A program made the translations under genes and the position numbers. The notes below the pieces were generated by a model. It made no database searches and was not told the origin of the DNA. It saw only the letters and a program-made list of their open reading frames with translations. Shown here piece after piece: positions 1 through 64,000 of a stretch of DNA of 64,000 nt (positions are counted from its first letter, which is position 1; each line of letters starts with the position of its first letter). Location: contig NZ_MTQM01000005.1 of the NCBI RefSeq assembly GCF_001984105.1, positions 1 to 64,000 on the forward strand, written 5' to 3'. The DNA is from Microbacterium sp. CSI-V. GTDB lineage: Bacteria; Actinomycetota; Actinomycetes; Actinomycetales; Microbacteriaceae.

Positions 1-183
1 GATGCCGCACTGCATCGAGATGTAGAACTCATCTCCCGCCACGCCCTGCACGAACGCGATCTTGTAGCCGTCCGCGCCGCCCGAGGCGGACCCCGACGAG
101 GCTCCGCCGGAGCAGCCGGCGAGGACGAGGGTGGCTGCGGCGCCGAGGGTGGCGAACGCGAGAACCTTCTTGTTCCACTGCAT
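1..183 (-). CDS. Sugar ABC transporter substrate-binding lipoprotein (5' part only)
   Basis: Only the first 61 codons are inside the window; the gene runs off the left edge. The N-terminus is a lipoprotein signal peptide: MQWNKK, a hydrophobic stretch, then the lipobox LVLAGC with Cys at about residue 24, followed by a Ser/Gly/Ala-rich tether. The mature part starts with YKIAFVQGVAGDEFY, which is how ribose/fructose-type periplasmic-binding-protein-4 family proteins begin. It is the last gene of a minus-strand operon (regulator, isomerase, kinase, ATPase, permease, then this gene) and follows the permease gene by about 43 bp. It should capture the sugar outside the membrane for the importer. 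The ligand is unknown. Confidence 0.85.
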   Translation of the reverse strand, partial: MQWNKKVLAFATLGAAATLVLAGCSGGASSGSASGGADGYKIAFVQGVAGDEFYISMQCGI

Positions 184-226
184 TGTGATTGCCTGTTCTC
201 TCTTGGTTGATTCCGGATGCCGGGCC

Positions 227-1306
227 TCAGCCGCGGCGTCCTCCGCTGACGAACTTGCGCCAGAGGCTCTGGGTGTTGCCGCGGGTCGCGGCGGTGCGGC
301 GCACCTGGTCGACGTAGACGGCGGTGATGAGCACCGCGCCGACGGCGACCTGCTGCCAGAAGGGCTGCACGCCGGTGATGACGAAGCCGTTCTGCAGCAC
401 GGCGGGGATGAAGAGGCCGACCACGGTGCCGAAGATCGTGCCGACGCCGCCGAAGAGCGACGTGCCACCGATCACGACGGCCGCGATGACGTTGAGGTTG
501 GTCTGCGACTGGCCGGCGATCGCCGTGGTCGAGAACTGCGACAGGGCGAGGATGCCGGCGAGTCCGGCGAGCCCTCCCGACAGCGTGTAGACCGAGATGA
601 GGTGCCGGTCGACCTTGACGCCGACGCGACGGGCAGCGAGTTCGCTCGATCCGACGGCGTAGGTGTAAAGGCCGAACTTCGTGAAGTGCAGCACCACGGC
701 GCCGATGACGACGACCACGAGCGCGATGACGCTGATGATCGGCACGCTGCCGAAGACGTTCCCGTATCCGATCGAGACGGTCAGCACGGTGGGGACGTCG
801 CGGATGTCGACACCGCCGGTGAGGATCTGCGCGAGCCCCAGCGCCATGCCCAGCGACCCCAAGGTGACGATCAGCGGCGGGATCTTCGCCTTCGCGATGA
901 GGAAGCCGTTCAGCAGTCCCCAGCACACGCCGCTGACGATCGAGACCAGGATGCCGATGGTGGCGACGCCCCACCCTTCGCCGCCGAGCGCGCGCATCGT
1001 CAGCGCCGACACGACGCCCGAGAACACGAGCACGGAGCCGATCGAGAGGTCGATGCCCGAGGTGATGATGATGTACGTCATCCCGACGCCGAGGACGGCG
1101 AGGATCGAGGCGTTCTGGATGATCAGGCGGAAGTTCGACCACTGGGCGAACGAGTCCGGCGCGAGCGCGCTGAAGATCAGCACGATGACGATGAGGATGA
1201 GCAGGATCTGGAAGGCCTGGGCCTTCAGCAGCCCGACGAAGAAGTTCGGCTTGGTGTCCTCGAACGTGCCGATGGCCACCGTCTCGGTGGGAGGGGTGGT
1301 GCTCAT
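227..1306 (-). CDS. RbsC/FrcC-family sugar ABC transporter permease
   Basis: A 359-residue very hydrophobic protein of the branched-chain/ribose permease family (BPD_transp_2). It has roughly eight to ten membrane segments and the family motif SGIDLSIGSV near residues 85-94. The family forms the homodimeric membrane channel of monosaccharide importers such as RbsC, FrcC and XylH. Its ATG overlaps the stop of the upstream ATPase gene (ATGA), so the two are translationally coupled. The lone permease, single-domain ATPase and binding protein resemble the FrcBCA arrangement more than RbsABC. The substrate cannot be read from the sequence. Confidence 0.9.
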   Translation of the reverse strand: MSTTPPTETVAIGTFEDTKPNFFVGLLKAQAFQILLILIVIVLIFSALAPDSFAQWSNFRLIIQNASILAVLGVGMTYIIITSGIDLSIGSVLVFSGVVSALTMRALGGEGWGVATIGILVSIVSGVCWGLLNGFLIAKAKIPPLIVTLGSLGMALGLAQILTGGVDIRDVPTVLTVSIGYGNVFGSVPIISVIALVVVVIGAVVLHFTKFGLYTYAVGSSELAARRVGVKVDRHLISVYTLSGGLAGLAGILALSQFSTTAIAGQSQTNLNVIAAVVIGGTSLFGGVGTIFGTVVGLFIPAVLQNGFVITGVQPFWQQVAVGAVLITAVYVDQVRRTAATRGNTQSLWRKFVSGGRRG

Positions 1307-2082
1307 TTCTGGTCGTCCTTCGTGACGGCGCCGGTCATGAGCCCGACGAGTTCTTCCATGGAGGTGTCCTTCGCGGGGATGTTCGCCACGCGGGTGCCCA
1401 GGCGCAGCACCTGGACGCGGTCGCAGACCTCCATCACGTGCGGCATGGAGTGCGAGATCAGCACGACCGCGATGCCCTTGTCGCGCACGCGGCGGATGGT
1501 CTCCAGCACGTTCTTCGTCTGCCGCACGCCCAGCGCCGCGGTCGGCTCGTCGAGGAAGACGAGGCGACCGGCCCAGTGCACCGCGCGGGCGATCGCGATG
1601 GCCTGGCGTTGACCGCCCGACATCTCCCCCACGGGGGAGGTGAGCGAGCGCACGGTCGCACCGAGCTCGTCGAACGCGGCCCGAGAGGCCACGGCCATGT
1701 CCTTCGTCTTCATGAACCCCAGGGCCCCGGCGAGGCCCGGGCGGCGGATCTCCCGCCCCAGGTACATGTTCTGCACCGGGTCCAGGTGCGGAGCGAGCGC
1801 GAGGTCCTGATAGACGGTCTCGATCCCGAGCGAGGAGGCGACCTGCGGGTTGGTCATCTCGATCGGCTCGCCGTCGAAGAGGATCTCGCCCTCGTCGACG
1901 GCGAGGTTGCCCGACAGCGCCTTCACGAGCGTCGACTTGCCGGCGCCGTTGTCACCGATGAGAGCGGTGACCTCGCCGGGGTAGACCTCGAAATCGACGT
2001 TGCTGAGGGCGCGGACATGACCGAACTGACGCGACAGGCCGCGTGCCTGCAGCACCGGGACGGCCGTATTGACTGACGACAT
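1303..2082 (-). CDS. Single-domain sugar ABC transporter ATP-binding protein (FrcA-like)
   Basis: A 259-residue ATPase with one nucleotide-binding domain: Walker A GDNGAGKST near residue 44, Q-loop region VYQDLAL, signature MSGGQRQ near 155, Walker B LVFLDEPT near 175 and the switch histidine in VLISHSM. Most ribose-type importers use a fused double-domain ATPase of about 500 residues; this half-length form is typical of FrcA. The start at 2082 is preceded by a strong GGAAAGGAG ribosome binding site. The open frame extends further upstream but only as antisense shadow of the kinase gene. It lies 2 bp after the kinase stop and is coupled to the permease. Confidence 0.9.
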   Translation of the reverse strand: MSSVNTAVPVLQARGLSRQFGHVRALSNVDFEVYPGEVTALIGDNGAGKSTLVKALSGNLAVDEGEILFDGEPIEMTNPQVASSLGIETVYQDLALAPHLDPVQNMYLGREIRRPGLAGALGFMKTKDMAVASRAAFDELGATVRSLTSPVGEMSGGQRQAIAIARAVHWAGRLVFLDEPTAALGVRQTKNVLETIRRVRDKGIAVVLISHSMPHVMEVCDRVQVLRLGTRVANIPAKDTSMEELVGLMTGAVTKDDQK

Positions 2083-2084
2083 CG

Positions 2085-3476
2085 TCAGCTCCTTTCCGTG
2101 GTGAGAAGGGGGGAGGAGAGGAACGTCTCGGCGACGTCCTCGAAAGAACGGGGGTCGACGGCGAACGCCGCGAAGAGGGCGGCGCCGTACGCGGTGCCCT
2201 CGTCGTGCGTGGAGACCGTGACGGCGGGCAGCAGCGCTGAGCGCGACCGGACGACGGATGCCATCGACGACCAGCCGCCGGTGAGCACCGTCGAGGTGGG
2301 CGGGGCCACTTCGCGGTCCATGACGGCCATGAGCTCGGCGAGCATGTCGTTGCCGTGGCGCAGAGAGGCCGCGAACAGCTCCGCGCGGCTGAGTCCGTCG
2401 CTCTGCGCGACGATCTTCAGCACGCCGTCGTCGTTGCGGGCACCCGAGACGGCGAGCCCCGTGTCCGAGACGGTGCCGTCTGTGGGGAGCCCCATGGTCT
2501 CGTCGTCGATGCGGGCGCGGCCCACGGCATCCGTGATCCCGAGCAGCTGCAGAACGCGACGCATCAGCAGGCCCGACTTGGTCCCGGCCAGCAGCACGTA
2601 CTTGCCGGGGATGACGTGGCGGACGCAGTTGATGCCGGCGCGCGCGAGGCGCTCCCGGGCGTCGAACGGCAGGGTGTCGTCCAGCACGCGCACGAGGGCT
2701 TCGGCGGTGCCCATCGAGTCGTAGAGCTGTCCCGTGTGGGTGGCGCCGACGGCGACGGCGGAGACGAGGTGGTCGTGCCCCGCGACCGTGAGCGCCGCAC
2801 CCTGGAAGCCCGGGGGCAGCTGCGGGTCGGTGATCGTCCCGACCGCCTCCCCCGCGCTGACGAGCGTTCCCAGGATCGTCTCGTCGACACCGAGCACGTC
2901 GAGCGCGGCCCGCCACGGGGTGCTGTCGTCCTGGTCGATGAGCCCGGTGCGCGACACGAGCGAGTACTCCGCGACGCGGGGCCCGCCGAGCGCGTGCACG
3001 ACGTACTCGGGGACGTTGAGGAAGGTCGTCCCCTCAAGCGCCACCCCCTCGTCGCGCAGGTGCAGGAGCTTGGAGACGGATGCCAGTGGCCCGACCGGCA
3101 GTCCGGTGCGCCCGAGGAACTCGGCGCGGAACGCGTCGGGCGTCGCCATGATCTGCTCGGCGCCACGCGGGTCGAACCACGCCATGATCGGCGCGAGCGG
3201 TGCGCCCTCCGCATCCAGCAGGACACCCGCTTCGGCCATGCCCGACACCCCGAGCGAGAGGATGCGGTATCCGTCCTCCAGGGCCGCATCGGCCTCGGAG
3301 GCGAGATCGCGGACGACGGCGATGGCCTGCGCGGCGGTCATCTCGGCCCGGCCGTGGTCGAGGTTCGTCCAGGGCGAGCGCCGGCTCACCACGAGCACCT
3401 GGCGCCCGTCGGGGGTGGCCACCAGCAGCTTGGTGCTGGTCGAGCCCATGTCGACGCCGACGACGTAATCGCTCAC
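2085..3476 (-). CDS. FGGY-family carbohydrate kinase
   Basis: A 463-residue FGGY sugar kinase. The N-terminal phosphate-binding loop is GVDMGSTSTKLL (residues 7-18). The catalytic Asp is in AGHDHLVSAVA, and the C-terminal adenosine-binding segment is DEGTAYGAALFA. FGGY enzymes phosphorylate pentoses, ketoses, polyols or the AI-2 precursor; the sequence alone does not tell which. The ATG overlaps the stop of the upstream isomerase-like gene (ATGA). Its position between an isomerase and an importer implies it phosphorylates the imported sugar or its isomer. The closest functional guesses are a xylulose/ribulose-type or LsrK-type kinase; neither is proven. Confidence 0.85.
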   Translation of the reverse strand: MSDYVVGVDMGSTSTKLLVATPDGRQVLVVSRRSPWTNLDHGRAEMTAAQAIAVVRDLASEADAALEDGYRILSLGVSGMAEAGVLLDAEGAPLAPIMAWFDPRGAEQIMATPDAFRAEFLGRTGLPVGPLASVSKLLHLRDEGVALEGTTFLNVPEYVVHALGGPRVAEYSLVSRTGLIDQDDSTPWRAALDVLGVDETILGTLVSAGEAVGTITDPQLPPGFQGAALTVAGHDHLVSAVAVGATHTGQLYDSMGTAEALVRVLDDTLPFDARERLARAGINCVRHVIPGKYVLLAGTKSGLLMRRVLQLLGITDAVGRARIDDETMGLPTDGTVSDTGLAVSGARNDDGVLKIVAQSDGLSRAELFAASLRHGNDMLAELMAVMDREVAPPTSTVLTGGWSSMASVVRSRSALLPAVTVSTHDEGTAYGAALFAAFAVDPRSFEDVAETFLSSPLLTTERS

Positions 3477-4510
3477 CGCACCTCACCCCCGCGGAGGGTC
3501 CCGGGCCAGCCGGCACCGGGGGCGGCGACGAGCACCTCGGCGGCGCCGGTCAGACGCCAGGGGCCGAAGGCGTGCGGGACGGCGTAGACCTGGCCGCGCT
3601 CGACGTCGACCGAGGCCGCGTCGGACACCAGCGCACCGGAACCCTCGCGCACGAGCACGACCGCGAAGCCGGCCTCGCGCGACACGGTCTCCCCCGCGGC
3701 GTCGAAGAGGCGGAAGTACGGGTCGGCGACCGACGGCAGCAGAGACCGGAAATCCGCCCCCGCCGGCGTCGTGCCGACCGTGCTGACCAGGGCGTCGAGG
3801 GACGCGGCATCCAGCTTCCGGGTCGACACCGAGGGCATGACGGCCTCGAAGCCGAGATCGAGGTGCGACTCCTCGCGGGTCGAGGTCGTCACCGACCACT
3901 CGAGCAGGATCGAGAAGTCGGTGGGCTCCTGCACCTCGGCGACGAAGATGCCCCCGTCGATCGCGTGCACCGTGCCGGCGGGCACGAGAACGCCCATGCC
4001 GGGGCGCACCACGACGCGGTTCATGCGCGACAGCATCCATTCGCTGTCCTGCGCGTCGCGGCGGCGGTCGAGCTCGTCGCGGTCGACGTCCTCGTTCCAG
4101 CCGACGTGCACGGCGCAGTCATCCTCGGTCTCGAGCACGTACCAGGCCTCGGTCTTGCCGTAGGGGCAGTCGAGGTGGGCGCTCGCGAACCCGCGGTCGG
4201 GGTGCACGTGGACGGGGAGGCGCTGACGCGCGTCGAGGAGCTTGACCAGGATGCCGAGATCCGCGGCATCCCGCCCGCCGCGGGCACCCACCCACGCGGC
4301 GCGGTCTCCCGCCACGAGGTCGCGCAGGACGTCGCCCTCGTCGGTGACGGCGAGACCGATCTCGTCGGAGCCGAAGCGGGAGACGGTCGACCCGAGCCAC
4401 TCCTCGGGCTGGCGGTCGGTCTCGGGCGTGATGCCGCGCAGCGCCGCGATGCGGTCGCCACCGAGATAGAAGTGCTGCACGGGGTTGGGGGGCAGCAGGA
4501 CGGGCTTCAT
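3473..4510 (-). CDS. Class I mannose-6-phosphate isomerase-like cupin
   Basis: A 345-residue protein of the type I phosphomannose isomerase family. The expected zinc ligands are visible: the HVHPD motif, the Glu of KTEAWYVL, and the His of PAGTVHAIDGG. Members interconvert mannose-6-P and fructose-6-P, but many operon-encoded relatives act on unphosphorylated or other sugars. The start at 4510 was chosen because it forms an ATGA overlap with the upstream lacI-type gene and begins at the conserved LPPNPVQHFYLGGDRI segment; upstream codons are lacI shadow. In this operon it probably isomerises the imported aldose before kinase action. Confidence 0.8.
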   Translation of the reverse strand: MKPVLLPPNPVQHFYLGGDRIAALRGITPETDRQPEEWLGSTVSRFGSDEIGLAVTDEGDVLRDLVAGDRAAWVGARGGRDAADLGILVKLLDARQRLPVHVHPDRGFASAHLDCPYGKTEAWYVLETEDDCAVHVGWNEDVDRDELDRRRDAQDSEWMLSRMNRVVVRPGMGVLVPAGTVHAIDGGIFVAEVQEPTDFSILLEWSVTTSTREESHLDLGFEAVMPSVSTRKLDAASLDALVSTVGTTPAGADFRSLLPSVADPYFRLFDAAGETVSREAGFAVVLVREGSGALVSDAASVDVERGQVYAVPHAFGPWRLTGAAEVLVAAPGAGWPGTLRGGEVR

Positions 4511-5583
4511 CGCGTCGCTCCGATCGGGTCGAGGGGAAGGGACGGGGCGACCTCGCCCGAGCCGCGGGGCACGAGACGCGTGGGCACGACGATGCGTGCG
4601 GGGGCCTCGTCGGGGCGCGCGGCCCGCTCGCGGAGGCGGCGGAACGCCGCGGCCCCCAGCAGGCGCGGGTCGTGGTCGACGTAGGTGATGCCGGGTTCGA
4701 GCACCTCGGCGAGGGTGAAGTCGCCGAACGAGACGAGGGCGGGCATGGCGAGACCTCGCGCGCGGATGGCCCGCACGGTGGCGATCGCCGCGAGGCTGGT
4801 GGCGCACAGCAGCGCGGTGGGGGCGTCGTCGCGTTCGAGCAACGGCGACGCCTCGGCGGCCTCACCCGAGCGGAACCGCTCGTGCGTCACCACGAGCGAG
4901 GGGTCGAAGGGAATTCCCGCGGCCTCCAGCGCCGAGCGGTAGCCGGCCAGACGGTCGCTCACCGTGGGGTAGGGGACGTCTTCGCCCATGAACGCCACGC
5001 GGCGGTGTCCGTGCGCGATGAGGGCGGAGGTGGCTTCGGCTGCGGCGCCGAAGTCGTCGATGACGACCGCGTCGATCCCGGCCCGGACGCGGTCGATGGT
5101 CACGACCGGGAAGCGCGCACCGAGGCCGGCCAGCGTCGAGGCGGGCATGGCGACGGGGGCGACGATGAGGCCCGCGAGGCGGTGCCCGGTCAGTCGGTCC
5201 AGCTGCGTGCGCTCGCGGGCCGCGTCGTAGCCGGTGCTGGCGAAGATGACGTTCAGTCCGTCAGCGACCGCGAGCTCCTCCACGACGCTGACGAAGGCGG
5301 CGAAGAACGGGTCGGAGATCGCGTCGATCAGGATGCCGATGGTGTCGGCCGCCCGACGCTTGAGTTCGCGGGCGCTGCGATCGGGCACGAAGCCGAGCGC
5401 ACGCACGGTCTGCAGCACGCGGTCGCGGGTGCCGGGCAGCACGCCCGCCTCGTCGTTGATGACACGCGACACGGTCTTGGGGCTGACGCCCGCGGCCGTG
5501 GCGACGTCGATGAGACGAGCGCGGGGACGCACCGCGGCGGCTGCGCCGACCGCGGGTGCGGTCATCAGCTCGTCGTGCGTCAT
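4507..5583 (-). CDS. LacI-family transcriptional repressor of the 1-8.8 kb sugar regulon
   Basis: A 358-residue LacI/GalR regulator with the DNA-binding helix-turn-helix RLIDVATAAGVSPKTVSRVIN at residues 24-44 and a periplasmic-binding-like effector domain after it. It is the first gene of the operon lacI-isomerase-kinase-ATPase-permease-binding protein. GACAACGTTGTC palindromes occur just upstream of it and in front of the divergent aldolase operon. The simplest reading is an autoregulated local repressor relieved by the sugar or its phosphate. It overlaps the next gene by 4 bp. Confidence 0.9.
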   Translation of the reverse strand: MTHDELMTAPAVGAAAAVRPRARLIDVATAAGVSPKTVSRVINDEAGVLPGTRDRVLQTVRALGFVPDRSARELKRRAADTIGILIDAISDPFFAAFVSVVEELAVADGLNVIFASTGYDAARERTQLDRLTGHRLAGLIVAPVAMPASTLAGLGARFPVVTIDRVRAGIDAVVIDDFGAAAEATSALIAHGHRRVAFMGEDVPYPTVSDRLAGYRSALEAAGIPFDPSLVVTHERFRSGEAAEASPLLERDDAPTALLCATSLAAIATVRAIRARGLAMPALVSFGDFTLAEVLEPGITYVDHDPRLLGAAAFRRLRERAARPDEAPARIVVPTRLVPRGSGEVAPSLPLDPIGATR

Positions 5584-5592
5584 CGCTTCTCC

Positions 5593-5604
5593 GACATCGT
5601 TGTC
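5593..5604. promoter_or_regulatory. Secondary LacI-type operator candidate
   Basis: GACATCGTTGTC differs by one base from the perfect operator GACAACGTTGTC found 55 bp further upstream and again at 6714. It lies about 10 bp upstream of the lacI start codon, where a bound repressor could block elongation or loop to the promoter operator. Confidence 0.55.
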
Positions 5605-5642
5605 ATCTGGCCCGAAGTCCCGGGGCGGGCTTCGATGGAGTC

Positions 5643-5672
5643 ATCCTGAGGCTAGATAGACAACGTTGTCAA
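5643..5672 (-). promoter_or_regulatory. Promoter and operator of the lacI-isomerase-kinase-ABC operon
   Basis: Read on the minus strand there is a TTGACA -35 box (5667-5672), an 18-bp spacer and a CAGGAT -10 box (5643-5648). The perfect palindrome GACAACGTTGTC (5659-5670) overlaps the -35 box, a classical repression position. The -35 box and operator also overlap the stop codon (5669-5671) of the upstream epimerase gene, so the promoter is buried at a gene end. Confidence 0.7.
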
Positions 5673-6667
5673 GTCACGGATCGATCTCGCATGACATCGA
5701 TGTCGAGGTCGAGCTTCCACGACTCCCCCGGCGCGAGCGCGCGCAGCAGTCCGGCGGCACGCGCGTCGGCCCGCCCGAGGATCGTCGCCGCCGTCGCCGG
5801 CTCCACCCCCAGCACGACGCCGTCGTCCTGCGCCACCCGCCACTGGAACATCGCCGGCAGCACCGTGGTGTCGAACGAGATCCGGATGCCGAGCCCCGAC
5901 GCCGCCGTCACCTCCGCACTCACCCTCCGGCCACCGGGAAGCTCGTGGTGGAACACCTGCTCGGGGTAGTCGGCGACCGGCACGGGGAACTCCGCCCAGG
6001 TCGCCGCCCCGGCCTCCGCCGCCGCGTCGCGCGGATGCACCCGCACCGCCGGCGAGCGCATCCGCGTGCCGGCGTCCACCAGCGGCCACCCGAGGTTGAC
6101 GTGGTAGAGCACCATGGGCTCCACCGCCCGCGCGCCGCGGTTGAGGATCTCGTCGTGCACCTCGATGCGCGCCTCTCCCAGCGGCACCCGGATGCGTCGC
6201 CGCAGCTCGAGGTGCGCGCCCAGCACGCTCGCCTCCACGATCGTCGCCTCCACGACGACGGCGTCGCCCTCGACCTCGGCCCGGCGGACGGATGCCGAGA
6301 GCCCGCTGTAGCGACCGTGCTGCGGATGGGTGCCCTCAGCGTCCGTGGACGGCGGACCGAACGACAGCAGGCCGCAGGTGGTGAGGAGCCCTCCCCCGAA
6401 CGACGCGCCGAAGCCCGCCGAATCCGGGCGGGGCCACCCCGTCGGCGACACCCAGGCCAGGGGCACGCCGCGGTGCCGCACCTGGCCGAGGTCGAGACCG
6501 CGGTCGGGCAGCAGCTCGATGTCGAGCTCGCCCGCGACGATGCGCAGGCGTCGGGTGCCGGCATCCGGCCCGTCGGTCCTGACCGACTGCTCGATGCCCG
6601 CCAACTGCGCGGTGGCGCCCGCACGCCGGAGCGCCTCGTCGATCGTCGATCCGTACAGCTCGCCCAT
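5669..6667 (-). CDS. DUF4432 / aldose 1-epimerase family protein
   Basis: A 332-residue galactose-mutarotase-fold protein. It matches the DUF4432 family by its N-terminal LYGSTIDEALRRAG segment, the LPDRGLDLGQVRHRGVPLAWVSPTG block near residue 60, and the YHVNLGWPLVDAG segment. Relatives are annotated as aldose epimerases acting on sugar anomers, but the family is poorly characterised. The start at 6667 was chosen because the protein then begins at the conserved MGELYG; the longer frame crosses the promoter region. It is transcribed toward lacI, and the divergent aldolase operon shares the 46-bp-distant operator at 6714-6725. Confidence 0.75.
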   Translation of the reverse strand: MGELYGSTIDEALRRAGATAQLAGIEQSVRTDGPDAGTRRLRIVAGELDIELLPDRGLDLGQVRHRGVPLAWVSPTGWPRPDSAGFGASFGGGLLTTCGLLSFGPPSTDAEGTHPQHGRYSGLSASVRRAEVEGDAVVVEATIVEASVLGAHLELRRRIRVPLGEARIEVHDEILNRGARAVEPMVLYHVNLGWPLVDAGTRMRSPAVRVHPRDAAAEAGAATWAEFPVPVADYPEQVFHHELPGGRRVSAEVTAASGLGIRISFDTTVLPAMFQWRVAQDDGVVLGVEPATAATILGRADARAAGLLRALAPGESWKLDLDIDVMRDRSVT

Positions 6668-6711
6668 GAGCCCCGCCTTCCTCGCCGTGGTGCGCTTCAC
6701 GCTAGCAGCGA

Positions 6712-6741
6712 TTGACAACGTTGTCTTGTGCCCCGCATACT
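6712..6741 (+). promoter_or_regulatory. Promoter and operator of the aldolase-dehydrogenase operon
   Basis: TTGACA (6712-6717), an 18-bp spacer and CATACT (6736-6741) form a good sigma-70-type promoter facing the aldolase gene. The perfect palindrome GACAACGTTGTC (6714-6725) covers the -35 box. Because the epimerase starts only 46 bp away on the other strand, the same operator probably controls both divergent units. Confidence 0.75.
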
Positions 6742-6795
6742 GACCGTCGAGCGCAGAGCCGCGCCCCGAACCGACGTCTCGGAGACCCATACCCC

Positions 6796-7635
6796 ATGTC
6801 GAAACCCCGCCTCAACCGCCTGTTCAACGCGCGCTCCGGCCGCGCTCTCGACGTCGCCGTCGACCACGGCGCGTTCCACGAGCATCACTTCCTCACCGGC
6901 ATCGAAGACATGGCGAAGACCGTCGCGACACTCGTCGACGCCGGCCCCGACGCCGTCCAGCTCACCCTCGGCCAGGCCCCGCTGCTGCAGTCGGTGCCCG
7001 GCAAGCAGAAGCCCGGACTGGTGCTGCGCACCGACATCGCCAACGTCTACGGCGACCCGCTGGAGTCCCCCCTGCACAGCGTCCTCGTCCCGGATGCCAT
7101 CCGGGTCGCGGTCCGCCTCGACGCGGTGGCCGTGTGCGTGAACCTCCTCGACCTGCCCGGCGAGCCGCAGATCCGCGAGCAGTGCATCCGCTCGATCCTG
7201 GCGCTGCGCACCGACGCCGAGACCTACGGGATGCCGCTGATGATCGAGCCCCTCGTCATGCAGACGAAGCCGGGGTCCGGTGGCTACGGCGTCGACGGCG
7301 ACACCGCCAAGATCGTCACCCTCGTGCGCCAGGCCCGCGAGCTCGGAGCCGACCTCATCAAGGCCGACCCGACCGACGACATCACGGACTACCACAAGGT
7401 CATCCAGGCCGCCGGGGACACCCCCGTGCTCGTGCGTGGCGGCGGGCGCGTCGACGACCGCACGCTCCTGGAGCGCACGAAGGCCGTCCTCGAGCAGGGC
7501 GCCCGCGGCATCGTCTACGGCCGCAACGTCATCCAGCACGACGACCCCGCCGGCATCACCGCCGCGCTCATGGCGGTCGTCCACGACGACGCGTCGGTCG
7601 ACGAGGCTCTGACCCTGATCGGCGGTGCCGCATGA
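6796..7635 (+). CDS. Class I (DeoC/DhnA/LacD-type) aldolase
   Basis: A 279-residue TIM-barrel protein of the DhnA/LsrF/FbaB class I aldolase family. The Schiff-base lysine is most likely in GADLIKADPTDD (around residue 190), and the phosphate-binding loops VLVRGGGRVDD and GARGIVYGRNVIQH sit at the C-terminal end of the barrel as in LsrF and fructose-bisphosphate aldolase class I. In the pathway it would cleave (or thiolyse, as LsrF does) the phosphorylated sugar made by the FGGY kinase. It is the first gene after the operator-promoter at 6712-6741 and overlaps the following dehydrogenase by ATGA. Confidence 0.8.
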   Translation: MSKPRLNRLFNARSGRALDVAVDHGAFHEHHFLTGIEDMAKTVATLVDAGPDAVQLTLGQAPLLQSVPGKQKPGLVLRTDIANVYGDPLESPLHSVLVPDAIRVAVRLDAVAVCVNLLDLPGEPQIREQCIRSILALRTDAETYGMPLMIEPLVMQTKPGSGGYGVDGDTAKIVTLVRQARELGADLIKADPTDDITDYHKVIQAAGDTPVLVRGGGRVDDRTLLERTKAVLEQGARGIVYGRNVIQHDDPAGITAALMAVVHDDASVDEALTLIGGAA

Positions 7636-8786
7636 CCGGCAAGAAGATCGGCGTCGGCATCATCGGCGGCGGCCTCATGGGCCGCGAGATCGCCGCGGCT
7701 CTGCGCCGCTGGCCCGCCCTGATCGATCACCCCGCCGAGCCCGAGCTCGTCGCCGTCTGCGACATCAACCCGGCGGCGCTTTCGTTCTTCGAGCGCATCG
7801 ACACGGTGCAGCTGACCACGACCGACCACCACGAGCTGCTGGCCGACCCCCGTGTCGACGTCGTCTACATCGCCGTGCGCCACGACCTGCACGAGCGCCT
7901 CTACGTCGACACCGTCCGCGCGGGCAAGGCCCTGCTGGCCGAGAAGCCGTTCGGCATCGACCGGGCGGCCGCCGACGCGGTCGTCGCCGCGATCGGCGAG
8001 AACCCGGAATCGTTCGTGCGGGTGTCGAGCGAGATGCCGTTCTTCCCTGGCGCCCAGTGGGCCGTCGACTACGTGAAGTCCGGCGCTCTCGGCCGCATCG
8101 TCGAGGCGACCTGCTCCTTCCTGCACTCGAGCGACATCGACGTGAACAAGCCCCTCAACTGGAAGCGGCAGAAGCAGTTCTGCGGCGATGCGGGCGTGCT
8201 CAACGACCTCGGCATGCACACGTGGCACGTGCCGCTGCGGCTGGGCTGGACGCCTGAGAGAGTCGTCGGCATCCTGCAGGACATCGTCACCGAGCGCCCC
8301 GGTCCCGAGGGCTCCCCGCAGCCGTGCGACACCTGGGACAACGCGGTCATCCACTCGTGGGCCCGCCACGACGGCGCCCCCTTCCCGCTCACGACCGAGA
8401 CCAAGCGCATCGCGCCGGGTCAGAAGAACACGTGGGAGTTCGAGGCCATCGGCATGTCGGGCGGCGTGCGCTTCAGCACCAAGAACCCCAAGCAGGTCGA
8501 GGTGTTCGCGTTCGTCGACGTGCCGGGTGTCGGCCGTGAGCAGAGCTGGCAGAGCGTCGACGCGGGCAGCCAGTCGGTGTGGCCGACGGTGACCGGCCCC
8601 AACTTCGAGTCCGGATTCTCGGATGCCATCCTGCAGATGTGGGCGGCGTTCCTCGCCGAGTACGTGGGCGAGCTCGGCGACGGCTTCGGGTGCGTGCACC
8701 CCGAGGAGGCGGCGCTCACCCACCGCCTGTTCGCGGCCGCGATCGCCTCGCACGAGACGGGTGCGCTGGTCGCCCCCGCCCTCTGA
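7632..8786 (+). CDS. Gfo/Idh/MocA-family oxidoreductase
   Basis: A 384-residue NAD(P)-dependent sugar dehydrogenase. The Rossmann motif is VGIIGGGLMGREI at residues 7-19, the family motif EKPFGID contains the catalytic Lys, and NDLGMHTWHVPLRLG supplies the conserved His and Asp region. Members oxidise inositol, glucose, glucose-6-P and many cyclic sugars. The gene is translationally coupled to the aldolase and ends 22 bp before a strong terminator hairpin. Together with the isomerase and kinase it implies an oxidoreductive route for an uncommon sugar. The substrate is not predictable. Confidence 0.85.
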   Translation: MTGKKIGVGIIGGGLMGREIAAALRRWPALIDHPAEPELVAVCDINPAALSFFERIDTVQLTTTDHHELLADPRVDVVYIAVRHDLHERLYVDTVRAGKALLAEKPFGIDRAAADAVVAAIGENPESFVRVSSEMPFFPGAQWAVDYVKSGALGRIVEATCSFLHSSDIDVNKPLNWKRQKQFCGDAGVLNDLGMHTWHVPLRLGWTPERVVGILQDIVTERPGPEGSPQPCDTWDNAVIHSWARHDGAPFPLTTETKRIAPGQKNTWEFEAIGMSGGVRFSTKNPKQVEVFAFVDVPGVGREQSWQSVDAGSQSVWPTVTGPNFESGFSDAILQMWAAFLAEYVGELGDGFGCVHPEEAALTHRLFAAAIASHETGALVAPAL

Positions 8787-8807
8787 TCCCCCGCTCGCGC
8801 GCTCCAC

Positions 8808-8835
8808 GGGTGCCCCGACGATCGTCGGGGCACCC
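8808..8835 (+). terminator. Rho-independent terminator after the aldolase-dehydrogenase operon
   Basis: A perfect 28-bp palindrome (half-site GGGTGCCCCGACGA) followed by GTTTG, beginning 22 bp after the dehydrogenase stop. The next gene runs in the same direction, so it isolates the two units. The T tract is short, as usual in high-GC Actinobacteria. Confidence 0.75.
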
Positions 8836-8927
8836 GTTTGGCGTACCCGGAGCCGTCGCGTCCACCGGCACCGGTTCCGTTCCCTATGCTCGGAGGATGC
8901 CGGACCCCCGGCGTCCCGAGGAGTCGC

Positions 8928-9923
8928 ATGCGAAAGTCCGGCCGGCCGACCATGGTCGACGTGGCCGCCGAAGCGGGCGTCAGCTTCAAGACGGTGTCAC
9001 GGGTCATCAACGGCCAACCCCACGTCGATCCCGCCATGGCGGAGCGCGTCCTCGCCGCCGTCGACCGCCTCGGCTATCACCGCAACGCGCTCGCCGCCAG
9101 CCTGCGCTCCGGCAACCGCGACACGATCGGTTTCATCGCCGCCGACCTGTCGAACACGTTCTACATGGCGATCGCCGCCGCCATCTCCACGGTCGCGACC
9201 CGGGAGCGCATGCACATCGTCATGGCGTCCAGCGAAGAGGATGCCGCGACCGAACGGACACTCGCCCTCGATCTCTGCCAGCGCCAGGTCGGGGGACTCA
9301 TCGTGGTGCCGACCGCCGACGATCACTCCTACCTGCAGCGGGAGGTCGAGCTCGGCACGCCGGTGATCTTCCTCGACCGACCCGGCACCGGCATCCCCGC
9401 CGACGTCATCCTCCTCGACAACCGCGGCGGAGCGAGGGACGCCGTCGCCGAGCTGCTCGCGAACGGGCACCGGCGGATCGCGGTCCTCCTCGATGCGCGC
9501 ACGATCTACACCATGTCGGAGCGGTGGGCGGGCGTCGAAGAGGCCTTCGCCGCCGCGGGCCGCGCGTACGACCCCGCCCTCGTCGTGGAGGGCCTGCACA
9601 CCCCCGCTGCGGCGCGCGACGCGCTCGCGCGTCTGCTCGATTCCGATGACCCTCCGACCGCGGTGTTCTGCGGGAACAACCGCCTCACGATCGGCGCGCT
9701 GGAGACGATCCTGCCCCGCGGGGCCGACGTCGCCGTCACCGGCTTCGACGATTTCGAGATCTCGAACCTCCTTCCGCGGCGCATCCGCATCGTCGACTAC
9801 GACGTCACCGACCTCGGCACCCGCGCCGCCCGGACGCTGCTGGCGCGCGTCGCCGACCCGGCCACCGGTGCGCACACGCAGCTCGTGCCCACGCGGCTGG
9901 TCGATCGGGGCGGCATCCGCTGA
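8928..9923 (+). CDS. LacI-family transcriptional regulator
   Basis: A 331-residue LacI/GalR protein with helix-turn-helix TMVDVAAEAGVSFKTVSRVING at residues 8-29 and an effector-binding domain with the usual GFDDFEISN segment near the C-terminus. The ATG at 8928 has a GAGGAG ribosome binding site 5 bp upstream, so the longer upstream frame was rejected. It is monocistronic; no adjacent palindromic operator was recognised. It may regulate the first cluster or a distant locus. Confidence 0.88.
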   Translation: MRKSGRPTMVDVAAEAGVSFKTVSRVINGQPHVDPAMAERVLAAVDRLGYHRNALAASLRSGNRDTIGFIAADLSNTFYMAIAAAISTVATRERMHIVMASSEEDAATERTLALDLCQRQVGGLIVVPTADDHSYLQREVELGTPVIFLDRPGTGIPADVILLDNRGGARDAVAELLANGHRRIAVLLDARTIYTMSERWAGVEEAFAAAGRAYDPALVVEGLHTPAAARDALARLLDSDDPPTAVFCGNNRLTIGALETILPRGADVAVTGFDDFEISNLLPRRIRIVDYDVTDLGTRAARTLLARVADPATGAHTQLVPTRLVDRGGIR

Positions 9924-10013
9924 TCGCCCCCGCGCTGTCATCGACGACGCGGCGGCCTGCTCGCCGGCCCGCACCGGCCGGCCGGCCGGGGCGGCGGCCT
10001 CCTCTCCCCCGGC

Positions 10014-10078
10014 CATAAACGCGATCCGCGCGCATAAACGCGCTGCCGTCGCGTTCATGGCCGCGAATCGCGTTCATC
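10014..10078. repeat. Palindromic element, family A copy 1
   Basis: A nested imperfect palindrome. The outer arm CATAAACGCGATCCGCG and inner arm CATAAACGCG on the left are answered on the right by CGCGTTCATG and GAATCGCGTTCAT, giving about 29 paired positions with A-to-G changes that keep G-U pairing. It lies 90 bp after the LacI stop and 98 bp before the ROK gene, both on the plus strand. Confidence 0.85.
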
Positions 10079-10175
10079 GCGCACTCGACGGCGGGGGCCA
10101 CGGCGGATGCGGCGGCGGCGGCGGGGGACGGCACCGCGTGCCACGGCGACCCCGCCGCCGTGGCACAGTGGTCGG

Positions 10176-11333
10176 ATGGTCACCGCGAGCAGGGGCGACG
10201 GCATGCGCCGCGCGAACCTCGCGCTCGTGCTGCGCACCGTGCACCGCGAGGGTCCGCGTTCGCGCGCCGCACTGACCGAGGCGACGGGCCTGAACCGCTC
10301 GACGATCGCCGACCTCGTGGGCGAGCTCGTGGGTGACGGCCTCGTCGTCGAGCGCGCCCCCGACCCGGTCGGCCGCGTCGGCCGCCCCTCGCCGACCGTC
10401 TCCCCGGATCCGCGCGTGGTCGCGATCGGCGTGAACCCCGAGGTCGACGCGCTCGACATCGGAGCGTTCGCCCTCGACGGCACGGCGGTCGCCCGCGAGC
10501 GCCTCCCGCAGACCGGGCTGCTGACCCCCGAGCGCACCGCCGAGCTCGTGGGCGAACGCCTCGCCGCGTGGGCGGACGGCCCCCTGCGCGGACGCCGCAC
10601 GGTGGGGGTGGGCGTCGCCGTCCCGGGGCCGGTGCGCGCCGCCGACGGCCTCGTCCGCACCGCCCCGCACCTGGAGTGGACGGATGCCGCGATCGGCGCC
10701 CTCGTCACGGAAGCGACGGGTCTGCCGGCCCGCGTGGGCAACGACGCCGCCCTCGGCGCGCTGGCGGAGTACCTCTTCGGCGCCGCCCGCGGCGCGCACG
10801 ACGTCGTGTACCTCAACGGCGGGGCGAGCGGCATCGGCGGCGCGGTCATCGTCGGCGGGACGCCGCTCGGCGGAGCCGGGGGCTACGCGGGCGAGTTCGG
10901 GCAGAACCGTCCGGGGATCGTGGATGCCGCCGACCGCCGTGCCGCGGACGGCGTGCTCGAGGACGAGGTGAGCCGCGCGCGGCTCCTCGCGGCCCTGCAC
11001 CTCGACGCGGTCGACGACTCGGTGCTCGCCGAGGCCCTGGCATCCACCGACGATCCGGGAGCGCACGCCGAGACGGCACGGCAGCGGCGCATCCTCGCCA
11101 CGGCGCTCGCGAACGCCGCGAACGTCCTCAACCCCGCGGTGATCGTGCTGGGCGGCTTCCTCGCGACGCTGGCGGCGCTCGACCTCGACGGCCTCGACGC
11201 CGCGGTGCGCGCGCAGACCATGCCCGCGTGCGCCGAGGACCTGCGGCTGCGCGTCGCCGCGCTGGGCGAGAACCGCCTGCTCGTGGGGGCCGCCGAGGCG
11301 GTGTTCGAGGCGGAGCTCTTCCCGACTCCGTGA
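10176..11333 (+). CDS. ROK-family transcriptional regulator without the zinc motif
   Basis: A 385-residue ROK (NagC/XylR-type) regulator. A winged helix-turn-helix occupies residues 10-65 (SRAALTEATGLNRSTIADLVGELVGDGLV), followed by a sugar-kinase-fold domain containing GVAVPGPV, ARVGNDAALGALAEYLFG and GGAGGYAGEFGQNRP. The Cys-rich zinc site normally following the GE(F/I)GH segment (CxCGxxGC) is absent; the segment reads GIVDAADRRAADG. Such zinc-less members are probably dedicated regulators, not kinases. The ATG at 10176 is the first codon giving the conserved MRRANLALVLRTV start region. Confidence 0.85.
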   Translation: MVTASRGDGMRRANLALVLRTVHREGPRSRAALTEATGLNRSTIADLVGELVGDGLVVERAPDPVGRVGRPSPTVSPDPRVVAIGVNPEVDALDIGAFALDGTAVARERLPQTGLLTPERTAELVGERLAAWADGPLRGRRTVGVGVAVPGPVRAADGLVRTAPHLEWTDAAIGALVTEATGLPARVGNDAALGALAEYLFGAARGAHDVVYLNGGASGIGGAVIVGGTPLGGAGGYAGEFGQNRPGIVDAADRRAADGVLEDEVSRARLLAALHLDAVDDSVLAEALASTDDPGAHAETARQRRILATALANAANVLNPAVIVLGGFLATLAALDLDGLDAAVRAQTMPACAEDLRLRVAALGENRLLVGAAEAVFEAELFPTP

Positions 11334-11376
11334 CCCGCGGGCCCGGGCGCGGTCCTCGCGCGGCAGGATGGACCGC

Positions 11377-12630
11377 ATGACGCTCACCCGCTCCTCCGGC
11401 ACGAACTGGTCGGGGAACCACCGCTACCGCGCCGCCGAGACACTGCTGCCCACAGACCTCGACGAGCTCGCGGCGGCGGTCTCGGCCGCGGATTCGCTCC
11501 GCGTCCAGGCCACCCGCCACACGTTCACCGATGTCGGCGACACCGACGGGTCGTTGATCTCGCTCGAGAACCTGCCCGTGCGGATCGAGGTCGACGGCGA
11601 GCGCGTCCGCGTCGAGGGGCTGGTGACGTTCGCGCAGCTCGCACCCGTGCTCGAGGCCGAGGGGCGCGCCCTCCACAACCTCGGCTCGCTCCCCCACATC
11701 TCCGTCGCCGGCGCCGCCGCGACCGGTACCCACGGCTCCGGCACCCGCAACGGCAACCTCTCGAGCGCCGTGACCGCCCTGGAGATCATGGATGCCGCCG
11801 GCGACCGCCACTTCGTCCACGGCGAGCACCCGTGGTTCCCGGCGGCTGCGCTCGGTCTCGGCGCCTTCGGTGTCGTGACGGCCGTGGAGCTCCGCACCGT
11901 CCCGACCTACACCGTGACGGCCGAGGCCTACACCGGCGTCGCGTGGGACGACATCGTGGCCGACCCGCGGCGTCTGTTCGCGAGCGCGTACAGCGTCAGC
12001 GTCTTCACGACGTGGGGCGACCCCGCCCACGATCTCGTCTGGGTCAAGACGACGGATGCCGATCCCGAACCGGGCTACGTGACCGACCTGGGCGGCCGCC
12101 CGATCGGCGACGACCTGCACCTCGGACGCATCCGCACCGTGGGCAACACGACCGGGCGCGGGACGCCCGGGCCGTGGCACACCCGCCTCCCCCACTTCCG
12201 CGCCGAGGCCCTCCCCAGCGACGGCGACGAGATCCAGTCCGAGTACTTCGTCCCCCTGGATGCCGCGGCGGACGCGCTCGCGGCGGTGCGGGCTCTGGCA
12301 TCCACGATCGATCCGGTGCTTCTCGTGACGGAGCTGCGGACCGTCGCGGCCGACGACCTGTGGCTCAGCCCGGCGTATCAGCGGGACGTTCTGGCGATCC
12401 ACTTCACGTGGCGCAACGACAACGCCGGGGTCGCGGCGGTGCTGCCCGCCATCGAGGCCGCGCTGGCCCCGTTCGACGCCCGCCCTCACTGGGGCAAGGC
12501 GTTCACGATGCCTGGCGAGACGATCCGCGCGACCCTCCCGCACGTCGCGGATTTCCTGGCCGCGGCGCGGGAGGCCGACCCGCGGGGCATCTTCCGCAAT
12601 GCGTTCCTGGAGCGCACGCTCGGGCTGTGA
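11377..12630 (+). CDS. FAD-dependent alditol/xylitol oxidase (AldO-like)
   Basis: A 417-residue flavoprotein of the vanillyl-alcohol-oxidase fold, closely resembling Streptomyces alditol oxidase along its whole length: TNWSGN at the N-terminus, RHTF (position of the covalent flavin His), SLPHISVAGAAATGTHGSG, ELRTVAADDLWLSPAY and HWGKAFTMP. AldO oxidises the terminal CH2OH of polyols such as xylitol and sorbitol using O2, releasing H2O2. The ATG at 11377 has an AGGA 8 bp upstream; an in-frame ATG at 11368 is possible. It follows the ROK gene by 43 bp, so ROK control is plausible. Confidence 0.85.
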   Translation: MTLTRSSGTNWSGNHRYRAAETLLPTDLDELAAAVSAADSLRVQATRHTFTDVGDTDGSLISLENLPVRIEVDGERVRVEGLVTFAQLAPVLEAEGRALHNLGSLPHISVAGAAATGTHGSGTRNGNLSSAVTALEIMDAAGDRHFVHGEHPWFPAAALGLGAFGVVTAVELRTVPTYTVTAEAYTGVAWDDIVADPRRLFASAYSVSVFTTWGDPAHDLVWVKTTDADPEPGYVTDLGGRPIGDDLHLGRIRTVGNTTGRGTPGPWHTRLPHFRAEALPSDGDEIQSEYFVPLDAAADALAAVRALASTIDPVLLVTELRTVAADDLWLSPAYQRDVLAIHFTWRNDNAGVAAVLPAIEAALAPFDARPHWGKAFTMPGETIRATLPHVADFLAAAREADPRGIFRNAFLERTLGL

Positions 12631-12797
12631 GGACGCGGGCGGTTCGACGCACGACCGGGTGACCGCGGGCACCGGTGCGGACGCGCATCGGGTGATCTCG
12701 GTGTCGACGGCGGCCTGAACGGCGCGCGAGCGGCGGGCCGCCGGGCGGGGCACGGGCGACACTGTGAGGTCGCCCCGCTGCGCCCCCAGGAGTGCCC

Positions 12798-14006
12798 ATG
12801 CCTTCTTCCCCCCTCGCCGAGGGCTGGATGCCGACCGCCTTCGGCGCCCTCGACGTCGCCGGCGCGCCGGGCTTCGCCGCCGAGGCCGAGATCCTCCTCG
12901 TCCCGACGCTGCCCGGGCCCGCACTGTGCCTCGTGTCGCACGGCGCGGATCTGTGGCGCCGACTGATCCGCGAGGCTCCGGTTCCGAGCGCCGCCTTCGA
13001 CGACGCCGACCTCGACGTTCTCGCGCAATGGCGCCGGCTGGGCATCGCCGCGTTCGGCTCGGACCACCCCGCACGGGCGCATCACCTGAAGCGGGCCGTG
13101 CTCTCGTCGCCCCTGCACGAGCTCGTGTACGCCGTCACGGCCCACGTGGCGGCGGAGCTCGGTGTCCGCACCGTGTTCATCAAGGGGCCCAGCCTCCACC
13201 GCCAGGGGCTCCGCGAGCGGGAACACTCCGCGGACGTCGACGTCTGGTGCGAGCCGGCTCGGGCGGAGGAGCTCGTCCGCGCCCTCGCCGCCTGGGGCTG
13301 GCACCGCTCCCCCGATCCGTGGTTCGGAACGCCGGTTCCGCACAGCACGACGATGAGCCCCGAGACCTGGGGATGCGAGATCGACGTGCATCGCCGCGTT
13401 CCGGGCCTGACCCTCGACGACGCGTCGGCGTTCGAGGCCGTCTCGGCGTCGTGCGTGACGACGGAGTACGCGGGGACGGAGGTTCGGATCCCCTCGCGCG
13501 ACGTGCACGCGGTGCTCGCCGCGGTCAACGTCGTCCGGCCGGCGATCGGCGAGCGCGGGCGCTCGGCGGACGCGTCGACCACCGCCGTACGCATGCTCGC
13601 CGCGGCCGGAGGCACCCTCGGGAGCGCCCGCGCGCTCGGAGCCGTCCCGGCTCTGCGGCGCGAGTTGACCGAGGTGTTCGGCGCCGAGGCGACGGCAGGG
13701 TCCGCGGCCTCGACCCCGAGGGACTGGCACTGGCGGGGGCGTCCCGACACGGCGCACGCGTACCTCGCGGCGCTTCGGACCCTGCCGATCCTCCGGCGCC
13801 CGCGGGCGCTCGTGCGTCTGCTGTGGCCCGACGACGACGTCGCGCTCGCCTCGGCACGCCGCGCCGGAGACCCCACCGACGACCCCCGCCGCGCCCGCCT
13901 GCGGCGGCTGGCGCGCGGCCTGCGCGCGTGGGTGCGCGGGCGTCGGACGGTCCGCGAGCGGATGCCGACCTCCCCGTCGCTCCGCCACTCCGAGAAGACA
14001 CCATGA
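12798..14006 (+). CDS. NTP_transf_5-type nucleotidyltransferase-fold protein of the polysaccharide locus
   Basis: A 402-residue protein with the NTP_transf_5 hallmark FIKGPSLHRQGLREREHSADVDVW at about residues 130-153, where a KGP loop is followed by an Asp pair. Proteins of this family occur in exopolysaccharide loci, and their biochemical role is unknown. An AGGAG site 5 bp upstream fixes the start at 12798; an upstream GTG at 12792 overlaps that site. The stop overlaps the ATG of the polymerase gene (ATGA), tying it to polysaccharide assembly. Confidence 0.7.
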   Translation: MPSSPLAEGWMPTAFGALDVAGAPGFAAEAEILLVPTLPGPALCLVSHGADLWRRLIREAPVPSAAFDDADLDVLAQWRRLGIAAFGSDHPARAHHLKRAVLSSPLHELVYAVTAHVAAELGVRTVFIKGPSLHRQGLREREHSADVDVWCEPARAEELVRALAAWGWHRSPDPWFGTPVPHSTTMSPETWGCEIDVHRRVPGLTLDDASAFEAVSASCVTTEYAGTEVRIPSRDVHAVLAAVNVVRPAIGERGRSADASTTAVRMLAAAGGTLGSARALGAVPALRRELTEVFGAEATAGSAASTPRDWHWRGRPDTAHAYLAALRTLPILRRPRALVRLLWPDDDVALASARRAGDPTDDPRRARLRRLARGLRAWVRGRRTVRERMPTSPSLRHSEKTP

Positions 14007-15334
14007 CGATCGGCTCCCTGGTTCTGATCTCGGCCTGCATGATCAGCGTGTGGGTGGTGCTCCGCGCCCCGGCGTCGGCGGCGCCGGCCCGCGCGGTCGC
14101 GGCGATCATCGTGATCTCGACCCTGGTCCCCGTCGGATCGGTCCGGGATCAGACGATGGCGATGACGGCGCTCGCCACGATCGTCCTGCTGGGTCTGTTC
14201 GCCGTGGTCCGGCGCGACGCCTCGACGCCGTGGCCGCCGCTGTGGGGGGCGTGCCTGTTCGCCGCGTTCGGCCTCTGGCTGATCCTCCGCATCCTCGGCC
14301 AGTTCTCCCCCGCGTCCACGCTGCTGCAGGCGGGGATGCTCGCCTCCGCGATGGCGCTGGCCTTCGTCGTCCCGCTGCTGCGGAAGGAAGACCTCCCCGC
14401 GGTGGCGGACACGTTCCTGTGGCTCGTCCTCGCGCACACCGCCTACGCCGCTCTCGAACAGACCGGCACCGTCGACGCGATCTGGCCCCTCCGGGTGGAA
14501 TCGCTGGAGAACATCGACGATCGAGCCAACGTCCTCATCCCGGCCCTCACCGGCCGATCGCAGAGCACCTTCGGGCACCCGATCCCGTTCGCCGTCTTCG
14601 CCAGCGTCGCAGCGCTCGTGCTGGTCCACGCCGCCGCGCGGACCCGACGCCGGCGGTACGCGGGCGGTGTCGTCGTCGCGGCGGCCGCCGTCGCCCTGTC
14701 GGGCACCCGGAGCGCCGTCGTCGCGCTCCTCGCGGCGCTCCTCGCCTACGGGCTCGCGAATCTGCGGTGGCGACGGCTCCTGGCCATGATCGCCGGGGCG
14801 GGAGTGCTCGCGATCGCCGCGCTCCTCGTCGACCTGCCGACCCTCCTCGCCCTCGACGGACGGTTCGAGTCCTCGGTGTCGTACATCCACCGCTCGCTCG
14901 TGGTCGGGTCGTGGGACGCGTTGTGGGCGCGCGGCGAGGCCGCGGTCGTATTCGGCTCGGGGGCGGGGGCGAGTGCGGAACTCTTCCGCGCGGGCATCGT
15001 GCGCGGGGCGAGCAACCTCCTCTACTTCGACAACGCCTATGTGTCGCTGTTCGCCCTCTCCGGGCTCGTCGCGCTCGTCCTGTTCTGCGCGGTGCTGGGG
15101 CGCGCGCTCTTCGGCGGCGCGCTGGCGATCGGCGGCGCGACGTTCCTCGCGGTGATGGGCTTCTCGTTCGATGAGCAGCAGTGGCAGATCGTCCTGATCC
15201 TGCTGGCCTTCTGCGCTCTGCTGCCGCGCGCGTTCGGCACGGTCTCGCGCCGCGGCGATGCTCTCGACGCGAGCGACGGGGCGTCTCACCCCCCGTCGGA
15301 CACCCGGCGCACGGCGATCACCGCGGAGACGTAG
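14003..15334 (+). CDS. O-antigen polymerase/ligase-like membrane protein (Wzy-like)
   Basis: A 443-residue polytopic membrane protein with about ten hydrophobic segments. A loop containing NIDDRANVLIPALTGRSQSTFGHP sits around residues 170-195, and the Wzy_C-like motif SGTRSAVVALLAALLAYG follows near residue 235. Wzy proteins polymerise lipid-linked repeat units on the outer face of the membrane. It is coupled to the preceding NTP_transf_5 gene. Its last 49 bp overlap, tail to tail, the convergent flippase gene. Confidence 0.75.
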   Translation: MTIGSLVLISACMISVWVVLRAPASAAPARAVAAIIVISTLVPVGSVRDQTMAMTALATIVLLGLFAVVRRDASTPWPPLWGACLFAAFGLWLILRILGQFSPASTLLQAGMLASAMALAFVVPLLRKEDLPAVADTFLWLVLAHTAYAALEQTGTVDAIWPLRVESLENIDDRANVLIPALTGRSQSTFGHPIPFAVFASVAALVLVHAAARTRRRRYAGGVVVAAAAVALSGTRSAVVALLAALLAYGLANLRWRRLLAMIAGAGVLAIAALLVDLPTLLALDGRFESSVSYIHRSLVVGSWDALWARGEAAVVFGSGAGASAELFRAGIVRGASNLLYFDNAYVSLFALSGLVALVLFCAVLGRALFGGALAIGGATFLAVMGFSFDEQQWQIVLILLAFCALLPRAFGTVSRRGDALDASDGASHPPSDTRRTAITAET

Positions 15335-16500
15335 CCGATCACGCTCACCGCCTCGGCGACGGCGAGAGCCCAGGGGATGCCGGGAGCGCCGAGAGCTGCG
15401 ACGAGGGGGAACGCCGCAGCTGCACCGCAAACGAGACCGGCCGCGTCCGAGACGAGCACGTATCCCGTGCGGGCGCGGGGAACGAGGACGTTGCGCACGA
15501 GGGGCGTGCCGACCGAGACGAAGAAGAAGGCGGCGGCGTATCCCCGGAGGAATTCGGGGGTGGATGCCACGTGCGCCCCCCAGAGCACGCCGGTGGTCCA
15601 CGGCCCGAGCAGGGCGAGCCCGAGCGCTCCGCCCGCGCCGACGATTCCGTGCAGCAGGAGCGCGACGCGCTGTCGCCGACCGCGGGTCCCCTGCTCGAGC
15701 ACCCAGTTCTGCAGAGCGTCGCCGAGCGCGGACACGCTGAAGAGCGAGTACCGGTACAGGCGATCGGCCGAGGCGAGGAACACCACCGAGCCGGGGGCGT
15801 GCACGACGGTCGCGGCGGGGACCGGGGCGGCCGACCGCACCCCGGCCAGCATGAGGACCCCGGCGCCGGGAGCGCTCGACCGCACCGCCGAACGCAGAGC
15901 GTCCGCACCCGGCCAGGGCGGGATCGTCCACGAGAAGTACCGCCGATGGAACATCCCGAGCGCCACGACGATCCCCGCGACGATGCACGCGGGGTACCAC
16001 AGCGGCTCCCCCGTCGCCGCGACGAGGCCCGCGCCGACCGCGAGAGCGAGCATGCGCGGAACCACCTCGAAGGCGGTGATGAGACGCGCCCGCCCCACAC
16101 CGATCGCGTACCAGGTCATGGACATCCCCGACAGCGCCGCGGCGACGCACATGAGCGCGGCGAGCACCCCCGTGCCGCCGGGCGAGGTCACCACCGACAG
16201 CGCGACCGCCGCCGGCGTGACCACGGCGAACACAGCCAGTCGGAGCCACCACGACGCCGCGTAGGTCATCCGTCGACGGCGGTCGCTCGGGGCGAGCGCC
16301 ACGATCGGGGGGCCGACCACCTGCCAGCCGAACATCGTCACCGCCGTGGCGAAGGAGCCGATCGCCTGGCCGATGTTGAGTCCCGCCCACTGGTCGAGCG
16401 TGGAGGCGCGGGAGACGACCCCCAGCAGGAGCAGAGGGGCGAGCGAGGCGAGGAGCGGGAGCGAGCCGAAGCCCGCGAGGCGCCCGAGAAGGACCTTCAT
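15286..16500 (-). CDS. Polysaccharide flippase-like membrane protein (Wzx/MATE-like)
   Basis: A 404-residue membrane protein with around eleven to twelve hydrophobic segments and few charged residues inside them. The arrangement resembles Wzx/MVF-type lipid-linked oligosaccharide flippases. It starts with MKVLLGRLAGFGSLPLLASL at 16500. No enzymatic motif is present. The position opposite the Wzy-like polymerase and among glycosyltransferases supports a repeat-unit export role. The last 49 bp overlap the polymerase gene on the other strand. Confidence 0.7.
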   Translation of the reverse strand: MKVLLGRLAGFGSLPLLASLAPLLLLGVVSRASTLDQWAGLNIGQAIGSFATAVTMFGWQVVGPPIVALAPSDRRRRMTYAASWWLRLAVFAVVTPAAVALSVVTSPGGTGVLAALMCVAAALSGMSMTWYAIGVGRARLITAFEVVPRMLALAVGAGLVAATGEPLWYPACIVAGIVVALGMFHRRYFSWTIPPWPGADALRSAVRSSAPGAGVLMLAGVRSAAPVPAATVVHAPGSVVFLASADRLYRYSLFSVSALGDALQNWVLEQGTRGRRQRVALLLHGIVGAGGALGLALLGPWTTGVLWGAHVASTPEFLRGYAAAFFFVSVGTPLVRNVLVPRARTGYVLVSDAAGLVCGAAAAFPLVAALGAPGIPWALAVAEAVSVIGYVSAVIAVRRVSDGG

Positions 16501-16759
16501 GCGGAAGAGTCGCGGGGGCGGGAGGTCACCGTGCGATCCTGTCCGGCTGCTTCCCGGTGCTGCGCCGGGGCGGATCCGACCCTCGAGAGGTGAGGCCGTA
16601 AGGCCGCACGGGTGATTCTTCGGGCGGATCCGCCGACGGCGTCCGCACCCGGGCGCACGGGAGCACACGCGCCGGGCCACGTCGCGCGGTCCTCTCACGA
16701 CCGCGTCCGCCCGCCGCGCGAGACTCCGCCCCCGCCGCGGCCGCCGTAAGAAAAGGCGA
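16501..16759. other. Divergent intergenic region of the polysaccharide locus
   Basis: A 259-bp divergent gap between the flippase and a GT2 gene. It must hold the promoters for both, but no convincing -35/-10 pair or operator palindrome was recognised. No coding signal was seen. Confidence 0.4.
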
Positions 16760-17872
16760 GTGGATGCCGAACCCGCCGCTCTCCCCCGCGTCACCGTCGT
16801 CACCGTGACCTACGCCGACCGCTGGGACGCGGGCCTGTCCGCGACCATCGCCTCGGTGCTCGCCGAACCTCGAGCCGACCTCATCGTCGTCAGCAACGGC
16901 ACGGCGCCCGACTCCGCGGCGCGCCTGAATGACGCCGTCGCGCGATCGTCCGGTCGGATCGCGGTGATCGATCTCGGCCGGAACCGGGGATCCGCCCCCG
17001 CGTTCGCGGCGGGCCTGGTCGCCGCGTACCGACGCGGGACGGCGGTGCTGCTCCTCGACGACGACAACCCGCTCCCGCCCGGGGCACTGAATGTCCTCGA
17101 GGCGACCACCTGCGCCCTCGAGTCGCGCGGCGCCCCGCCGACGGCGCTCGCGTGCTTCCGCGCCGTCAACCCCGTCTACCGGCTCCTGCGCGAGGGGGCG
17201 TCCCCCGACGACCTGTTCTCCGAGCTCCGCCCCGGAGCGTTCCTCAGCACCGACGTCTTCGCTCGACACCGGCAGACCGCCGATCCGCGCGGTGTGGTCG
17301 ACACCCGCGTCGGCGCCGTCCGGGTGGCACCCCTCCCCAACAGCATGTGGGGCGGTCTGTACCTCCCCGCCCCGATCGCGGCGCGGGGTCTCCAGCCGCC
17401 GACCGCTCTCGTGCTCTACGCCGACGACAACGCCTTCTCGGCGGAGTTGAGGGCCGCCGGGTGCGAGATCCTGTTGTGCCTGGACGTCGAGATCCACGAC
17501 ACCGTCGACTGGCGCGAGAGCTCCGAGCCCCCGCGGCGGCGGCTGCGGGTCCCGCGGGTTCTCCGCACCGCCCGCGACGATCTGTGGCGGGTGCGCTACC
17601 AGAACCGCAACGCCGCGTACCTGAGCGCGGAGCAGGCGCGCGGATCGGTCGCGGCGCAGCTCCGGCTCGCGGTCAACGTCGTGGTGCGCCTCGGGCTCCT
17701 GCTCGCGGCAGGGCTGCTGACCCTCCGGCTGCGCGCGGCGGGACTCATCGTCGCGGCGTGCCTCGCGGGGCTCCGCGGCCGGCTCGGCGAGACCTATCCG
17801 TTGCCCGGCGGCCGACCGGCCTCCGCGGGGCCCGGGGTCACGGCATCCCGGGGGCGCAGGGCCCGCTCGTAG
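16760..17872 (+). CDS. Family 2 glycosyltransferase
   Basis: A 370-residue GT-A protein: the N-terminal VTVVTVTYADRWDAGL strand, the nucleotide-sugar metal site LLLDDDNPLPPG near residue 95, and an acceptor-side segment YADDNAFSAELRAAG. A hydrophobic stretch near residues 300-335 may anchor it to the membrane. The start is the GTG at 16760 behind AAAAGG; the spacing is short, so the start is less certain. The final 79 bp overlap the convergent GT4 gene. It likely adds one sugar to the lipid-linked repeat unit. Confidence 0.78.
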   Translation: MDAEPAALPRVTVVTVTYADRWDAGLSATIASVLAEPRADLIVVSNGTAPDSAARLNDAVARSSGRIAVIDLGRNRGSAPAFAAGLVAAYRRGTAVLLLDDDNPLPPGALNVLEATTCALESRGAPPTALACFRAVNPVYRLLREGASPDDLFSELRPGAFLSTDVFARHRQTADPRGVVDTRVGAVRVAPLPNSMWGGLYLPAPIAARGLQPPTALVLYADDNAFSAELRAAGCEILLCLDVEIHDTVDWRESSEPPRRRLRVPRVLRTARDDLWRVRYQNRNAAYLSAEQARGSVAAQLRLAVNVVVRLGLLLAAGLLTLRLRAAGLIVAACLAGLRGRLGETYPLPGGRPASAGPGVTASRGRRARS

Positions 17873-18936
17873 ACCGCCCGCGTCTCGTCCGCCATCCGCT
17901 CCCACGAGAAGTCCTCGACACGGCGGCGCCCCCGGCGCACGAGGCTCGCCGCGACCTCGGGGTCCTCGATCACCCGGCGGAGAGCGGATGCCATCGCAAC
18001 CCGGTCCTCGGGCGCGAAGTAGATCGCCGCGTCGCCGTAGATCTCGGGGAGGCAGGTCGCGGTGCTGCTCGCGACGGGGCAGCCGTGACGCATCGCCTCC
18101 AACCCCGGCAGCCCGAAGCCCTCGAAGAACGAGGGGAAGGCGAAGACGGCGGCGTTCTCGTACAGCCAGCGCAGGCCGCCGTCGGAGACGTAGCCGGTGA
18201 AGTGCGCGCCCCGGGCGATGTCGGGCCGCCTCTGCAGGATCCGGCGGCCGTCGTCGTCGATCCGGCCCGCGACGACGAGCCCCAGCCCCGGGTGGGTCGG
18301 AACGAGGTCCTGGACCGCGTCGAAGAGTCGCTCGAGGTTCTTGTAGGGAACCTGGTTGCCCACGAACAACACGAATCGCTCGAACGGCACGGGAACCGTC
18401 TCGGCGGCGTGTGCGATCGCATCCGCCGCCTCGTACGTCAGGACGATGCTGCGGCGCGGAACCCCGGTGAAGCGACGGAGATCCTCGGCGCTGAAGCGGC
18501 TGACGACGATGTTGGCCCGCCCCACGTGCGCGGCGGCGGTGAACGCGACTCGGCCGACGGCGCGCCGCGACCACGAGACGACGCGCGACTTCTTGGCGTT
18601 GCGGATCTTCAGGAGGGTCATGTCGTGGAACGTCGTGACCCTCGGAATCCCGAGGACCACGGGCTGCTGGGGCATGCAGAAGTGCACGAGGTCGGGTCGC
18701 AGTGCTCGGATCTGGCGGGCGAGGCCGACCTGCTCCGCGAGGGAGAAGAACGGCGCGGACGAACCGACGGCCCGGAACCGCTCGGACGGCGGCGACCAGT
18801 CCTCGAGCCGGTCCGCGGGGAGCACGAGGGTGTAGCGGTGATCGTCCTCGAGGCGGGAGAGACCCTCGACCAGCTTCCGGATGTAGCGCCCCGTCGTGGT
18901 GAAGTATCCGCGCGCGTCGAGAACGATGTGGGCCAT
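17794..18936 (-). CDS. Family 4 glycosyltransferase
   Basis: A 380-residue GT-B enzyme. The C-terminal domain carries VLFVGNQVPYKNLERL and the donor-binding EX7E motif in FPSFFEGFGLPGLEAMRHG near residue 275. The N-terminal acceptor domain begins MAHIVLDARGYFTTTGRYIRKLVEGL, as in mannosyl/rhamnosyltransferases of bacterial polysaccharides. The ATG at 18936 is preceded by GGGGAGG. Transcription is opposite to the flanking GT genes. Confidence 0.85.
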   Translation of the reverse strand: MAHIVLDARGYFTTTGRYIRKLVEGLSRLEDDHRYTLVLPADRLEDWSPPSERFRAVGSSAPFFSLAEQVGLARQIRALRPDLVHFCMPQQPVVLGIPRVTTFHDMTLLKIRNAKKSRVVSWSRRAVGRVAFTAAAHVGRANIVVSRFSAEDLRRFTGVPRRSIVLTYEAADAIAHAAETVPVPFERFVLFVGNQVPYKNLERLFDAVQDLVPTHPGLGLVVAGRIDDDGRRILQRRPDIARGAHFTGYVSDGGLRWLYENAAVFAFPSFFEGFGLPGLEAMRHGCPVASSTATCLPEIYGDAAIYFAPEDRVAMASALRRVIEDPEVAASLVRRGRRRVEDFSWERMADETRAVYERALRPRDAVTPGPAEAGRPPGNG

Positions 18937-19173
18937 GGCCGCCTCCCCGGGCACGTCGACGGTCGACGCGGTTCCTCGCCATGGTGCCGCCCCGGGTGGA
19001 GGGAGGACGGGCGACCCGCCCCCGCCGGGCAGGGACGTGCGCCCCACCTTCACCCGAAGACTCACCCGCTGCGCTGCGCGCGCTCGGCGAACGACCGACA
19101 TGTCCGCATGACCCAGCATCGTGTCGACCCCTCCCCCGACGCGGCATCGCCCCGCACGCACGAAGGACCCCGC

Positions 19174-20247
19174 ATGACCTCGCCCCTCGCCCCCGTCGTC
19201 ATCAACGGCCGGTTCCTCACCCACACCCCCACCGGGGTCCAGCGCTGGGCGCGCGAGATCACGCGCGGGCTCGCGGACCGGATGCCGGTGCTCGTGGCGG
19301 TGCCCCCGGAAGACCTGATCGAGCCCGACCTCGGCGCACCGATCCTCCGAGTGGGACGGCTGCGGGGCCACGCGTGGGAGCAATGGTCGCTCCCCCGTTT
19401 CCTCCGCGCCTCCGGTTCGCCGCTCCTCCTGGGACTCGCGAACACGGGTCCGACGCTCTACCGCCCCCAGATCGCCTCGCACCTCGACATCATCTACGTG
19501 CGGCATCCCGAGAGCTTCGCCCGGTCGTTCCGTCTTCTCTACGGCGCGCTCGTCCCCGGGCTGCTGCGCCGCAGCGAACGGGTGCTCACGGTGAGCGCCT
19601 TCTCCGCCGGCGAGCTGCACGCGCACTTCGGGCTGCCCCCCGAGAAGATCACCGTGGTGCACGCCGCCGTCGGCCCCGACTTCCGTCCGGAGGGCCCCCG
19701 CCACGACGCGGGCGAGCCGTACCTGCTGGCGGTGTCGTCGCCGAACCGGCACAAGAACTTCGACGCGCTCATGACGGCGTTCGAGACCGCCCGGACCTCC
19801 ACCGTCCGCCGACTGCTGATCGTCGGCGACCAGGCGCGCGCCTTTCAGTCGCGCGGGGCGCGGGAGCGGGACGGCGTCGAATTCCTCGGCCGCGTCGACG
19901 ATGCCGAGCTGATGGCCCTGTACCGGGGGGCGGCGGCCTTCGCCTTCCCCTCGCTGTACGAGGGATTCGGCATCCCCCCTCTCGAGGCACAGCGCATGGG
20001 CACGCCCGTGCTCGCGGCGCGCGCGGCCTCGCTTCCCGAGGTGCTCGGCGACAGCGTCCTGTGGGTCGACCCCACCGACGTGGCCGACATCCGCCGGGGG
20101 ATCGAACGCCTCGACGCCGATCCGGGGCTCCGCGAGCGTCTGTCGCGCGCCGGACGCGAGAACGAGGCGCGCTTCTCCTGGGATGCCGCCGTCGACCGGG
20201 TCGAAGAGGTCATCCGCGACGTGCGGCGGTCGCTCCGCGGAGCCTGA
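19174..20247 (+). CDS. Family 4 glycosyltransferase
   Basis: A 357-residue GT-B enzyme with the N-terminal VVINGRFLTHTPTGVQRWAREITRGL, the nucleotide-binding region SSPNRHKNFDAL, and EX7E motif FPSLYEGFGIPPLEAQRMG near residue 270. The ATG at 19174 sits after a GAAGGA site; an upstream ATG at 19108 would add 22 residues. It is separated by 12 bp from the end of the convergent GT gene downstream. It probably builds the same exopolysaccharide. Confidence 0.85.
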   Translation: MTSPLAPVVINGRFLTHTPTGVQRWAREITRGLADRMPVLVAVPPEDLIEPDLGAPILRVGRLRGHAWEQWSLPRFLRASGSPLLLGLANTGPTLYRPQIASHLDIIYVRHPESFARSFRLLYGALVPGLLRRSERVLTVSAFSAGELHAHFGLPPEKITVVHAAVGPDFRPEGPRHDAGEPYLLAVSSPNRHKNFDALMTAFETARTSTVRRLLIVGDQARAFQSRGARERDGVEFLGRVDDAELMALYRGAAAFAFPSLYEGFGIPPLEAQRMGTPVLAARAASLPEVLGDSVLWVDPTDVADIRRGIERLDADPGLRERLSRAGRENEARFSWDAAVDRVEEVIRDVRRSLRGA

Positions 20248-20259
20248 CGGAGCGCGCGC

Positions 20260-21342
20260 TCACCCCCACACGGCGCGCAGGGCCGCGCGTTGGGCCTCCA
20301 CGGTGAACGTCCCGCCGAGATACTCGGCCCACCGGGCACGGTTGTCGTCCTGCCACCGGGCCAGGCTCCCCGCGCGCACCGCGGCGACGAGCGTCCGCAG
20401 CCCGACATCCCACTGCACCGCGGACGGCAGGCCGGGCATCGCCGCGAGCGGGCGCGCGAGGACCGGGACCCCGCACTCCACGGCATCCAGGATCGCGATC
20501 GCCACGGCCGCCTCCCACGCGGCCGAGTGCAGGTACACGTCGAGTCCGCCGAGCTGCGCCGCGACGGAGTCGGGGGCCTGCCAGCCCGTGACCTCGATGT
20601 CTTCGGGTGCGGCGTCGGCGCCCTCCCCGCCGCCGATCCACCGCCCACGGACACGGACGCCCGGAAGTTCCGCACGCAGCCGCCGCACCGCACCGACGAA
20701 CAGGTCGGGGTCCTTCTGCGGCGCCCAGCGTCCCAGCATCCCGACGGTCAGGGTCTCGGCATCCGTCGGGGCGGGTGGGACAGACGACACCCGCCGCACC
20801 GACGGCACGTTCGGGATGACCCTGATCCGCGCCGCCGGGTATCCCAGCCGCGCGGCGGCGACGGCCTCGCCCGGACCGGCCGCGGCGAGCAGGTCGGCAC
20901 GTCCGCGGAGCGCGCGCTCGATCCCGCGATAGGCGGAGCGCGCGACCATGCCCACGTCACGGCGCTCGAAGGCGAAGCAGTGCGGCGTGTAGACCCGCCG
21001 CGGGCCGTCGCGCAGCGCCGCGCGGGCGTAGACGCCCGGGAAGCTGGAGTGCGCGTGGACGACGTCCGGAGCGAACCGGGAGACGAGGGCGCGGACGCCG
21101 GAGATCGCCACGAGCGGGTGCGCGACGTCCCAGTCCACGTGGCGCGCATCGAGTACGCGCGCCCCTTCCGCCCAGACCGCCGCCGGACCGTCCGACCCGT
21201 GCGGCGACGCAACGATGTGACGGAATCCCGGTGGGGAGTTCTCGATGTAACCGCGCACCGCGACCGGTACCCCTCCCGTCGCGCGATCGACGAGATGGAG
21301 GACGACGCGCGGGGTCGTCGGTGGGACGTCTGGGGTAGGCAC
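20260..21342 (-). CDS. Family 4-like glycosyltransferase
   Basis: A 360-residue GT-B protein: an N-terminal VVLHLVDRATGGVPVAVRGYI domain, DVVHAHSSFPGVYARAAL, a donor domain with VGMLGRWAPQKDPDLFVGAVRRL, and AAWEAAVAIAILDAVECGVPVLA, which resembles the EX7E region. The start is uncertain. A GTG at 21342 begins the conserved part (PTPDVPPTTPRVVLHLV) but lacks a clear ribosome binding site, and the frame stays open further upstream. It closes the first polysaccharide locus. Confidence 0.75.
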   Translation of the reverse strand: MPTPDVPPTTPRVVLHLVDRATGGVPVAVRGYIENSPPGFRHIVASPHGSDGPAAVWAEGARVLDARHVDWDVAHPLVAISGVRALVSRFAPDVVHAHSSFPGVYARAALRDGPRRVYTPHCFAFERRDVGMVARSAYRGIERALRGRADLLAAAGPGEAVAAARLGYPAARIRVIPNVPSVRRVSSVPPAPTDAETLTVGMLGRWAPQKDPDLFVGAVRRLRAELPGVRVRGRWIGGGEGADAAPEDIEVTGWQAPDSVAAQLGGLDVYLHSAAWEAAVAIAILDAVECGVPVLARPLAAMPGLPSAVQWDVGLRTLVAAVRAGSLARWQDDNRARWAEYLGGTFTVEAQRAALRAVWG

Positions 21343-21484
21343 GCGGTCACGGTAGGCGTCGGCAGAGAGAGCTCCTCGGCCGCCTCCGCGCCCGCGCCGC
21401 GGGTGACCTCCGCGCTGAGGAACAGCCCGCGCGACGCCGTCAACCCGGTCTCGCACCGCCGGCAGCGTGCGTAGCGTCGCCCGC

Positions 21485-22387
21485 ATGACCACCGATCGCG
21501 ACCAGCTCACTTTCGACAACCCCGTCACGCGGTACGCCCGCGTCGAACCGCCGGTGCAGCACCAGCCCGAACCGGGCGTGCAGGCCGACATGACGCCCGT
21601 CCCCGACCTCGGCGAGAAGACGTACCGCGGCCTGGGGCGCCTCACCGGCCGGAAGGCGCTGATCACCGGCGGAGACTCGGGCATCGGCGGCGCCGTCGCG
21701 ATCGCGTTCGCGCGCGAGGGCGCGGACGTCGCCATCGTGCACCTGCCTGCCGAGCAGCGCGACGCGGATCACGTCCTGGAGCAGGTCCGGGATGCCGGCC
21801 GCACCGGCGTCTCGATCCCGACCGACATCACCGACCCGGCCGCGTGCCGCACCCTCGTCGCCGAGGCCGTCGAGGCGCTGGGGGGCCTGGACATCGTGGT
21901 GAACAACGCCGGAAAGCAGATCATGGTCGAGAGAGTCGACGACCTCTCGGACGAGCAGTTCGAGCAGACCTTCCGCACCAACGTCTTCGCGCCGTTCTGG
22001 ATCACCAAGGCCGCTCTCCCGCACCTCCCCGAGGGCGCGGCGATCATCAACACCGCCTCGCTCGAGGCGTACGTCCCCGCCCCCGACCGGCTCGACTACG
22101 CCGCGACGAAGGCCGCGATCAACAACCTGTCGAAGGGCCTCGCGCAGCAGCTGGCTCCCCGTGGCATCCGGGTCAACGTCGTGGCCCCCGGCCCGACGTG
22201 GTCGGCGTTGCAGGTGAGCCAGGGCGTCTCGGACGACCAGATGGAGCACTTCGACGACGAGAGCACGTACCAGCGCGCCGGTCAGCCCGCCGAGATCGCG
22301 CCCGCGTTCGTGTTCCTCGCCTCCGCCGAGGCAAGCTACGTCTCGGGCGAGACGCTGAACGTGAACGGCGGCATGGTCACGCCGTAG
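21485..22387 (+). CDS. Short-chain dehydrogenase/reductase, stress-protein type (YdaD/YhdF-like)
   Basis: A 300-residue SDR with an N-terminal extension of about 45 residues before the dinucleotide-binding motif ALITGGDSGIGGAVAIAF. It has NNAGK, a Ser in INTASLEAY and the catalytic YAATK. The extension and the TGGDSGIG signature match the general-stress SDR subgroup (Bacillus GsP39-like). The substrate is unknown. The gene is monocistronic and a family C palindrome starts 9 bp after its stop. Confidence 0.88.
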   Translation: MTTDRDQLTFDNPVTRYARVEPPVQHQPEPGVQADMTPVPDLGEKTYRGLGRLTGRKALITGGDSGIGGAVAIAFAREGADVAIVHLPAEQRDADHVLEQVRDAGRTGVSIPTDITDPAACRTLVAEAVEALGGLDIVVNNAGKQIMVERVDDLSDEQFEQTFRTNVFAPFWITKAALPHLPEGAAIINTASLEAYVPAPDRLDYAATKAAINNLSKGLAQQLAPRGIRVNVVAPGPTWSALQVSQGVSDDQMEHFDDESTYQRAGQPAEIAPAFVFLASAEASYVSGETLNVNGGMVTP

Positions 22388-22395
22388 CTCCCGTC

Positions 22396-22459
22396 GCGTG
22401 AGTCGCCAGGATTTGTCGCTTCCACCGGCGGCCAGGCGACAATTCTCGGCAACTCACGC
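22396..22459. repeat. Palindromic element, family C copy 1
   Basis: A 64-bp imperfect palindrome with 24-bp arms (22396-22419 and 22436-22459) matching at 20 positions. It starts with GCGTGAGTCGCCAGGATT and ends in AACTCACGC. It begins 9 bp after the SDR stop, and its core is shared with copies at 35429 and 48314. Confidence 0.85.
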
Positions 22460-22552
22460 GGGATGCAGGACGGGGGGGCATGCTGTCTTGCCTAAAACGT
22501 CGCGGGGCGCAAGCGACCCGTTGTCGGCCCCGGGGTGCGAAAGCGTGAAGGC

Positions 22553-23932
22553 ATGCCGAGCCCGAACGACGTCCCCACCCTGTACCTGCTGCACGCCCTC
22601 GGGGCGAGCGCGGGATCGTTCCGCCGGCTCGGTGACGCGCTCGCGGGCCGCGTGGACGTGCAGGGCATCGATCTGCCGGGCTTCGTGTCGGAGACCGCCG
22701 CCTCCGACACGTCGCTCGACGCCACCGTCGCGCACGTCGTCGGCATCCTGAACGAGGAGGCCCGCGGTCGCTGGATCCTCGGCGGTCACAGCATGGGCGG
22801 GAAGATCGCCGGGCTCGTGGCATCCCGGGTGCTGAACGGCACCGCGCCGCTGACCGGGCTCGCGGGGATGGTGCTGCTCGCGCCGTCGCCGCCGCGCCCT
22901 GAGCCGATGGACGAGGAGCGCCGCGCCCTCATGCTCTCGTGGGTGAACGACGGGGCGATCTCCGAACCGGATGCCGAGACCTTCATCGATCAGAACACCG
23001 CGCGGCCCCTCGACCCCGGCGCGCAGAGCCTCGCGCTCACCGACCTCCGCCGCACGTCGCCGACGGCGTGGCGCGCGTGGCTCGAAACCGGGAGCCGTGT
23101 CGATGCGCGCGCCGAGGTCGGCACGCTCGACCTCCCCGTGCTCGTGCTGGCGGGCGAGGACGACGCCGACCTCGGTGCCGCCGCGCAGCCGGGACTCCTG
23201 TCCGACGTCTATCCGCGGGCGCGGTTCCACGCGCTCGCCGACACCGGCCACATGATCCCGCTCGAGCGCGCCGCAGAGGCGGCGGACGCGATCGCCGCGT
23301 TCGTCGCCGACGAGGTGCTCGCGGGGCCGGTCGTGCCCGAGGAGTGGGCGCGGCTCATCGCCGGCGACCGCGTGGACGACCGGGTGCGCGGCATCCTGAA
23401 CCGCCGGGCGGTGCCCGACGACCGCGGGTACGCGCCGCGCGTGCTCGACCTCGCGCAGCTCACGCTGCTGCGCGAGATCGCCGATCTCGTCGTGCCGCAG
23501 GACGGCCCCGCGATCGACATCGCCGCGCGCGTCGACGCGCAGCTGGCCCGCGGCGACGGCGACGGGTGGCGCCCGGACGGACTTCCGCCCGACCCCGAGG
23601 CCTACCGCGCCGGGCTCGACACCCTCGCCGCGCACTGGCCCACCGACCCGGCCGAGCGCGAGAAGGTCCTCGGCGCGGCCATCGAGGGGAACGGCCCGAC
23701 GGGCGGACCCCTGGATGCCGAGCTGCTCGCGGCCTGGCTCGAAGACGCGCGCGTCGACCTGGTGCGGCAGTGGCTCGCGCACCCCGCGAGCATGGCCCGC
23801 ACCGGGTTCGACGGCTTCGCCACCGGCGGCCGCGCACCGATCCGCGGCTACGTCGAACTGACCCTCGGACGGCGCGAGGACTGGGAGCCCGCCGGCGTCG
23901 GCGGCACGATCGCGACGGGAGACGCCGCATGA
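22553..23932 (+). CDS. Alpha/beta-hydrolase fused to a gluconate-2-dehydrogenase-subunit-3-like domain
   Basis: A 459-residue two-part protein. Residues 1-255 are an alpha/beta-hydrolase: lid and core strands, nucleophile elbow GGHSMGG near 78-84, acid in VLAGEDDADL near 200 and His in DTGHMIPLE near 232. Residues from about 265 on (RGILNRRAVPDDRGYAPRVLDLAQLTLLREIADLVVPQ) resemble the small partner of membrane gluconate dehydrogenases and other GMC oxidoreductases. The stop overlaps the ATG of a GMC oxidoreductase, exactly where a separate subunit-3 gene is usually found. A GAAGG site supports ATG 22553. Confidence 0.7.
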   Translation: MPSPNDVPTLYLLHALGASAGSFRRLGDALAGRVDVQGIDLPGFVSETAASDTSLDATVAHVVGILNEEARGRWILGGHSMGGKIAGLVASRVLNGTAPLTGLAGMVLLAPSPPRPEPMDEERRALMLSWVNDGAISEPDAETFIDQNTARPLDPGAQSLALTDLRRTSPTAWRAWLETGSRVDARAEVGTLDLPVLVLAGEDDADLGAAAQPGLLSDVYPRARFHALADTGHMIPLERAAEAADAIAAFVADEVLAGPVVPEEWARLIAGDRVDDRVRGILNRRAVPDDRGYAPRVLDLAQLTLLREIADLVVPQDGPAIDIAARVDAQLARGDGDGWRPDGLPPDPEAYRAGLDTLAAHWPTDPAEREKVLGAAIEGNGPTGGPLDAELLAAWLEDARVDLVRQWLAHPASMARTGFDGFATGGRAPIRGYVELTLGRREDWEPAGVGGTIATGDAA

Positions 23933-25473
23933 ACCTCGACGGCATGCGCATGCACGGGACCGACGACATCGTCGACGTCGTCGTGGTCGGGACCGGCGCG
24001 GGCGGCGCCCCGCTGACGGCCGAGCTCGCGCGGCGCGGGCTCTCGGTCGTGGCGCTCGAGGCGGGACGGAACTTCGCCCTCGACGACCTCACGCCCGACG
24101 AGACCGAGGCCGTCGAGATCAACTGGATGTCGGAGCGCCTGAGCGGCGGCGACGACCCCACCGCCTTCGGCCCCAACAACAGCGGCCGCGGGGTGGGCGG
24201 GTCGACCCTGCACTGGGGCGCGTTCACCCCGCGCCCCGACGCGCGCGACCTGCGGCTGCGCACCGAGACGGGCGAGGGACGCGACTGGCCGCTCGACCCC
24301 GCCGAGCTGCTGACGTACGTCGCGCGCGTCGAGGGCGACATCGGCGTCTCCGGCCAGACGCCGTACCCGTGGGATCCCGACCGCTCGTACGCGTACGGTC
24401 CTGCCGCGCGCAACGCGCCCGCGAACCTGGTCGCCCGCGGGTGCGAGGCGCTCGGCATCCGGTACGCCGACGCTCCGGCCGCGGTGCTCACCCGCGCGCG
24501 CCTGCAGGAGCATCACGGTGAACGCCGCGCGTGCATCAACTGCGGCGCCTGCCACCAGGGATGCCGGGTGGATGCCAAGGCCACCACCGCCAACACCTAC
24601 CTCCCGGCCGCCGTCGCCGCCGGGGCGGAGATCCGCACCGGCGCGATGGTCCACGACATCGAGCTCGACGCACGGGGGCACGTCGCCGCGGTCGTGTACC
24701 GGCAGGACGGCGTGGACGTCCGCCAGCGGTGCCGGTCGCTCGTGCTCGCGGCCGGCGGGGTGGAGACGCCGCGTCTGCTGCTGCACACCGGTGTGGCGAA
24801 CGGGTCGGGGCAGGTCGGCCGCAACTTCCTCGCGCACGGCGCGACGCAGGTGTGGGGACGCTTCGACGCGCCCGTGCGCGGGCACCGCGGCTACCCGTCG
24901 TCGCTGATCACCGAGGACATGATGCGGCCCGGCGACGCCGACTTCGCCGGCGGCTACCTCGTGCAGAGCCTCGGCGTGATGCCCCTCACCTTCGCCACGA
25001 CCCTCGCCCGCGGCGGCGGGCTGTGGGGCCGCGAGCTCATGGCGCGCCTCGATCAGGCGCAGCACATGGCGGGCATCGGCATCAACGGCGACTGCCTGCC
25101 GTCGGACGACAACCGCCTCGAGCTCTCCGACGAGACCGACGAGTTCGGCATCCCCCGCGCGCGGGTGACGTTCACCGCGGGACCGAACGAGAAGGCCCTC
25201 GACCGGCACGCGACGGCCTTCCTGCTGCGGGTGATGGAAGCCGCGGGCGCGCGGGAGACGTTCGTGCTCGCGCGTTCGGCGCACACGATCGGCACGGCCC
25301 GCATGTCGACCGACCCCGCCGACGGCGTGGTCGACGGCGACGGCCGCTCGCACGAGGTTCCGAACCTTTGGATCTGCGACAACAGCGTCTTCCCCTCGGC
25401 CCTCGCCGCCAACCCCGCTCTCACGATCATGGCGCTGTCGCTGCGGACGGCGGACCGGTTCCTGGCGGCGTGA
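23929..25473 (+). CDS. GMC-family oxidoreductase with Cys cluster (gluconate-dehydrogenase type)
   Basis: A 514-residue FAD enzyme. The dinucleotide motif VVGTGAGGAPLTAEL lies near residue 20, GRGVGGSTLHWGAF near 85, the cysteine-rich motif CINCGACHQGC at about 201-211, the active-site region SAHTIGTARM near 450 and NPALTIMAL near 495. The CxxCxxCxxxC motif is typical of GMC proteins of the gluconate 2-dehydrogenase/choline-like group and could bind an iron-sulfur cluster. It is coupled (ATGA) to the hydrolase fusion, suggesting that a lactone or ester is hydrolysed and an alcohol oxidised by one complex. Confidence 0.85.
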   Translation: MNLDGMRMHGTDDIVDVVVVGTGAGGAPLTAELARRGLSVVALEAGRNFALDDLTPDETEAVEINWMSERLSGGDDPTAFGPNNSGRGVGGSTLHWGAFTPRPDARDLRLRTETGEGRDWPLDPAELLTYVARVEGDIGVSGQTPYPWDPDRSYAYGPAARNAPANLVARGCEALGIRYADAPAAVLTRARLQEHHGERRACINCGACHQGCRVDAKATTANTYLPAAVAAGAEIRTGAMVHDIELDARGHVAAVVYRQDGVDVRQRCRSLVLAAGGVETPRLLLHTGVANGSGQVGRNFLAHGATQVWGRFDAPVRGHRGYPSSLITEDMMRPGDADFAGGYLVQSLGVMPLTFATTLARGGGLWGRELMARLDQAQHMAGIGINGDCLPSDDNRLELSDETDEFGIPRARVTFTAGPNEKALDRHATAFLLRVMEAAGARETFVLARSAHTIGTARMSTDPADGVVDGDGRSHEVPNLWICDNSVFPSALAANPALTIMALSLRTADRFLAA

Positions 25474-25508
25474 GCGGGGCCCGGGGCCGCGGTGGTGGTG
25501 GGGGTGGG

Positions 25509-25589
25509 GCCATTTCACGTGATCTGGTCGAACGCACGCGTCCTGACGCCCCCACGGCGGGTGACCTCGACCATTTCACGTGAAATGGC
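25509..25589. repeat. Palindromic element, family E (single copy)
   Basis: Arms 25509-25531 and 25567-25589 match at 21 of 23 positions, starting GCCATTTCACGTGA. Each arm contains the self-complementary CATTTCACGTGA motif, perfect in the right arm (CATTTCACGTGAAATG). It begins 36 bp after the GMC stop and ends 53 bp before the HTH-only gene, so it may also act as an operator for that gene. Confidence 0.75.
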
Positions 25590-25642
25590 GGACCGAACCC
25601 GGGTGGGGCGGCGACCCGGGCTGACCCGAGAGAATGGATGCC

Positions 25643-25987
25643 ATGAAGCTCGCGCACCTCGTCCGGTTCACCGCCCTCGCCGAGGAGCTGCACTTCCCGC
25701 GCGCCGCCGAGAAGCTCGGCATCCCGCTCGCCTCGCTGTACACCACGGTCGACAAGCTCGAGGAGGAGGTCGGGCAGCCGCTCGTGTCGCGCACCCCGCC
25801 GACCACGCTGACTCCGGCGGGCGTGCTGCTCCTCGATGAGGCGCGAGCGCGCATCGCCGACGCGCCTCCGCAGGCGGCCGCGGCCCCGAAGGCGCAGGGC
25901 GGGAAGGCCAAGGCATCCAAGGGCAAGGGCCGCGCCCCGATCGTCAAGGGCCAGCCGAAGCCGTACAAGAAGCGCCAGGGCCGCTGA
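25643..25987 (+). CDS. LysR-type HTH-only protein with Lys-rich tail
   Basis: A 114-residue protein. Residues 1-60 form a LysR helix-turn-helix (MKLAHLVRFTALAEELHFPRAAEKLG, then SLYTTVDKLEEEVGQPLVSRTPPTTLTPAG). The usual 230-residue effector domain is missing. Instead residues 75-114 are a low-complexity Ala/Gly/Lys/Pro tail ending PKPYKKRQGR, strongly basic. The ATG at 25643 aligns with LysR starts; ATG 25634 is an alternative. The tail and intact frame argue for a real short protein, perhaps a non-inducible DNA-binding or nucleoid-type factor, not a truncated relic. Confidence 0.7.
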   Translation: MKLAHLVRFTALAEELHFPRAAEKLGIPLASLYTTVDKLEEEVGQPLVSRTPPTTLTPAGVLLLDEARARIADAPPQAAAAPKAQGGKAKASKGKGRAPIVKGQPKPYKKRQGR

Positions 25988-26056
25988 CGCGTTGCGCGCC
26001 TCCGGCCATCGCCGCCGTGCCGCCGCGGGCCGCACCGCTCGCGCCGCGGATTCCCG

Positions 26057-26125
26057 CGCATAAACGCTTTTCACGCGCATAAACGCGCTCTGCCCGTGTT
26101 TATGCGCGTGGATCGCGTTTATGCG
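26057..26125. repeat. Palindromic element, family A copy 2
   Basis: Outer arms CGCATAAACGC (26057-26067) and GCGTTTATGCG (26115-26125). Inner arms CGCGCATAAACGCG (26074-26087) and CGTGTTTATGCGCG (26095-26108), with one G-T pair. It lies between two convergent genes, 70 bp after the LysR-like stop and 60 bp from the ABC-F stop. Confidence 0.88.
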
Positions 26126-26184
26126 TGGCTCCCGCACGGCAACCCGCGACAGGCCGCCGCAAACCGCAACGCCCCAAGCCGCGG

Positions 26185-27825
26185 CTACAGCTCCGCGACC
26201 CGGCCCGCCTCGACGCGCCAGTGGCGGTCGGTGTGGACGGCGTCCAGCATCCGGCGGTCGTGCGTGACGAGGAGCAGGGTGCCCGTGTACGACTCCAGCG
26301 CCTGCTCGAGCTGCTCGATCGCGGGCAGATCGAGGTGGTTCGTGGGCTCGTCGAGCACGAGCACGTTGACGCCGCGCGCCTGGAGCAGTGCGAGCCCGGC
26401 GCGCGTGCGCTCCCCCGGCGACAGCCCGTCGACGGGGCGGGCGACGTGGTCGGCTTTCAGCCCGAACTTCGCCAGCAGCGTGCGCACGTCGGCCGCGCTC
26501 ATCTCGGGCACGAGCCCCTCGAACGCATCGGCGAGCGGCCGCTGGCCGACGAGCAGCGACCGGGCCTGATCGATCTCCCCGATCGCGACACTCGATCCGA
26601 GCGACGCCGAGCCCTCGTCCGGACTCTGACGGCCCAGGATGCCACGCAGCAACGTCGTCTTCCCGGCACCGTTCGGTCCGGTGATGCCGATCCGCTCGCC
26701 CCCGTTCACCTGCAACGACACCGGCCCGAGAGTGAAGTCGCCCTGCCGGAAGACCGCACCGGAAAGCGTCGAGACGACCGCGCTCGACCGCGGCGCGGCG
26801 CCGATCGTGAATTCGAGCTTCCATTCCTTGCGCGGTTCCTCGACCTCGTCGAGTCGCGCGATGCGGCTCTCCATCTGCCGGACCTTCTGCGCCTGCTTCT
26901 CGCTCGACTCCATCGACGCCTTGCGGCGGATCTTGTCGTTGTCGGGCGACTTCTTCATCGCGTTGCGGACGCCCTGGCTCGACCATTCCCGCTGCGTCCG
27001 CGCACGGGCGACGAGGTCGGCCTTGGTCTCAGCGAACTCCTCGTACTTCTCGCGCGCCTGCCGGCGCAGTGTCGCCCGCTCCTCGAGGTACGCGTCGTAC
27101 CCGCCGCCGTAGACGCGGTGGGAGTTCTGCGCGAGGTCGAGTTCGAGGACGCGGGTGACGGACCGCGCGAGGAACTCGCGGTCGTGACTGACGAGCACCA
27201 CCCCGCCGCGGAGGCCCGCGACGAACGTCTCGAGACGCTCGAGGCCGTCGAGGTCGAGGTCGTTCGTGGGCTCGTCCAGCAGCGCGATGTCGAAGCGCGA
27301 CAGCAGCAGCGCCGCCAGCCCCACGCGCGCCGCCTGTCCGCCCGACAGTCCCGTCATCAGCGCGTCGGCGCCCACCTCGAGCCCGAGGTCGGCGAGCACC
27401 ACCGGCATCCGTTCGTCGAGGTCGGCCGCACCGCTGGCGAGCCAGCGCTCCAGGGCCGTGGCGTAGGCGGCGTCGGCGCCCACGGCCTCGGGGTCGCCGA
27501 GGGCCGCGGCCGTGGCATCCATTTCTCGCGTCGCCTCGGCGCAGCCCGTGCGGCGCGCGATGTACGCCGCGACCGTTTCACCGTCGACGCGCTCGTGCTC
27601 CTGCGGCAGCCACCCGACGAAGGCGTCGGCCGGGGCGAGCGCGATCGTCCCGGCGAGCGGCTCGTCGACGCCCGCGAGGAGCCGGAGGAGCGTCGACTTG
27701 CCCGCGCCGTTCGCCCCGACGACGCCGACGACATCGCCCGGGGCGACCGTGAGGTCGACGCCCTCGAACAGTGTGCGGTGACCGTAGCCTCCGGCGAGTC
27801 CCTGGGCGACGAGCGTGGCGGTCAT
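26185..27825 (-). CDS. ABC-F family ATPase (ribosome-associated)
   Basis: A 546-residue soluble protein with two ABC domains and no membrane part. Walker A motifs are GANGAGKST (near 36) and GPNGAGKTT (near 378), signatures LSGGQAAR (near 160) and LSPGERTR (near 467), and Walker B motifs LLDEPTNDLD and VLDEPTNHLD. The interdomain linker (about 245-320) is highly charged (QREWSSQGVRNAMKKSPDNDKIRRKAS), the P-site tRNA interaction motif of the family. ABC-F proteins act on the ribosome in translation or antibiotic protection. The ATG at 27825 begins MTATLVAQGLAGGYG. A family A palindrome lies 42 bp upstream of the start. Confidence 0.92.
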   Translation of the reverse strand: MTATLVAQGLAGGYGHRTLFEGVDLTVAPGDVVGVVGANGAGKSTLLRLLAGVDEPLAGTIALAPADAFVGWLPQEHERVDGETVAAYIARRTGCAEATREMDATAAALGDPEAVGADAAYATALERWLASGAADLDERMPVVLADLGLEVGADALMTGLSGGQAARVGLAALLLSRFDIALLDEPTNDLDLDGLERLETFVAGLRGGVVLVSHDREFLARSVTRVLELDLAQNSHRVYGGGYDAYLEERATLRRQAREKYEEFAETKADLVARARTQREWSSQGVRNAMKKSPDNDKIRRKASMESSEKQAQKVRQMESRIARLDEVEEPRKEWKLEFTIGAAPRSSAVVSTLSGAVFRQGDFTLGPVSLQVNGGERIGITGPNGAGKTTLLRGILGRQSPDEGSASLGSSVAIGEIDQARSLLVGQRPLADAFEGLVPEMSAADVRTLLAKFGLKADHVARPVDGLSPGERTRAGLALLQARGVNVLVLDEPTNHLDLPAIEQLEQALESYTGTLLLVTHDRRMLDAVHTDRHWRVEAGRVAEL

Positions 27826-27866
27826 CCCTCCATTGTCCCAGGGCAGGCAGCGGCGCGCGGCTGCCT

Positions 27867-27931
27867 CATAAACGCGATCGACGCGCAGAAACACGCTGTC
27901 CACGTGTTTCTGCGCGCGAATCGCGTTTATG
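27867..27931. repeat. Palindromic element, family A copy 3 (with compensatory changes)
   Basis: The outer arm CATAAACGCGAT pairs with ATCGCGTTTATG. The inner arm is changed from CATAAACGCG to CAGAAACACG, and the opposite arm is changed to CGTGTTTCTG, so pairing is preserved. It sits between the end of the two-domain glycosyltransferase and the start of the ABC-F gene. Confidence 0.88.
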
Positions 27932-27987
27932 CGAAGGAGCGGACGCGACGGCGGCGAGACCCCGGCGTCCGCACCGGCCGAGCGGCC

Positions 27988-30357
27988 TCAGGTGAAGCGT
28001 TCGAGGCCGCCCCAGCCGCCCACCCACGCCTCGAGGTGCGGCTCGTCGCGCAGGACATGGACACCGGATGCCACGATGTCGCCGCCGTCGAACCCGACCT
28101 CGGCGCCCCACCGCTCGGCGCGGCGCCGGGCCCGACGCGAAACGGCGGTGCCGACGATCGTCCCGTCGGCGGCGCTCACGCGAAGCCGCCCCTCCGCGCC
28201 CTGTCCGAGCTGCGCGAGCCGTTCGGCGAGCGCGTCCACGCCGTCGAGCAGCACCGGCCGGTCGAGGCGCCACACGACACGCGCGTCGGGCACCGCTCCC
28301 GACCTCACCCGCGGATCCGCGGCGAGCGCGGCGATCGTCGGCGGCGCGTCGAGGACGACGGTCGCGCGCGGGAACGCCGCGAGCACGGCATCCACGCACA
28401 CGAACACGGCGGCCTCGGGATGCTCCCCCGCCAGGTGCACCACGAGGTCGGGGGCCGCGGGAAGCAGTCCCCGCCCGGCCGACCCGGCGACGGGGATGTC
28501 GCCGGCGAGACGCAGCGTCTGACGATTGCCCTCGCGGGTGCGGTCGATGTCGCGCCCCGACCAGTCGGGGCCGTCGTGCCAGGCGACGGCGTCGGGGACG
28601 TGGGCGAGCACCGCGCCGGCCTGCCACGCCCGGTGCACCCACTCCCAGTCCTCGCCGCCGTACGCGGTGAACGTCTCGTCGAAACCGCCGACCTCGTCGA
28701 AGAACCGCCGCGAGCAGGCCGACACGGCCCCGATCACGAACCGGTACGAGCGGTCGTCGGCCCGCAGCAGGTCGCCCGTGCGGGCGTACTCTTCGCGCAG
28801 CCACGCGGGTTCGGGCAGTTCCCGCTCCGGCCCCGCCTCGGCGACCGGGACCTCGACGCCGACCCCGGCGAAGTCGGCGTGCCGGCGCCGGCCCACCGTC
28901 ACGGCCTCGGGCAGGAGGGCGGGCAGGCGCGTGAGGGCACGGACGTATCCGGGTTCGGGGGTCGTGTCGGCATCCAGGAAGCACAGGACATCGCCCGTGC
29001 TCGCCGCGACGCCGAGATTGCGGGCGGCCGCCGCCCGGAAGCCGCGATCGTCCTGGCGCACGACCCGCACGCCGTCCGGCACGACCGGGGCCTCGGGGGA
29101 GCCGTCGTCGGCGACCACGATCTCGAGGCGAGCAGCCGGGTGGTCCTGCTGCGCGAGGGCCGCGAGGGTGCGGGCGAGCTCCGCGGGCTGGTCGTAGTGC
29201 GTGACGATGACGCTGACCCGCGGCGGCTCGGGCTCGCGCCCGGCGACGAGGTCCCAGCGGTTCCCGACGACCCACGGCGCGTCGTCGGGCGTCGAGTGTC
29301 CAGGACACGCCGAGTCGGGGTGGGGCGCATCGGCGTGTCTTGGACACTCGGCGGGCGCGGGCGCGGCGGACGCGGCGCCGGCGGGCGCGGGCAGGGCGGC
29401 CCACCACGCCAGGTAGGCGCGGGCGACGTCGGCAGGACCGAGAGGGACGGGGTGGATGCCGTGCCAGGTGGCATCCGGATCCTCCACCGCCGCGCGCACC
29501 GTCGCCGCGAGCGCGGACGGCTCGACGGGGAGCAGGGTCCCGGGCCGGAGCGCGGCCATCTCGTCGACGTACCGGTTGCGGAGGGCGATCGGGCGGCGCC
29601 CCCACCCGATCCACGACGTCAGCGACGCCGACGCCGACACGTGCTGGTGCGCGATCACGGGGACCGACACGGCGCGGGCGCGTTCGGCCATCTCGCGGTC
29701 GTCGAGCCACCCGGTCACCGTCACGGCGACGCCCGCGTCGGCGGCACGGCGGACGAACGCGTCGAGGTCGGCGGCGTGTCCGTCGGAGGCGCGGCCCAGG
29801 ATCGTCAGTCGCCCGACGCCCGCCTCGACGGCGGCGGCGAGTGCTTCGTCGTGTCCTTTGCCGGGGTAGAAGTACCCGAGGACGCCGATGGTGCCGTCGG
29901 CCTGCGGGCGCGACGCGGGGGCCACCGCGGGCACCGGCAGGGGCACGATCTCGACGGGTCCGTCCCACACGCCCTCTTCGGCGAGCAGGGCACGCTCGTG
30001 GGCGCTGTTGACGGCGACGGCGTGAGCGGCCCGCGTCACGGCGGCGTAGAAGGCACGGCGGCGCGGGCGGTTGCGTTCGCCGTCCGAGGCCTGCGGCACG
30101 TCGTGCAGGGTGACGGTGAGCGGATGCCGCCGGGCCAGAGCGCTGAGCCGTTCGGTCGCCTCCTCGGGCGAGGGCCCCCACAGACGCTCGGTGACATGGA
30201 CGTGCAGCGGCGTCCCGGCGGCCAGGGCGTCGAGGTCGGGGCCCGTCGCGACGCGGAACGAAGGGTCGAGAGCACGCACGTCGTCCGCGACGGCGCGCGC
30301 GTACACCGCGACCCCGTGCGGCCCGGCGGGCGCCAGAAGGACCGGTTGCATGCTCAT
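27988..30357 (-). CDS. Two-domain glycosyltransferase (GT-B + GT2) containing an in-frame palindrome
   Basis: A 789-residue fusion. Residues 1-330 look like a GT4-type GT-B domain (PVLLAPAGPHGVAVYARAV; IGVLGYFYPGKGHDEAL; WIGWGRRPIALRNRY). Residues about 375-620 form a GT2 domain with VSVIVTHYDQPAELARTL, LEIVVADDGS, LCFLDADTTPEPG and GGFDETFTAYGGEDWEW. The C-terminal 150 residues are of unknown fold. The linker (about 336-355, AECPRHADAPHPDSACPGHS) is encoded by a family B palindrome inserted in frame. The ATG at 30357 overlaps the upstream WcbI-like gene stop. It likely adds two sugars to a glycan. Confidence 0.85.
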   Translation of the reverse strand: MSMQPVLLAPAGPHGVAVYARAVADDVRALDPSFRVATGPDLDALAAGTPLHVHVTERLWGPSPEEATERLSALARRHPLTVTLHDVPQASDGERNRPRRRAFYAAVTRAAHAVAVNSAHERALLAEEGVWDGPVEIVPLPVPAVAPASRPQADGTIGVLGYFYPGKGHDEALAAAVEAGVGRLTILGRASDGHAADLDAFVRRAADAGVAVTVTGWLDDREMAERARAVSVPVIAHQHVSASASLTSWIGWGRRPIALRNRYVDEMAALRPGTLLPVEPSALAATVRAAVEDPDATWHGIHPVPLGPADVARAYLAWWAALPAPAGAASAAPAPAECPRHADAPHPDSACPGHSTPDDAPWVVGNRWDLVAGREPEPPRVSVIVTHYDQPAELARTLAALAQQDHPAARLEIVVADDGSPEAPVVPDGVRVVRQDDRGFRAAAARNLGVAASTGDVLCFLDADTTPEPGYVRALTRLPALLPEAVTVGRRRHADFAGVGVEVPVAEAGPERELPEPAWLREEYARTGDLLRADDRSYRFVIGAVSACSRRFFDEVGGFDETFTAYGGEDWEWVHRAWQAGAVLAHVPDAVAWHDGPDWSGRDIDRTREGNRQTLRLAGDIPVAGSAGRGLLPAAPDLVVHLAGEHPEAAVFVCVDAVLAAFPRATVVLDAPPTIAALAADPRVRSGAVPDARVVWRLDRPVLLDGVDALAERLAQLGQGAEGRLRVSAADGTIVGTAVSRRARRRAERWGAEVGFDGGDIVASGVHVLRDEPHLEAWVGGWGGLERFT
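29293..29350. repeat. Palindromic element, family B copy 1 (inside a gene)
   Basis: Two 21-bp arms (29293-29313 and 29330-29350) match at 20 positions around a 16-bp loop. The core is AGTGTCC(A/G)GGACACGCCG versus CGGCGTGTCTTGGACACT. It keeps the reading frame of the glycosyltransferase gene and encodes part of its interdomain linker. The other copy, at 42044-42097, is intergenic. Confidence 0.9.
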
Positions 30358-31292
30358 GCCGCGCGCCACCGGCGCAGCAGCGGGGCGAGGCGCTCGACCG
30401 CGGCCGTGACGAACTCCGGATGCGCGGCGTACCACCCGCGGTGCGCCTCGGCGACGGTGCGCGCATCGAGCGTCTCGCCGGCGACGATCCAGTCGGGGCG
30501 GGGCTCGGCATCCAGGTCCCACGCCTTGACGACCCACGGTTCGAGCGGTGCCCGCACGCCGGCGAGGATCGGACGCCCGGGGTCGACCGCGGTCCCGGGC
30601 GCGCCGAGGGCCGCGACGATGCGCTCCCCCAGCGGCAGGAACACCGCGTTGCCGGGGTGATTGACCGTCCGGGCGAGGTCGGCCACCACCGGGGCGTAGA
30701 GATCGGATGCCACGACGTCGACGCCGAGGTCCTCGCGGCGGCGGAGCTCCGCGAGGGAGTCCTCGGCCACGGCCCGCACCGCGTCCGGCGGGAGCACGGG
30801 GGCCACCGGGAGCCCCGCGGCCTCCGCGAGCAGTCGGACGTCGTGATACGCCACGAGCGGTGGGTCCTCGTCGACGCCGGGGACCCGGATCGCGGCCTGG
30901 AACGGCTGCAGCCCGCCGTAGCGGAGGGAGGGCACGACCACGGTCCGGGCGCGGGCGGGCAGCGCCGCGCGCAGCTGCGCAGTGCCGAGAGGAAGACCGC
31001 GATAATCGTCGCGGATCGGCTGCACGACGAGGAACGACGCCCCCGCCAGCAGCCGGTGCAGGCGTTCGGCGTCCGCGGCATCCATCTCGTGCACCGCGGG
31101 GACCCGCACCCCGGGGTGGGTGTCGTTCGACACGACCAGTCGGATCGACTCGGCTTGGCAGTTGCCCACGACGACGCCGTAGCCCTCCGGCGCGGGGACA
31201 TCGCCGAAGAATTCGGCGTAGTGCCGACGGCGCGCTATCACCGCCGCATCCTCGTCCGCAAGGCTCTCGGAGCCGCTCTCTCTACCGCGCAT
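30354..31292 (-). CDS. WcbI-family polysaccharide biosynthesis protein
   Basis: A 312-residue protein recognised as WcbI-like by VVVGNCQAESIRLVV near residue 40, DAERLHRLLAGASFLVVQPIRDDYRGLPLGT near 80-105 and NHPGNAVFLPLGERIV near 215. WcbI of Burkholderia capsule loci has an unusual acetyltransferase-like fold that binds coenzyme A. The gene is divergent from the GT operon at 31361 and coupled to the two-domain glycosyltransferase. It may modify (for example acetylate) the glycan. Confidence 0.75.
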   Translation of the reverse strand: MRGRESGSESLADEDAAVIARRRHYAEFFGDVPAPEGYGVVVGNCQAESIRLVVSNDTHPGVRVPAVHEMDAADAERLHRLLAGASFLVVQPIRDDYRGLPLGTAQLRAALPARARTVVVPSLRYGGLQPFQAAIRVPGVDEDPPLVAYHDVRLLAEAAGLPVAPVLPPDAVRAVAEDSLAELRRREDLGVDVVASDLYAPVVADLARTVNHPGNAVFLPLGERIVAALGAPGTAVDPGRPILAGVRAPLEPWVVKAWDLDAEPRPDWIVAGETLDARTVAEAHRGWYAAHPEFVTAAVERLAPLLRRWRAA

Positions 31293-31360
31293 GATGTGAA
31301 CGTACGCCGTCGGTGCCGTCGCCTTCGCAACGGTCCCGTTGCCTTGCGACTCCTCTCCTG

Positions 31361-32494
31361 ATGCGATACATCCCCCATCGCCCCACTCCAGGAGGACCCC
31401 CGATCGACGCCACCGCCCCTCGCCGGATCCGGGTCGCCGCCGTGCCCGCCGGGCACCCGTACACGCGGGCCGTCACCGACGAACGCTTCGTCGATCTGCG
31501 CGCCGACCCGCCGCCGCCGGGGGCCGCCCCCGGTCAGTGGTGGCCGCCGCAGGTGCTGCTGCCCGAGTGGCTGGACGCGCACGCCGACGAGATCGACGTG
31601 GTCCACGTGCACTTCGGCAGCGAGTCCTCCTCGACCGAGGAGCTGTCCGCGACGGTCGCCGCCCTCCGCCGGCTGGGCCTCCCGCTCGTCTACACCGTCC
31701 ACGACCTCGAGAACCCGCAGCTGACCGACCAGGGGGCGCACCGCGCCGCGCTGGCCGTGCTCCTCGCCGGGGCCGACGAGGTGACCACGCTGACCGCGCC
31801 CACCGCGGCCGAGGTCGAGCGCGACTACGGCCGCGTCAGCGTCGTGATCCCCCACCCCACCCTCGTCGACGGCACCGCCCTTCCCGTCGGTCGCCCGCAC
31901 GCCGGGACCCGTGTCGGGGTTCACCTGCGCGACCTCCGCCCCAACATCGACGGCGTGGGGACGGTGGCGACGCTCGTCCGCGCCGTCGCCGACCTGCGCG
32001 CCCGGGGCGCCGACATCGAGGCGGTCGTGCGCCTGAACGAGAACGTGCGCGACCCCGACGCCGCGGCATCCATCGACGCCCTCGCCGACGGCACCGACGG
32101 CGTGACCGTGGAGCGCGCGGCACGGCTCGACGACGACGCCCTCGCCGGGTGGCTCGCCGACCTCGACGCGTGCCTGCTCCCTTACTCGCACGGCACGCAC
32201 TCGGGGTGGGCGGAGCTCTGCTACGACCTCGCCGTGCCCGTCGTCGGCACGCGCGTCGGCCATGTCGCCGCGCAGCATCCCGCCGACTTCCACGCGTTCC
32301 GCATCGGCGACCCCGTGTCGCTGGAACGGGCGATCGTGGATGCCACGGCCGAGGGCTGGTCGGTCGCCGGGTCCGATGCGCGCGGTGCGGAGATCGCCCG
32401 TCGCCGGGTCGAGCGGCTCGACGAACGCGAGCGGGTGCGTCAGGCCCACGTCGCTGTATACCGCCGATCGATGCGGACGGAGCACGCGGCATGA
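31361..32494 (+). CDS. Family 4-like glycosyltransferase with uncertain start
   Basis: A 377-residue GT-B-type protein (RIRVAAVPAGHPYTRAV; EIDVVHVHFGSESSSTEEL; LPLVYTVHDLENPQLTDQ; a donor domain around CLLPYSHGTHSGWAELCYDLAVPVVG) that lacks a clean EX7E motif. The ATG at 31361 is the only standard in-frame start near conserved sequence, but a perfect AGGAGG (31390-31395) sits 7 bp before an in-frame ATC codon at 31403, where the conserved part begins. It is the first of four overlapping genes (ATGA/GTGA). Confidence 0.75.
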   Translation: MRYIPHRPTPGGPPIDATAPRRIRVAAVPAGHPYTRAVTDERFVDLRADPPPPGAAPGQWWPPQVLLPEWLDAHADEIDVVHVHFGSESSSTEELSATVAALRRLGLPLVYTVHDLENPQLTDQGAHRAALAVLLAGADEVTTLTAPTAAEVERDYGRVSVVIPHPTLVDGTALPVGRPHAGTRVGVHLRDLRPNIDGVGTVATLVRAVADLRARGADIEAVVRLNENVRDPDAAASIDALADGTDGVTVERAARLDDDALAGWLADLDACLLPYSHGTHSGWAELCYDLAVPVVGTRVGHVAAQHPADFHAFRIGDPVSLERAIVDATAEGWSVAGSDARGAEIARRRVERLDERERVRQAHVAVYRRSMRTEHAA

Positions 32495-33627
32495 CCCGCG
32501 CGCCGAAGCCGTTGCGGGTGCTGGTCGTCGCCCCGTCGCGTTACCCGCTGCGCCAGCCGCACGCCGGTGGTCTCGAGGCGACCGTGTGGGACCGCGTCCG
32601 GTGGCTGCGCGACCGCGGGCACCAGGTCACGCTGTGCGCCGCGGAGGGCTCCGACTTCCTCGAGGACTCCCCCGGCTTCGCCCTGCCCGCACCGACCTGG
32701 TCGCGCGTGGAGGACTCCTCGGACACGGGCTATCCCGAGGGGTACGCCGCCGCGACCGACGCGGCGCACGACGTGCTCCTGGAGCGGCTCCGGACCGGCC
32801 GGCACGAGGTCGACGTCATCGACAACCACAGCCTCCACCCCGCCCCGATCCGGTGGAGCCGGGATGCCGGCATCCCGGTCGTCACGACGCTCCACACGCC
32901 CCCGCTCGAACCGATGCTCCAGGCCGCCGCGTACGTGCGCGGCAGCGCGCACCGCTTCGTCGCGGTGAGCCAGGCCACGGCGCGCGCGTGGTCGGTGGAG
33001 GGTGTCGACGCGTTCGTGTTCCCCAACGGCATCGACACCGAACGCTGGACGCGCGGTCCCGGCGGGCCGCGGTGGGTGTGGTCGGGACGCATCGTCCCCG
33101 AGAAGGCGCCGCACCTCGCCATCGAGGCCGCCCGGGCGGTGGATGCCGAGATCGTCGTCGCCGGCCGCATCGGCGACGTCGACTACTTCCAGCAGGAGGT
33201 GGCACCTCGCCTCGGCGGGCACGCGCACTACGTCGGCGCGCTCCACCAGCCCGACCTGTGCCGCCTCGTGGGATCCTCGGCCGTGGCCCTGGTCACCCCC
33301 ATGTGGGAGGAGCCGTTCGGTCTCGTCATCGCCGAAGCGCTCGCGACGGGCACACCGGTCGCGGCGTTCGACATCGGCGGGGTCTCCGAGGTCCTCGCCG
33401 GGATGCCGGGGACGGCCGCCGTCATGCCCGGCGACGTCACGGCGCTCGCCCACGCGGCGCGCGACCTCGCCTCCGAGGGCCACCGCGAACCGCTCACGCG
33501 CGTCTGGACCCGCCGCGCCGCGGTGCGCGAGCACGCCCTCAGCCGGCGCTACCGCGAGGTCGAGCGGGTGCTCGCCCACACCGCGCAGCCGGCGACCGAA
33601 CGTCGCATCCCGGCGGTGTCGTGGTGA
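32491..33627 (+). CDS. Family 4 glycosyltransferase
   Basis: A 378-residue GT-B enzyme: N-terminal RVLVVAPSRYPLRQPHAGGLEATVWDRV, acceptor region VVTTLHTPPLEP, FPNGIDTERW, donor domain VWSGRIVPEKAPHLAIEAA and EX7E in TPMWEEPFGLVIAEALATG near residue 272. It is coupled by ATGA to the previous GT and by GTGA to the next. Sugar and acceptor are unknown. It probably extends a cell-surface glycan made by this cluster. Confidence 0.88.
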   Translation: MTRAPKPLRVLVVAPSRYPLRQPHAGGLEATVWDRVRWLRDRGHQVTLCAAEGSDFLEDSPGFALPAPTWSRVEDSSDTGYPEGYAAATDAAHDVLLERLRTGRHEVDVIDNHSLHPAPIRWSRDAGIPVVTTLHTPPLEPMLQAAAYVRGSAHRFVAVSQATARAWSVEGVDAFVFPNGIDTERWTRGPGGPRWVWSGRIVPEKAPHLAIEAARAVDAEIVVAGRIGDVDYFQQEVAPRLGGHAHYVGALHQPDLCRLVGSSAVALVTPMWEEPFGLVIAEALATGTPVAAFDIGGVSEVLAGMPGTAAVMPGDVTALAHAARDLASEGHREPLTRVWTRRAAVREHALSRRYREVERVLAHTAQPATERRIPAVSW

Positions 33628-34622
33628 TCGGCTGGTACGTCCATCACCACGGGTACGGGCACGTCGCCCGCTTCCTCGCGGTGCAGCCCCACCTGCGCGA
33701 GAAGGTGCGCGCGTTCTCGTCGCTGCCCCGCCCGAACGGACTCGGCGACGACGTCGAATGGATCGTCCTCCCCCACGACGCCGACGCGATCGAGTACGAG
33801 GACGGCACGGTGTTCGACCCCGGCACGGCCGACCCCACCGTCCGGGGCGCCCTGCACTGGGCGCCGCACGACCATCCCGGGCACCGCGCACGCCTCACGC
33901 TCCTCGCGCGGAGCGCCGCCGACCTCCGGGCGATCGTCGTCGACGTCAGCGCCGAGGTCGTCGCCTTCGCGCGGCTGCTGGGACTGCGGACGCTCGCGGT
34001 GACGCAGCCCGGGGAACGCACCGACGCAGCGCACGCCCTGGCCTACGACCTGGCCGACCGCATCCTCGCCCCGTGGGCGCACGGAGCGGTCCCGCCCGGA
34101 GCGCTCACCACCCGGACCGACCGGGTCGTGTGGACGGGCGGGATCTCGCGCTACGACGGGCGGACCCCGGAGGAGGGGGATGCCGAGCGATCGGTGCTCT
34201 TCCTCGGTCAGGTGCTCGCCGACGACGTGCGCCGCGACGCCGAGGATCGGCTGTCCGCCGCCGGCTGGCGCACGCGCGCGATCGGACACGACGCGTCGTC
34301 GCGCCTCGACGACCCGTGGCCGTTGCTGACGTCGCACACCGTCGTGGTCAGCGCGGCCGGGCAGAACAGCGTCGCCGACCTCGCCGCTGCGGGAGCGCGC
34401 GCGGTCGTCGTCGCGCAGGACCGCCCCTTCGACGAGCAGCGGCACACCGCGTGCGCGCTGCACCGGTGGGGTCTCGCCCGGGTCGCCCCCGACGACATCG
34501 ACGCGGAGGGGATCGTGGCGCTCGTCGAGGCCGCGGCGACCGACGACCCCGACTGGTCGCGCTGGCAGGTGACCGGCGCCGCCGAGCGCGCCGCCGAGGC
34601 CATCGAGGCGATGCTCCCGTGA
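33624..34622 (+). CDS. MurG/GT28-like glycosyltransferase
   Basis: A 332-residue protein starting with a GTG that overlaps the previous stop (GTGA). The N-terminus IGWYVHHHGYGHVARFLA has the glycine-rich loop of GT28/GT1 acceptor domains. The C-terminal domain has VVSAAGQNSVADLAAAGARAVVVAQDRPFDEQ, the family's donor-binding helix (GG/AGxNS ... P ... Q). It is shorter than plant-type GT1 enzymes but close to MurG length. Operon context indicates a role in the same glycan. Confidence 0.78.
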   Translation: MIGWYVHHHGYGHVARFLAVQPHLREKVRAFSSLPRPNGLGDDVEWIVLPHDADAIEYEDGTVFDPGTADPTVRGALHWAPHDHPGHRARLTLLARSAADLRAIVVDVSAEVVAFARLLGLRTLAVTQPGERTDAAHALAYDLADRILAPWAHGAVPPGALTTRTDRVVWTGGISRYDGRTPEEGDAERSVLFLGQVLADDVRRDAEDRLSAAGWRTRAIGHDASSRLDDPWPLLTSHTVVVSAAGQNSVADLAAAGARAVVVAQDRPFDEQRHTACALHRWGLARVAPDDIDAEGIVALVEAAATDDPDWSRWQVTGAAERAAEAIEAMLP

Positions 34623-35434
34623 AGGTCGCGGTCCTCACGGTCGCCTCCGCGGCCCGCCGGGCCCACCTCGAACGGCAGCGCGAGGTGCTCGCCGCGGTGG
34701 CCCCCGAGGCCCTCCGCGCGGAGGTCTTCCTCGATGCGACGCCGCCGGACGGCATCCGGGATGCCGACGTCCTGACGCGGCACGTCCCGCCCGGGCCGCA
34801 CGGACTCCGCGTGGGCGCGGGCCGGAACACCGCAGCCGCCGCCGCGATCGCGGAGGGTGCGGAACTGCTCGTCTTCCTCGACGTGGACTGCCTGCCGGGT
34901 GCCGATCTCGTCGCGCGGTACACCGAGGCCGCCGCGGCGCATCCCGACGCGCTGCTCGCCGGACCCGTGACGTACCTCGCGAGCGTGCAGCGTCCGGCCG
35001 TGGCCGACCTGCCGCACGTGACACGGCCGCACCGGGCGCGCCCCGCGCTCCCCCCGGGCCAGACGCGGACCGCCGAGCCGGACGAGTACGACCTCTTCTG
35101 GTCGCTGTCCTTCGCGGTCACCCCGGCGACGTGGGAACGCCTCGGCGGCTTCCATGACGCGTACGAGGGCTACGGCGCCGAGGACACCGACCTCGCGTGG
35201 ACGGCGCGGGCCTCAGACATTCCGCTCGTGTGGACGGGCGGGGCGGACGCGTACCACCAGTGGCATCCGGTGTCCTCGCCGCCGTGGCGGCACCTCGACG
35301 ACATCCTCCGCAACGGCGCCGCGTTCCATCGCCGCTGGGGCGTCTGGCCGATGGGCGGGTGGCTGGAGGCGTTCGCCGCCGCCGGCGCGATCGAACGCCG
35401 CGGCGAGCTGTGGGTGCGTCTCCCGGGCGCGTGA
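34619..35434 (+). CDS. Family 2 glycosyltransferase
   Basis: A 271-residue GT-A enzyme. It has KVAVLTVASAARRAHLERQ at the start, VGAGRNTAAAAAI, metal-binding LLVFLDVDCLPGADL near residue 85, and a C-terminal acceptor motif GGFHDAYEGYGAEDTDLAW with the ED pair. The GTG start overlaps the previous stop. It is the last gene of the operon, and a near-perfect family C palindrome begins within its final codon region and stop. Confidence 0.87.
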   Translation: MKVAVLTVASAARRAHLERQREVLAAVAPEALRAEVFLDATPPDGIRDADVLTRHVPPGPHGLRVGAGRNTAAAAAIAEGAELLVFLDVDCLPGADLVARYTEAAAAHPDALLAGPVTYLASVQRPAVADLPHVTRPHRARPALPPGQTRTAEPDEYDLFWSLSFAVTPATWERLGGFHDAYEGYGAEDTDLAWTARASDIPLVWTGGADAYHQWHPVSSPPWRHLDDILRNGAAFHRRWGVWPMGGWLEAFAAAGAIERRGELWVRLPGA

Positions 35435-35492
35435 GGTGCCAAGAATTGTCGCTTCGGGCACGCCCGAAGCGACAAATTCTGGCACCTCACGC
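35429..35492. repeat. Palindromic element, family C copy 2 (near-perfect)
   Basis: 31-bp arms (35429-35459 and 35462-35492) match at 28 positions with a 2-bp loop. The arms start GCGTGAGGTGCCA and end GTCGCTTCGGGC. The left arm overlaps the stop codon of the upstream GT2 gene, and the right end lies 9 bp from the end of the convergent hydrolase gene, so it could terminate both. Confidence 0.9.
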
Positions 35493-35501
35493 GCTGGAGG
35501 C

Positions 35502-36662
35502 TCAGCCGAGCGCCTCCCGCAGCGCTTCGACGATGCGGGTCGCACGGGGGTCCTCGGACTCCATGCGGTTCGTCACGAACGCGAAGCCCACGCGGGCGTC
35601 GAGGTCGGCGAACGCGACCTGTCCGCCGGCGCCGTCGTGCCCGACACTGCCCGGCCCGAGGTAGCGGCGCGCGGCGGAATCCCGCTGCATTCCGGCGCCC
35701 CACTCCGGCCACGGCGCCGGAGCGTCGAACACCGGGGCACCGCTCGTGCGCAGGGCCCCGGCGGCACGGACCGTCGCGTCGTCGAGGAGCCGGACGCCGT
35801 CGGTCTCGGCCACGGTCGCCGACCACATCGCGGCGAGCGCGCGGGCGGTGCTGATCCCCCCGGCGCCGGGGATGACCGCGGCGCGGACGTCGTCGGCGTT
35901 GAAGCCGTCGTCCTCGGTGACGAGCGTGGGCGGCAGCGCGCCGCCCAGGGTCATCGCGCGGTCGAGCCAGTCGACGCCGTGCGGGTCGCGCGCGGCGGCC
36001 TGCGCGGCGACGCCCGCGGCGAGGGTCGGCCCCACTTCGAGGTGGGCGACGGATGCCGCGATCTCCGCCGGCATCCCGAGCCAGGCCCCGCCGCCGACCG
36101 CGTCCGCCATCTCGGCGAAGGCGGCGGAGATCCCGACTCCCCCGGCGCGCCGCACGATCTCGCCGGAGATCCAGCCGTGCGTGAGCGCGTGGTACGCCCA
36201 GCCTTCACCGGGGGTCCAGAGCGGCCGCTGCGCCGCGATGATCGCCGAGACGGCGTCGAAGTCGAGCAGTTGGGCGCGGCTGATGTCGACCCGCGGCGCC
36301 GAGACCCCCGCCCGGTGCGCGAGGGCGTCGCCGACGGTGACGGCGTCTTTGCCCCACGTGCCGAACTCCGGCCACAGCTCGGCGAGCGGACGGTCGTAGT
36401 CGAGGCGACCGGATGCCACGAGCCGAGCCGCGAGGATCGACATGAGCCCCTTGGTGCACGAGAACACCACCGTCGGGGTGTCCCGCTCCCACGGGCGGCC
36501 GTCGCGGGAGTCGGCGACACCGCCCCACAGGTCGACGACCTCGCGCCCGTCGATCCACACCGACAGCGCGCCGCCCATGCCCGGGTGGCTCTCGAACGCC
36601 GCGCGGAAGGCATCCGCGACCGGGGCCAACCCGGATGCCGCGGAGCCCCGCACCGCGGTCAT
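35502..36662 (-). CDS. Beta-lactamase-fold serine hydrolase (class C-like)
   Basis: A 386-residue serine hydrolase related to class C beta-lactamases and esterases. The nucleophile motif is SCTK near residue 70, the catalytic Tyr is in YHALTHGW near 156, and the third motif is GHDGAGG near 341. No signal peptide is visible, so it is cytoplasmic and more likely an esterase, peptidase or deacylase than a resistance enzyme. Its ATG overlaps the stop of the fructosidase-fold gene, placing it in the sugar operon; it may deacylate the imported glycoside. Confidence 0.8.
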   Translation of the reverse strand: MTAVRGSAASGLAPVADAFRAAFESHPGMGGALSVWIDGREVVDLWGGVADSRDGRPWERDTPTVVFSCTKGLMSILAARLVASGRLDYDRPLAELWPEFGTWGKDAVTVGDALAHRAGVSAPRVDISRAQLLDFDAVSAIIAAQRPLWTPGEGWAYHALTHGWISGEIVRRAGGVGISAAFAEMADAVGGGAWLGMPAEIAASVAHLEVGPTLAAGVAAQAAARDPHGVDWLDRAMTLGGALPPTLVTEDDGFNADDVRAAVIPGAGGISTARALAAMWSATVAETDGVRLLDDATVRAAGALRTSGAPVFDAPAPWPEWGAGMQRDSAARRYLGPGSVGHDGAGGQVAFADLDARVGFAFVTNRMESEDPRATRIVEALREALG

Positions 36663-37615
36663 CGGAGGTCCTCCGTCACGACGAGACGGTCGCCGTCCCA
36701 CCGCACCGGCAGCGGGTCGGACAGGGTGCCGATGAAGGCCCCGTCGGCGGCCACGTTCTCGAACGCCAGCAGCACCGGCCGGCCGTCGGCGTCCTCGGCG
36801 ATACGACCGCTGTAGAGGTTCTCGGGGGCGACGAGCGTCGCGCGACGCACGTCGTACGGGCCCCGCGGATCGTCGAGCGCGACGGCCCAGATGCCACCGC
36901 GCTCGCCCTCGCGATGACCGGCGAGATGTGCGGAGTCGCACGAGAACACCAGCGCCCAGCGACCCTCGACCTGCACCACCTGCGGAACCTCGAGGTGCGC
37001 GAACCCCGCCCCGGCGGTGCTGCGCGGGGGCCGCACCTCCCACCGCACGAGGTCGGGCGACCACGCGTGTCCGACGACCCCGCGATCGCGCCCCGGACCG
37101 TCGACGGCGCGGGCCGTGACGAGCATGTGCCAGCCGTCGCCGTCGGGGTCCGCGAACACCCACGGGTCGCGCCACGCCTCCTCGTGCCAGGTGCCGGCCG
37201 CGAGCGTCTCGTACCAGCGCGGGTCGGCGGCCACCACGACGCCGGGGTCCTTCACCCACTCCGTCAGGTCGTCCGACGTGGCCGCGAGCACGGTCTCGAC
37301 GTTGGTGATGCGGCCCGGCTCCAGGAACCGCGACCCGGTGTAGAACATGCGCCACCCCGCCGCCGCCTCGACGATGCTGCCGGTCCAGGTGGCCGTGGCA
37401 TCCGGAGCCTCTCCCCCGGTGGGCTCGAGCACCGTGCCGTGCACGGTCCATGAGCGCAGGTCGCTCGAGGTCGCGTGCCCCACCGTGGCGTTGCGGTGGC
37501 GCAGGTCGGGGTCGCCGAGACTGGTCGGCGCCTGCAGGAAGAGCATGTGGTGGGTGTCGCCGTCGCGGGCGAGCCAGAAGTCCCAGACCCAGTGGTCGGG
37601 CAGCGTGAACGTCAT
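36659..37615 (-). CDS. GH32/GH68-like five-bladed-propeller glycosidase
   Basis: A 318-residue cytoplasmic protein with the catalytic triad pattern of beta-fructosidases. An Asp nucleophile lies in HWVWDFWLARDG near residue 11, the RDP motif is in AWRDPWVFADP near 149, and a likely acid Glu is in HLEVPQVV near 211. It lacks the C-terminal beta-sandwich of GH32 enzymes. Downstream of a sugar importer it probably hydrolyses an internalised fructoside or related sugar. GH43 or GH130-like activity cannot be excluded. Confidence 0.7.
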   Translation of the reverse strand: MTFTLPDHWVWDFWLARDGDTHHMLFLQAPTSLGDPDLRHRNATVGHATSSDLRSWTVHGTVLEPTGGEAPDATATWTGSIVEAAAGWRMFYTGSRFLEPGRITNVETVLAATSDDLTEWVKDPGVVVAADPRWYETLAAGTWHEEAWRDPWVFADPDGDGWHMLVTARAVDGPGRDRGVVGHAWSPDLVRWEVRPPRSTAGAGFAHLEVPQVVQVEGRWALVFSCDSAHLAGHREGERGGIWAVALDDPRGPYDVRRATLVAPENLYSGRIAEDADGRPVLLAFENVAADGAFIGTLSDPLPVRWDGDRLVVTEDLR

Positions 37616-37645
37616 GATGTCCGTTTCGATGGAGGGGTCGAGCGG

Positions 37646-38470
37646 TCAGCCCTTGACCGCGCCCTGCACCAGCGCCCGGATGAACTGGCGCTGGAAGACG
37701 AGGAAGAGCAGGACGGCCGGCGTGATGATGATGAGGGCGCCCGCGTTGAGCAGGGGGATGCTGAGCGAGTACTGCCCCTGGAAGAAGGTCAGGGCACCCG
37801 CGACCGTGCGCTGCAGCGGGTCGGCGATGAGGACGACCGGGAGCAGGAACTGGTTCCAGGTCCAGATGAACAGCAGGATCGCGAGCGCCGAGAGCGCCGG
37901 CGCCGCCAACGGCAGCTGGATGCTGCGGAACTCGCGCCACAGCGACGCCCCGTCCACGCGTGCGGCCTCGGACAGCTCGCGCGGGACGTTGATGAAGTGC
38001 GCGCGCATCCAGAACACGCCGAACGGCATGAAGAGCCCGATGAGGGGGAAGATCACGGCCCACGGGGTGTTCACGGTGCCCATCGACTGCGCCTGGTAGT
38101 ACAGCGGGATGATGAGCGCCTCGAACGGGATCGTGAGGCCGAGCACGAAGAAGACGAGCACTCCGCGCCCGAACCGCACCTGCAGCGACCCGAGCGCGAA
38201 CCCGGCGAGGGTCGCGGCGACGAGGCTGACGGGCACGACGCCGAGCACGATCACGAGGCTCGAGCCCATGAGCTGCCACACGTGTCCGGTCTCGAACGCC
38301 GTGGCGAAGTTGCCCCACTGCGGGTCGGTCGGCCAGGTGAGCCCGGTCGGGTTGCGGTCGGCGGGCTGCAGCGCCGCGGAGAACATGCTGATCAGGGGCA
38401 GCAGCGTCACGATCGCCGCGACGGCGAGGAGGACGGTTCCGAGGACGCGCTCGGTGCGGCTGGCGATCAC
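37646..38470 (-). CDS. Carbohydrate ABC transporter permease (MalG type)
   Basis: A 274-residue permease with six hydrophobic segments and the EAA loop EAARVDGASLWREFRSIQLPLAAP that docks the ATPase. It ends with the MalG-typical GAVKG. It is coupled by a 4-bp overlap to the second permease. No ATPase gene is present in the operon, as in many actinobacterial sugar importers served by a shared MsiK-type ATPase. Confidence 0.9.
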   Translation of the reverse strand: MIASRTERVLGTVLLAVAAIVTLLPLISMFSAALQPADRNPTGLTWPTDPQWGNFATAFETGHVWQLMGSSLVIVLGVVPVSLVAATLAGFALGSLQVRFGRGVLVFFVLGLTIPFEALIIPLYYQAQSMGTVNTPWAVIFPLIGLFMPFGVFWMRAHFINVPRELSEAARVDGASLWREFRSIQLPLAAPALSALAILLFIWTWNQFLLPVVLIADPLQRTVAGALTFFQGQYSLSIPLLNAGALIIITPAVLLFLVFQRQFIRALVQGAVKG

Positions 38471-39438
38471 GAGTCACTCGCTCTCGAGAGGCGTTGGATG
38501 GGGAGGACCACGACGAGCACCAGCACCATGAGGACGATGCCGAAGGCGGATGCCAGGCCCACGTCGCTCTGGGTGAAGCCGATGCGGAAGATCGACAGGC
38601 CGGGCACGAGGGTCGCCCGCCCGGGGCCGCCCTGCGTCGAGGTGTAGATGATGTCGAAGCTCGACAGGGCGGCGATGACGGTGACGGTCACGAGCACCGC
38701 GATCTCCTGCCGGAGGCCCGGCAGCGTGATGGTGAAGAACTCGCGCCACCAGCCCGCGCCGTCGAGCCGGATCGCCTCGTACAGCGAGACGTCGATCTTG
38801 CCGAGCCCGGTGAGCAGCAGCACGGTGCACAGTCCCGTGAGGACCCACGAGCCGATGAGACCTACCGCGGGAAGGGCGGTGCCGTAGTCGGCGAGCCACG
38901 GCCGGGTGATCCAGCCGAGCCCGATCCACCCGAGGATCTGGTTCACGGCGCCGGTCTGCGCGTACATCCAGGACCACGCGATACCGGCGGCGGCCAGCGG
39001 GATGATCTGCGGGAGGAACAGCACCGTCTGCGCGGTGGCGGCGAAAGCCTTGTTCCGGATGCCGCGGATCAGGGTCGCGAGCACCAGTCCGAGCCCCACC
39101 GGGATGAACGTGAAGAACGCGATGAGCACGAAGGCGTTGCGGATCGCGCCGAGCAGGTCGGGGTCGGTGAAGACCGTGAGGTAGTTCTCGAACCCCACCC
39201 ACCGGGCCACGCCGATGCCGTTCCAGTCGTAGAAGGAGTACTGCACGCCCTGGAACAGGGGCCAGATGACGAACCCGATGTAGAAACCGAGCGCGGGGAC
39301 GAGCAGCAGCCATCCGGCGAGGGTCGCCCGCCGGGCCACTGCGCGTGCAGCGGCCCGGCGAACGGGTGCGGTCGTCGTCGCCGGGTCGGCGGCGTCTTCT
39401 CGGGGGGCCGCCGCGACGGCGACCGCACGATCGGTCAT
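38467..39438 (-). CDS. Carbohydrate ABC transporter permease (MalF type)
   Basis: A 323-residue permease with a cytoplasmic N-terminal stretch of about 35 residues, then six membrane segments and the EAA loop EAIRLDGAGWWREFFTITLPGLR. It forms the heterodimeric channel with the MalG-type partner. The ATG at 39438 is 2 bp after the binding-protein stop. Confidence 0.9.
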   Translation of the reverse strand: MTDRAVAVAAAPREDAADPATTTAPVRRAAARAVARRATLAGWLLLVPALGFYIGFVIWPLFQGVQYSFYDWNGIGVARWVGFENYLTVFTDPDLLGAIRNAFVLIAFFTFIPVGLGLVLATLIRGIRNKAFAATAQTVLFLPQIIPLAAAGIAWSWMYAQTGAVNQILGWIGLGWITRPWLADYGTALPAVGLIGSWVLTGLCTVLLLTGLGKIDVSLYEAIRLDGAGWWREFFTITLPGLRQEIAVLVTVTVIAALSSFDIIYTSTQGGPGRATLVPGLSIFRIGFTQSDVGLASAFGIVLMVLVLVVVLPIQRLSRASDS

Positions 39439-39440
39439 GG

Positions 39441-40796
39441 TCAGCCGACCTCGCTCTCGTAGAACTTCTGCACGCGGTCGACGAACTCCTGGCCGGTGAT
39501 CTGGCTGGTCACCAGCAGCTGCGACTCGGGGATGATCGAGCCCGCGTAGATGCCGGCGGTGGTGTTGGCCATGAAGTCGACCTGGCCGTTCTCGGCGCCG
39601 ATCTGCGCCGACATCTCCAGAGCGTTCTCGATCAGCGAGCCGGCCTGGACGGTCGGCAGCTCGAGGCTCGGGTCGCCGCCGGGTGAGGCGCCCGTGACGT
39701 CGACGATGATCTGTCGCGCGGCCGGGTCGGTGTGCACCCAGTTGAGGAAGTACACGATCTCGTTGAGGTGCTTCGACTTGGCTGCGACCGAGAACGAGTT
39801 GGCCGCGCCCATCGCGACGTGACCGGCGCCTTCTTCGGCCGGGGGCACCAGGAAGAAGCTGACGTTGTCGCCGAGCGCCTTCTGGTAGTTCGCGGCCTCC
39901 CAGTTGCCGTTGAAGGTGAACAGACCCTCACCCGCGGAGAAGCGGCTCGTGAAGGTGAAGTAGTCGATCGCGTTGATGTCGGACGGGAAGTACCCGGCAT
40001 CCGCCCACTTGCGAACGAGCTCCGCGCCCTGGACGTTGCCCGGCTCGTCGTAGCGCGCACCCGGCTCGTTGAACATCCACGACAGGAACTGGTCCTTGTC
40101 GACGTACTGGTTCATCGCGGCCTGGACCACGAAGTTCACCACGCCGTCCTTGTCGCCGGCCATGATCGGCAGGATGCCGGCGGCCTTCGCCTTGGCCATG
40201 TCGGCCTCGAGCTCGGCGAGGGTCTGCGGCGGGGCGGTGATGCCCAGCTGCGAGGCCAGGGTGTCGTTCATGTAGATGCCGGTGATGCTGTAGCCGAGGC
40301 CGAGCTGGTACAGCGAGCCCGAGCCGCGGATGCCGTCCTCGCTCATGCGCAGCGGCGCGAGCTGCGATGCCGGCCAGGCGTCCCAGCCGTACGCGTCGAA
40401 GTACGGGTCGAGGTTGGCAACGAGGCCGTCCTTGACCGTATCTCCGAGCGTGGGGAGGCGGATCAGGTCGGGCGGGGTGTCGCTCGCGAGGAGCTTGGGG
40501 GCATTGGCCGTGAGGTTCTGGAACGTGTCGCGGGTGATGTTGAACGTCACGTTCGGGTGCTGCTTGGTGAACTCCTCGGTCAGCTTGTCGGTGACGGGGA
40601 ATCCGGTCTCGTCGGCGATCGTCAGCTGGACCGGGTCGCTGGTGAGTTCGGTGCTCACGTCGGTGGCGGCGGCGGTCTGCGGTGCCGCAGCGCCGGGAGC
40701 GCAGCCGGCCAGCAGAGCGCCGGTGAGCCCGGCGATCGCCGCGAGCGCGAGGGGCGCGACGCGACGGGTGCGCGTGCGCGGGGTACGGGTGGACAT
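39441..40796 (-). CDS. Sugar ABC transporter substrate-binding lipoprotein
   Basis: A 451-residue extracellular binding protein of family 1. The signal peptide has an Arg/Thr-rich n-region and the lipobox GALLAGC with Cys at about 32. The mature part includes FTKQHPNVTFNITRDTF and INAIDYFTFTSRFSAGEGLFTFNGNWEAANY, typical for oligosaccharide-binding lobes. It is the first gene of the operon binding protein-MalF-MalG-glycosidase-hydrolase and has a well-formed promoter 94 bp upstream. The ligand is possibly a fructo- or other short oligosaccharide. Confidence 0.9.
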   Translation of the reverse strand: MSTRTPRTRTRRVAPLALAAIAGLTGALLAGCAPGAAAPQTAAATDVSTELTSDPVQLTIADETGFPVTDKLTEEFTKQHPNVTFNITRDTFQNLTANAPKLLASDTPPDLIRLPTLGDTVKDGLVANLDPYFDAYGWDAWPASQLAPLRMSEDGIRGSGSLYQLGLGYSITGIYMNDTLASQLGITAPPQTLAELEADMAKAKAAGILPIMAGDKDGVVNFVVQAAMNQYVDKDQFLSWMFNEPGARYDEPGNVQGAELVRKWADAGYFPSDINAIDYFTFTSRFSAGEGLFTFNGNWEAANYQKALGDNVSFFLVPPAEEGAGHVAMGAANSFSVAAKSKHLNEIVYFLNWVHTDPAARQIIVDVTGASPGGDPSLELPTVQAGSLIENALEMSAQIGAENGQVDFMANTTAGIYAGSIIPESQLLVTSQITGQEFVDRVQKFYESEVG

Positions 40797-40889
40797 GTCG
40801 ACTCCTTCGTCAGTGCTGCGGGTACCCAGGATGCGGGTCTTCTGGTGCGATCCTTGCTGCGGTACAGTGCTGAAAGGATTTAGCAGGGA

Positions 40890-40932
40890 TATTTACTCAG
40901 ACGATCCCGGCCCTGTCAAGATTCACTGTCAA
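40890..40932 (-). promoter_or_regulatory. Promoter of the sugar ABC operon with tandem TTGACA boxes
   Basis: On the minus strand TTGACA (40914-40919), an 18-bp spacer and TAAATA (40890-40895) form a near-consensus promoter. A second TTGACA lies 13 bp upstream (40927-40932), because the 10-bp word CTGTCAAGAT occurs twice (40913-40922, 40926-40935). The repeat may be an operator for the divergent LacI regulator. The region is an AT-rich island between the divergent genes. Confidence 0.65.
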
Positions 40933-40976
40933 GATCGTTACCGTCGGCGCGGGAGCCGATGACCGAGGAGGTGCGG

Positions 40977-41993
40977 ATGGTCAAGCGCGTCACGCTGACC
41001 GATGTCGCACGTCTCGCCGGGCTCTCCCCCTCCGCGGCATCCATGATCCTCAACGGTCGCCCCGACACCCGACTCTCCCGCGACGCCCACGACCGCGTCC
41101 TCGCCGCGGCCGCGGAACTGGGGTACCGCCCCAACGTCGCGGCGCGGGCTCTGCGCACGAGCACCTCGCACACGATCGGCTTCGTCTCCGACCTCGTCGC
41201 CACCACCCGCTTCGCCAGCGGCCTCATCAAGGGCGCGCTCGGCGCCGCCGAGGCCGCCGGCCACGTCGTGCTCGTCGCCGAGACGGGCGGCGAGCGCGAA
41301 CGCGAGGCCGAGGCCGTCTCGGCGCTGCTGGACCGGCAGGTCGACGGGGTGATCTTCGCCTCGATGCGCGCGCGCGAGATCCTCGTCCCGCCGATCCCCT
41401 CGAGCGTGCGGGCGGTGATGCTGAACGCCACCAGCGAGACGCACGTCTGCAGCGTGCTGCCCGACGAGGAGACCGGCGGACAGCGGGCGATCGAACTGCT
41501 TCGGGATGCCGGCATCCGCGACGACATCCTGCTGCTCGGCTACGACGCCGACGCCGAGCGCGACCTGTTCCGCTCGGCGACCGTCGCCGCGCGGGTGCGC
41601 GGGATCTACGACACGATGGCGCGCGAGGGCATGAGGTTCTCCCGCGAGGAGTCGATCTGGCTCTGGGAGCCCGACCACGGGCACGACGTCACGGCGCGGG
41701 TGCTGGCATCCGGTCCGCCTCCGCGCGCGATCGTGTGCCTCAACGACCGTCTCGCGTTCGGCGCCTCGCAGGCTCTCGGCGAAGCGGAGCTCCGGGTGCC
41801 CGACGACGTGGCACTGGTCTCGTTCGACAACGACGAGCTGGCGGCGTACCTCCGCCCCGGCCTCACCACGATCGGCCTTCCGCACGAGGCGATGGGGCGG
41901 CGCGCGGTCGAGCTGCTGCTCGCCCCCGACGGCCCTCCCCCCGGCGAGCACCTGGTGGAGATGCCCGTGGTGATCCGCGCGTCCCTCCCCTGA
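40977..41993 (+). CDS. LacI-family regulator of the 35.5-40.8 kb sugar operon
   Basis: A 338-residue LacI/GalR protein with helix-turn-helix VTLTDVARLAGLSPSAASMILNG at residues 4-26 and a sugar-binding effector domain (VALVSFDNDELAAYLRPGLTTIG near the end). The ATG at 40977 has a GAGGAGG site 5 bp upstream; the ATG at 40959 overlaps that region and was rejected. It is divergent from the binding-protein gene, so it presumably represses that operon. Confidence 0.9.
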   Translation: MVKRVTLTDVARLAGLSPSAASMILNGRPDTRLSRDAHDRVLAAAAELGYRPNVAARALRTSTSHTIGFVSDLVATTRFASGLIKGALGAAEAAGHVVLVAETGGEREREAEAVSALLDRQVDGVIFASMRAREILVPPIPSSVRAVMLNATSETHVCSVLPDEETGGQRAIELLRDAGIRDDILLLGYDADAERDLFRSATVAARVRGIYDTMAREGMRFSREESIWLWEPDHGHDVTARVLASGPPPRAIVCLNDRLAFGASQALGEAELRVPDDVALVSFDNDELAAYLRPGLTTIGLPHEAMGRRAVELLLAPDGPPPGEHLVEMPVVIRASLP

Positions 41994-42043
41994 CGCCGCG
42001 GTCCCCGGCGTCGCCGCGCCACGCCGCGCCGCCGCAAACGCCC

Positions 42044-42097
42044 AGTGTCCAAGACACGCCGTATGCGCTCTGCGCGATGCGGCGTGTCTTGGACACT
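42044..42097. repeat. Palindromic element, family B copy 2 (intergenic)
   Basis: Perfect 18-bp arms AGTGTCCAAGACACGCCG (42044-42061) and its complement (42080-42097), with an 18-bp loop that can itself pair through GCGC. It lies 50 bp after the LacI stop and 22 bp from the stop of the convergent GH13 gene. Confidence 0.92.
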
Positions 42098-42119
42098 CAA
42101 GCGGGATGGATGCCGCGAG

Positions 42120-43799
42120 CTACACGCGCAGCCAGGCCGTCGCCTCGCCGGGGAGCGCCCCCGACTCGACGGGAGCGCTCGACAGCAGCACCTCGCCCGC
42201 GGGGAGCTCCACCGGCTCGGTGCCGAAGGTCGTCACCACGGTCCAGCCGTCGGGGCGGGCGAAGGCCACCACGTCGTCGCGGCCGAGGTCGAGCCACTCC
42301 AGCTCCTCGGCGGTCTGCAGGTCGTGCCGGAGGTCGAGCGCGCGGCGGTAGAGCGACAGCGTCGAGGCGGGATCGCCGTCCTGGCGGTCGACGGCGTAGG
42401 TCGCGAACCATTCCGGCTGCGGCAGGTGCGCCCCGCCCCCACCGAAACCGAACGCGGTGTCGGAGGCCGCCCAGGGCAGCGGGACGCGGCATCCGTCGCG
42501 CCCGATGTCGACGCCCGGGCTGCGGAAGAACGTCGGGTCCTGGCGGGCGGCCTCGGGGATCTCGGCGACCTCGTGCAGGCCGAGCTCCTCGCCCTGGTAC
42601 AGGTACGCCGAGCCCGGCAGCCCCAGCACGAACAGCGCAGCGGCCCGGGCGCGGCGTTCTCCCCGCGCGGTGTCGAGCGCGGGCGAGGTGCCGCCGGAGA
42701 GCAGCCACTCGTTGCCGTGCTTGCGCGTCGGACGGCCGTCCTCGGTGCGCTCCGCGTCGGGCAGGCCGTAACGCGTGGCGTGGCGGACGACGTCGTGGTT
42801 CGACAGCACCCACGTCGTCGACGACCCCGACTCGGCGGCGAGCGCGAGGTTGTCGGCGACGATGCGACGGAACTGGCCCGCGTCGAAGTCGGCCTCGAGC
42901 AGGTCGAAGTTGAACGACTGCCCCAGGCTTTCGATGCTCGCGTACAGCGGCACGCGCGAGGGGTGCACCCACGCCTCGGCGACGGCGGTGCGGGGCGGGT
43001 CGTAGGAGTTGAACACCGCGCGCCACTCGGCGTACACCTCGTGCACGTCGTCGCGGTCGAGGAGGGGGTGGGTCCCGTCCTGCGGCATCGCGGCGAGCTC
43101 GGCGGCCGAGGGCAGCGGCTCGCTGAGGTCCTTGGTCAGCATGTGCGCGACGTCGATGCGGAACCCGTCGACGCCCCGGTCGCTCCAGAAGCGCAGGGTC
43201 TTCACGAAGTCGGCCCGCACCTCGGGGTTCGCCCAGTTGAGGTCGGGCTGCGACACGTCGAAGTTGTGGAAGTACCACTGACCGTCGGCGACGCGCTCCC
43301 ACGCGGAGCCGCCGAACACCGACTGCCAGTCCGTCGGCGGCTCGGAGCCGTCGGGACCCGTGCCCTCGCGGAAGATGTAGCGGTCGCGCTCGGCGGAGCC
43401 GCGACCGGCGGCGAGCGCCTCCTGGAACCAGGCGTGGTCGTTGGACGTGTGGTTCGGCACGATGTCGACCACGACGCGGATGCCATGGGCGTGCAGCTGC
43501 GCGATGAGCTCGTCCATGTCGGCGAGGGTCCCCAGGCGCGGGTCGACGTCGCGGTAGTCGGCGACGTCGTACCCTCCGTCGGCGAGCGCCGAGGGGTAGA
43601 AGGGGCTGAGCCAGACGGCATCCACGCCCAGTTCGGCCAGGTACGGCACCCGCGAGGTGATGCCGGGGATGTCGCCGAGGCCGTCGCCGTTGCTGTCGGA
43701 AAAGCTGCGGGGATACACCTGGTACACCACGGCCTGGCGCCACCAGTCGGGGGCGTCGGAGAGCTCGCGGGCGTGCACGGAGTGTGCGGCGGTGGTCAC
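42120..43799 (-). CDS. GH13 alpha-glucosidase (oligo-1,6-glucosidase/sucrase type)
   Basis: A 559-residue cytoplasmic GH13 enzyme. Region I is DIVPNHTS, the nucleophile Asp is in GFRIDVAH near 216, the acid Glu in AVAEAWV near 272 and the transition-state Asp in SNHDVVRH near 332. The insert after GYDVADYRDVDPRLGT and the QGEELGL segment are typical for alpha-glucosidases such as AglA/MalL. The GTG start has GAAAGGA 8 bp upstream. It ends the operon with the importer encoded upstream and should hydrolyse imported alpha-glucosides. Confidence 0.9.
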   Translation of the reverse strand: MTTAAHSVHARELSDAPDWWRQAVVYQVYPRSFSDSNGDGLGDIPGITSRVPYLAELGVDAVWLSPFYPSALADGGYDVADYRDVDPRLGTLADMDELIAQLHAHGIRVVVDIVPNHTSNDHAWFQEALAAGRGSAERDRYIFREGTGPDGSEPPTDWQSVFGGSAWERVADGQWYFHNFDVSQPDLNWANPEVRADFVKTLRFWSDRGVDGFRIDVAHMLTKDLSEPLPSAAELAAMPQDGTHPLLDRDDVHEVYAEWRAVFNSYDPPRTAVAEAWVHPSRVPLYASIESLGQSFNFDLLEADFDAGQFRRIVADNLALAAESGSSTTWVLSNHDVVRHATRYGLPDAERTEDGRPTRKHGNEWLLSGGTSPALDTARGERRARAAALFVLGLPGSAYLYQGEELGLHEVAEIPEAARQDPTFFRSPGVDIGRDGCRVPLPWAASDTAFGFGGGGAHLPQPEWFATYAVDRQDGDPASTLSLYRRALDLRHDLQTAEELEWLDLGRDDVVAFARPDGWTVVTTFGTEPVELPAGEVLLSSAPVESGALPGEATAWLRV

Positions 43800-43830
43800 G
43801 AAGGGGTCCTTTCGGGGGTGGGGGGGTCGG

Positions 43831-44742
43831 TCAGCCCTTGACGGCGCCCTGCGTGACGCCGGCCATCACCCATCGCTGGGTGAAGAGGTAGGCGACGATC
43901 GCGGGAGCCATGGCCATGAGGTACGAGGCGAAGGCGACGTTGTAGTTGTTGCTGAACTGCGTCTGGAACAGGTTCTGGCGCACGGGCAGCGTCTGCAAGG
44001 CCGGATCGCTGATGATGAGCGAGGGCATCATGAAGTCGTTCCAGGCGTACAGGAACGCGAAGATGCCGACGGTCGCGCTCATCGGGGCGAGGAGCGGAAA
44101 GATGAGCCGCCAGAACGTCTGCCAGGTCGTCGCGCCGTCGATGCGCGCGCTCTCCTCGAGCTCGAGCGGGATGGAGCGCAGGAACGCGGTGAACAGCAGC
44201 ACGCTGAAGCTCAGCTGGAACATCGTGGCGAGGATGATCACGCCGAACGGGTTGTCGAGCCCGAGGCGGCCGGTGAGCTGGATCTGCGGCAGAGCGACCA
44301 CGGGGAACGGGATGAACATCGCCGCGAGCAGGTAGAAGAACGAGTACCGGAAGAGCTTCCGGTCCCAGTTGCGGGCGATCGCGTACGACGCGAAGGCCGC
44401 GAGGACGATGGTGGCGGCGACCGTCCCGGCCGTCACCAGGAACGAGATCGCCAGGCCCACGGGGAACTTCGTCAGCGTCCAGGCCTGCACGAACCCGTCG
44501 AAGCTGATCGGCGAAGGGAACGAGAAGGCGTTGCCGTCGACGACCTGCGCCCCGGTCTTCACCGCCATCGTGATCGAGACGTACAGGGGCAGGAGCACCG
44601 TGACGGCGCACAGGATCAGGACGGTGGTCGCCGACCAGTTGATGCGTTCGGTACCCACCCGCCGGATGCCGGTGCGTCGACGCGAGGGGACGGAGAGCTC
44701 TGCCTGCTCGAAGGCGAGCGCGGGCTGGTTCACGGCGGTCAT
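43831..44742 (-). CDS. Carbohydrate ABC transporter permease (MalG type)
   Basis: A 303-residue permease with a 35-residue cytoplasmic N-terminus and six membrane segments. The EAA loop is ESARIDGATTWQTFWRLIFPLLAP and the terminus is VTQGAVKG. It is coupled by ATGA to the MalF-type partner upstream. It works with the binding lipoprotein at 45650-46963 and an ATPase encoded elsewhere. Confidence 0.92.
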   Translation of the reverse strand: MTAVNQPALAFEQAELSVPSRRRTGIRRVGTERINWSATTVLILCAVTVLLPLYVSITMAVKTGAQVVDGNAFSFPSPISFDGFVQAWTLTKFPVGLAISFLVTAGTVAATIVLAAFASYAIARNWDRKLFRYSFFYLLAAMFIPFPVVALPQIQLTGRLGLDNPFGVIILATMFQLSFSVLLFTAFLRSIPLELEESARIDGATTWQTFWRLIFPLLAPMSATVGIFAFLYAWNDFMMPSLIISDPALQTLPVRQNLFQTQFSNNYNVAFASYLMAMAPAIVAYLFTQRWVMAGVTQGAVKG

Positions 44743-45653
44743 GAGAGGGTGTTCCTTCCCCGGGTGAGCGAGAGCTGGAGCAGCGAGATGGCGACGGCGA
44801 CGAGGAAGAAGAGGGCCGCGTTGGCCATCTGGTAGGCGTAGTCGCCGCCGTTGAAGCCGAGGATGATCGACATCGCCACGCTGCGGGTCGAGGTGCCGGG
44901 CCCGCCGTTGGTCAGACCCACGATGATGTCGTAGGCGTTGAGGAAGCCCTTGAAGCCGAGGATGACGTTGATGACGACATAGCCGGCGACGAGCGGCAGG
45001 GTGATCCGCAGAAGCTGCTGCGTCTTGGTCGCGCCGTCCAGGCCCGCCGCTTCGTACACGTCGCCGGGCACCGACAGCAGCCCCGCGATGTAGATGAGCA
45101 GCGTGCCGGGGATGGCCTGCCAGGCGGTCACGATCACGATCGCGAGCCACGCGAGGTCGGGGTTCGCCAGCAGCGACGTCTCCAGCCACGGGATGCCGAG
45201 GGCGGTTCCGGCCTGCGGGAGGGAGTTGCTGAAGAGGAAGTTGAAGACGTAGGCGATGATGATGCCCGAGATCACCATCGGGATGACGAAGACGGTGCGC
45301 AGCGCCTTCTTGAAGCGGATCTGCGCGGTGAGGCCGACCGCGAGCAGGAACGCCGCGATGTTGACGACGATGACCGTCGCCACCGAGAACCCGAAGGTGA
45401 ACAGGTAGGCCTGCAGGATCGCCGGGTCGCTGAAGAGCGCGATGTAGTTCGTCAGCCCGACGAAGTTCCACTGCCCGATGCCGATCGAGTCGGTGAAGCT
45501 GAAGAAGATGCCGACGATGCCCGGCAGCGTGATCGCGAGGGTGAACAGCGCGAGGGTGGGCAGCAGGAACAGGTAGTAGATCGGTTCCACGCGGCGGGTG
45601 CTGCGGCGCGCGGCCGTCTTCCCGCCGGTGACGATCGTGGTGGTGGTGGTCAT
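44739..45653 (-). CDS. Carbohydrate ABC transporter permease (MalF type)
   Basis: A 304-residue permease with six hydrophobic segments and the EAA loop EAAGLDGATKTQQLLRITLPLVAG. Its N-terminus MTTTTTIVTGG is short and polar. Start and stop overlap the neighbouring genes by 4 bp on both sides, so the three transporter genes are one translational unit. Confidence 0.92.
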   Translation of the reverse strand: MTTTTTIVTGGKTAARRSTRRVEPIYYLFLLPTLALFTLAITLPGIVGIFFSFTDSIGIGQWNFVGLTNYIALFSDPAILQAYLFTFGFSVATVIVVNIAAFLLAVGLTAQIRFKKALRTVFVIPMVISGIIIAYVFNFLFSNSLPQAGTALGIPWLETSLLANPDLAWLAIVIVTAWQAIPGTLLIYIAGLLSVPGDVYEAAGLDGATKTQQLLRITLPLVAGYVVINVILGFKGFLNAYDIIVGLTNGGPGTSTRSVAMSIILGFNGGDYAYQMANAALFFLVAVAISLLQLSLTRGRNTLS

Positions 45654-46963
45654 CGCGCGGCTCCTTCGGCGGCGGACTCGGTGGTCGAGGCGACGGGCTG
45701 GCGGAACGCCAGGCGCGACCAGTCCTGATCGAGGGTGCCGAGGGTCCCCTCGGTCGAGGCCCCCAGGATCATGGCCTGCGCGTAGCTGAAGACCGGGATG
45801 GTCTTGGGCACCAGCACCGACGCGCCCTGGTAGATGCGCCCTTCGTCGTAGTACGGGATCATCCCCGCTACACGCGGGTCGCTGGGGGCGGGAGCGTCCG
45901 TGGTGGGCGCGAACCCGAGCTGCGACTCGTTGTACGCCTCGATGATCTGCGGCTGGTACAGGTACTCGAGGAAGTCGCGTGCGGCATCCTGGTGCTTCGA
46001 TCCCTCGGGGATCATGGCCGCGAGGTCCATGTTGACGCGCACCGCGAGGTCGTCCGGGTCGTTCGTCATCGGGAGCGGAAAGGTGCCGACCGCGAGATCG
46101 GGCGACGTCTTGGCGATCTCGCCGAGCGCCCACGGCCCCTGCAGGTACATCGCGGCCTGCCCCTGCGCGAAGGCGAGGTTTCCGTCGCCGTAGCCGCGGC
46201 TGGCGGCATCCGGGTTGGTGTAGGTCGAGGACAGCTCGGTCATGCGCTGCATGGGCTCGGCGAGGTCCTTCTGGAACGACACCGCGGAGTCGGGGCCGAC
46301 GCCGTCGCCCTCGGCGGCGAGTCCGTCGAAGAAGTCGAGGACATTCATCGATCCGCCCACGGCGTAGTCGTACCAGCCCTGGCCGATGGTCCAGTCGTCC
46401 TTGAAGGTGCCGTAGAACGGCGTGACACCGTCGGCCTTCAGCGTTTCGGCGGTCTGGATCAGTTCGTCCCACGTCGTCGGGACCGAGAGCCCGAGCCGAT
46501 CGAAGATCTCCTTGTTGTAGATCACCGACGATGCCATGACCGAGTAGGGCAGCGCGCTGGTGCGCCCGGCGCACGAGCCGTACTGGTCCATGAGGGGCTG
46601 CAGGTCGTCGCGAACAGTGGCGGCGGCGGCCGTGCCGGAGAGGTCGGTCAACGCGCACCGCTGCACGAACCGCGCGACCTCGTAGTTGTAGTTCGCGAGC
46701 ATGATGTCGGGCGGATTGCCGCGGACGAAGCTCGCCGAGACGACGTCGACGCCCGAGGCGTCCATCTCGACGCGCACCTCGTCCTGCGACGCGTTGTAGT
46801 CGGAGACCACCTGGTTCATGAACGCGAGGGCCTCGCGTTTGCTGAAGGTGAAGCGGATCGTCTCGCGCCCGTCGGCGGAGCAGCCGGCGAGCATCGCCGC
46901 CGCCAGGCCCGTCACCGTCAGCGCCGCGACTGCTCGTCGCACCGTCGCCGTCTTCCTCGACAC
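45650..46963 (-). CDS. Sugar ABC transporter substrate-binding lipoprotein
   Basis: A 437-residue extracellular binding protein of family 1. The signal peptide carries an n-region VSRKTATVRR and lipobox AAAMLAGC. The mature part has GNPPDIMLANYNYEVARF and MYLQGPWALGEIAKTSPDLAVGTFPLP, characteristic of maltose/trehalose-type binding proteins. The GTG at 46963 follows AGGAGG by 4 bp; an ATG at 46978 overlaps that site and was rejected. It is the first gene of the alpha-glucoside operon, facing the ROK regulator. Confidence 0.9.
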   Translation of the reverse strand: MSRKTATVRRAVAALTVTGLAAAMLAGCSADGRETIRFTFSKREALAFMNQVVSDYNASQDEVRVEMDASGVDVVSASFVRGNPPDIMLANYNYEVARFVQRCALTDLSGTAAAATVRDDLQPLMDQYGSCAGRTSALPYSVMASSVIYNKEIFDRLGLSVPTTWDELIQTAETLKADGVTPFYGTFKDDWTIGQGWYDYAVGGSMNVLDFFDGLAAEGDGVGPDSAVSFQKDLAEPMQRMTELSSTYTNPDAASRGYGDGNLAFAQGQAAMYLQGPWALGEIAKTSPDLAVGTFPLPMTNDPDDLAVRVNMDLAAMIPEGSKHQDAARDFLEYLYQPQIIEAYNESQLGFAPTTDAPAPSDPRVAGMIPYYDEGRIYQGASVLVPKTIPVFSYAQAMILGASTEGTLGTLDQDWSRLAFRQPVASTTESAAEGAAR

Positions 46964-46984
46964 GTGTCCTCCTCGCATCCTTGC

Positions 46985-47010
46985 GATTTTGAATCGTAGA
47001 TTAAATCTAC
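46985..47010. promoter_or_regulatory. AT-rich operator, probably for the ROK regulator
   Basis: A perfect 15-bp palindrome GTAGATTAAATCTAC (46996-47010) adjoins a smaller one, GATTTTGAATC (46985-46995). Both stand out as AT-rich in this GC-rich DNA, lie between the divergent binding-protein and ROK genes, and resemble operators used by XylR/NagC-type ROK repressors. Confidence 0.7.
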
Positions 47011-47069
47011 TCGTCAAATCAATGTGTTGAGGGCAGTATTGCAGGAGACACGAAGGGGGTCAAGATCCG

Positions 47070-48299
47070 ATGACGGATGCCACACCCTCGGTTCCCTCGC
47101 TCCGCCGCCACAGCCTCGACGCCGTGCTCGCCTATGCGTGGGACGCCGAGGCATTCACGGCGAGCGACGTCATGGCCGCGGTCGCACTGACCCGGTCGAC
47201 GACGATCGACGTGCTCGACGAGCTGGTCGCCCGCGGGCTGCTGATCGAGATGCCGAACGCCCGGGCCGTGGGCGAGTACTCCAAGGGACGACCGGCGCGC
47301 CGCTTCGCGCTCCGCGCCGACGCCGGACTCGTCGTCGGCGTGGATGCCGGCCGCGGACACGTCACGGCGACCGTCGCCGACCTCCGCGGGGTGCCTGTCG
47401 CGACCTCGCGGCTGTCGATCGACCCGGAGCGGGATTCGCCCGAGCGCCGCCGCCGCGCCGCCGAGAAGGTGGTCGACGCCACCCTGACCCGGGCGCGCGC
47501 CTCGCGCGACGATCTCGTCGCGATATGCCTCGGCGTGCCCGCCCCCGTCGATCGCGCGGGCCGCTCCCCCGCGCACCACGACGGCTTCTGGCAGCGCATG
47601 AACCCCGACTTCGTCGACACCTTCGCCTCGTGGGCTCCGGTCGTCCGGGTCGAGAACGACGCCTCGCTCGCCGCGGTCGCCGAGCACGCGCAGGGCGCCG
47701 CCGTCGGCTACGACGACTTCGTCGCCCTCCTCGCGGGCGAGCGGTTCGGTGCCGGGCTGTGGCTCGACGGGCGCCTCCTCCGCGGCGCGCACGGCGGAGC
47801 CGGAGAGACGGTCGCCTTCGACCGGGTCGAGGGCGTCGGCAGCGCGTACGGCCTCGCGCCGCGGTGCGTCGACGCCGCGCGGGCGGCGATCGCCGCGGGC
47901 ACCCTGCCCGCCGGCAGCGCGCTGGCCGATGTGCCGGACGACGACCTGGATGCCAAGACCGTGCTCGACCTCGCCGCCGCGGGCGACCCGGGAGCCCTGG
48001 CCGTCGCAGCCGAGGTCGGCGGCCAGCTCGCGATCGTGACGGGGCTCCTCGGCAGCCTGTTCGACGTCCGCCGGGTCGTGATCTCGGGCGCGATCGCCGC
48101 CGGCGCGGGCCCGATCATCGCCGCCGCGGCCCAGGCCCTCCCCGCCGCGCTGCACCTGCCGCCGCCCGAGATCGTCGCGTCCCCGCTCGGCGCGGACATC
48201 GTGTCGGTCGGCGCCGTCGCCGCGGCCCTCGAGTCCACGCGCTCCCGCGCGATCGACCTCGCGCCCTTCGCCCTCCCCGGCGAGCGCGCGCGGGCCTGA
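47070..48299 (+). CDS. ROK-family transcriptional regulator of the alpha-glucoside operon
   Basis: A 409-residue ROK protein. A winged helix-turn-helix spans residues 10-60 (FTASDVMAAVALTRSTTIDVLDELVARGLL), followed by the ROK fold with VVGVDAGRGHVTATVADL, CLGVPAPVDRAG, VRVENDASLAAVAEH and GGAGETVAFDRV. The zinc-binding CxCGxxGC motif is missing (GVGSAYGLAPRCVD), so kinase function is unlikely. It is divergent from the importer, with the AT-rich palindromes in between. A family C palindrome follows 15 bp after the stop. Confidence 0.88.
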   Translation: MTDATPSVPSLRRHSLDAVLAYAWDAEAFTASDVMAAVALTRSTTIDVLDELVARGLLIEMPNARAVGEYSKGRPARRFALRADAGLVVGVDAGRGHVTATVADLRGVPVATSRLSIDPERDSPERRRRAAEKVVDATLTRARASRDDLVAICLGVPAPVDRAGRSPAHHDGFWQRMNPDFVDTFASWAPVVRVENDASLAAVAEHAQGAAVGYDDFVALLAGERFGAGLWLDGRLLRGAHGGAGETVAFDRVEGVGSAYGLAPRCVDAARAAIAAGTLPAGSALADVPDDDLDAKTVLDLAAAGDPGALAVAAEVGGQLAIVTGLLGSLFDVRRVVISGAIAAGAGPIIAAAAQALPAALHLPPPEIVASPLGADIVSVGAVAAALESTRSRAIDLAPFALPGERARA

Positions 48300-48313
48300 G
48301 CCCCGCGTCTCGA

Positions 48314-48377
48314 GCGTGAGTCGCCAGAATCCGTCGCTTCCGCGACGGCACAGGCGACAATTCTTGGCGACTCACGC
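48314..48377. repeat. Palindromic element, family C copy 3
   Basis: 24-bp arms (48314-48337 and 48354-48377) starting GCGTGAGTCGCCA. One arm carries AAGAATTG and the other AGAATCCG, the same kind of asymmetry as the other copies but inverted relative to copy 2. It starts 15 bp after the ROK stop. Confidence 0.85.
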
Positions 48378-48435
48378 AACCGGTGCGCGGGCGCAACCCG
48401 TGGCCGGGCGGAACACCGGCGGATAGCCTCGGGGC

Positions 48436-49725
48436 ATGCCCGACTGGCCCTCGCACGTCCTCTGGTGGCACCTCTACCCGCTCGGGTTCGTGGGCGCGCC
48501 GATCCGCGACGGCGTCGACCCCGACGCGGAACCGGTGCACCGCCTCGAGCGCATCGAGCCGTGGCTCGACCACGTCATCGAGCTCGGTCTGAACGGCCTG
48601 CTACTGGGGCCGATCTTCGCGTCGGAGACGCACGGGTACGACACCGTCGATCACTTCCGCGTCGACCCGAGGCTGGGCGACGACGCCGACCTCGACCGAC
48701 TGCTGGCAGCGTCCCGGGAGCGCGGCATCCGGGTCCTCCTCGACGGCGTGTTCAATCATGTCGGGCGGGGACATCCGGCGTTCCAGGCCGTGCTCGCGGG
48801 CGGGGACGCCACGCTCTTCCGCGGCACCCGGGTCGCCGGGCGGTTCGAGCCCGAGGTCTTCGAGGGGCACGGTGCCCTCGTCGCCCTCGACCACTCCTCC
48901 GACGCGACCGCCGATCTCGTGGTCGACGTCATGTGCCACTGGCTCGCGCGCGGGATCGACGGGTGGAGACTGGATGCCGCCTACGCGGTGCCGCCGCAGT
49001 TCTGGGCGCGGGTGCTCCCCCGCGTGCGCGAGCGCTTCCCCGAGGCGTGGTTCCTCGGCGAGGTGATCCACGGCGATGCCCCCGCGATCGTGCACGCGTC
49101 GACGATGGACTCGCTGACCCAGTACGAGCTGTGGCAGGGCATCTGGCACGGCATCGCCGATGGCAATTTCTTCGAGCTGAGTCACGCGATCGAGCGCCAC
49201 GACGAGCTGCTCGCGACCTTCGTGCCGCAGACGTTCGTCGGCAACCACGACGTCACGCGGATCGCCTCGGCGGTCGGGCCCGACCTCGTCCCGCACGCTC
49301 TCGCCGTGCTGTTCACGGTGGGCGGCACCCCGTCGGTCTACGCGGGCGACGAGTTCGGCTGGACCGCGGTGAAGGAGGAGCGCGAGGGCGGTGACGACGC
49401 GGTGCGGCCGGAGTTCCCGGCCACCCCGGCGGACGTGACCGACGTCGACGAGCGCATCCTCGACGCGCATCGCGCGCTCGTCGCCCTGCGCCGGCGGCAT
49501 CCGTGGCTCTGGCGCGCCCGCACCGACGTCGTCGAGGTCACGAACGCCACCCTGGTGCTCCGCACCGCCGTGGATGCCGAGGCGGTCATCGTCGCGCTGA
49601 ACATCGGCGGCTCCCCCGCGTCGCTGCCCGCCGCCGACGCAGCCGCCGTAGTGGCGGGCGACGCGATGCTCGCCGACGCGAGGGTGGAACTCCCGCCCCG
49701 GGGCTGGGCGGTGCTGGAGCGCTGA
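48436..49725 (+). CDS. GH13 alpha-amylase-family enzyme
   Basis: A 429-residue cytoplasmic GH13 protein. It contains LDGVFNHVGRGH (region I), nucleophile Asp in GWRLDAAYAV near 178, acid Glu in WFLGEVIHG near 207 and the Asp of VGNHDVTR near 270. It is shorter than classical amylases and lacks obvious extra domains except a short C-terminal beta part. Candidates are maltooligosaccharide hydrolase, cyclomaltodextrinase-like or trehalose-metabolising enzymes. It lies after the ROK gene and may share its regulon. A palindrome starts 9 bp after the stop. Confidence 0.85.
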   Translation: MPDWPSHVLWWHLYPLGFVGAPIRDGVDPDAEPVHRLERIEPWLDHVIELGLNGLLLGPIFASETHGYDTVDHFRVDPRLGDDADLDRLLAASRERGIRVLLDGVFNHVGRGHPAFQAVLAGGDATLFRGTRVAGRFEPEVFEGHGALVALDHSSDATADLVVDVMCHWLARGIDGWRLDAAYAVPPQFWARVLPRVRERFPEAWFLGEVIHGDAPAIVHASTMDSLTQYELWQGIWHGIADGNFFELSHAIERHDELLATFVPQTFVGNHDVTRIASAVGPDLVPHALAVLFTVGGTPSVYAGDEFGWTAVKEEREGGDDAVRPEFPATPADVTDVDERILDAHRALVALRRRHPWLWRARTDVVEVTNATLVLRTAVDAEAVIVALNIGGSPASLPAADAAAVVAGDAMLADARVELPPRGWAVLER

Positions 49726-49733
49726 CACCCCTC

Positions 49734-49803
49734 GTCCCACTTGTGGCATTGCGCGTCCCAGAAGAAGCTGCTCAGAGCCCCGCCGACCAGCAACAAGTGG
49801 GAC
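49734..49803. repeat. Palindromic element, family D (single copy)
   Basis: Perfect 11-bp arms GTCCCACTTGT (49734-49744) and ACAAGTGGGAC (49793-49803) enclose 48 bp. It is located between convergent genes, 9 bp after the GH13 stop and 54 bp from the response-regulator stop. Its size and position match the other palindromic families, but the stem is shorter. Confidence 0.65.
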
Positions 49804-49856
49804 ATGGGATGCCAGTGACCCGCCGCGTGGGCAACCGGATGCCGGAGCCGGGCGAC

Positions 49857-50507
49857 TCAGCCGCCGCTCCGGAAGCGGTGCTCGGGGCGCCCCGTCGAGC
49901 CGTAGCGGAGGCCGACCGAGACGAGACCCCGCTCGGCCAGAGCGGTGAGGTGGCGCTGCGCGGTCGCCCGGGACACGCCGATGCGCTCCGCGACCTCCGA
50001 CGCCGACGCCTCGTCGTCACCCAGGGCCGCGAGCACCGTCTGCTCGGTCGCCGAGCGGGCGAGCGAGGCGCCGTCGCGCTCCCCCCGCATGACGGCGGCC
50101 GCGCGGTCGACGTCGTCCTGGGTCAGCGGCCGAGAGGACGCCAGCAGGTTCCGGTAACGCGCGTACCGGTCGAGGCGTTCGGCGAGCACGCGCGTGTCGA
50201 ACGGCTTCACGAGGAACGCCAGCGCCCCGGCCGTGAACGCGCGCCGCACGGTCGCGGCATCCGTCGCCGCCGACAGCACGAAGGCGTCGAGGCCGACCGA
50301 GCGGACCAGTTCGATCCCGTCGCCGTCGGGCAGGTACACGTCGGCGAGCAGCAGATCGGGGGCGTGCGCGGCGATCGCCGCCCGCGCCTCCCCGACCGTG
50401 CGCGCCGGTTCCAGGGCGGCGAAGCCGGGACGCGCGTCGACGGCGTCGCGGTGGAGGCCTGCCACCCGGAAGTCGTCGTCGACGACGAGCACGCGGATAT
50501 CGGTCAT
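49857..50507 (-). CDS. CitB/DcuR-type response regulator
   Basis: A 216-residue two-component regulator. The receiver domain (1-120) has the acidic VVDDD, phosphoacceptor Asp in LLADVYLPDGDG near 54-55, and LVKPFD with the conserved Lys near 100. The C-terminal helix-turn-helix is ASEVAERIGVSRATAQRHLTALAERGLV near 165-192. CitB-family regulators control uptake of citrate and C4-dicarboxylates. It is coupled by ATGA to the sensor kinase and divergent from a CitM-type transporter, its likely target. Confidence 0.9.
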   Translation of the reverse strand: MTDIRVLVVDDDFRVAGLHRDAVDARPGFAALEPARTVGEARAAIAAHAPDLLLADVYLPDGDGIELVRSVGLDAFVLSAATDAATVRRAFTAGALAFLVKPFDTRVLAERLDRYARYRNLLASSRPLTQDDVDRAAAVMRGERDGASLARSATEQTVLAALGDDEASASEVAERIGVSRATAQRHLTALAERGLVSVGLRYGSTGRPEHRFRSGG

Positions 50508-52126
50508 CTCTCCTCCTCGGTGCCGACGTGCAGCACGCCGGGCAGTCGCGCGGCGACCACGGCACCGCGTCCCGCGCCTCCGGCATCCACGATCCAGACG
50601 TCTCCGCCGCGGCGCCGGGCGAACTCCCGCGACAACGGCAGCCCAACACCGAGTCCGTGCACGGCGGCCGGATCGTCGGTGCGCTCGCGCGGGGCGAAGG
50701 CGGCGTCCACGTCGGCGATCCCGCCGCCGGTGTCGGCCACCGTGAGCACGACGTCGGCGCCGTCGCCCAGCACCGCGACCTCGACCTCGCGGGGCTCGCC
50801 CCCGGATGCCGCCGCGCTCACGGCGTTGTCGACCAGGTTGCCGAGCACGGCGACGACGTCCTCCACGTCGGCGACGGTCGAGGGGAGCCACGTGTCCTCC
50901 GACACCCGGAGCGTCACCCCGCGTTCGCGCGCCGACAGTCCCTTCGCCCCCAGGAACGAACCCAGCATCGCGTCGCCGACGAGGTCGAGCCCGGGCACGG
51001 CCCAGTCGACCGAGCCCCGATCGACGAGGTCGGCGAGGAATGCGCGCGCCTCCGCCGTCCGTCCGGCGTCGAGCAGCCCGACGGCGGCGTGCACGCGATT
51101 GGCGTTCTCGTGGCGCTGCACCCGCAGCGCGTCGCCGAGTGCGCGGACGCTGTCGAGCCGGTCGGACAGCGCCAGGACGTCGGTGCGATCGCGCAGCACG
51201 GCGACGCGGCCGAGCGTCCGCGTCCCGCGCCGGACCGGCCGGACGTCGACGAACACGACGCGTTCGCCGATCGGCATCCCGCTCGGGGCCCCGGATCCGG
51301 CGAGCGCGGATGCCACGGCGACCGGCAGAGCGAGCTCGTCGAGGCGGCGCCCGACCGCGCCGGACACCCCGAGCAGGGTCTCGGCCGTCGTCGTGCACAC
51401 GCGCACGACGCCGGTGTCGTCGATGGCCACGACGCCCTCGTCGGCGCTCTCCAGCACCGCCGTCTGCGTCTGGACGAGGGCGACGAGCTCCTCGGGCTGC
51501 ACGCCGAGCGTGACCCGTTCGAGGCGTCGGCGCATGAGGAGCGCCACTGCGACGCCGAGGCCCACGGCCACGACCACCGCGATGCCGATGCCGATCAGCA
51601 GCGCGGGCAGGTCGTCGAACACGCTCGCGCGCTCGAAGCCGACGCTCACCTCGCCCACCGGGTCGCCTCCCCTGGGCGGGTACACCGGCACCTTGGCGCG
51701 CGCGGATTCGCCGAGCGTCCCGGTCTCCCACGTGACGACCTCGCGTCCGGCGAGCGCGTCCGTGAAGCTCGTGCTCACCACCTCGCCGAGCCGGTCGGGG
51801 TCGGGATGGGCGAGACGGATGCCATGGTCGTCGGTGATCACGACGAACAGGCCCTCTGTCCGCGCGGTGACGTCGGAGGCGTAGCGCTCGAGCGTCCCGC
51901 CGCGCAGGGACGCGGCATCCGGAGTCCCCGGGTCGGCCGAGTACTCCGCGACGAGCTCGCGGACCTCGGGTGCTTCGGCGACGGACCGGGCGATGTTGAG
52001 GGCGGACGAATCGGCTTCGGCACGGAGCTGTTGGATGCCGAGCCACGCGAACACCGCGGTGCACACGGCGACGACGGCCACCATCGTGGCGATCTGCACG
52101 AGGAGCATCCGGGTGGCGAATCGCAT
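50504..52126 (-). CDS. CitA/DcuS-type sensor histidine kinase
   Basis: A 540-residue kinase with two membrane helices (about 8-30 and 170-195) flanking an extracellular PAS-like (PASC) sensor domain, then a cytoplasmic PAS (about 215-320). The phosphoacceptor region is VQRHENANRVHAAVG near 337, and the ATP domain has NLVDNAVSAAA, DTGGGI and GLGVGLPL. This architecture is that of CitA/DctB-type sensors of extracellular carboxylates. The ATG at 52126 begins MRFATRMLLVQ; the open frame upstream lacks coding character. Confidence 0.9.
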   Translation of the reverse strand: MRFATRMLLVQIATMVAVVAVCTAVFAWLGIQQLRAEADSSALNIARSVAEAPEVRELVAEYSADPGTPDAASLRGGTLERYASDVTARTEGLFVVITDDHGIRLAHPDPDRLGEVVSTSFTDALAGREVVTWETGTLGESARAKVPVYPPRGGDPVGEVSVGFERASVFDDLPALLIGIGIAVVVAVGLGVAVALLMRRRLERVTLGVQPEELVALVQTQTAVLESADEGVVAIDDTGVVRVCTTTAETLLGVSGAVGRRLDELALPVAVASALAGSGAPSGMPIGERVVFVDVRPVRRGTRTLGRVAVLRDRTDVLALSDRLDSVRALGDALRVQRHENANRVHAAVGLLDAGRTAEARAFLADLVDRGSVDWAVPGLDLVGDAMLGSFLGAKGLSARERGVTLRVSEDTWLPSTVADVEDVVAVLGNLVDNAVSAAASGGEPREVEVAVLGDGADVVLTVADTGGGIADVDAAFAPRERTDDPAAVHGLGVGLPLSREFARRRGGDVWIVDAGGAGRGAVVAARLPGVLHVGTEEER

Positions 52127-52146
52127 GACACCTCCGGACGCCGTCG

Positions 52147-52161
52147 TGCGCGAAATGCGCA
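52147..52161. promoter_or_regulatory. Inverted repeat in the citAB-citM divergent region
   Basis: TGCGC-GAAAT-GCGCA lies 21 bp upstream of the sensor kinase start, in the 158-bp divergent region. It could be a response-regulator binding site, but short GC inverted repeats are common in this DNA. Confidence 0.35.
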
Positions 52162-52284
52162 GAACACACGCTACGCGCACAACGCCGCTCAATGCGAGCA
52201 AGCGCGCGCCGCGGCACCGCGATCCGTAGCCTCGGCCCATTCCCCGGCGCACCGCGTGCCGGCATTCACGACGAAGGAGTCGCG

Positions 52285-53811
52285 ATGACCCCCCACATCC
52301 TCACGGCCGAGACAGCCGACTACGCCGTGGCGTACACGCCCGCGGACGGCGTGCTCGTGGCTCTCGGCTTCCTCATGGTGCTGTCGTTCATGGCGCTGAT
52401 CATGACGCGGCGACTCACACCGATGGTGGCGCTGATCGTGGTGCCGACGATCTTCGGTCTGATCGCGGGCGCCGGGTTCGGCCTCGGCGACATGGTGATC
52501 GACGCGATCGGCAAGATGGCGCCGACCGCCGCGCTGCTGCTGTTCGCGATCATGTACTTCGGCATCATGATCGACGTCGGCCTGTTCGATCCGCTGATCC
52601 GCGTGATCACGCGCTTCCTCGGCGACGACCCCGCCAAGGTCGTGCTCGGCACGGCGATCCTCGCCGGCGCCGTCTCGCTCGACGGCGACGGCTCGACGAC
52701 CTTCATCATCACCACCTCGGCGATGCTGCCGATCTACCTGCGCCTGGGCATGAGCCCGGTCGTCCTCACGTGCGTCGCGGGCCTGATGAACGGCACGCTC
52801 AACATCGTCCCGTGGGGTGGCCCCACGGTCCGCGCGGCCACCGCCCTCGGCCTGCAGCCCACCGACGTCTTCGTGCCGATGCTCCCCTCGCTGCTCGCCG
52901 GTCTGGTCGTCGCGCTCGCGTTCGCGTGGTTCCTGGGCCTGTCGGAGCGCAAGCGTCTCGCCGGCTCCGTCGACACCTCCAAGCTCGACACCCCCGGTGT
53001 CTTCGGCCGCCTGGGCGCTCCGAAGCTGTTCCGCGGCGCCGAGTCGAAGCCCGGCGCGCTCGCGTCGCTGCGCACCGGCAACATCGTCACCGTCCGCGGA
53101 GGACGCGGTGCCGTCGCCGCCCCCGAACTGGTCCAGGCGGCCGACACCGCGATGGCCGACACGATGCTCGACCCGAACCGCGCTACGCTCCGCCCGAAGC
53201 TCATCTGGTTCAACCTCGCACTGACCGTGGCCGTGATGGTGCTGCTGGTGCTCGACCTCTTCCCGCTGGCGTTCGTGTTCATGGTCGGTGCGGCGCTCGC
53301 GCTCATCGTCAACTTCCCGAAGCTGCGCGGACAGGCCGACGAGATCGTCGCCCACGCCCCGAGCATCGTCGGTGTCGTCTCGATGGTGCTGGCCGCCGGC
53401 GTCCTGGTGGGCGTGCTCAACGGCACCGGGATGGTCACGGCGATGGCCGCCTGGATCACCCAGGTGATCCCGTCCTCGATGGGGCCGTTCCTCGCCGTCA
53501 TCACGGGCGTGCTGTCGATCCCGTTCACGTTCTTCATGTCGAACGACGCGTTCTACTTCGGCATCCTGCCGGTGCTGGCCGAGAGCGCCGCGAACTACGG
53601 CATCACCCCGGTCGAGATGGCCCGCGCCTCGATCACGGGCCAGCCGGTCCACCTGCAGAGCCCGCTGGTCCCCGCGATCCTGCTGCTGGTCTCGCTCGCC
53701 GGCGTCAACCTCGGCGACCACCACAAGAAGGTGCTGTGGCGAGCGACGATCGTGTCGCTCGTGATGCTCGCCGTCGGCGTGCTGGTCGGGGCGGTCCCGC
53801 TCCTCGGCTGA
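52285..53811 (+). CDS. CitM-family citrate (metal-citrate) transporter
   Basis: A 508-residue membrane protein with about twelve hydrophobic segments. It matches the CitMHS family by MYFGIMIDVGLFDPLIRVITRFLGDDPAKVVLGTAILA, SLDGDGSTTFIITTSAMLPIY, GTLNIVPWGGPTVRAA and FFMSNDAFYFGILPVLAE. Family members take up citrate complexed with Mg2+ or Ca2+ by proton symport. The ATG at 52285 has GAAGGAG 6 bp upstream. It is divergent from the CitAB-like two-component genes, which presumably induce it. An intrinsic terminator follows. Confidence 0.9.
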   Translation: MTPHILTAETADYAVAYTPADGVLVALGFLMVLSFMALIMTRRLTPMVALIVVPTIFGLIAGAGFGLGDMVIDAIGKMAPTAALLLFAIMYFGIMIDVGLFDPLIRVITRFLGDDPAKVVLGTAILAGAVSLDGDGSTTFIITTSAMLPIYLRLGMSPVVLTCVAGLMNGTLNIVPWGGPTVRAATALGLQPTDVFVPMLPSLLAGLVVALAFAWFLGLSERKRLAGSVDTSKLDTPGVFGRLGAPKLFRGAESKPGALASLRTGNIVTVRGGRGAVAAPELVQAADTAMADTMLDPNRATLRPKLIWFNLALTVAVMVLLVLDLFPLAFVFMVGAALALIVNFPKLRGQADEIVAHAPSIVGVVSMVLAAGVLVGVLNGTGMVTAMAAWITQVIPSSMGPFLAVITGVLSIPFTFFMSNDAFYFGILPVLAESAANYGITPVEMARASITGQPVHLQSPLVPAILLLVSLAGVNLGDHHKKVLWRATIVSLVMLAVGVLVGAVPLLG

Positions 53812-53827
53812 GCCTCTCGCTCGACAC

Positions 53828-53857
53828 GGGCCCCGGATGCCACGGCATCCGGGGCCC
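53828..53857 (+). terminator. Rho-independent terminator of the citrate transporter gene
   Basis: A 14-bp perfect stem GGGCCCCGGATGCC closed over two bases, followed by TTCCCC, starting 17 bp after the stop. The stem includes the over-represented word GGATGCC and its complement. Confidence 0.8.
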
Positions 53858-53915
53858 TTCCCCTGTCCCGAGCCGCGCCGGGCGGGGCCGTCCCCCGCCG
53901 CGCCGTGTTCCACCC

Positions 53916-53988
53916 CACGCATAAACGCGATCCGCGTGCATAAACGCGTGCTCACCGCGTTTATGGTCGTGGATCGCGTTTATGCGTG
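53916..53988. repeat. Palindromic element, family A copy 4 (most regular)
   Basis: Perfect 18-bp outer arms CACGCATAAACGCGATCC (53916-53933; complement 53971-53988) and perfect 10-bp inner arms CATAAACGCG (53939-53948; complement 53956-53965). It is placed between the two intrinsic terminators in the 305-bp gap between the convergent citrate transporter and GH43 genes. Confidence 0.92.
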
Positions 53989-54070
53989 AAGGAGGTGACG
54001 CCCGCACCCGTCCCGGCACCGCGCGGACGGGCCGGGCACGGCAGGCGGCCCGCGCACCGGGCACGAGGAA

Positions 54071-54098
54071 GACCCCGGATGCCAGGGCATCCGGGGTC
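54071..54098 (-). terminator. Rho-independent terminator of the GH43 gene
   Basis: A 13-bp perfect stem GACCCCGGATGCC over a 2-bp loop, read on the minus strand into CTTCCTCG, 19 bp after the GH43 stop. It has the same GGATGCC/GGCATCC core as the terminator at 53828. Confidence 0.8.
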
Positions 54099-54116
54099 CT
54101 CCTTCCGTTCAGCGGA

Positions 54117-57100
54117 TCAGGCGTCGGTGCGGCGCGAGCGACGCAGCGTCCACACCACTCCCGCCGCGACCAGCAGGAACGCGGCGAGCAGCCCCGCACC
54201 CAGAGGTGCCTGCGCTCCGGTGGCGGCGAGCTGGCCCGCGGCGACGACAGTGATCGGCACACTCCGGATCACCGAGCCGTCGGCTGCGTAGACCACGATC
54301 GTGTGGCTGCCCGCGGCGAGGTCGCCGGGGATCTGCACGTCGAACGTGACGCGGCCGCTCGCATCGGCGGCGGGGATGCCGGCGATACGGATCGGGTCGC
54401 TGCGCAGCTCGGCCGTGACCTGCTCGCCCGCGGCGAGACCCGTCACCGTCACCCGCACGATCCCGCCGCGCTCGACCGTGGTGGTCGAGACCGACACCGA
54501 CGGGGTGGCATCCGGGGTGCTCGTGGGCGAGACCGTCGGGGTCGGCGTGCCCGTGGGCTCGGTCGTCGGCTCCGGCGTGGCGGTGGGCGTCGCGGTGGGC
54601 GAGGCCGTCGGGGTGGCCGTCGGGGTCGGCGTCGGCTCCGTCGTGTCGGGCACCTCGCGCGGAGCGACGCTCGTGAGCGTCGGCTTCACGGTCTGGAACA
54701 ACCCGTCCGGACCGATCTCGAGGCGGTCGATGGTCGTCTCGCGGTTCGTCCCGCCGCCGCCCGGGATAGCGAACCGGTGGTACGCGATGTACCACTCGTC
54801 CGTGCCCGGGACGGTGATGATCGAGCTGTGCCCCGTCCCGAGGATGCCCTGCGAGGTGTCCTTCGAGAGGATCACGCCGCGGTACGTCCACGGGCCGTCG
54901 ATGCTCGTCGACGTGGCGTAGCCGACGCGGTAGTCGGCCGAACCCGTGTCGTCGATCGAGTACGTGAGGTGGTACAGACCGTCGCGGTAGTTCACGAACG
55001 TCCCCTCACGGAAGTCGTTCAGCCCCGAGATCGGCTTGATCGTGCCCGCCTTGATGCTCTTCATGTCATCCGAAAGCTCGCCGTAGACCGGGTTGCCGTT
55101 GCCCCAGAACAGGTAGTACTTCCCCGTCTTCGGGTCGTGGAACGCCGCCGGGTCGATCGCCTGTCCGCTGTGGACGCTCTCGGCGTTGGTGATCATCGGC
55201 TGAGCGTCCGCGGTGAACGGCCCCTCGGGACTGTCGGCGACCGCGACACCGATCTCCTTGCGGTCGTCCTGCGGGTTGTGACCGCTGAAGTAGAAGTAGT
55301 ACTTCCCGCCCTTCTCGATGATCGTCGGAGCCCAGGCGTTGCCGGTCGCCCACGGAACGTCGCCGTTCGCGCCGTCCAACGTCAGGAACGGCGTGTCGGA
55401 CCGTGTCCAGTCGACGAGGTTCTTCGACTTCCACACGTAGAACGTGTTGCCGCCCCAGCCGGGGACCCCGTCGGTCGTGGCGTAGATGTAGTACGTGTCA
55501 CCGAACACCGCGATGTTCGGGTCGGCGTACAGACCCGGCAGGACCGGGCTCTTCATCTCGACCGCCTTCAGCGTCCAGACCACGTCGGCCTGCCCGTCGG
55601 TCTTCAGCGTGACCGTGACCGGCGTGCTGAGGTTTCGGACCGTGCCCGATGCCGGGGTCGCGGTCGTGCCGGAAGCGGTCGTGAACGTCGGGCGCAGCTT
55701 CGTCAGGTCGGTGCCCGGCACGACGGGGAACAGCACTGTGCGGTTCTCGGCGTCGACGATCGGGGCGACCTTGAGCGCTGCGGCATCCTGAAGGCTGACC
55801 TCGGTGAGCAGCCCGGGGTTCTGGGCCGCGACCTCGTCCGGGCTCAACGCGCGGTTGTACAGCGCGAACTCGCGCATCTGACCGCGGAAGAGGTTGTCGT
55901 CGTTGTAGACGGACTTGCCGAGGTAGTTCGCCAGGGTCGTGCCCTTTCCGATGTCCCCCGGTCGGACGGTCACGTTGGTGTTCTCGGCGACCTTCTGGCC
56001 GTCGAGGTACAGTCGCGCGGTGCTGCCGCTCAACGTGTAGGTCAGGTGCACCCAGCGGTCGCGTGGCAGGGCGCTGGCGGCGGACGCGTTCTGCTCGCCC
56101 GTCCAGTTGCCCGTGGTGAGCGCGCCGCGGTACTGGCCGTTGCCGGTCGAGAACAGGTACCCGTTGCCCTTCCCGTCGCTGCCGGTGTTTCCGAAGCCGT
56201 ACAGGAAGTACGGGTTCTTCTGCGCCGCGTCGATCCGCACCTCGGTGTCGACGGTGAAGTCGGTGACACCCGCGAGCACGTTGTCGGGCAGGTCGACGTA
56301 GTCGTTGCTGCCGTCGAAGGTCAGCGCACCGTCCGCGAACGTCGCTCGGCCCTGGATCTGCGCATCGCGGCCCGCCCCGGAGCGGTCGTGCAGCGTCGCG
56401 CCCGAACCGTCGGTGAAGTCGTACCGCAGCACCTCGCCCTTCTCGTTCGCCGTGACCGGGGTCACGCCGGGCTCGGTGACGATGTTCTCCCGCAGGGCCG
56501 CGAGCTCCTCCGCGGTCACGGGCATGACGGTGCCGTGGCGCGGGCTGCTGGGCAGCGTGTAGCTCGCCGGAACCTGCCAGTTCGGGTTCGCGATGTCGGT
56601 GGTGGCCAGCGGGATGTACCCGCGCCCGCCGTACTCGTCGACGAACAGGTAGTACTTGTCGCCGTTGACGTCGCCCGGGTTGGACTTGAAGATGCTCGGG
56701 CCTTCCACCGCACCCGTGCCGGCGTTCTTGCCGATGCACGAGGTGACCTGCGTCCAGTCCTTCAACGGAGCGGTCAGCACCGGGGAGCTCTCCTGGATGA
56801 TGTCGCTGCATCCGGTCGTCCCGGCGCCCTCGTCCTTCGTGAAGCGCTGGTAGACGCCGTCCGCCTTGATCACGGTGGAGTCGATGCGGGAGATCCCGCC
56901 CTGCCAGACCTGCGGCTCGCTGAAGGTCACGAAGTCGCGCGTGGTGGCGTACATCATGCTGTTGGGCACGTTGGCGGTGTGGTTCGGGTCGTCCACCGGG
57001 TAGATCTTCGAGGCCCAGAACACCACGTACTGGCCGAGGCTCTCGTCGTAGTACGCCTCCGGCGCCCAGGTGTTGCCGGCGGTGTCGGGCGAGACCCGGA

Positions 57101-58721
57101 CGTGCCGTTGGTCGCTCCAGTTCACGAGGTCGTGCGACTCCCACACCTCGATGTACTTCGAGCCGACCGTCTGCGAGTCGCCCCACGAGGTGCCGCCGCC
57201 GATCGAGAGGTCGGTGGCGATCAGGTAGAACGTGTCGCCCTCGGGAGAGCGGATGATGAACGGGTCGCGCAGACCCTTCTCCCCGTAGGTCGAGGTGAGG
57301 GCGGGCTTGCCGCCGTTGAGCTCGGTCCACGACAGCGCGTCGTTGCCGTTGCTCGCGGCGAAGTAGATGTTCTCGCCCTCGATCGTGTTCCCGGTGAAGT
57401 ACGCGAAGGTGTACCCCTCGAAGGCACCGAGGTGCACCGCCTTGCGGACGTTCACGACGATGTCGCGGGTGCGGGTCGCCGAGCCCTTCGTCACGGATGC
57501 CGTGAGCGTCACGGTCGTGTCGGCCTCCTGGCGCGCGACGACACCCGTGGGGGAGACCACCGCGGGGTTCGAGCTCGTCCAGGTGACCGGCAGCTCCTCC
57601 GCCGTCGTCGGCAGCGTCAGGTTGCCGCGCGCGTCATCGGAGTTGACCACCGCGATCGCGTCGACGGCCCGCTGCGCCGCACCCGCGTCATCGGGGACGG
57701 CCCGCACGGTGGCGGTGAAGCCGACGCTCTGCGTCGCGGTGCCACGGGTGAGGGTGGCCGTCAGCGTGACTTCCGCGTCGGCCTGCCCGGCGGCGGGGCG
57801 GGTGACCGCGCCCGTCGACGACACCAACGCGGGGTTCGACGACGCCCACGAGATGCTCGACCCGTTCGTGCCGGCGGTGGGCAGGGCGATGTCCGCGGTG
57901 ACGGCGCTCAGGTCGCCGAGGCCGAGCGCGGCCGCGTCGCGCGCGACGCGCTGCGCGTCGGTGGCGACGAGCGTCGTCACCTCATCGGCGGAGAGGGCCC
58001 GGTCGTACAGTCGGAAGTCGCGGAGGCTCCCGGCCAGACGCTTGTCGCCGGTGTAGTTCGAGCGGCCGAGGTAGTTGGCGGTGGTCGTGCCGCCGCCGAT
58101 CGAGCCGGGGGTGGTGGTGGTGTTGGTGTTCTCGGCGACCTGGACGCCGTCGAGGTACAGGCGCGAGGTCTTGCTGCCCGCGTCGAGGGTGTAGGTGAGG
58201 GTCTTCCAGACGCCGCGATCGAGGTTCGCCGAGCCGCGGGTCTCCTGCTCGGTCGACCAGTTGCCGCTGGCGATGCCGGTACGGGCCGGGTTGCCCGTGG
58301 CGAACAGGTAGCCGTTTCCGTACCAGTCCGTGGTGTTGCCCAGACCCCAGATGAAGTAGTTGCCCGACTGTTCCGGGCGCACGAGCACGTCGGTGCTGAC
58401 GGTGATGGACGAGAGCCCCGCGAGGATGTTGTTGGGAACGCTCACATAATCGTCGGCGCCGTCGAGTCGGACCCCGTTCGCACCGGTCAGCGAGGGACCG
58501 CCGACGTAGGCGGCATCCCGACCGTTGCCGGAGTCGTCGTGCGCGACGGCCCCCGAGGTCTCGTCGAGCGGGTAGGAGACGACCAGTCCGCTCGTGGGGG
58601 TGGCCGCGGTCGCGGCCAGAGGGACGGCGATCGGCGCCGCGACGAGCGCGGCGACGACCGGGACGGCGAGCGCCCAGGACGGGAGACGGCGGGGGAGCGC
58701 CGTCCGGGGGAGTGTAGGCAC
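54117..58721 (-). CDS. Wall-anchored multidomain double GH43 arabinan-degrading enzyme
   Basis: About 1,534 residues. It has an N-terminal signal peptide ending ATAA; LamG-like domain 1 (about 47-240); two atrophied Ig-like repeats (about 255-425; SSNPALVSSTGAVTR, SSNPAVVSPTGVVAR); GH43-like domain 1 (about 440-745; GLRDPFII, NTWAPEAYYD, AVEGPSIF); LamG 2 (about 765-957); GH43 domain 2 (about 1067-1345; YADPNIAVF, AIDPAAFHD, FREGTF); a Pro/Thr linker; an Ig-like module; and the sorting signal LAATG, hydrophobic helix, RRSRR tail of sortase E substrates. It should release arabinose from arabinan outside the cell. The start is GTG 58721 (AGAGGA upstream) or ATG 58757. Confidence 0.85.
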   Translation of the reverse strand: MPTLPRTALPRRLPSWALAVPVVAALVAAPIAVPLAATAATPTSGLVVSYPLDETSGAVAHDDSGNGRDAAYVGGPSLTGANGVRLDGADDYVSVPNNILAGLSSITVSTDVLVRPEQSGNYFIWGLGNTTDWYGNGYLFATGNPARTGIASGNWSTEQETRGSANLDRGVWKTLTYTLDAGSKTSRLYLDGVQVAENTNTTTTPGSIGGGTTTANYLGRSNYTGDKRLAGSLRDFRLYDRALSADEVTTLVATDAQRVARDAAALGLGDLSAVTADIALPTAGTNGSSISWASSNPALVSSTGAVTRPAAGQADAEVTLTATLTRGTATQSVGFTATVRAVPDDAGAAQRAVDAIAVVNSDDARGNLTLPTTAEELPVTWTSSNPAVVSPTGVVARQEADTTVTLTASVTKGSATRTRDIVVNVRKAVHLGAFEGYTFAYFTGNTIEGENIYFAASNGNDALSWTELNGGKPALTSTYGEKGLRDPFIIRSPEGDTFYLIATDLSIGGGTSWGDSQTVGSKYIEVWESHDLVNWSDQRHVRVSPDTAGNTWAPEAYYDESLGQYVVFWASKIYPVDDPNHTANVPNSMMYATTRDFVTFSEPQVWQGGISRIDSTVIKADGVYQRFTKDEGAGTTGCSDIIQESSPVLTAPLKDWTQVTSCIGKNAGTGAVEGPSIFKSNPGDVNGDKYYLFVDEYGGRGYIPLATTDIANPNWQVPASYTLPSSPRHGTVMPVTAEELAALRENIVTEPGVTPVTANEKGEVLRYDFTDGSGATLHDRSGAGRDAQIQGRATFADGALTFDGSNDYVDLPDNVLAGVTDFTVDTEVRIDAAQKNPYFLYGFGNTGSDGKGNGYLFSTGNGQYRGALTTGNWTGEQNASAASALPRDRWVHLTYTLSGSTARLYLDGQKVAENTNVTVRPGDIGKGTTLANYLGKSVYNDDNLFRGQMREFALYNRALSPDEVAAQNPGLLTEVSLQDAAALKVAPIVDAENRTVLFPVVPGTDLTKLRPTFTTASGTTATPASGTVRNLSTPVTVTLKTDGQADVVWTLKAVEMKSPVLPGLYADPNIAVFGDTYYIYATTDGVPGWGGNTFYVWKSKNLVDWTRSDTPFLTLDGANGDVPWATGNAWAPTIIEKGGKYYFYFSGHNPQDDRKEIGVAVADSPEGPFTADAQPMITNAESVHSGQAIDPAAFHDPKTGKYYLFWGNGNPVYGELSDDMKSIKAGTIKPISGLNDFREGTFVNYRDGLYHLTYSIDDTGSADYRVGYATSTSIDGPWTYRGVILSKDTSQGILGTGHSSIITVPGTDEWYIAYHRFAIPGGGGTNRETTIDRLEIGPDGLFQTVKPTLTSVAPREVPDTTEPTPTPTATPTASPTATPTATPEPTTEPTGTPTPTVSPTSTPDATPSVSVSTTTVERGGIVRVTVTGLAAGEQVTAELRSDPIRIAGIPAADASGRVTFDVQIPGDLAAGSHTIVVYAADGSVIRSVPITVVAAGQLAATGAQAPLGAGLLAAFLLVAAGVVWTLRRSRRTDA

Positions 58722-58784
58722 GGGGGTGCGGATCCTCTCGTGAATGCGACATTGCATGAGCCGTCGGCGGCGACGACTACCCGA

Positions 58785-58817
58785 ATGTTAGCGCTCACAC
58801 ACCTGTTGACGTCAACA
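58785..58817 (-). promoter_or_regulatory. Promoter of the GH43 gene with two LacI-type operators
   Basis: On the minus strand TTGACG (58810-58815), a 19-bp spacer and TAACAT (58785-58790) form the promoter. TGTTGACGTCAACA (58804-58817) is a perfect palindrome over the -35 box, and TGTTAGCGCTCACA (58786-58799) a near-perfect one over the -10 box. Both fit LacI/GalR operators. The LacI gene ends 43 bp upstream of this region. Confidence 0.75.
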
Positions 58818-58860
58818 CCGAGTTTCCGCGGCGATGAGCCCGCCGACGGCTACGCGCGGA

Positions 58861-59874
58861 TCAGGGGCGCAGCGGCGCCGAGTCGCGGACGACGAGTCGC
58901 GTCGGCAGCGGGGTGCTCTCGCTGACGGTGTCGGGCTCCTCCACCATCAGCAACACCTTCTGCATCAGGATCTCCCCCAGCGCGGCGAAGTCCTGGCGCA
59001 CAGTGGTGAGCGAGGGGAAGAGGAACGGCGCCTCGGGGACGTCGTCGAACCCGACCACCCCGATGTCCTCCGGCACCCGCAGCCCGCGTTCGCGGAGCGC
59101 CGACAGGACACCGATCGCCATGTGATCGTTGGCGACGAAGATCCCCTCACCGGGGGTGAGGTCGGTCTCGGTCGCGATCCGGTACCCGCTCGCCGCGGAC
59201 CAGTCCCCGTGCACCGGCGGAGTCGACTGCGCGCGGGCGGAGGCGATCTCTTCACGCCAGCCGCGCAGACGCTCCACCGCGTCGGGGTTGCGGGCGGGAC
59301 CGGCGATGTGACGGACGGTGGTGTACCCCGACTCCAGCAGGTGTCGCACGGCCGCACGGGCACCGCGGTACTGGTCGATCGCGACCAGACGCGGGTGGGG
59401 CCGGCTGGTCGTGGCCGCGGCGACGATCGGGACGTCGATCTCGATCGCCTGCACCGCCGCGAGCACCTCGACGTCGACGACGATGAGCACGATGGCATCC
59501 ACGCGCTGCTTCAGCAGCCCGTCGATCGCCGCACGGACGGCGGCCACGTCGCTCTGGGGCGAGCTGATCGCGTCGACGTTGTACCGGGCGGCGCGAGCCG
59601 CGAAGTTGAAGTTCGTCGCGATCGACGTGGGGCCGTAGTCGACGGTGCCGGGTGTCACCAGGCCGATCGTGCGGGTGCGCCGCGTGACGAGGGCCCGCGC
59701 GGCCGGCGACGGGCTGTACCGCAGTTGCGCGATGGCCTGCTCGACGCGCGCCCGGGTCGCCGGACGGACGTTGGGCATGTTGTTGAGGACCCGCGAGACG
59801 GTCTGGTGCGATACGCCCGCGAGACGAGCCACGTCGAAGATGTTGGCGGTCCGGGATGCCTTCTCGTCAGCCAT
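58861..59874 (-). CDS. LacI-family regulator of the arabinofuranoside locus
   Basis: A 337-residue LacI/GalR repressor with helix-turn-helix ANIFDVARLAGVSHQTVSRVLNN at residues 10-32. The effector domain includes VVGFDDVPEAPFLFPSLTTVRQDF, and the tail PTRLVVRDS is typical. Its start overlaps the end of the upstream ATPase gene by 8 bp, so it is the distal gene of the transporter operon. It lies just before the GH43 promoter with twin operators, which it probably controls. Confidence 0.9.
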   Translation of the reverse strand: MADEKASRTANIFDVARLAGVSHQTVSRVLNNMPNVRPATRARVEQAIAQLRYSPSPAARALVTRRTRTIGLVTPGTVDYGPTSIATNFNFAARAARYNVDAISSPQSDVAAVRAAIDGLLKQRVDAIVLIVVDVEVLAAVQAIEIDVPIVAAATTSRPHPRLVAIDQYRGARAAVRHLLESGYTTVRHIAGPARNPDAVERLRGWREEIASARAQSTPPVHGDWSAASGYRIATETDLTPGEGIFVANDHMAIGVLSALRERGLRVPEDIGVVGFDDVPEAPFLFPSLTTVRQDFAALGEILMQKVLLMVEEPDTVSESTPLPTRLVVRDSAPLRP

Positions 59875-61414
59875 CGGAGACCCCCTCCTCCCCCGCGGCG
59901 GGCTTGGCCACGAGGGCGAGGAGGGCGTCGGAGGTGAGCTCGGCGGCGGGGAGGATCTGCGCGAGCACGCCGTCGCGCATGACGGCGACGAGATGCGCGA
60001 CGCGCAGGACCTCATCAAGTTCGGCGGAGATGTAGACGATCGCGAGACCGTTGTCGGACAGCTCCCCCACCAGCCGCTGGATCTCGGCCTTCGCGCCGAC
60101 GTCGATCCCGCGCGTCGGCTCGTCGAGCACGATGACCCGGGGCGAGAGCGCGAGGAGCCGCGCGAGGAGCACTTTCTGCTGATTGCCGCCCGAGAGCGTG
60201 GCGACGGGGCGATCGATGTCGGCGGGACGGATGTGCAGCGCCTCCACCCAGCTCGTCGCGAGCTCCCGGCGCCGCGCGGTGCTGAGTCGATGGAAGATCC
60301 CGCGCTGCGCCTGCAGGGCCAGCGTGATGTTGTCCAGGACGCTGAGGTCGCCGATGATGCCCTCGGTGCGTCGGTTCTCCGACGAGTAGGCCACGCGCCG
60401 ACGGATCGCCTCGCGCGGCGACCCGAGCCGCACCGGCTCACCGTCGATGCGGACCTCGCCGCCGTCCGGATGATCGACTCCGGTCAGCGCCCGCGCCAGC
60501 TCGCTGCGCCCCGACCCCAGGAGACCCGCGACCCCGATGACCTCGCCCTCGGCGATGTCGACGTCCGCGTCGCGCAGGCGGGATCCGGATGCCAGGCCCC
60601 GCGCGCTCACGATCGAGGGACCGTCCGCGGGCTCCGGCGAGCGCTGTCCGAGAGGCGCGAGGGCGTCGGCGGCGGCACCGAGCATCTTCTCGACCAGGTC
60701 GATGCGCAGGAGCTCCCGCGTGCCGTACTCCCCCACCAGGCGCCCGCCGCGGAGGACCGTGACACGGTCGCAGATCTCGTAGACCTGGTCGAGGAAGTGC
60801 GAGACGAACACGATCGCGATCCCCTGCGTCTTGAGATCGCGGATGACGCGGAAGAGCTCGGCGACCTCGTCGGCATCCAGGCTCGAGGTCGGCTCGTCGA
60901 GCACGAGCACCTTCACGTCGACCGAGACCGCGCGGGCGATCGCGACGAGCTGCTGGATGGCGAGGGGATGAGTGGACAGCACCGACGACGGGTCGACGTC
61001 GACCCCGAGGGAGGACAGGGCGTCGGCCGCGCGATCGCGCATCGCGCGGTGGTCGATCATCCCGAACCGACGCGGCTCACGACCGAGCGAGATGTTCTCG
61101 GCGACGGTCAGGTTCGGGAGGAGGTCGATCTCCTGATAGACGGTCGAGATGCCGACCGCCTGGGCGTCCGCCGGGGTGGAGAACTGCATCGGGCGACCCC
61201 CGAGGAGGATCTCCCCCTGGTCGAGCCGCAGCGCTCCGGTGATCGCCTTGATCAGTGTCGACTTGCCCGCACCGTTCTCTCCCATGAGCGAGTGCACTTC
61301 GCCGGGGCGCAGGCGGAAGTCGACGTCGGCGAGAGCGGACTCGACACCGAAACGCACCGTCGCCCCGCGGACCTCGAGGAGGGGCGGGGCAACGGTGGAC
61401 ATGGGGTCAATCAT
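59867..61414 (-). CDS. Second double-domain sugar ABC ATPase (RbsA/YtfR-like)
   Basis: A 515-residue ATPase with two nucleotide-binding domains. The first has Walker A GENGAGKST and VLVLDEPTSSLD; the second has the degenerate loop GLLGSGRSEL usual in this family, signature LSGGNQQK and [19 protein letters not shown]. It looks fully functional. It lies after the two permease genes, although another double-domain ATPase precedes them, so the operon has two ATPases. The start is at ATG 61414 or 61402; neither has a clear ribosome binding site. Confidence 0.9.
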   Translation of the reverse strand: MIDPMSTVAPPLLEVRGATVRFGVESALADVDFRLRPGEVHSLMGENGAGKSTLIKAITGALRLDQGEILLGGRPMQFSTPADAQAVGISTVYQEIDLLPNLTVAENISLGREPRRFGMIDHRAMRDRAADALSSLGVDVDPSSVLSTHPLAIQQLVAIARAVSVDVKVLVLDEPTSSLDADEVAELFRVIRDLKTQGIAIVFVSHFLDQVYEICDRVTVLRGGRLVGEYGTRELLRIDLVEKMLGAAADALAPLGQRSPEPADGPSIVSARGLASGSRLRDADVDIAEGEVIGVAGLLGSGRSELARALTGVDHPDGGEVRIDGEPVRLGSPREAIRRRVAYSSENRRTEGIIGDLSVLDNITLALQAQRGIFHRLSTARRRELATSWVEALHIRPADIDRPVATLSGGNQQKVLLARLLALSPRVIVLDEPTRGIDVGAKAEIQRLVGELSDNGLAIVYISAELDEVLRVAHLVAVMRDGVLAQILPAAELTSDALLALVAKPAAGEEGVSDG

Positions 61415-61456
61415 GCCCGCGCGACGGTCGCCGCGCGCGCATCCCCGGCAGGCGCG

Positions 61457-62470
61457 TCATTTGGAGAGCGCGGACCGCGAGACGATGATCCGCTGCACCA
61501 CGACGAACACCAGCAGGAGGGCGCCGACGGTGATCCGGGTCCAGGACTGCTCCGCGCCCGAGAACGAGATGATCGTGCGGATGAGGCCGTAGACGAAGAC
61601 GCCGATCATCGAGCCGAGCACGAACCCGCTGCCCCCGGTGAGGAGCGTGCCGCCGATGACGACCGCGGCGATCGTATCGAGCTCGGTGCCGACGCCGTTG
61701 AGGGGGTAGCCGGCACCGGAGTACGCCGTCAGGACGATTCCCGCGAGCCCCGCGCACACCCCGCTGATGACGTAGACCGAGAGCTTCGCGCGCACGACGG
61801 GAAGGCCCATGAGTCGCGCCGACTGCTCGTTCCCGCCCACGGCGTAGACCGTGCGTCCGAAGCGCGTGAACCGCAGGACGAAGGCGGCGAGGGCGACGGT
61901 GAGCAGCGCGATGATCCCGGTCGGGGTGATGTACCACCCGGCGAACGAGAAGCGCGTGGACTGCAGCCACAGCAGCCCCGCGTCGTCGACCTTGATCGAC
62001 TGCAGGCTCACCACGAAGGCCAGGCCCCGGGCGAGGAACATGCCGATCAGCGAGGCGATGAACGGCTGCACGTCGAAGAACTGCACGAGGACGCCGATCA
62101 GCAGCCCGATCGCCCCGCCGATCAGGATCATCGCGGGAACCGCGACCGCGACCGGGACGCCCTGCGACAGCAGACTGGCGCACAGGATGCCGGTGAAGGC
62201 CATGACCGCGCCGACGGAGAGGTCGATCCCGCCCGTGAGGATGACGAAGGTCATGCCCACGGCCAGCACCAGCAGGTACGCGTTGTCGAGCAGGATCGAC
62301 GACAGGATCCGGGGCAGCTGGAAGTTCGGGAAGTACGCCATCGACCCCGCGATCATGATCAGGAGGATCGCGATCGCGGCGAACACCGGAATCCACGAGA
62401 CGTGGCGGCTGAGGAATCGGCGGTACGTGGTCGGGGCGGCGGAGCCGCGCTCGGCGGTGAGAGTGACCAT
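61457..62470 (-). CDS. YjfF-like sugar ABC permease
   Basis: A 337-residue permease of the ribose/galactofuranose type (BPD_transp_2) with about nine hydrophobic segments, the motif [14 protein letters not shown] near 80-95 and FTRFGRTVYAVGGNEQSARLMGLPV. The order ATPase-permease-permease matches YtfR-YtfT-YjfF, the galactofuranose importer of E. coli; here arabinofuranose-type sugars are a reasonable substrate given the GH43 enzyme. The ATG shares a base with the stop of the upstream permease gene. Confidence 0.88.
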   Translation of the reverse strand: MVTLTAERGSAAPTTYRRFLSRHVSWIPVFAAIAILLIMIAGSMAYFPNFQLPRILSSILLDNAYLLVLAVGMTFVILTGGIDLSVGAVMAFTGILCASLLSQGVPVAVAVPAMILIGGAIGLLIGVLVQFFDVQPFIASLIGMFLARGLAFVVSLQSIKVDDAGLLWLQSTRFSFAGWYITPTGIIALLTVALAAFVLRFTRFGRTVYAVGGNEQSARLMGLPVVRAKLSVYVISGVCAGLAGIVLTAYSGAGYPLNGVGTELDTIAAVVIGGTLLTGGSGFVLGSMIGVFVYGLIRTIISFSGAEQSWTRITVGALLLVFVVVQRIIVSRSALSK

Positions 62471-63513
62471 CAGGACAGCACCTTTGCGTCGGGACGTCGG
62501 GTGAGGGGACGCACGGCCGAACGGCCCGCGGTCTGGAAGAACGCGCGGAACCGGCGCGACTGCAGCAGCACGACGATCAGCACGGCCGCGGCCATGAAGA
62601 CCGGGCTGACGGCGGGCGGAACGCCCAGGAACGTGATCGTGCTCTTCAGGGTCTGGATCGTGAAGACGCCGACGACCGTACCGGCCAGGCTGAACTTGCC
62701 GCCGGCGAGCGAGGTGCCGCCGAGGACCACCGCGAGGATGGCATCCAGTTCGATGTAGAGACCCGCGGCGTTCGCATCGGCGGCCATGATGTTCGAGCTG
62801 TAGAGGATGCCGGCCATGCCCGCGAGCGTGCCGCTGGCGATGTAGGCGCCCCAGATGATGCCGCGCGAGCGGACGCCGGCGAGCCGGCTCGCTTCGGGGT
62901 TGATGCCGACGGCCTCGGTGAGCATGCCCAGCGCCGTGCGCCGCTCGACGATCCCGACGACGATCACCGCGGCGATCGAGACGTAGAAGGCGAAGGGGAG
63001 ACCCAGGACGTATCCCTGCGCCATGAACTGGTACGGGTCGCTGTTGATGGTCGTGATGAAGCCCTTGGTGATGAGCAGGGCGACGCCGCGGCCGGCGAGC
63101 ATGAGCACGAGCGTGGCGATGATGGGTTGGATGCCGAGCACCGCGACGAGGAAGCCGTTCCAGACGCCCAGCAGCAGGGCGCTGCCGACGGCCGCGGCGA
63201 TGGCGATCATGACGACGCCGAGGTTGCCCGGTTCGGGCGAGGCCTCGATGATCGTCAGCGCCACCGCGCCCGAGACCGCCATGATCGCGCCGACCGACAG
63301 GTCGATTCCGCGCGTGGCGATGACGAGCGTCATGCCGAGGGCGACGAGCATGAGCGGCGCGCTGTTGCGCAGGATGTCGATCAGCGACCCGTACAGCTGC
63401 CCGTTCTGCACCGTGATGCTGAGGAACGACGGCCGCGAGATCGTGTTGACGGCGATGAGGGCGACGAGTGCCGCGATGGGCCACACGAGGCGGTGCGAAA
63501 GGAACTTCTTCAT
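62470..63513 (-). CDS. YtfT-like sugar ABC permease
   Basis: A 347-residue permease of the same family with [19 protein letters not shown] near 70-88 and the conserved [12 protein letters not shown] and [23 protein letters not shown] segments. It pairs with the YjfF-like protein to form a heterodimeric channel. The ATG at 63513 overlaps the upstream ATPase stop by 4 bp. Confidence 0.88.
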
Positions 63514-64000
63514 GCGATCTTCTCCCGATCGGACGACGTTGTCTCGGGCTGCCCCTCGGCGATGTAGGCGACGAGGCCGTCGAGGTCGACGTCCTGGGTG
63601 GCCAGCTCGCCGATCTTACGACGGTCGCGCAGCACGGCCACGCGCTGCGCGATGCGGAGCACCTCCTCGAGCTCGGAGGAGATGAACACCACCGCGAGGC
63701 CCTTCTCGGCGAGTTCGGCGACCTTGCGCTGGATGTCGGCCTTGGCGCCGACGTCGATGCCGCGGGTGGGTTCGTCGAGGATGAGCAGCTCCGGGGCGGT
63801 GGCGAGCCAGCGGGCCAGGAGGACCTTCTGCTGGTTGCCGCCGGAGAGGTTGCGGATGAGCGCGTTCGGGTTCGCGGGGCGCACCCCGAGCGCGGTGATG
63901 TACTCGTCGACGATCGCCTGCACCTCGGCGGCGCCGAGCTTGCGCAGTGCGCCGCGGCGGGCCTGCACGCCGAGGATGATGTTCTCGGCCACGGTGAGGT
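63510..64000 (-). CDS. YtfR-like sugar ABC ATPase (3' part only)
   Basis: The C-terminal 163 residues of a double-domain sugar ABC ATPase; the gene runs off the right edge. Visible parts are [16 protein letters not shown], the second-domain signature [15 protein letters not shown], Walker [21 protein letters not shown] and [16 protein letters not shown]. Its stop overlaps the YtfT-like start. This is the canonical ATPase position of ytfQRT-yjfF operons, and the binding protein is expected upstream, outside the window. Confidence 0.9.

Follow-up and report, generated by a model that had tools for sequence, protein, structure and literature searches.

A dispersed REP-like palindrome of Microbacterium within the linker of a fused glycosyltransferase gene

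The window, a stretch of 64,000 nucleotides from a contig of Microbacterium sp. CSI-V, holds a glycosyltransferase gene with a palindrome in its reading frame and a second palindrome of the same family, here called family B, between two other genes (Table 1). The locus raises the question of how a repeat of this kind came to lie inside a coding sequence, and whether it is kept there as DNA or as part of the protein. An initial annotation of the window had reported a palindrome of 58 bp with one mismatch among 21 arm positions, in frame within a gene of 789 codons, and the coordinates confirm these points. It had also placed the second copy outside genes, with which our gene calls agree.

Table 1. 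Coordinates of the palindromes and of the glycosyltransferase gene in the window
Feature	Position	Strand	Remarks
Fused two-domain glycosyltransferase gene carrying the palindrome	27988..30357	-	789 codons and stop
Linker residues 328-364, pLDDT below 50, containing element residues 336-355	29266..29376	-	AlphaFold model
Family B palindrome within the gene	29293..29350	.	Two 21-bp arms and 16-nt loop; fold z -8.7, -9.3
Arm AGTGTCCAGGACACGCCG, inner dyad GTGTC-CAG-GACAC	29295..29312	+	Exact-arm search
Arm AGTGTCCAAGACACGCCG, inner dyad GTGTC-CAA-GACAC	29331..29348	-	Exact-arm search
Family C palindrome behind the gene ending at 35434	35427..35494	.	Family B there in G295 and G299; B-like in G302 and G305
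Second family B copy in the window	42044..42097	.	Between convergent genes

The palindrome family and its position relative to genes

In the copy within the gene 20 of the 21 arm positions are paired, while the intergenic copy has no mismatch over 18 arm positions. Folding predicts one long hairpin per strand for both, with energies of -39 to -47 kcal/mol and z-scores of -8.7 to -11.0. Exact arms (AGTGTCCARGACACGCCG) were found 55 times in the genome against 0 for the reversed pattern, and a second arm subtype, ending in CGCGG, likewise gave 55 exact arms against 0. With up to three mismatches the first pattern yielded 145 arms, compared to 6 for its reversal. From these counts and the fold z-scores, the palindrome is not a chance feature. 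A known RNA family was rejected as its identity, since no Rfam match above gathering scores was obtained in the 64-kb window.

The view of the initial annotation that family B is dispersed, which the exact arms already bear out, was followed up in a survey of 244,532 bases, comprising stretches around copies and the window, in which 70 elements were called. Of these, 69 were called as paired arms and one as a single arm. The survey was seeded with 100 of the 145 arms, among the matches listed, and copies with every arm at two or three mismatches may be missing from it; the region around G000:C4:546660 was omitted. One paired element (L126, 3034-3096) is a mispairing, which is counted in the 70 and excluded, as is the single arm, from the 68 clean pairs.

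Family B is a REP-like dimer of two inverted 13-bp dyads, GTGTC-CAA-GACAC, with a spacer of 17 or 18 nt nearly throughout. Each arm (GTGTCCAAGACAC) is itself a dyad of the form GTGTC-N3-GACAC, and a copy is a near-fixed unit of 51 or 52 bp from the outer end of one dyad to that of the other, with less conserved ends reading GTTGA, GTCGA, GTTCG and similar. Among the 68 clean pairs, 30 are of pure CGG type at 51 bp, 22 of pure CCG type at 52 bp and 6 of pure CCG type at 51 bp, the remainder being mixed or odd. The same letter is found in at least 128 of 136 arms at 15 of the 17 positions; less uniform are position 8, the A/G centre, and position 16, where C or G defines the subtype. The spacers vary in sequence and are almost constant in length. 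Between different copies 63 spacer pairs reach at least 75% identity, compared to a mean of 0.2 for shuffled spacers, a weak control given that spacer edges share a consensus. These related spacers suggest that the units have been copied whole.

Sixty-nine of the 70 surveyed copies are intergenic, the one in the glycosyltransferase gene being the sole exception. Genes were called here by a purpose-written hexamer script rather than a standard gene finder, with a coding fraction of 0.898. Copies are held by 19 of 34 convergent, 25 of 80 tandem and 4 of 34 divergent gaps of at least 60 bp, as counted in stretches chosen around copies. A flanking gene 3' end is present for 64 of 68 copies, at a median distance of 49 bp. 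The hairpins are GC-rich, as those of intrinsic terminators are, but the U tract behind the hairpin is lacking, and none of the 68 copies has seven or more T in the 12 nt on either side. In other genomes, copies within genes numbered 0 of 53 in the stretches of G198 (its glycosyltransferase gene not included), 0 of 18 in ten carrier loci, 0 of 27 in G248, 0 of 54 in G093 and 1 of 25 in G007; this last copy extends into the predicted reading frame of a gene at its end and provides the stop codon. Four copies within genes among 79 orthologue loci are all the same glycosyltransferase insertion. A chromosome-architecture signal was also considered and dropped, as neither the positions of copies in G198 (100 of 110, among the matches listed), G093, G248 and G007 nor GC-skew samples of G198 gave a clear pattern.

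Insertion into the linker and conservation of the arms

The palindrome encodes residues 336 to 355 of the protein, AECPRHADAPHPDSACPGHS beginning at residue 336. AlphaFold gave a poor model from 7 sequences (pLDDT 48) and a better one from 67 (mean pLDDT 87.7); in the latter, which was used here, values fall below 50 only at residues 328-364 and 624-631. In this model the element lies at a flexible linker between the domains, as had been proposed from the letters, and the linker is predicted to be disordered, which would account for the copy being tolerated there. Of the domain names given earlier, GT2 stands (PF00535, E 3.8e-18, with chondroitin polymerase K4CP as the best fold matches of the model), whereas GT-B is tied to a sub-threshold match of the first domain to PF13439, at 23.1 of 28.5 bits. 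Beside the palindrome (29374-29420, and in the linkers of L041 and L045) the linker has been enlarged by GC-rich Ala/Pro codons, to lengths that vary between species (gaps of 42 to 198 nt).

In the distant loci each domain has a gene of its own in 69 of 69 cases with both anchors (72 loci less L081, L082 and L085, each without an anchor), the two lying in different phase, with a stop in the first frame. A single open frame across both domains is found in the window and in L041 to L047, and L174, from the same species, has the same linker frame. These nine fused genes form one clade with support of 100/98. Six of them carry the palindrome (the window, L174, L041, L042, L045 and L046) at one site, in one frame and with alignable spacers, and it is absent from L043, L044 and L047. 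The comparison with orthologues proposed in the initial annotation thus gives three fused genes lacking the segment, rather than the same residues throughout, and supports, on alignment evidence, an insertion of the palindrome into the fused gene. L043 and L044 have short linkers of 45 and 42 nt with no obvious trace of the element. L043 is the first branch in DNA trees, which leave the order of L044 and L045 unsettled, and L047 is nested among carriers and has therefore probably lost the palindrome. The concatenated tree needs three presence/absence changes; a grouping that needs two has a p-AU of 0.49 and is not rejected.

The order we prefer is fusion first, then insertion, followed by one loss. 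Alternatively, the insertion itself may have caused the fusion, an element behind the first gene having bypassed its stop and joined the frames, with later losses. The preference of copies for places behind gene ends would suit such an event, as would the copy of G007 at a gene end and the near coincidence of the fused clade with the carriers. However, three losses would be needed, and L043 and L044 are fused with short linkers and show no obvious remnant, and we regard this order of events as improbable.

In an alignment of the six carriers, 4 of 40 arm columns are variable, compared to 8 of 17 in the spacer (Fisher 0.0035). Of the 13 third codon positions in the arms 2 vary, whereas stretches of 13 codons in the GT2 domain have 7.9 on average, and 0 of 412 windows there were as low. 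Change is rarer in the arms than in the spacer, in the flanks and at third codon positions across the gene. When all codon positions are counted the difference shrinks, and 5 of 412 windows, each of 40 nt, show no more variation than the arms. The arm codons TGT, CCA, AGA and CCT are used 0, 1, 0 and 2 times in the GT2 domains of the six carriers. The same-species copy L174 carries changes at two arm positions, which shows that the arms are not exempt from mutation.

Intergenic orthologues behave in the same way. In 17 pairs between G000 and G198, changes number 6 of 577 in arms, 15 of 290 in spacers and 116 of 1814 in flanks; copies were kept where one alignment spanned element and flanks at more than 88% identity, and one of them (L144) proved to be an exchanged copy. 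Because intergenic and in-gene arms are conserved alike, the conserving force appears to act on the element wherever it is located. At arm positions 1-15 minus 8 (14 positions) there are 20 one-armed deviations and 0 common to both arms, and at position 8 covariation of the arms is not significant (Fisher 0.25). With no compensated arm change, conservation seems to concern the sequence and not the stem, and a stem-driven explanation is unsupported. What is conserved is the DNA letters of the arms and not the encoded peptide, so that exaptation as a peptide, which had been suggested for this segment, is not indicated. As the dyads are kept letter by letter and the spacer is not, in intergenic and in-gene copies, each dyad is a putative protein recognition site.

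Gene-end slots occupied by more than one palindrome family

Two further families of palindromes are present in the window. Family A palindromes lie at 10014-10077, 26057-26122, 27868-27931 and 53916-53988; their arms hold CATAAACGCG or a near variant twice, and all are intergenic by the hexamer calls. Family C palindromes (GCGTGAG...TGTCGC), which are unrelated to family B, lie at 22396-22459, 35429-35492 and 48314-48377. The copy at 35427-35494 begins at the stop codon of the preceding gene, and its GCGTGA may supply that stop.

The occupants of two slots were compared between genomes, with families assigned by eye at both. The slot at 42045 holds family B in the window genome, G295, G296 and G299, family C in G198 (of the same species), G300, G301, G297 and G298, and a B-like palindrome in G302, G303 and G305. 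The slot following the gene that ends at 35434 is occupied by a palindrome in all 12 genomes, B or B-like in four (Table 1) and C in eight, namely the window genome, G198, G296 (where the contig ends inside the palindrome), G300, G301, G297, G298 and G303 (degenerate); at least four changes are required on the tree for this slot. A gene block of 6.6 kb (35500-42040) lies between the C and B palindromes of the window. In G297, G298, G299, G301, G302 and G305 the block is absent and the outer genes are neighbours with one palindrome between them, and because both slots are a single junction in these six genomes they are not independent. Recombination between species could move slot alleles.

Between two strains of one species, 48 family B slots were compared by collinear positions, of which 9 were not located and 2 were set aside with flanks below 85% identity. 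The 37 located with good flanks comprise 32 with the same copy, three with another B copy, one with a C palindrome and one without B but with a 1.3-kb insertion; no clean empty site was found among them. At the L121 slot the same copy has a 1-bp deletion, and at one divergent slot the subtype of the occupant has changed while the flanks are alike to within about 10 bp. The insertion that breaks the B slot in G198 (L335, 11203-12485) carries five copies of the palindromic motif GCGAAACTCCTGAG or its complement. In the window, four of five convergent gaps of at least 40 bp contain a palindrome of family A, B or C with a score of 12 or more, compared to 0 of 7 divergent gaps.

One reading of these slots is that the copies are no longer mobile and are kept as hairpins at gene ends, as bidirectional terminators or protectors of mRNA 3' ends, with unrelated families being interchangeable. 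The closeness of copies to gene 3' ends, the filled convergent gaps of the window and the occupied 35434 slot in every genome are all in keeping with it. However, a pure hairpin role would predict compensated changes in the arms, which were not seen, and the copies lack T-rich tails, four lie between divergent genes, and in the glycosyltransferase gene, whose reading frame is conserved, the copy evidently leaves expression uninterrupted. We consider a role of this kind possible but rather doubtful. Equally tentative is the related proposal that gene-end slots are retained and their occupants exchangeable, such that B, C and perhaps A would be equivalent hairpin cassettes replacing one another without a known transposase. 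The copy in the glycosyltransferase gene would then be a rare escapee into a coding frame, and would show that the arms keep their sequence even in such a place.

Distribution, relation to known repeats and proposed history

At least one exact CCG-type arm was found in 30 of 295 congeners. In a family-wide draw of 299 genomes, 293 of them from other genera, the only match was in the element's own genome. Exact arms of both subtypes in the genomes of L041 to L047 number 68, 76, 3, 68, 41, 81 and 59, respectively. One exact arm and no second arm is present in each of seven viral contigs (L203-L209), five of them with near-identical flanks. Neither a candidate copying enzyme nor a target duplication was recognised, and a Y1/RAYT transposase was not found in carriers with the PF01797 profile (E 0.001). 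That the element is mobile and tolerated, or exapted, had been suggested at the outset; insertion at a linker is supported, whereas present mobility is not, given the 37 slots without a clean empty site. The mobility of the family is an inference rather than an observation.

Two known kinds of paired repeat were weighed as identities for family B. DNA uptake sequences occur singly in great number, while family B is single in 1 of 70 elements. That paired uptake sequences act here as terminators is therefore very improbable, in spite of the conserved short sequence, its inverted pairing, its location behind genes and the ability of uptake sequences to form terminator hairpins (PMC2267715). The second is a REPIN mobilised by a RAYT. 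Family B does consist of two short units in inverted orientation, each bearing a hairpin and parted by a short spacer, and it occurs in tens of copies, clustered and placed at gene ends in the manner described for REPs (PMC3733652). However, single arms are almost absent, and PF01797 was detected in just 1 of 295 congeners, G041, which itself has no exact CCG-type arm. With the profile absent from carriers this identity was rejected, and we consider it highly unlikely.

By description, GTAG and CGTC REPs are small palindromes, often inverted dimers, that lie mostly behind genes and sometimes in reading frames, the CGTC type having no dedicated transposase (PMC3733652). Family B resembles them in all of these respects, an occasional in-gene copy included, but differs in its arm of a 5-bp stem and 3-nt loop, its near-fixed spacer and the near absence of single arms. 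The intragenic copies treated in that account are from other phyla. With MITEs family B shares a short non-coding unit, inverted ends and many copies, terminal inverted repeats being present, but no target duplication was recognised, where no clean empty site offered a comparison, and no parent insertion sequence in a transposase search that covered Y1.

Rickettsia palindromic elements are palindromic repeats lying in frame within the reading frame of a conserved protein, described in the first report as about 150 bp long and present in many genes (PMC10969869, PMC3733652). The comparison with them made in the initial annotation is apt for the in-frame insertion into the frame of a conserved protein. 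Compared by description, however, family B is shorter, at 58 bp, and enters one gene in 70 surveyed places rather than many. The accompanying statement that no such case was known in Actinobacteria is contradicted by Cod-2 of Corynebacterium diphtheriae, a 32-bp repeat with 43 members that is classed as genic, lies in various coding sequences in different frames, and was compared by its authors with the Rickettsia elements (PMC2267715). Cod-2, as described there, is likewise a small in-gene repeat of an actinobacterium, set apart from family B by its length and genic placement; family B measures 51-58 bp and is intergenic in 69 of 70 copies. In-gene repeats as such are thus already known. By analogy, family B may work like a REP dimer or a MITE, and its glycosyltransferase copy like a Rickettsia palindromic element. 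Among the papers listed by literature searches with thin coverage of subscription journals, no description of family B or of a fitting Microbacterium repeat was found.

The history that we consider probable begins with a palindrome that is REP-like, non-autonomous and dispersed in some Microbacterium species. Its copies would become established behind genes and probably be transcribed there as strong hairpins. In the ancestor of the clade, two neighbouring glycosyltransferase genes would have become fused through a linker, which one copy would later have entered with the frame kept; this copy was probably lost again in the lineage of L047. Each arm may serve as the recognition site of a protein, either a copying enzyme or a DNA-binding protein, for which the dyads would be kept. 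Gene conversion between copies would be an alternative route to uniform arms.

What appears new here is an actinobacterial REP-like family for which no transposase was recognised and of which one copy is inserted in frame in the linker between two protein domains. As carriers, non-carriers and unfused outgroups are all sequenced, gain, tolerance and loss of the element can be traced. The presence of different palindrome families at the same gene-end slot makes the function of such repeats testable. If unrelated sequences can replace each other, it is shape or position that matters; if each letter of the arms is conserved and changes are not compensated, the arms are read by a protein.
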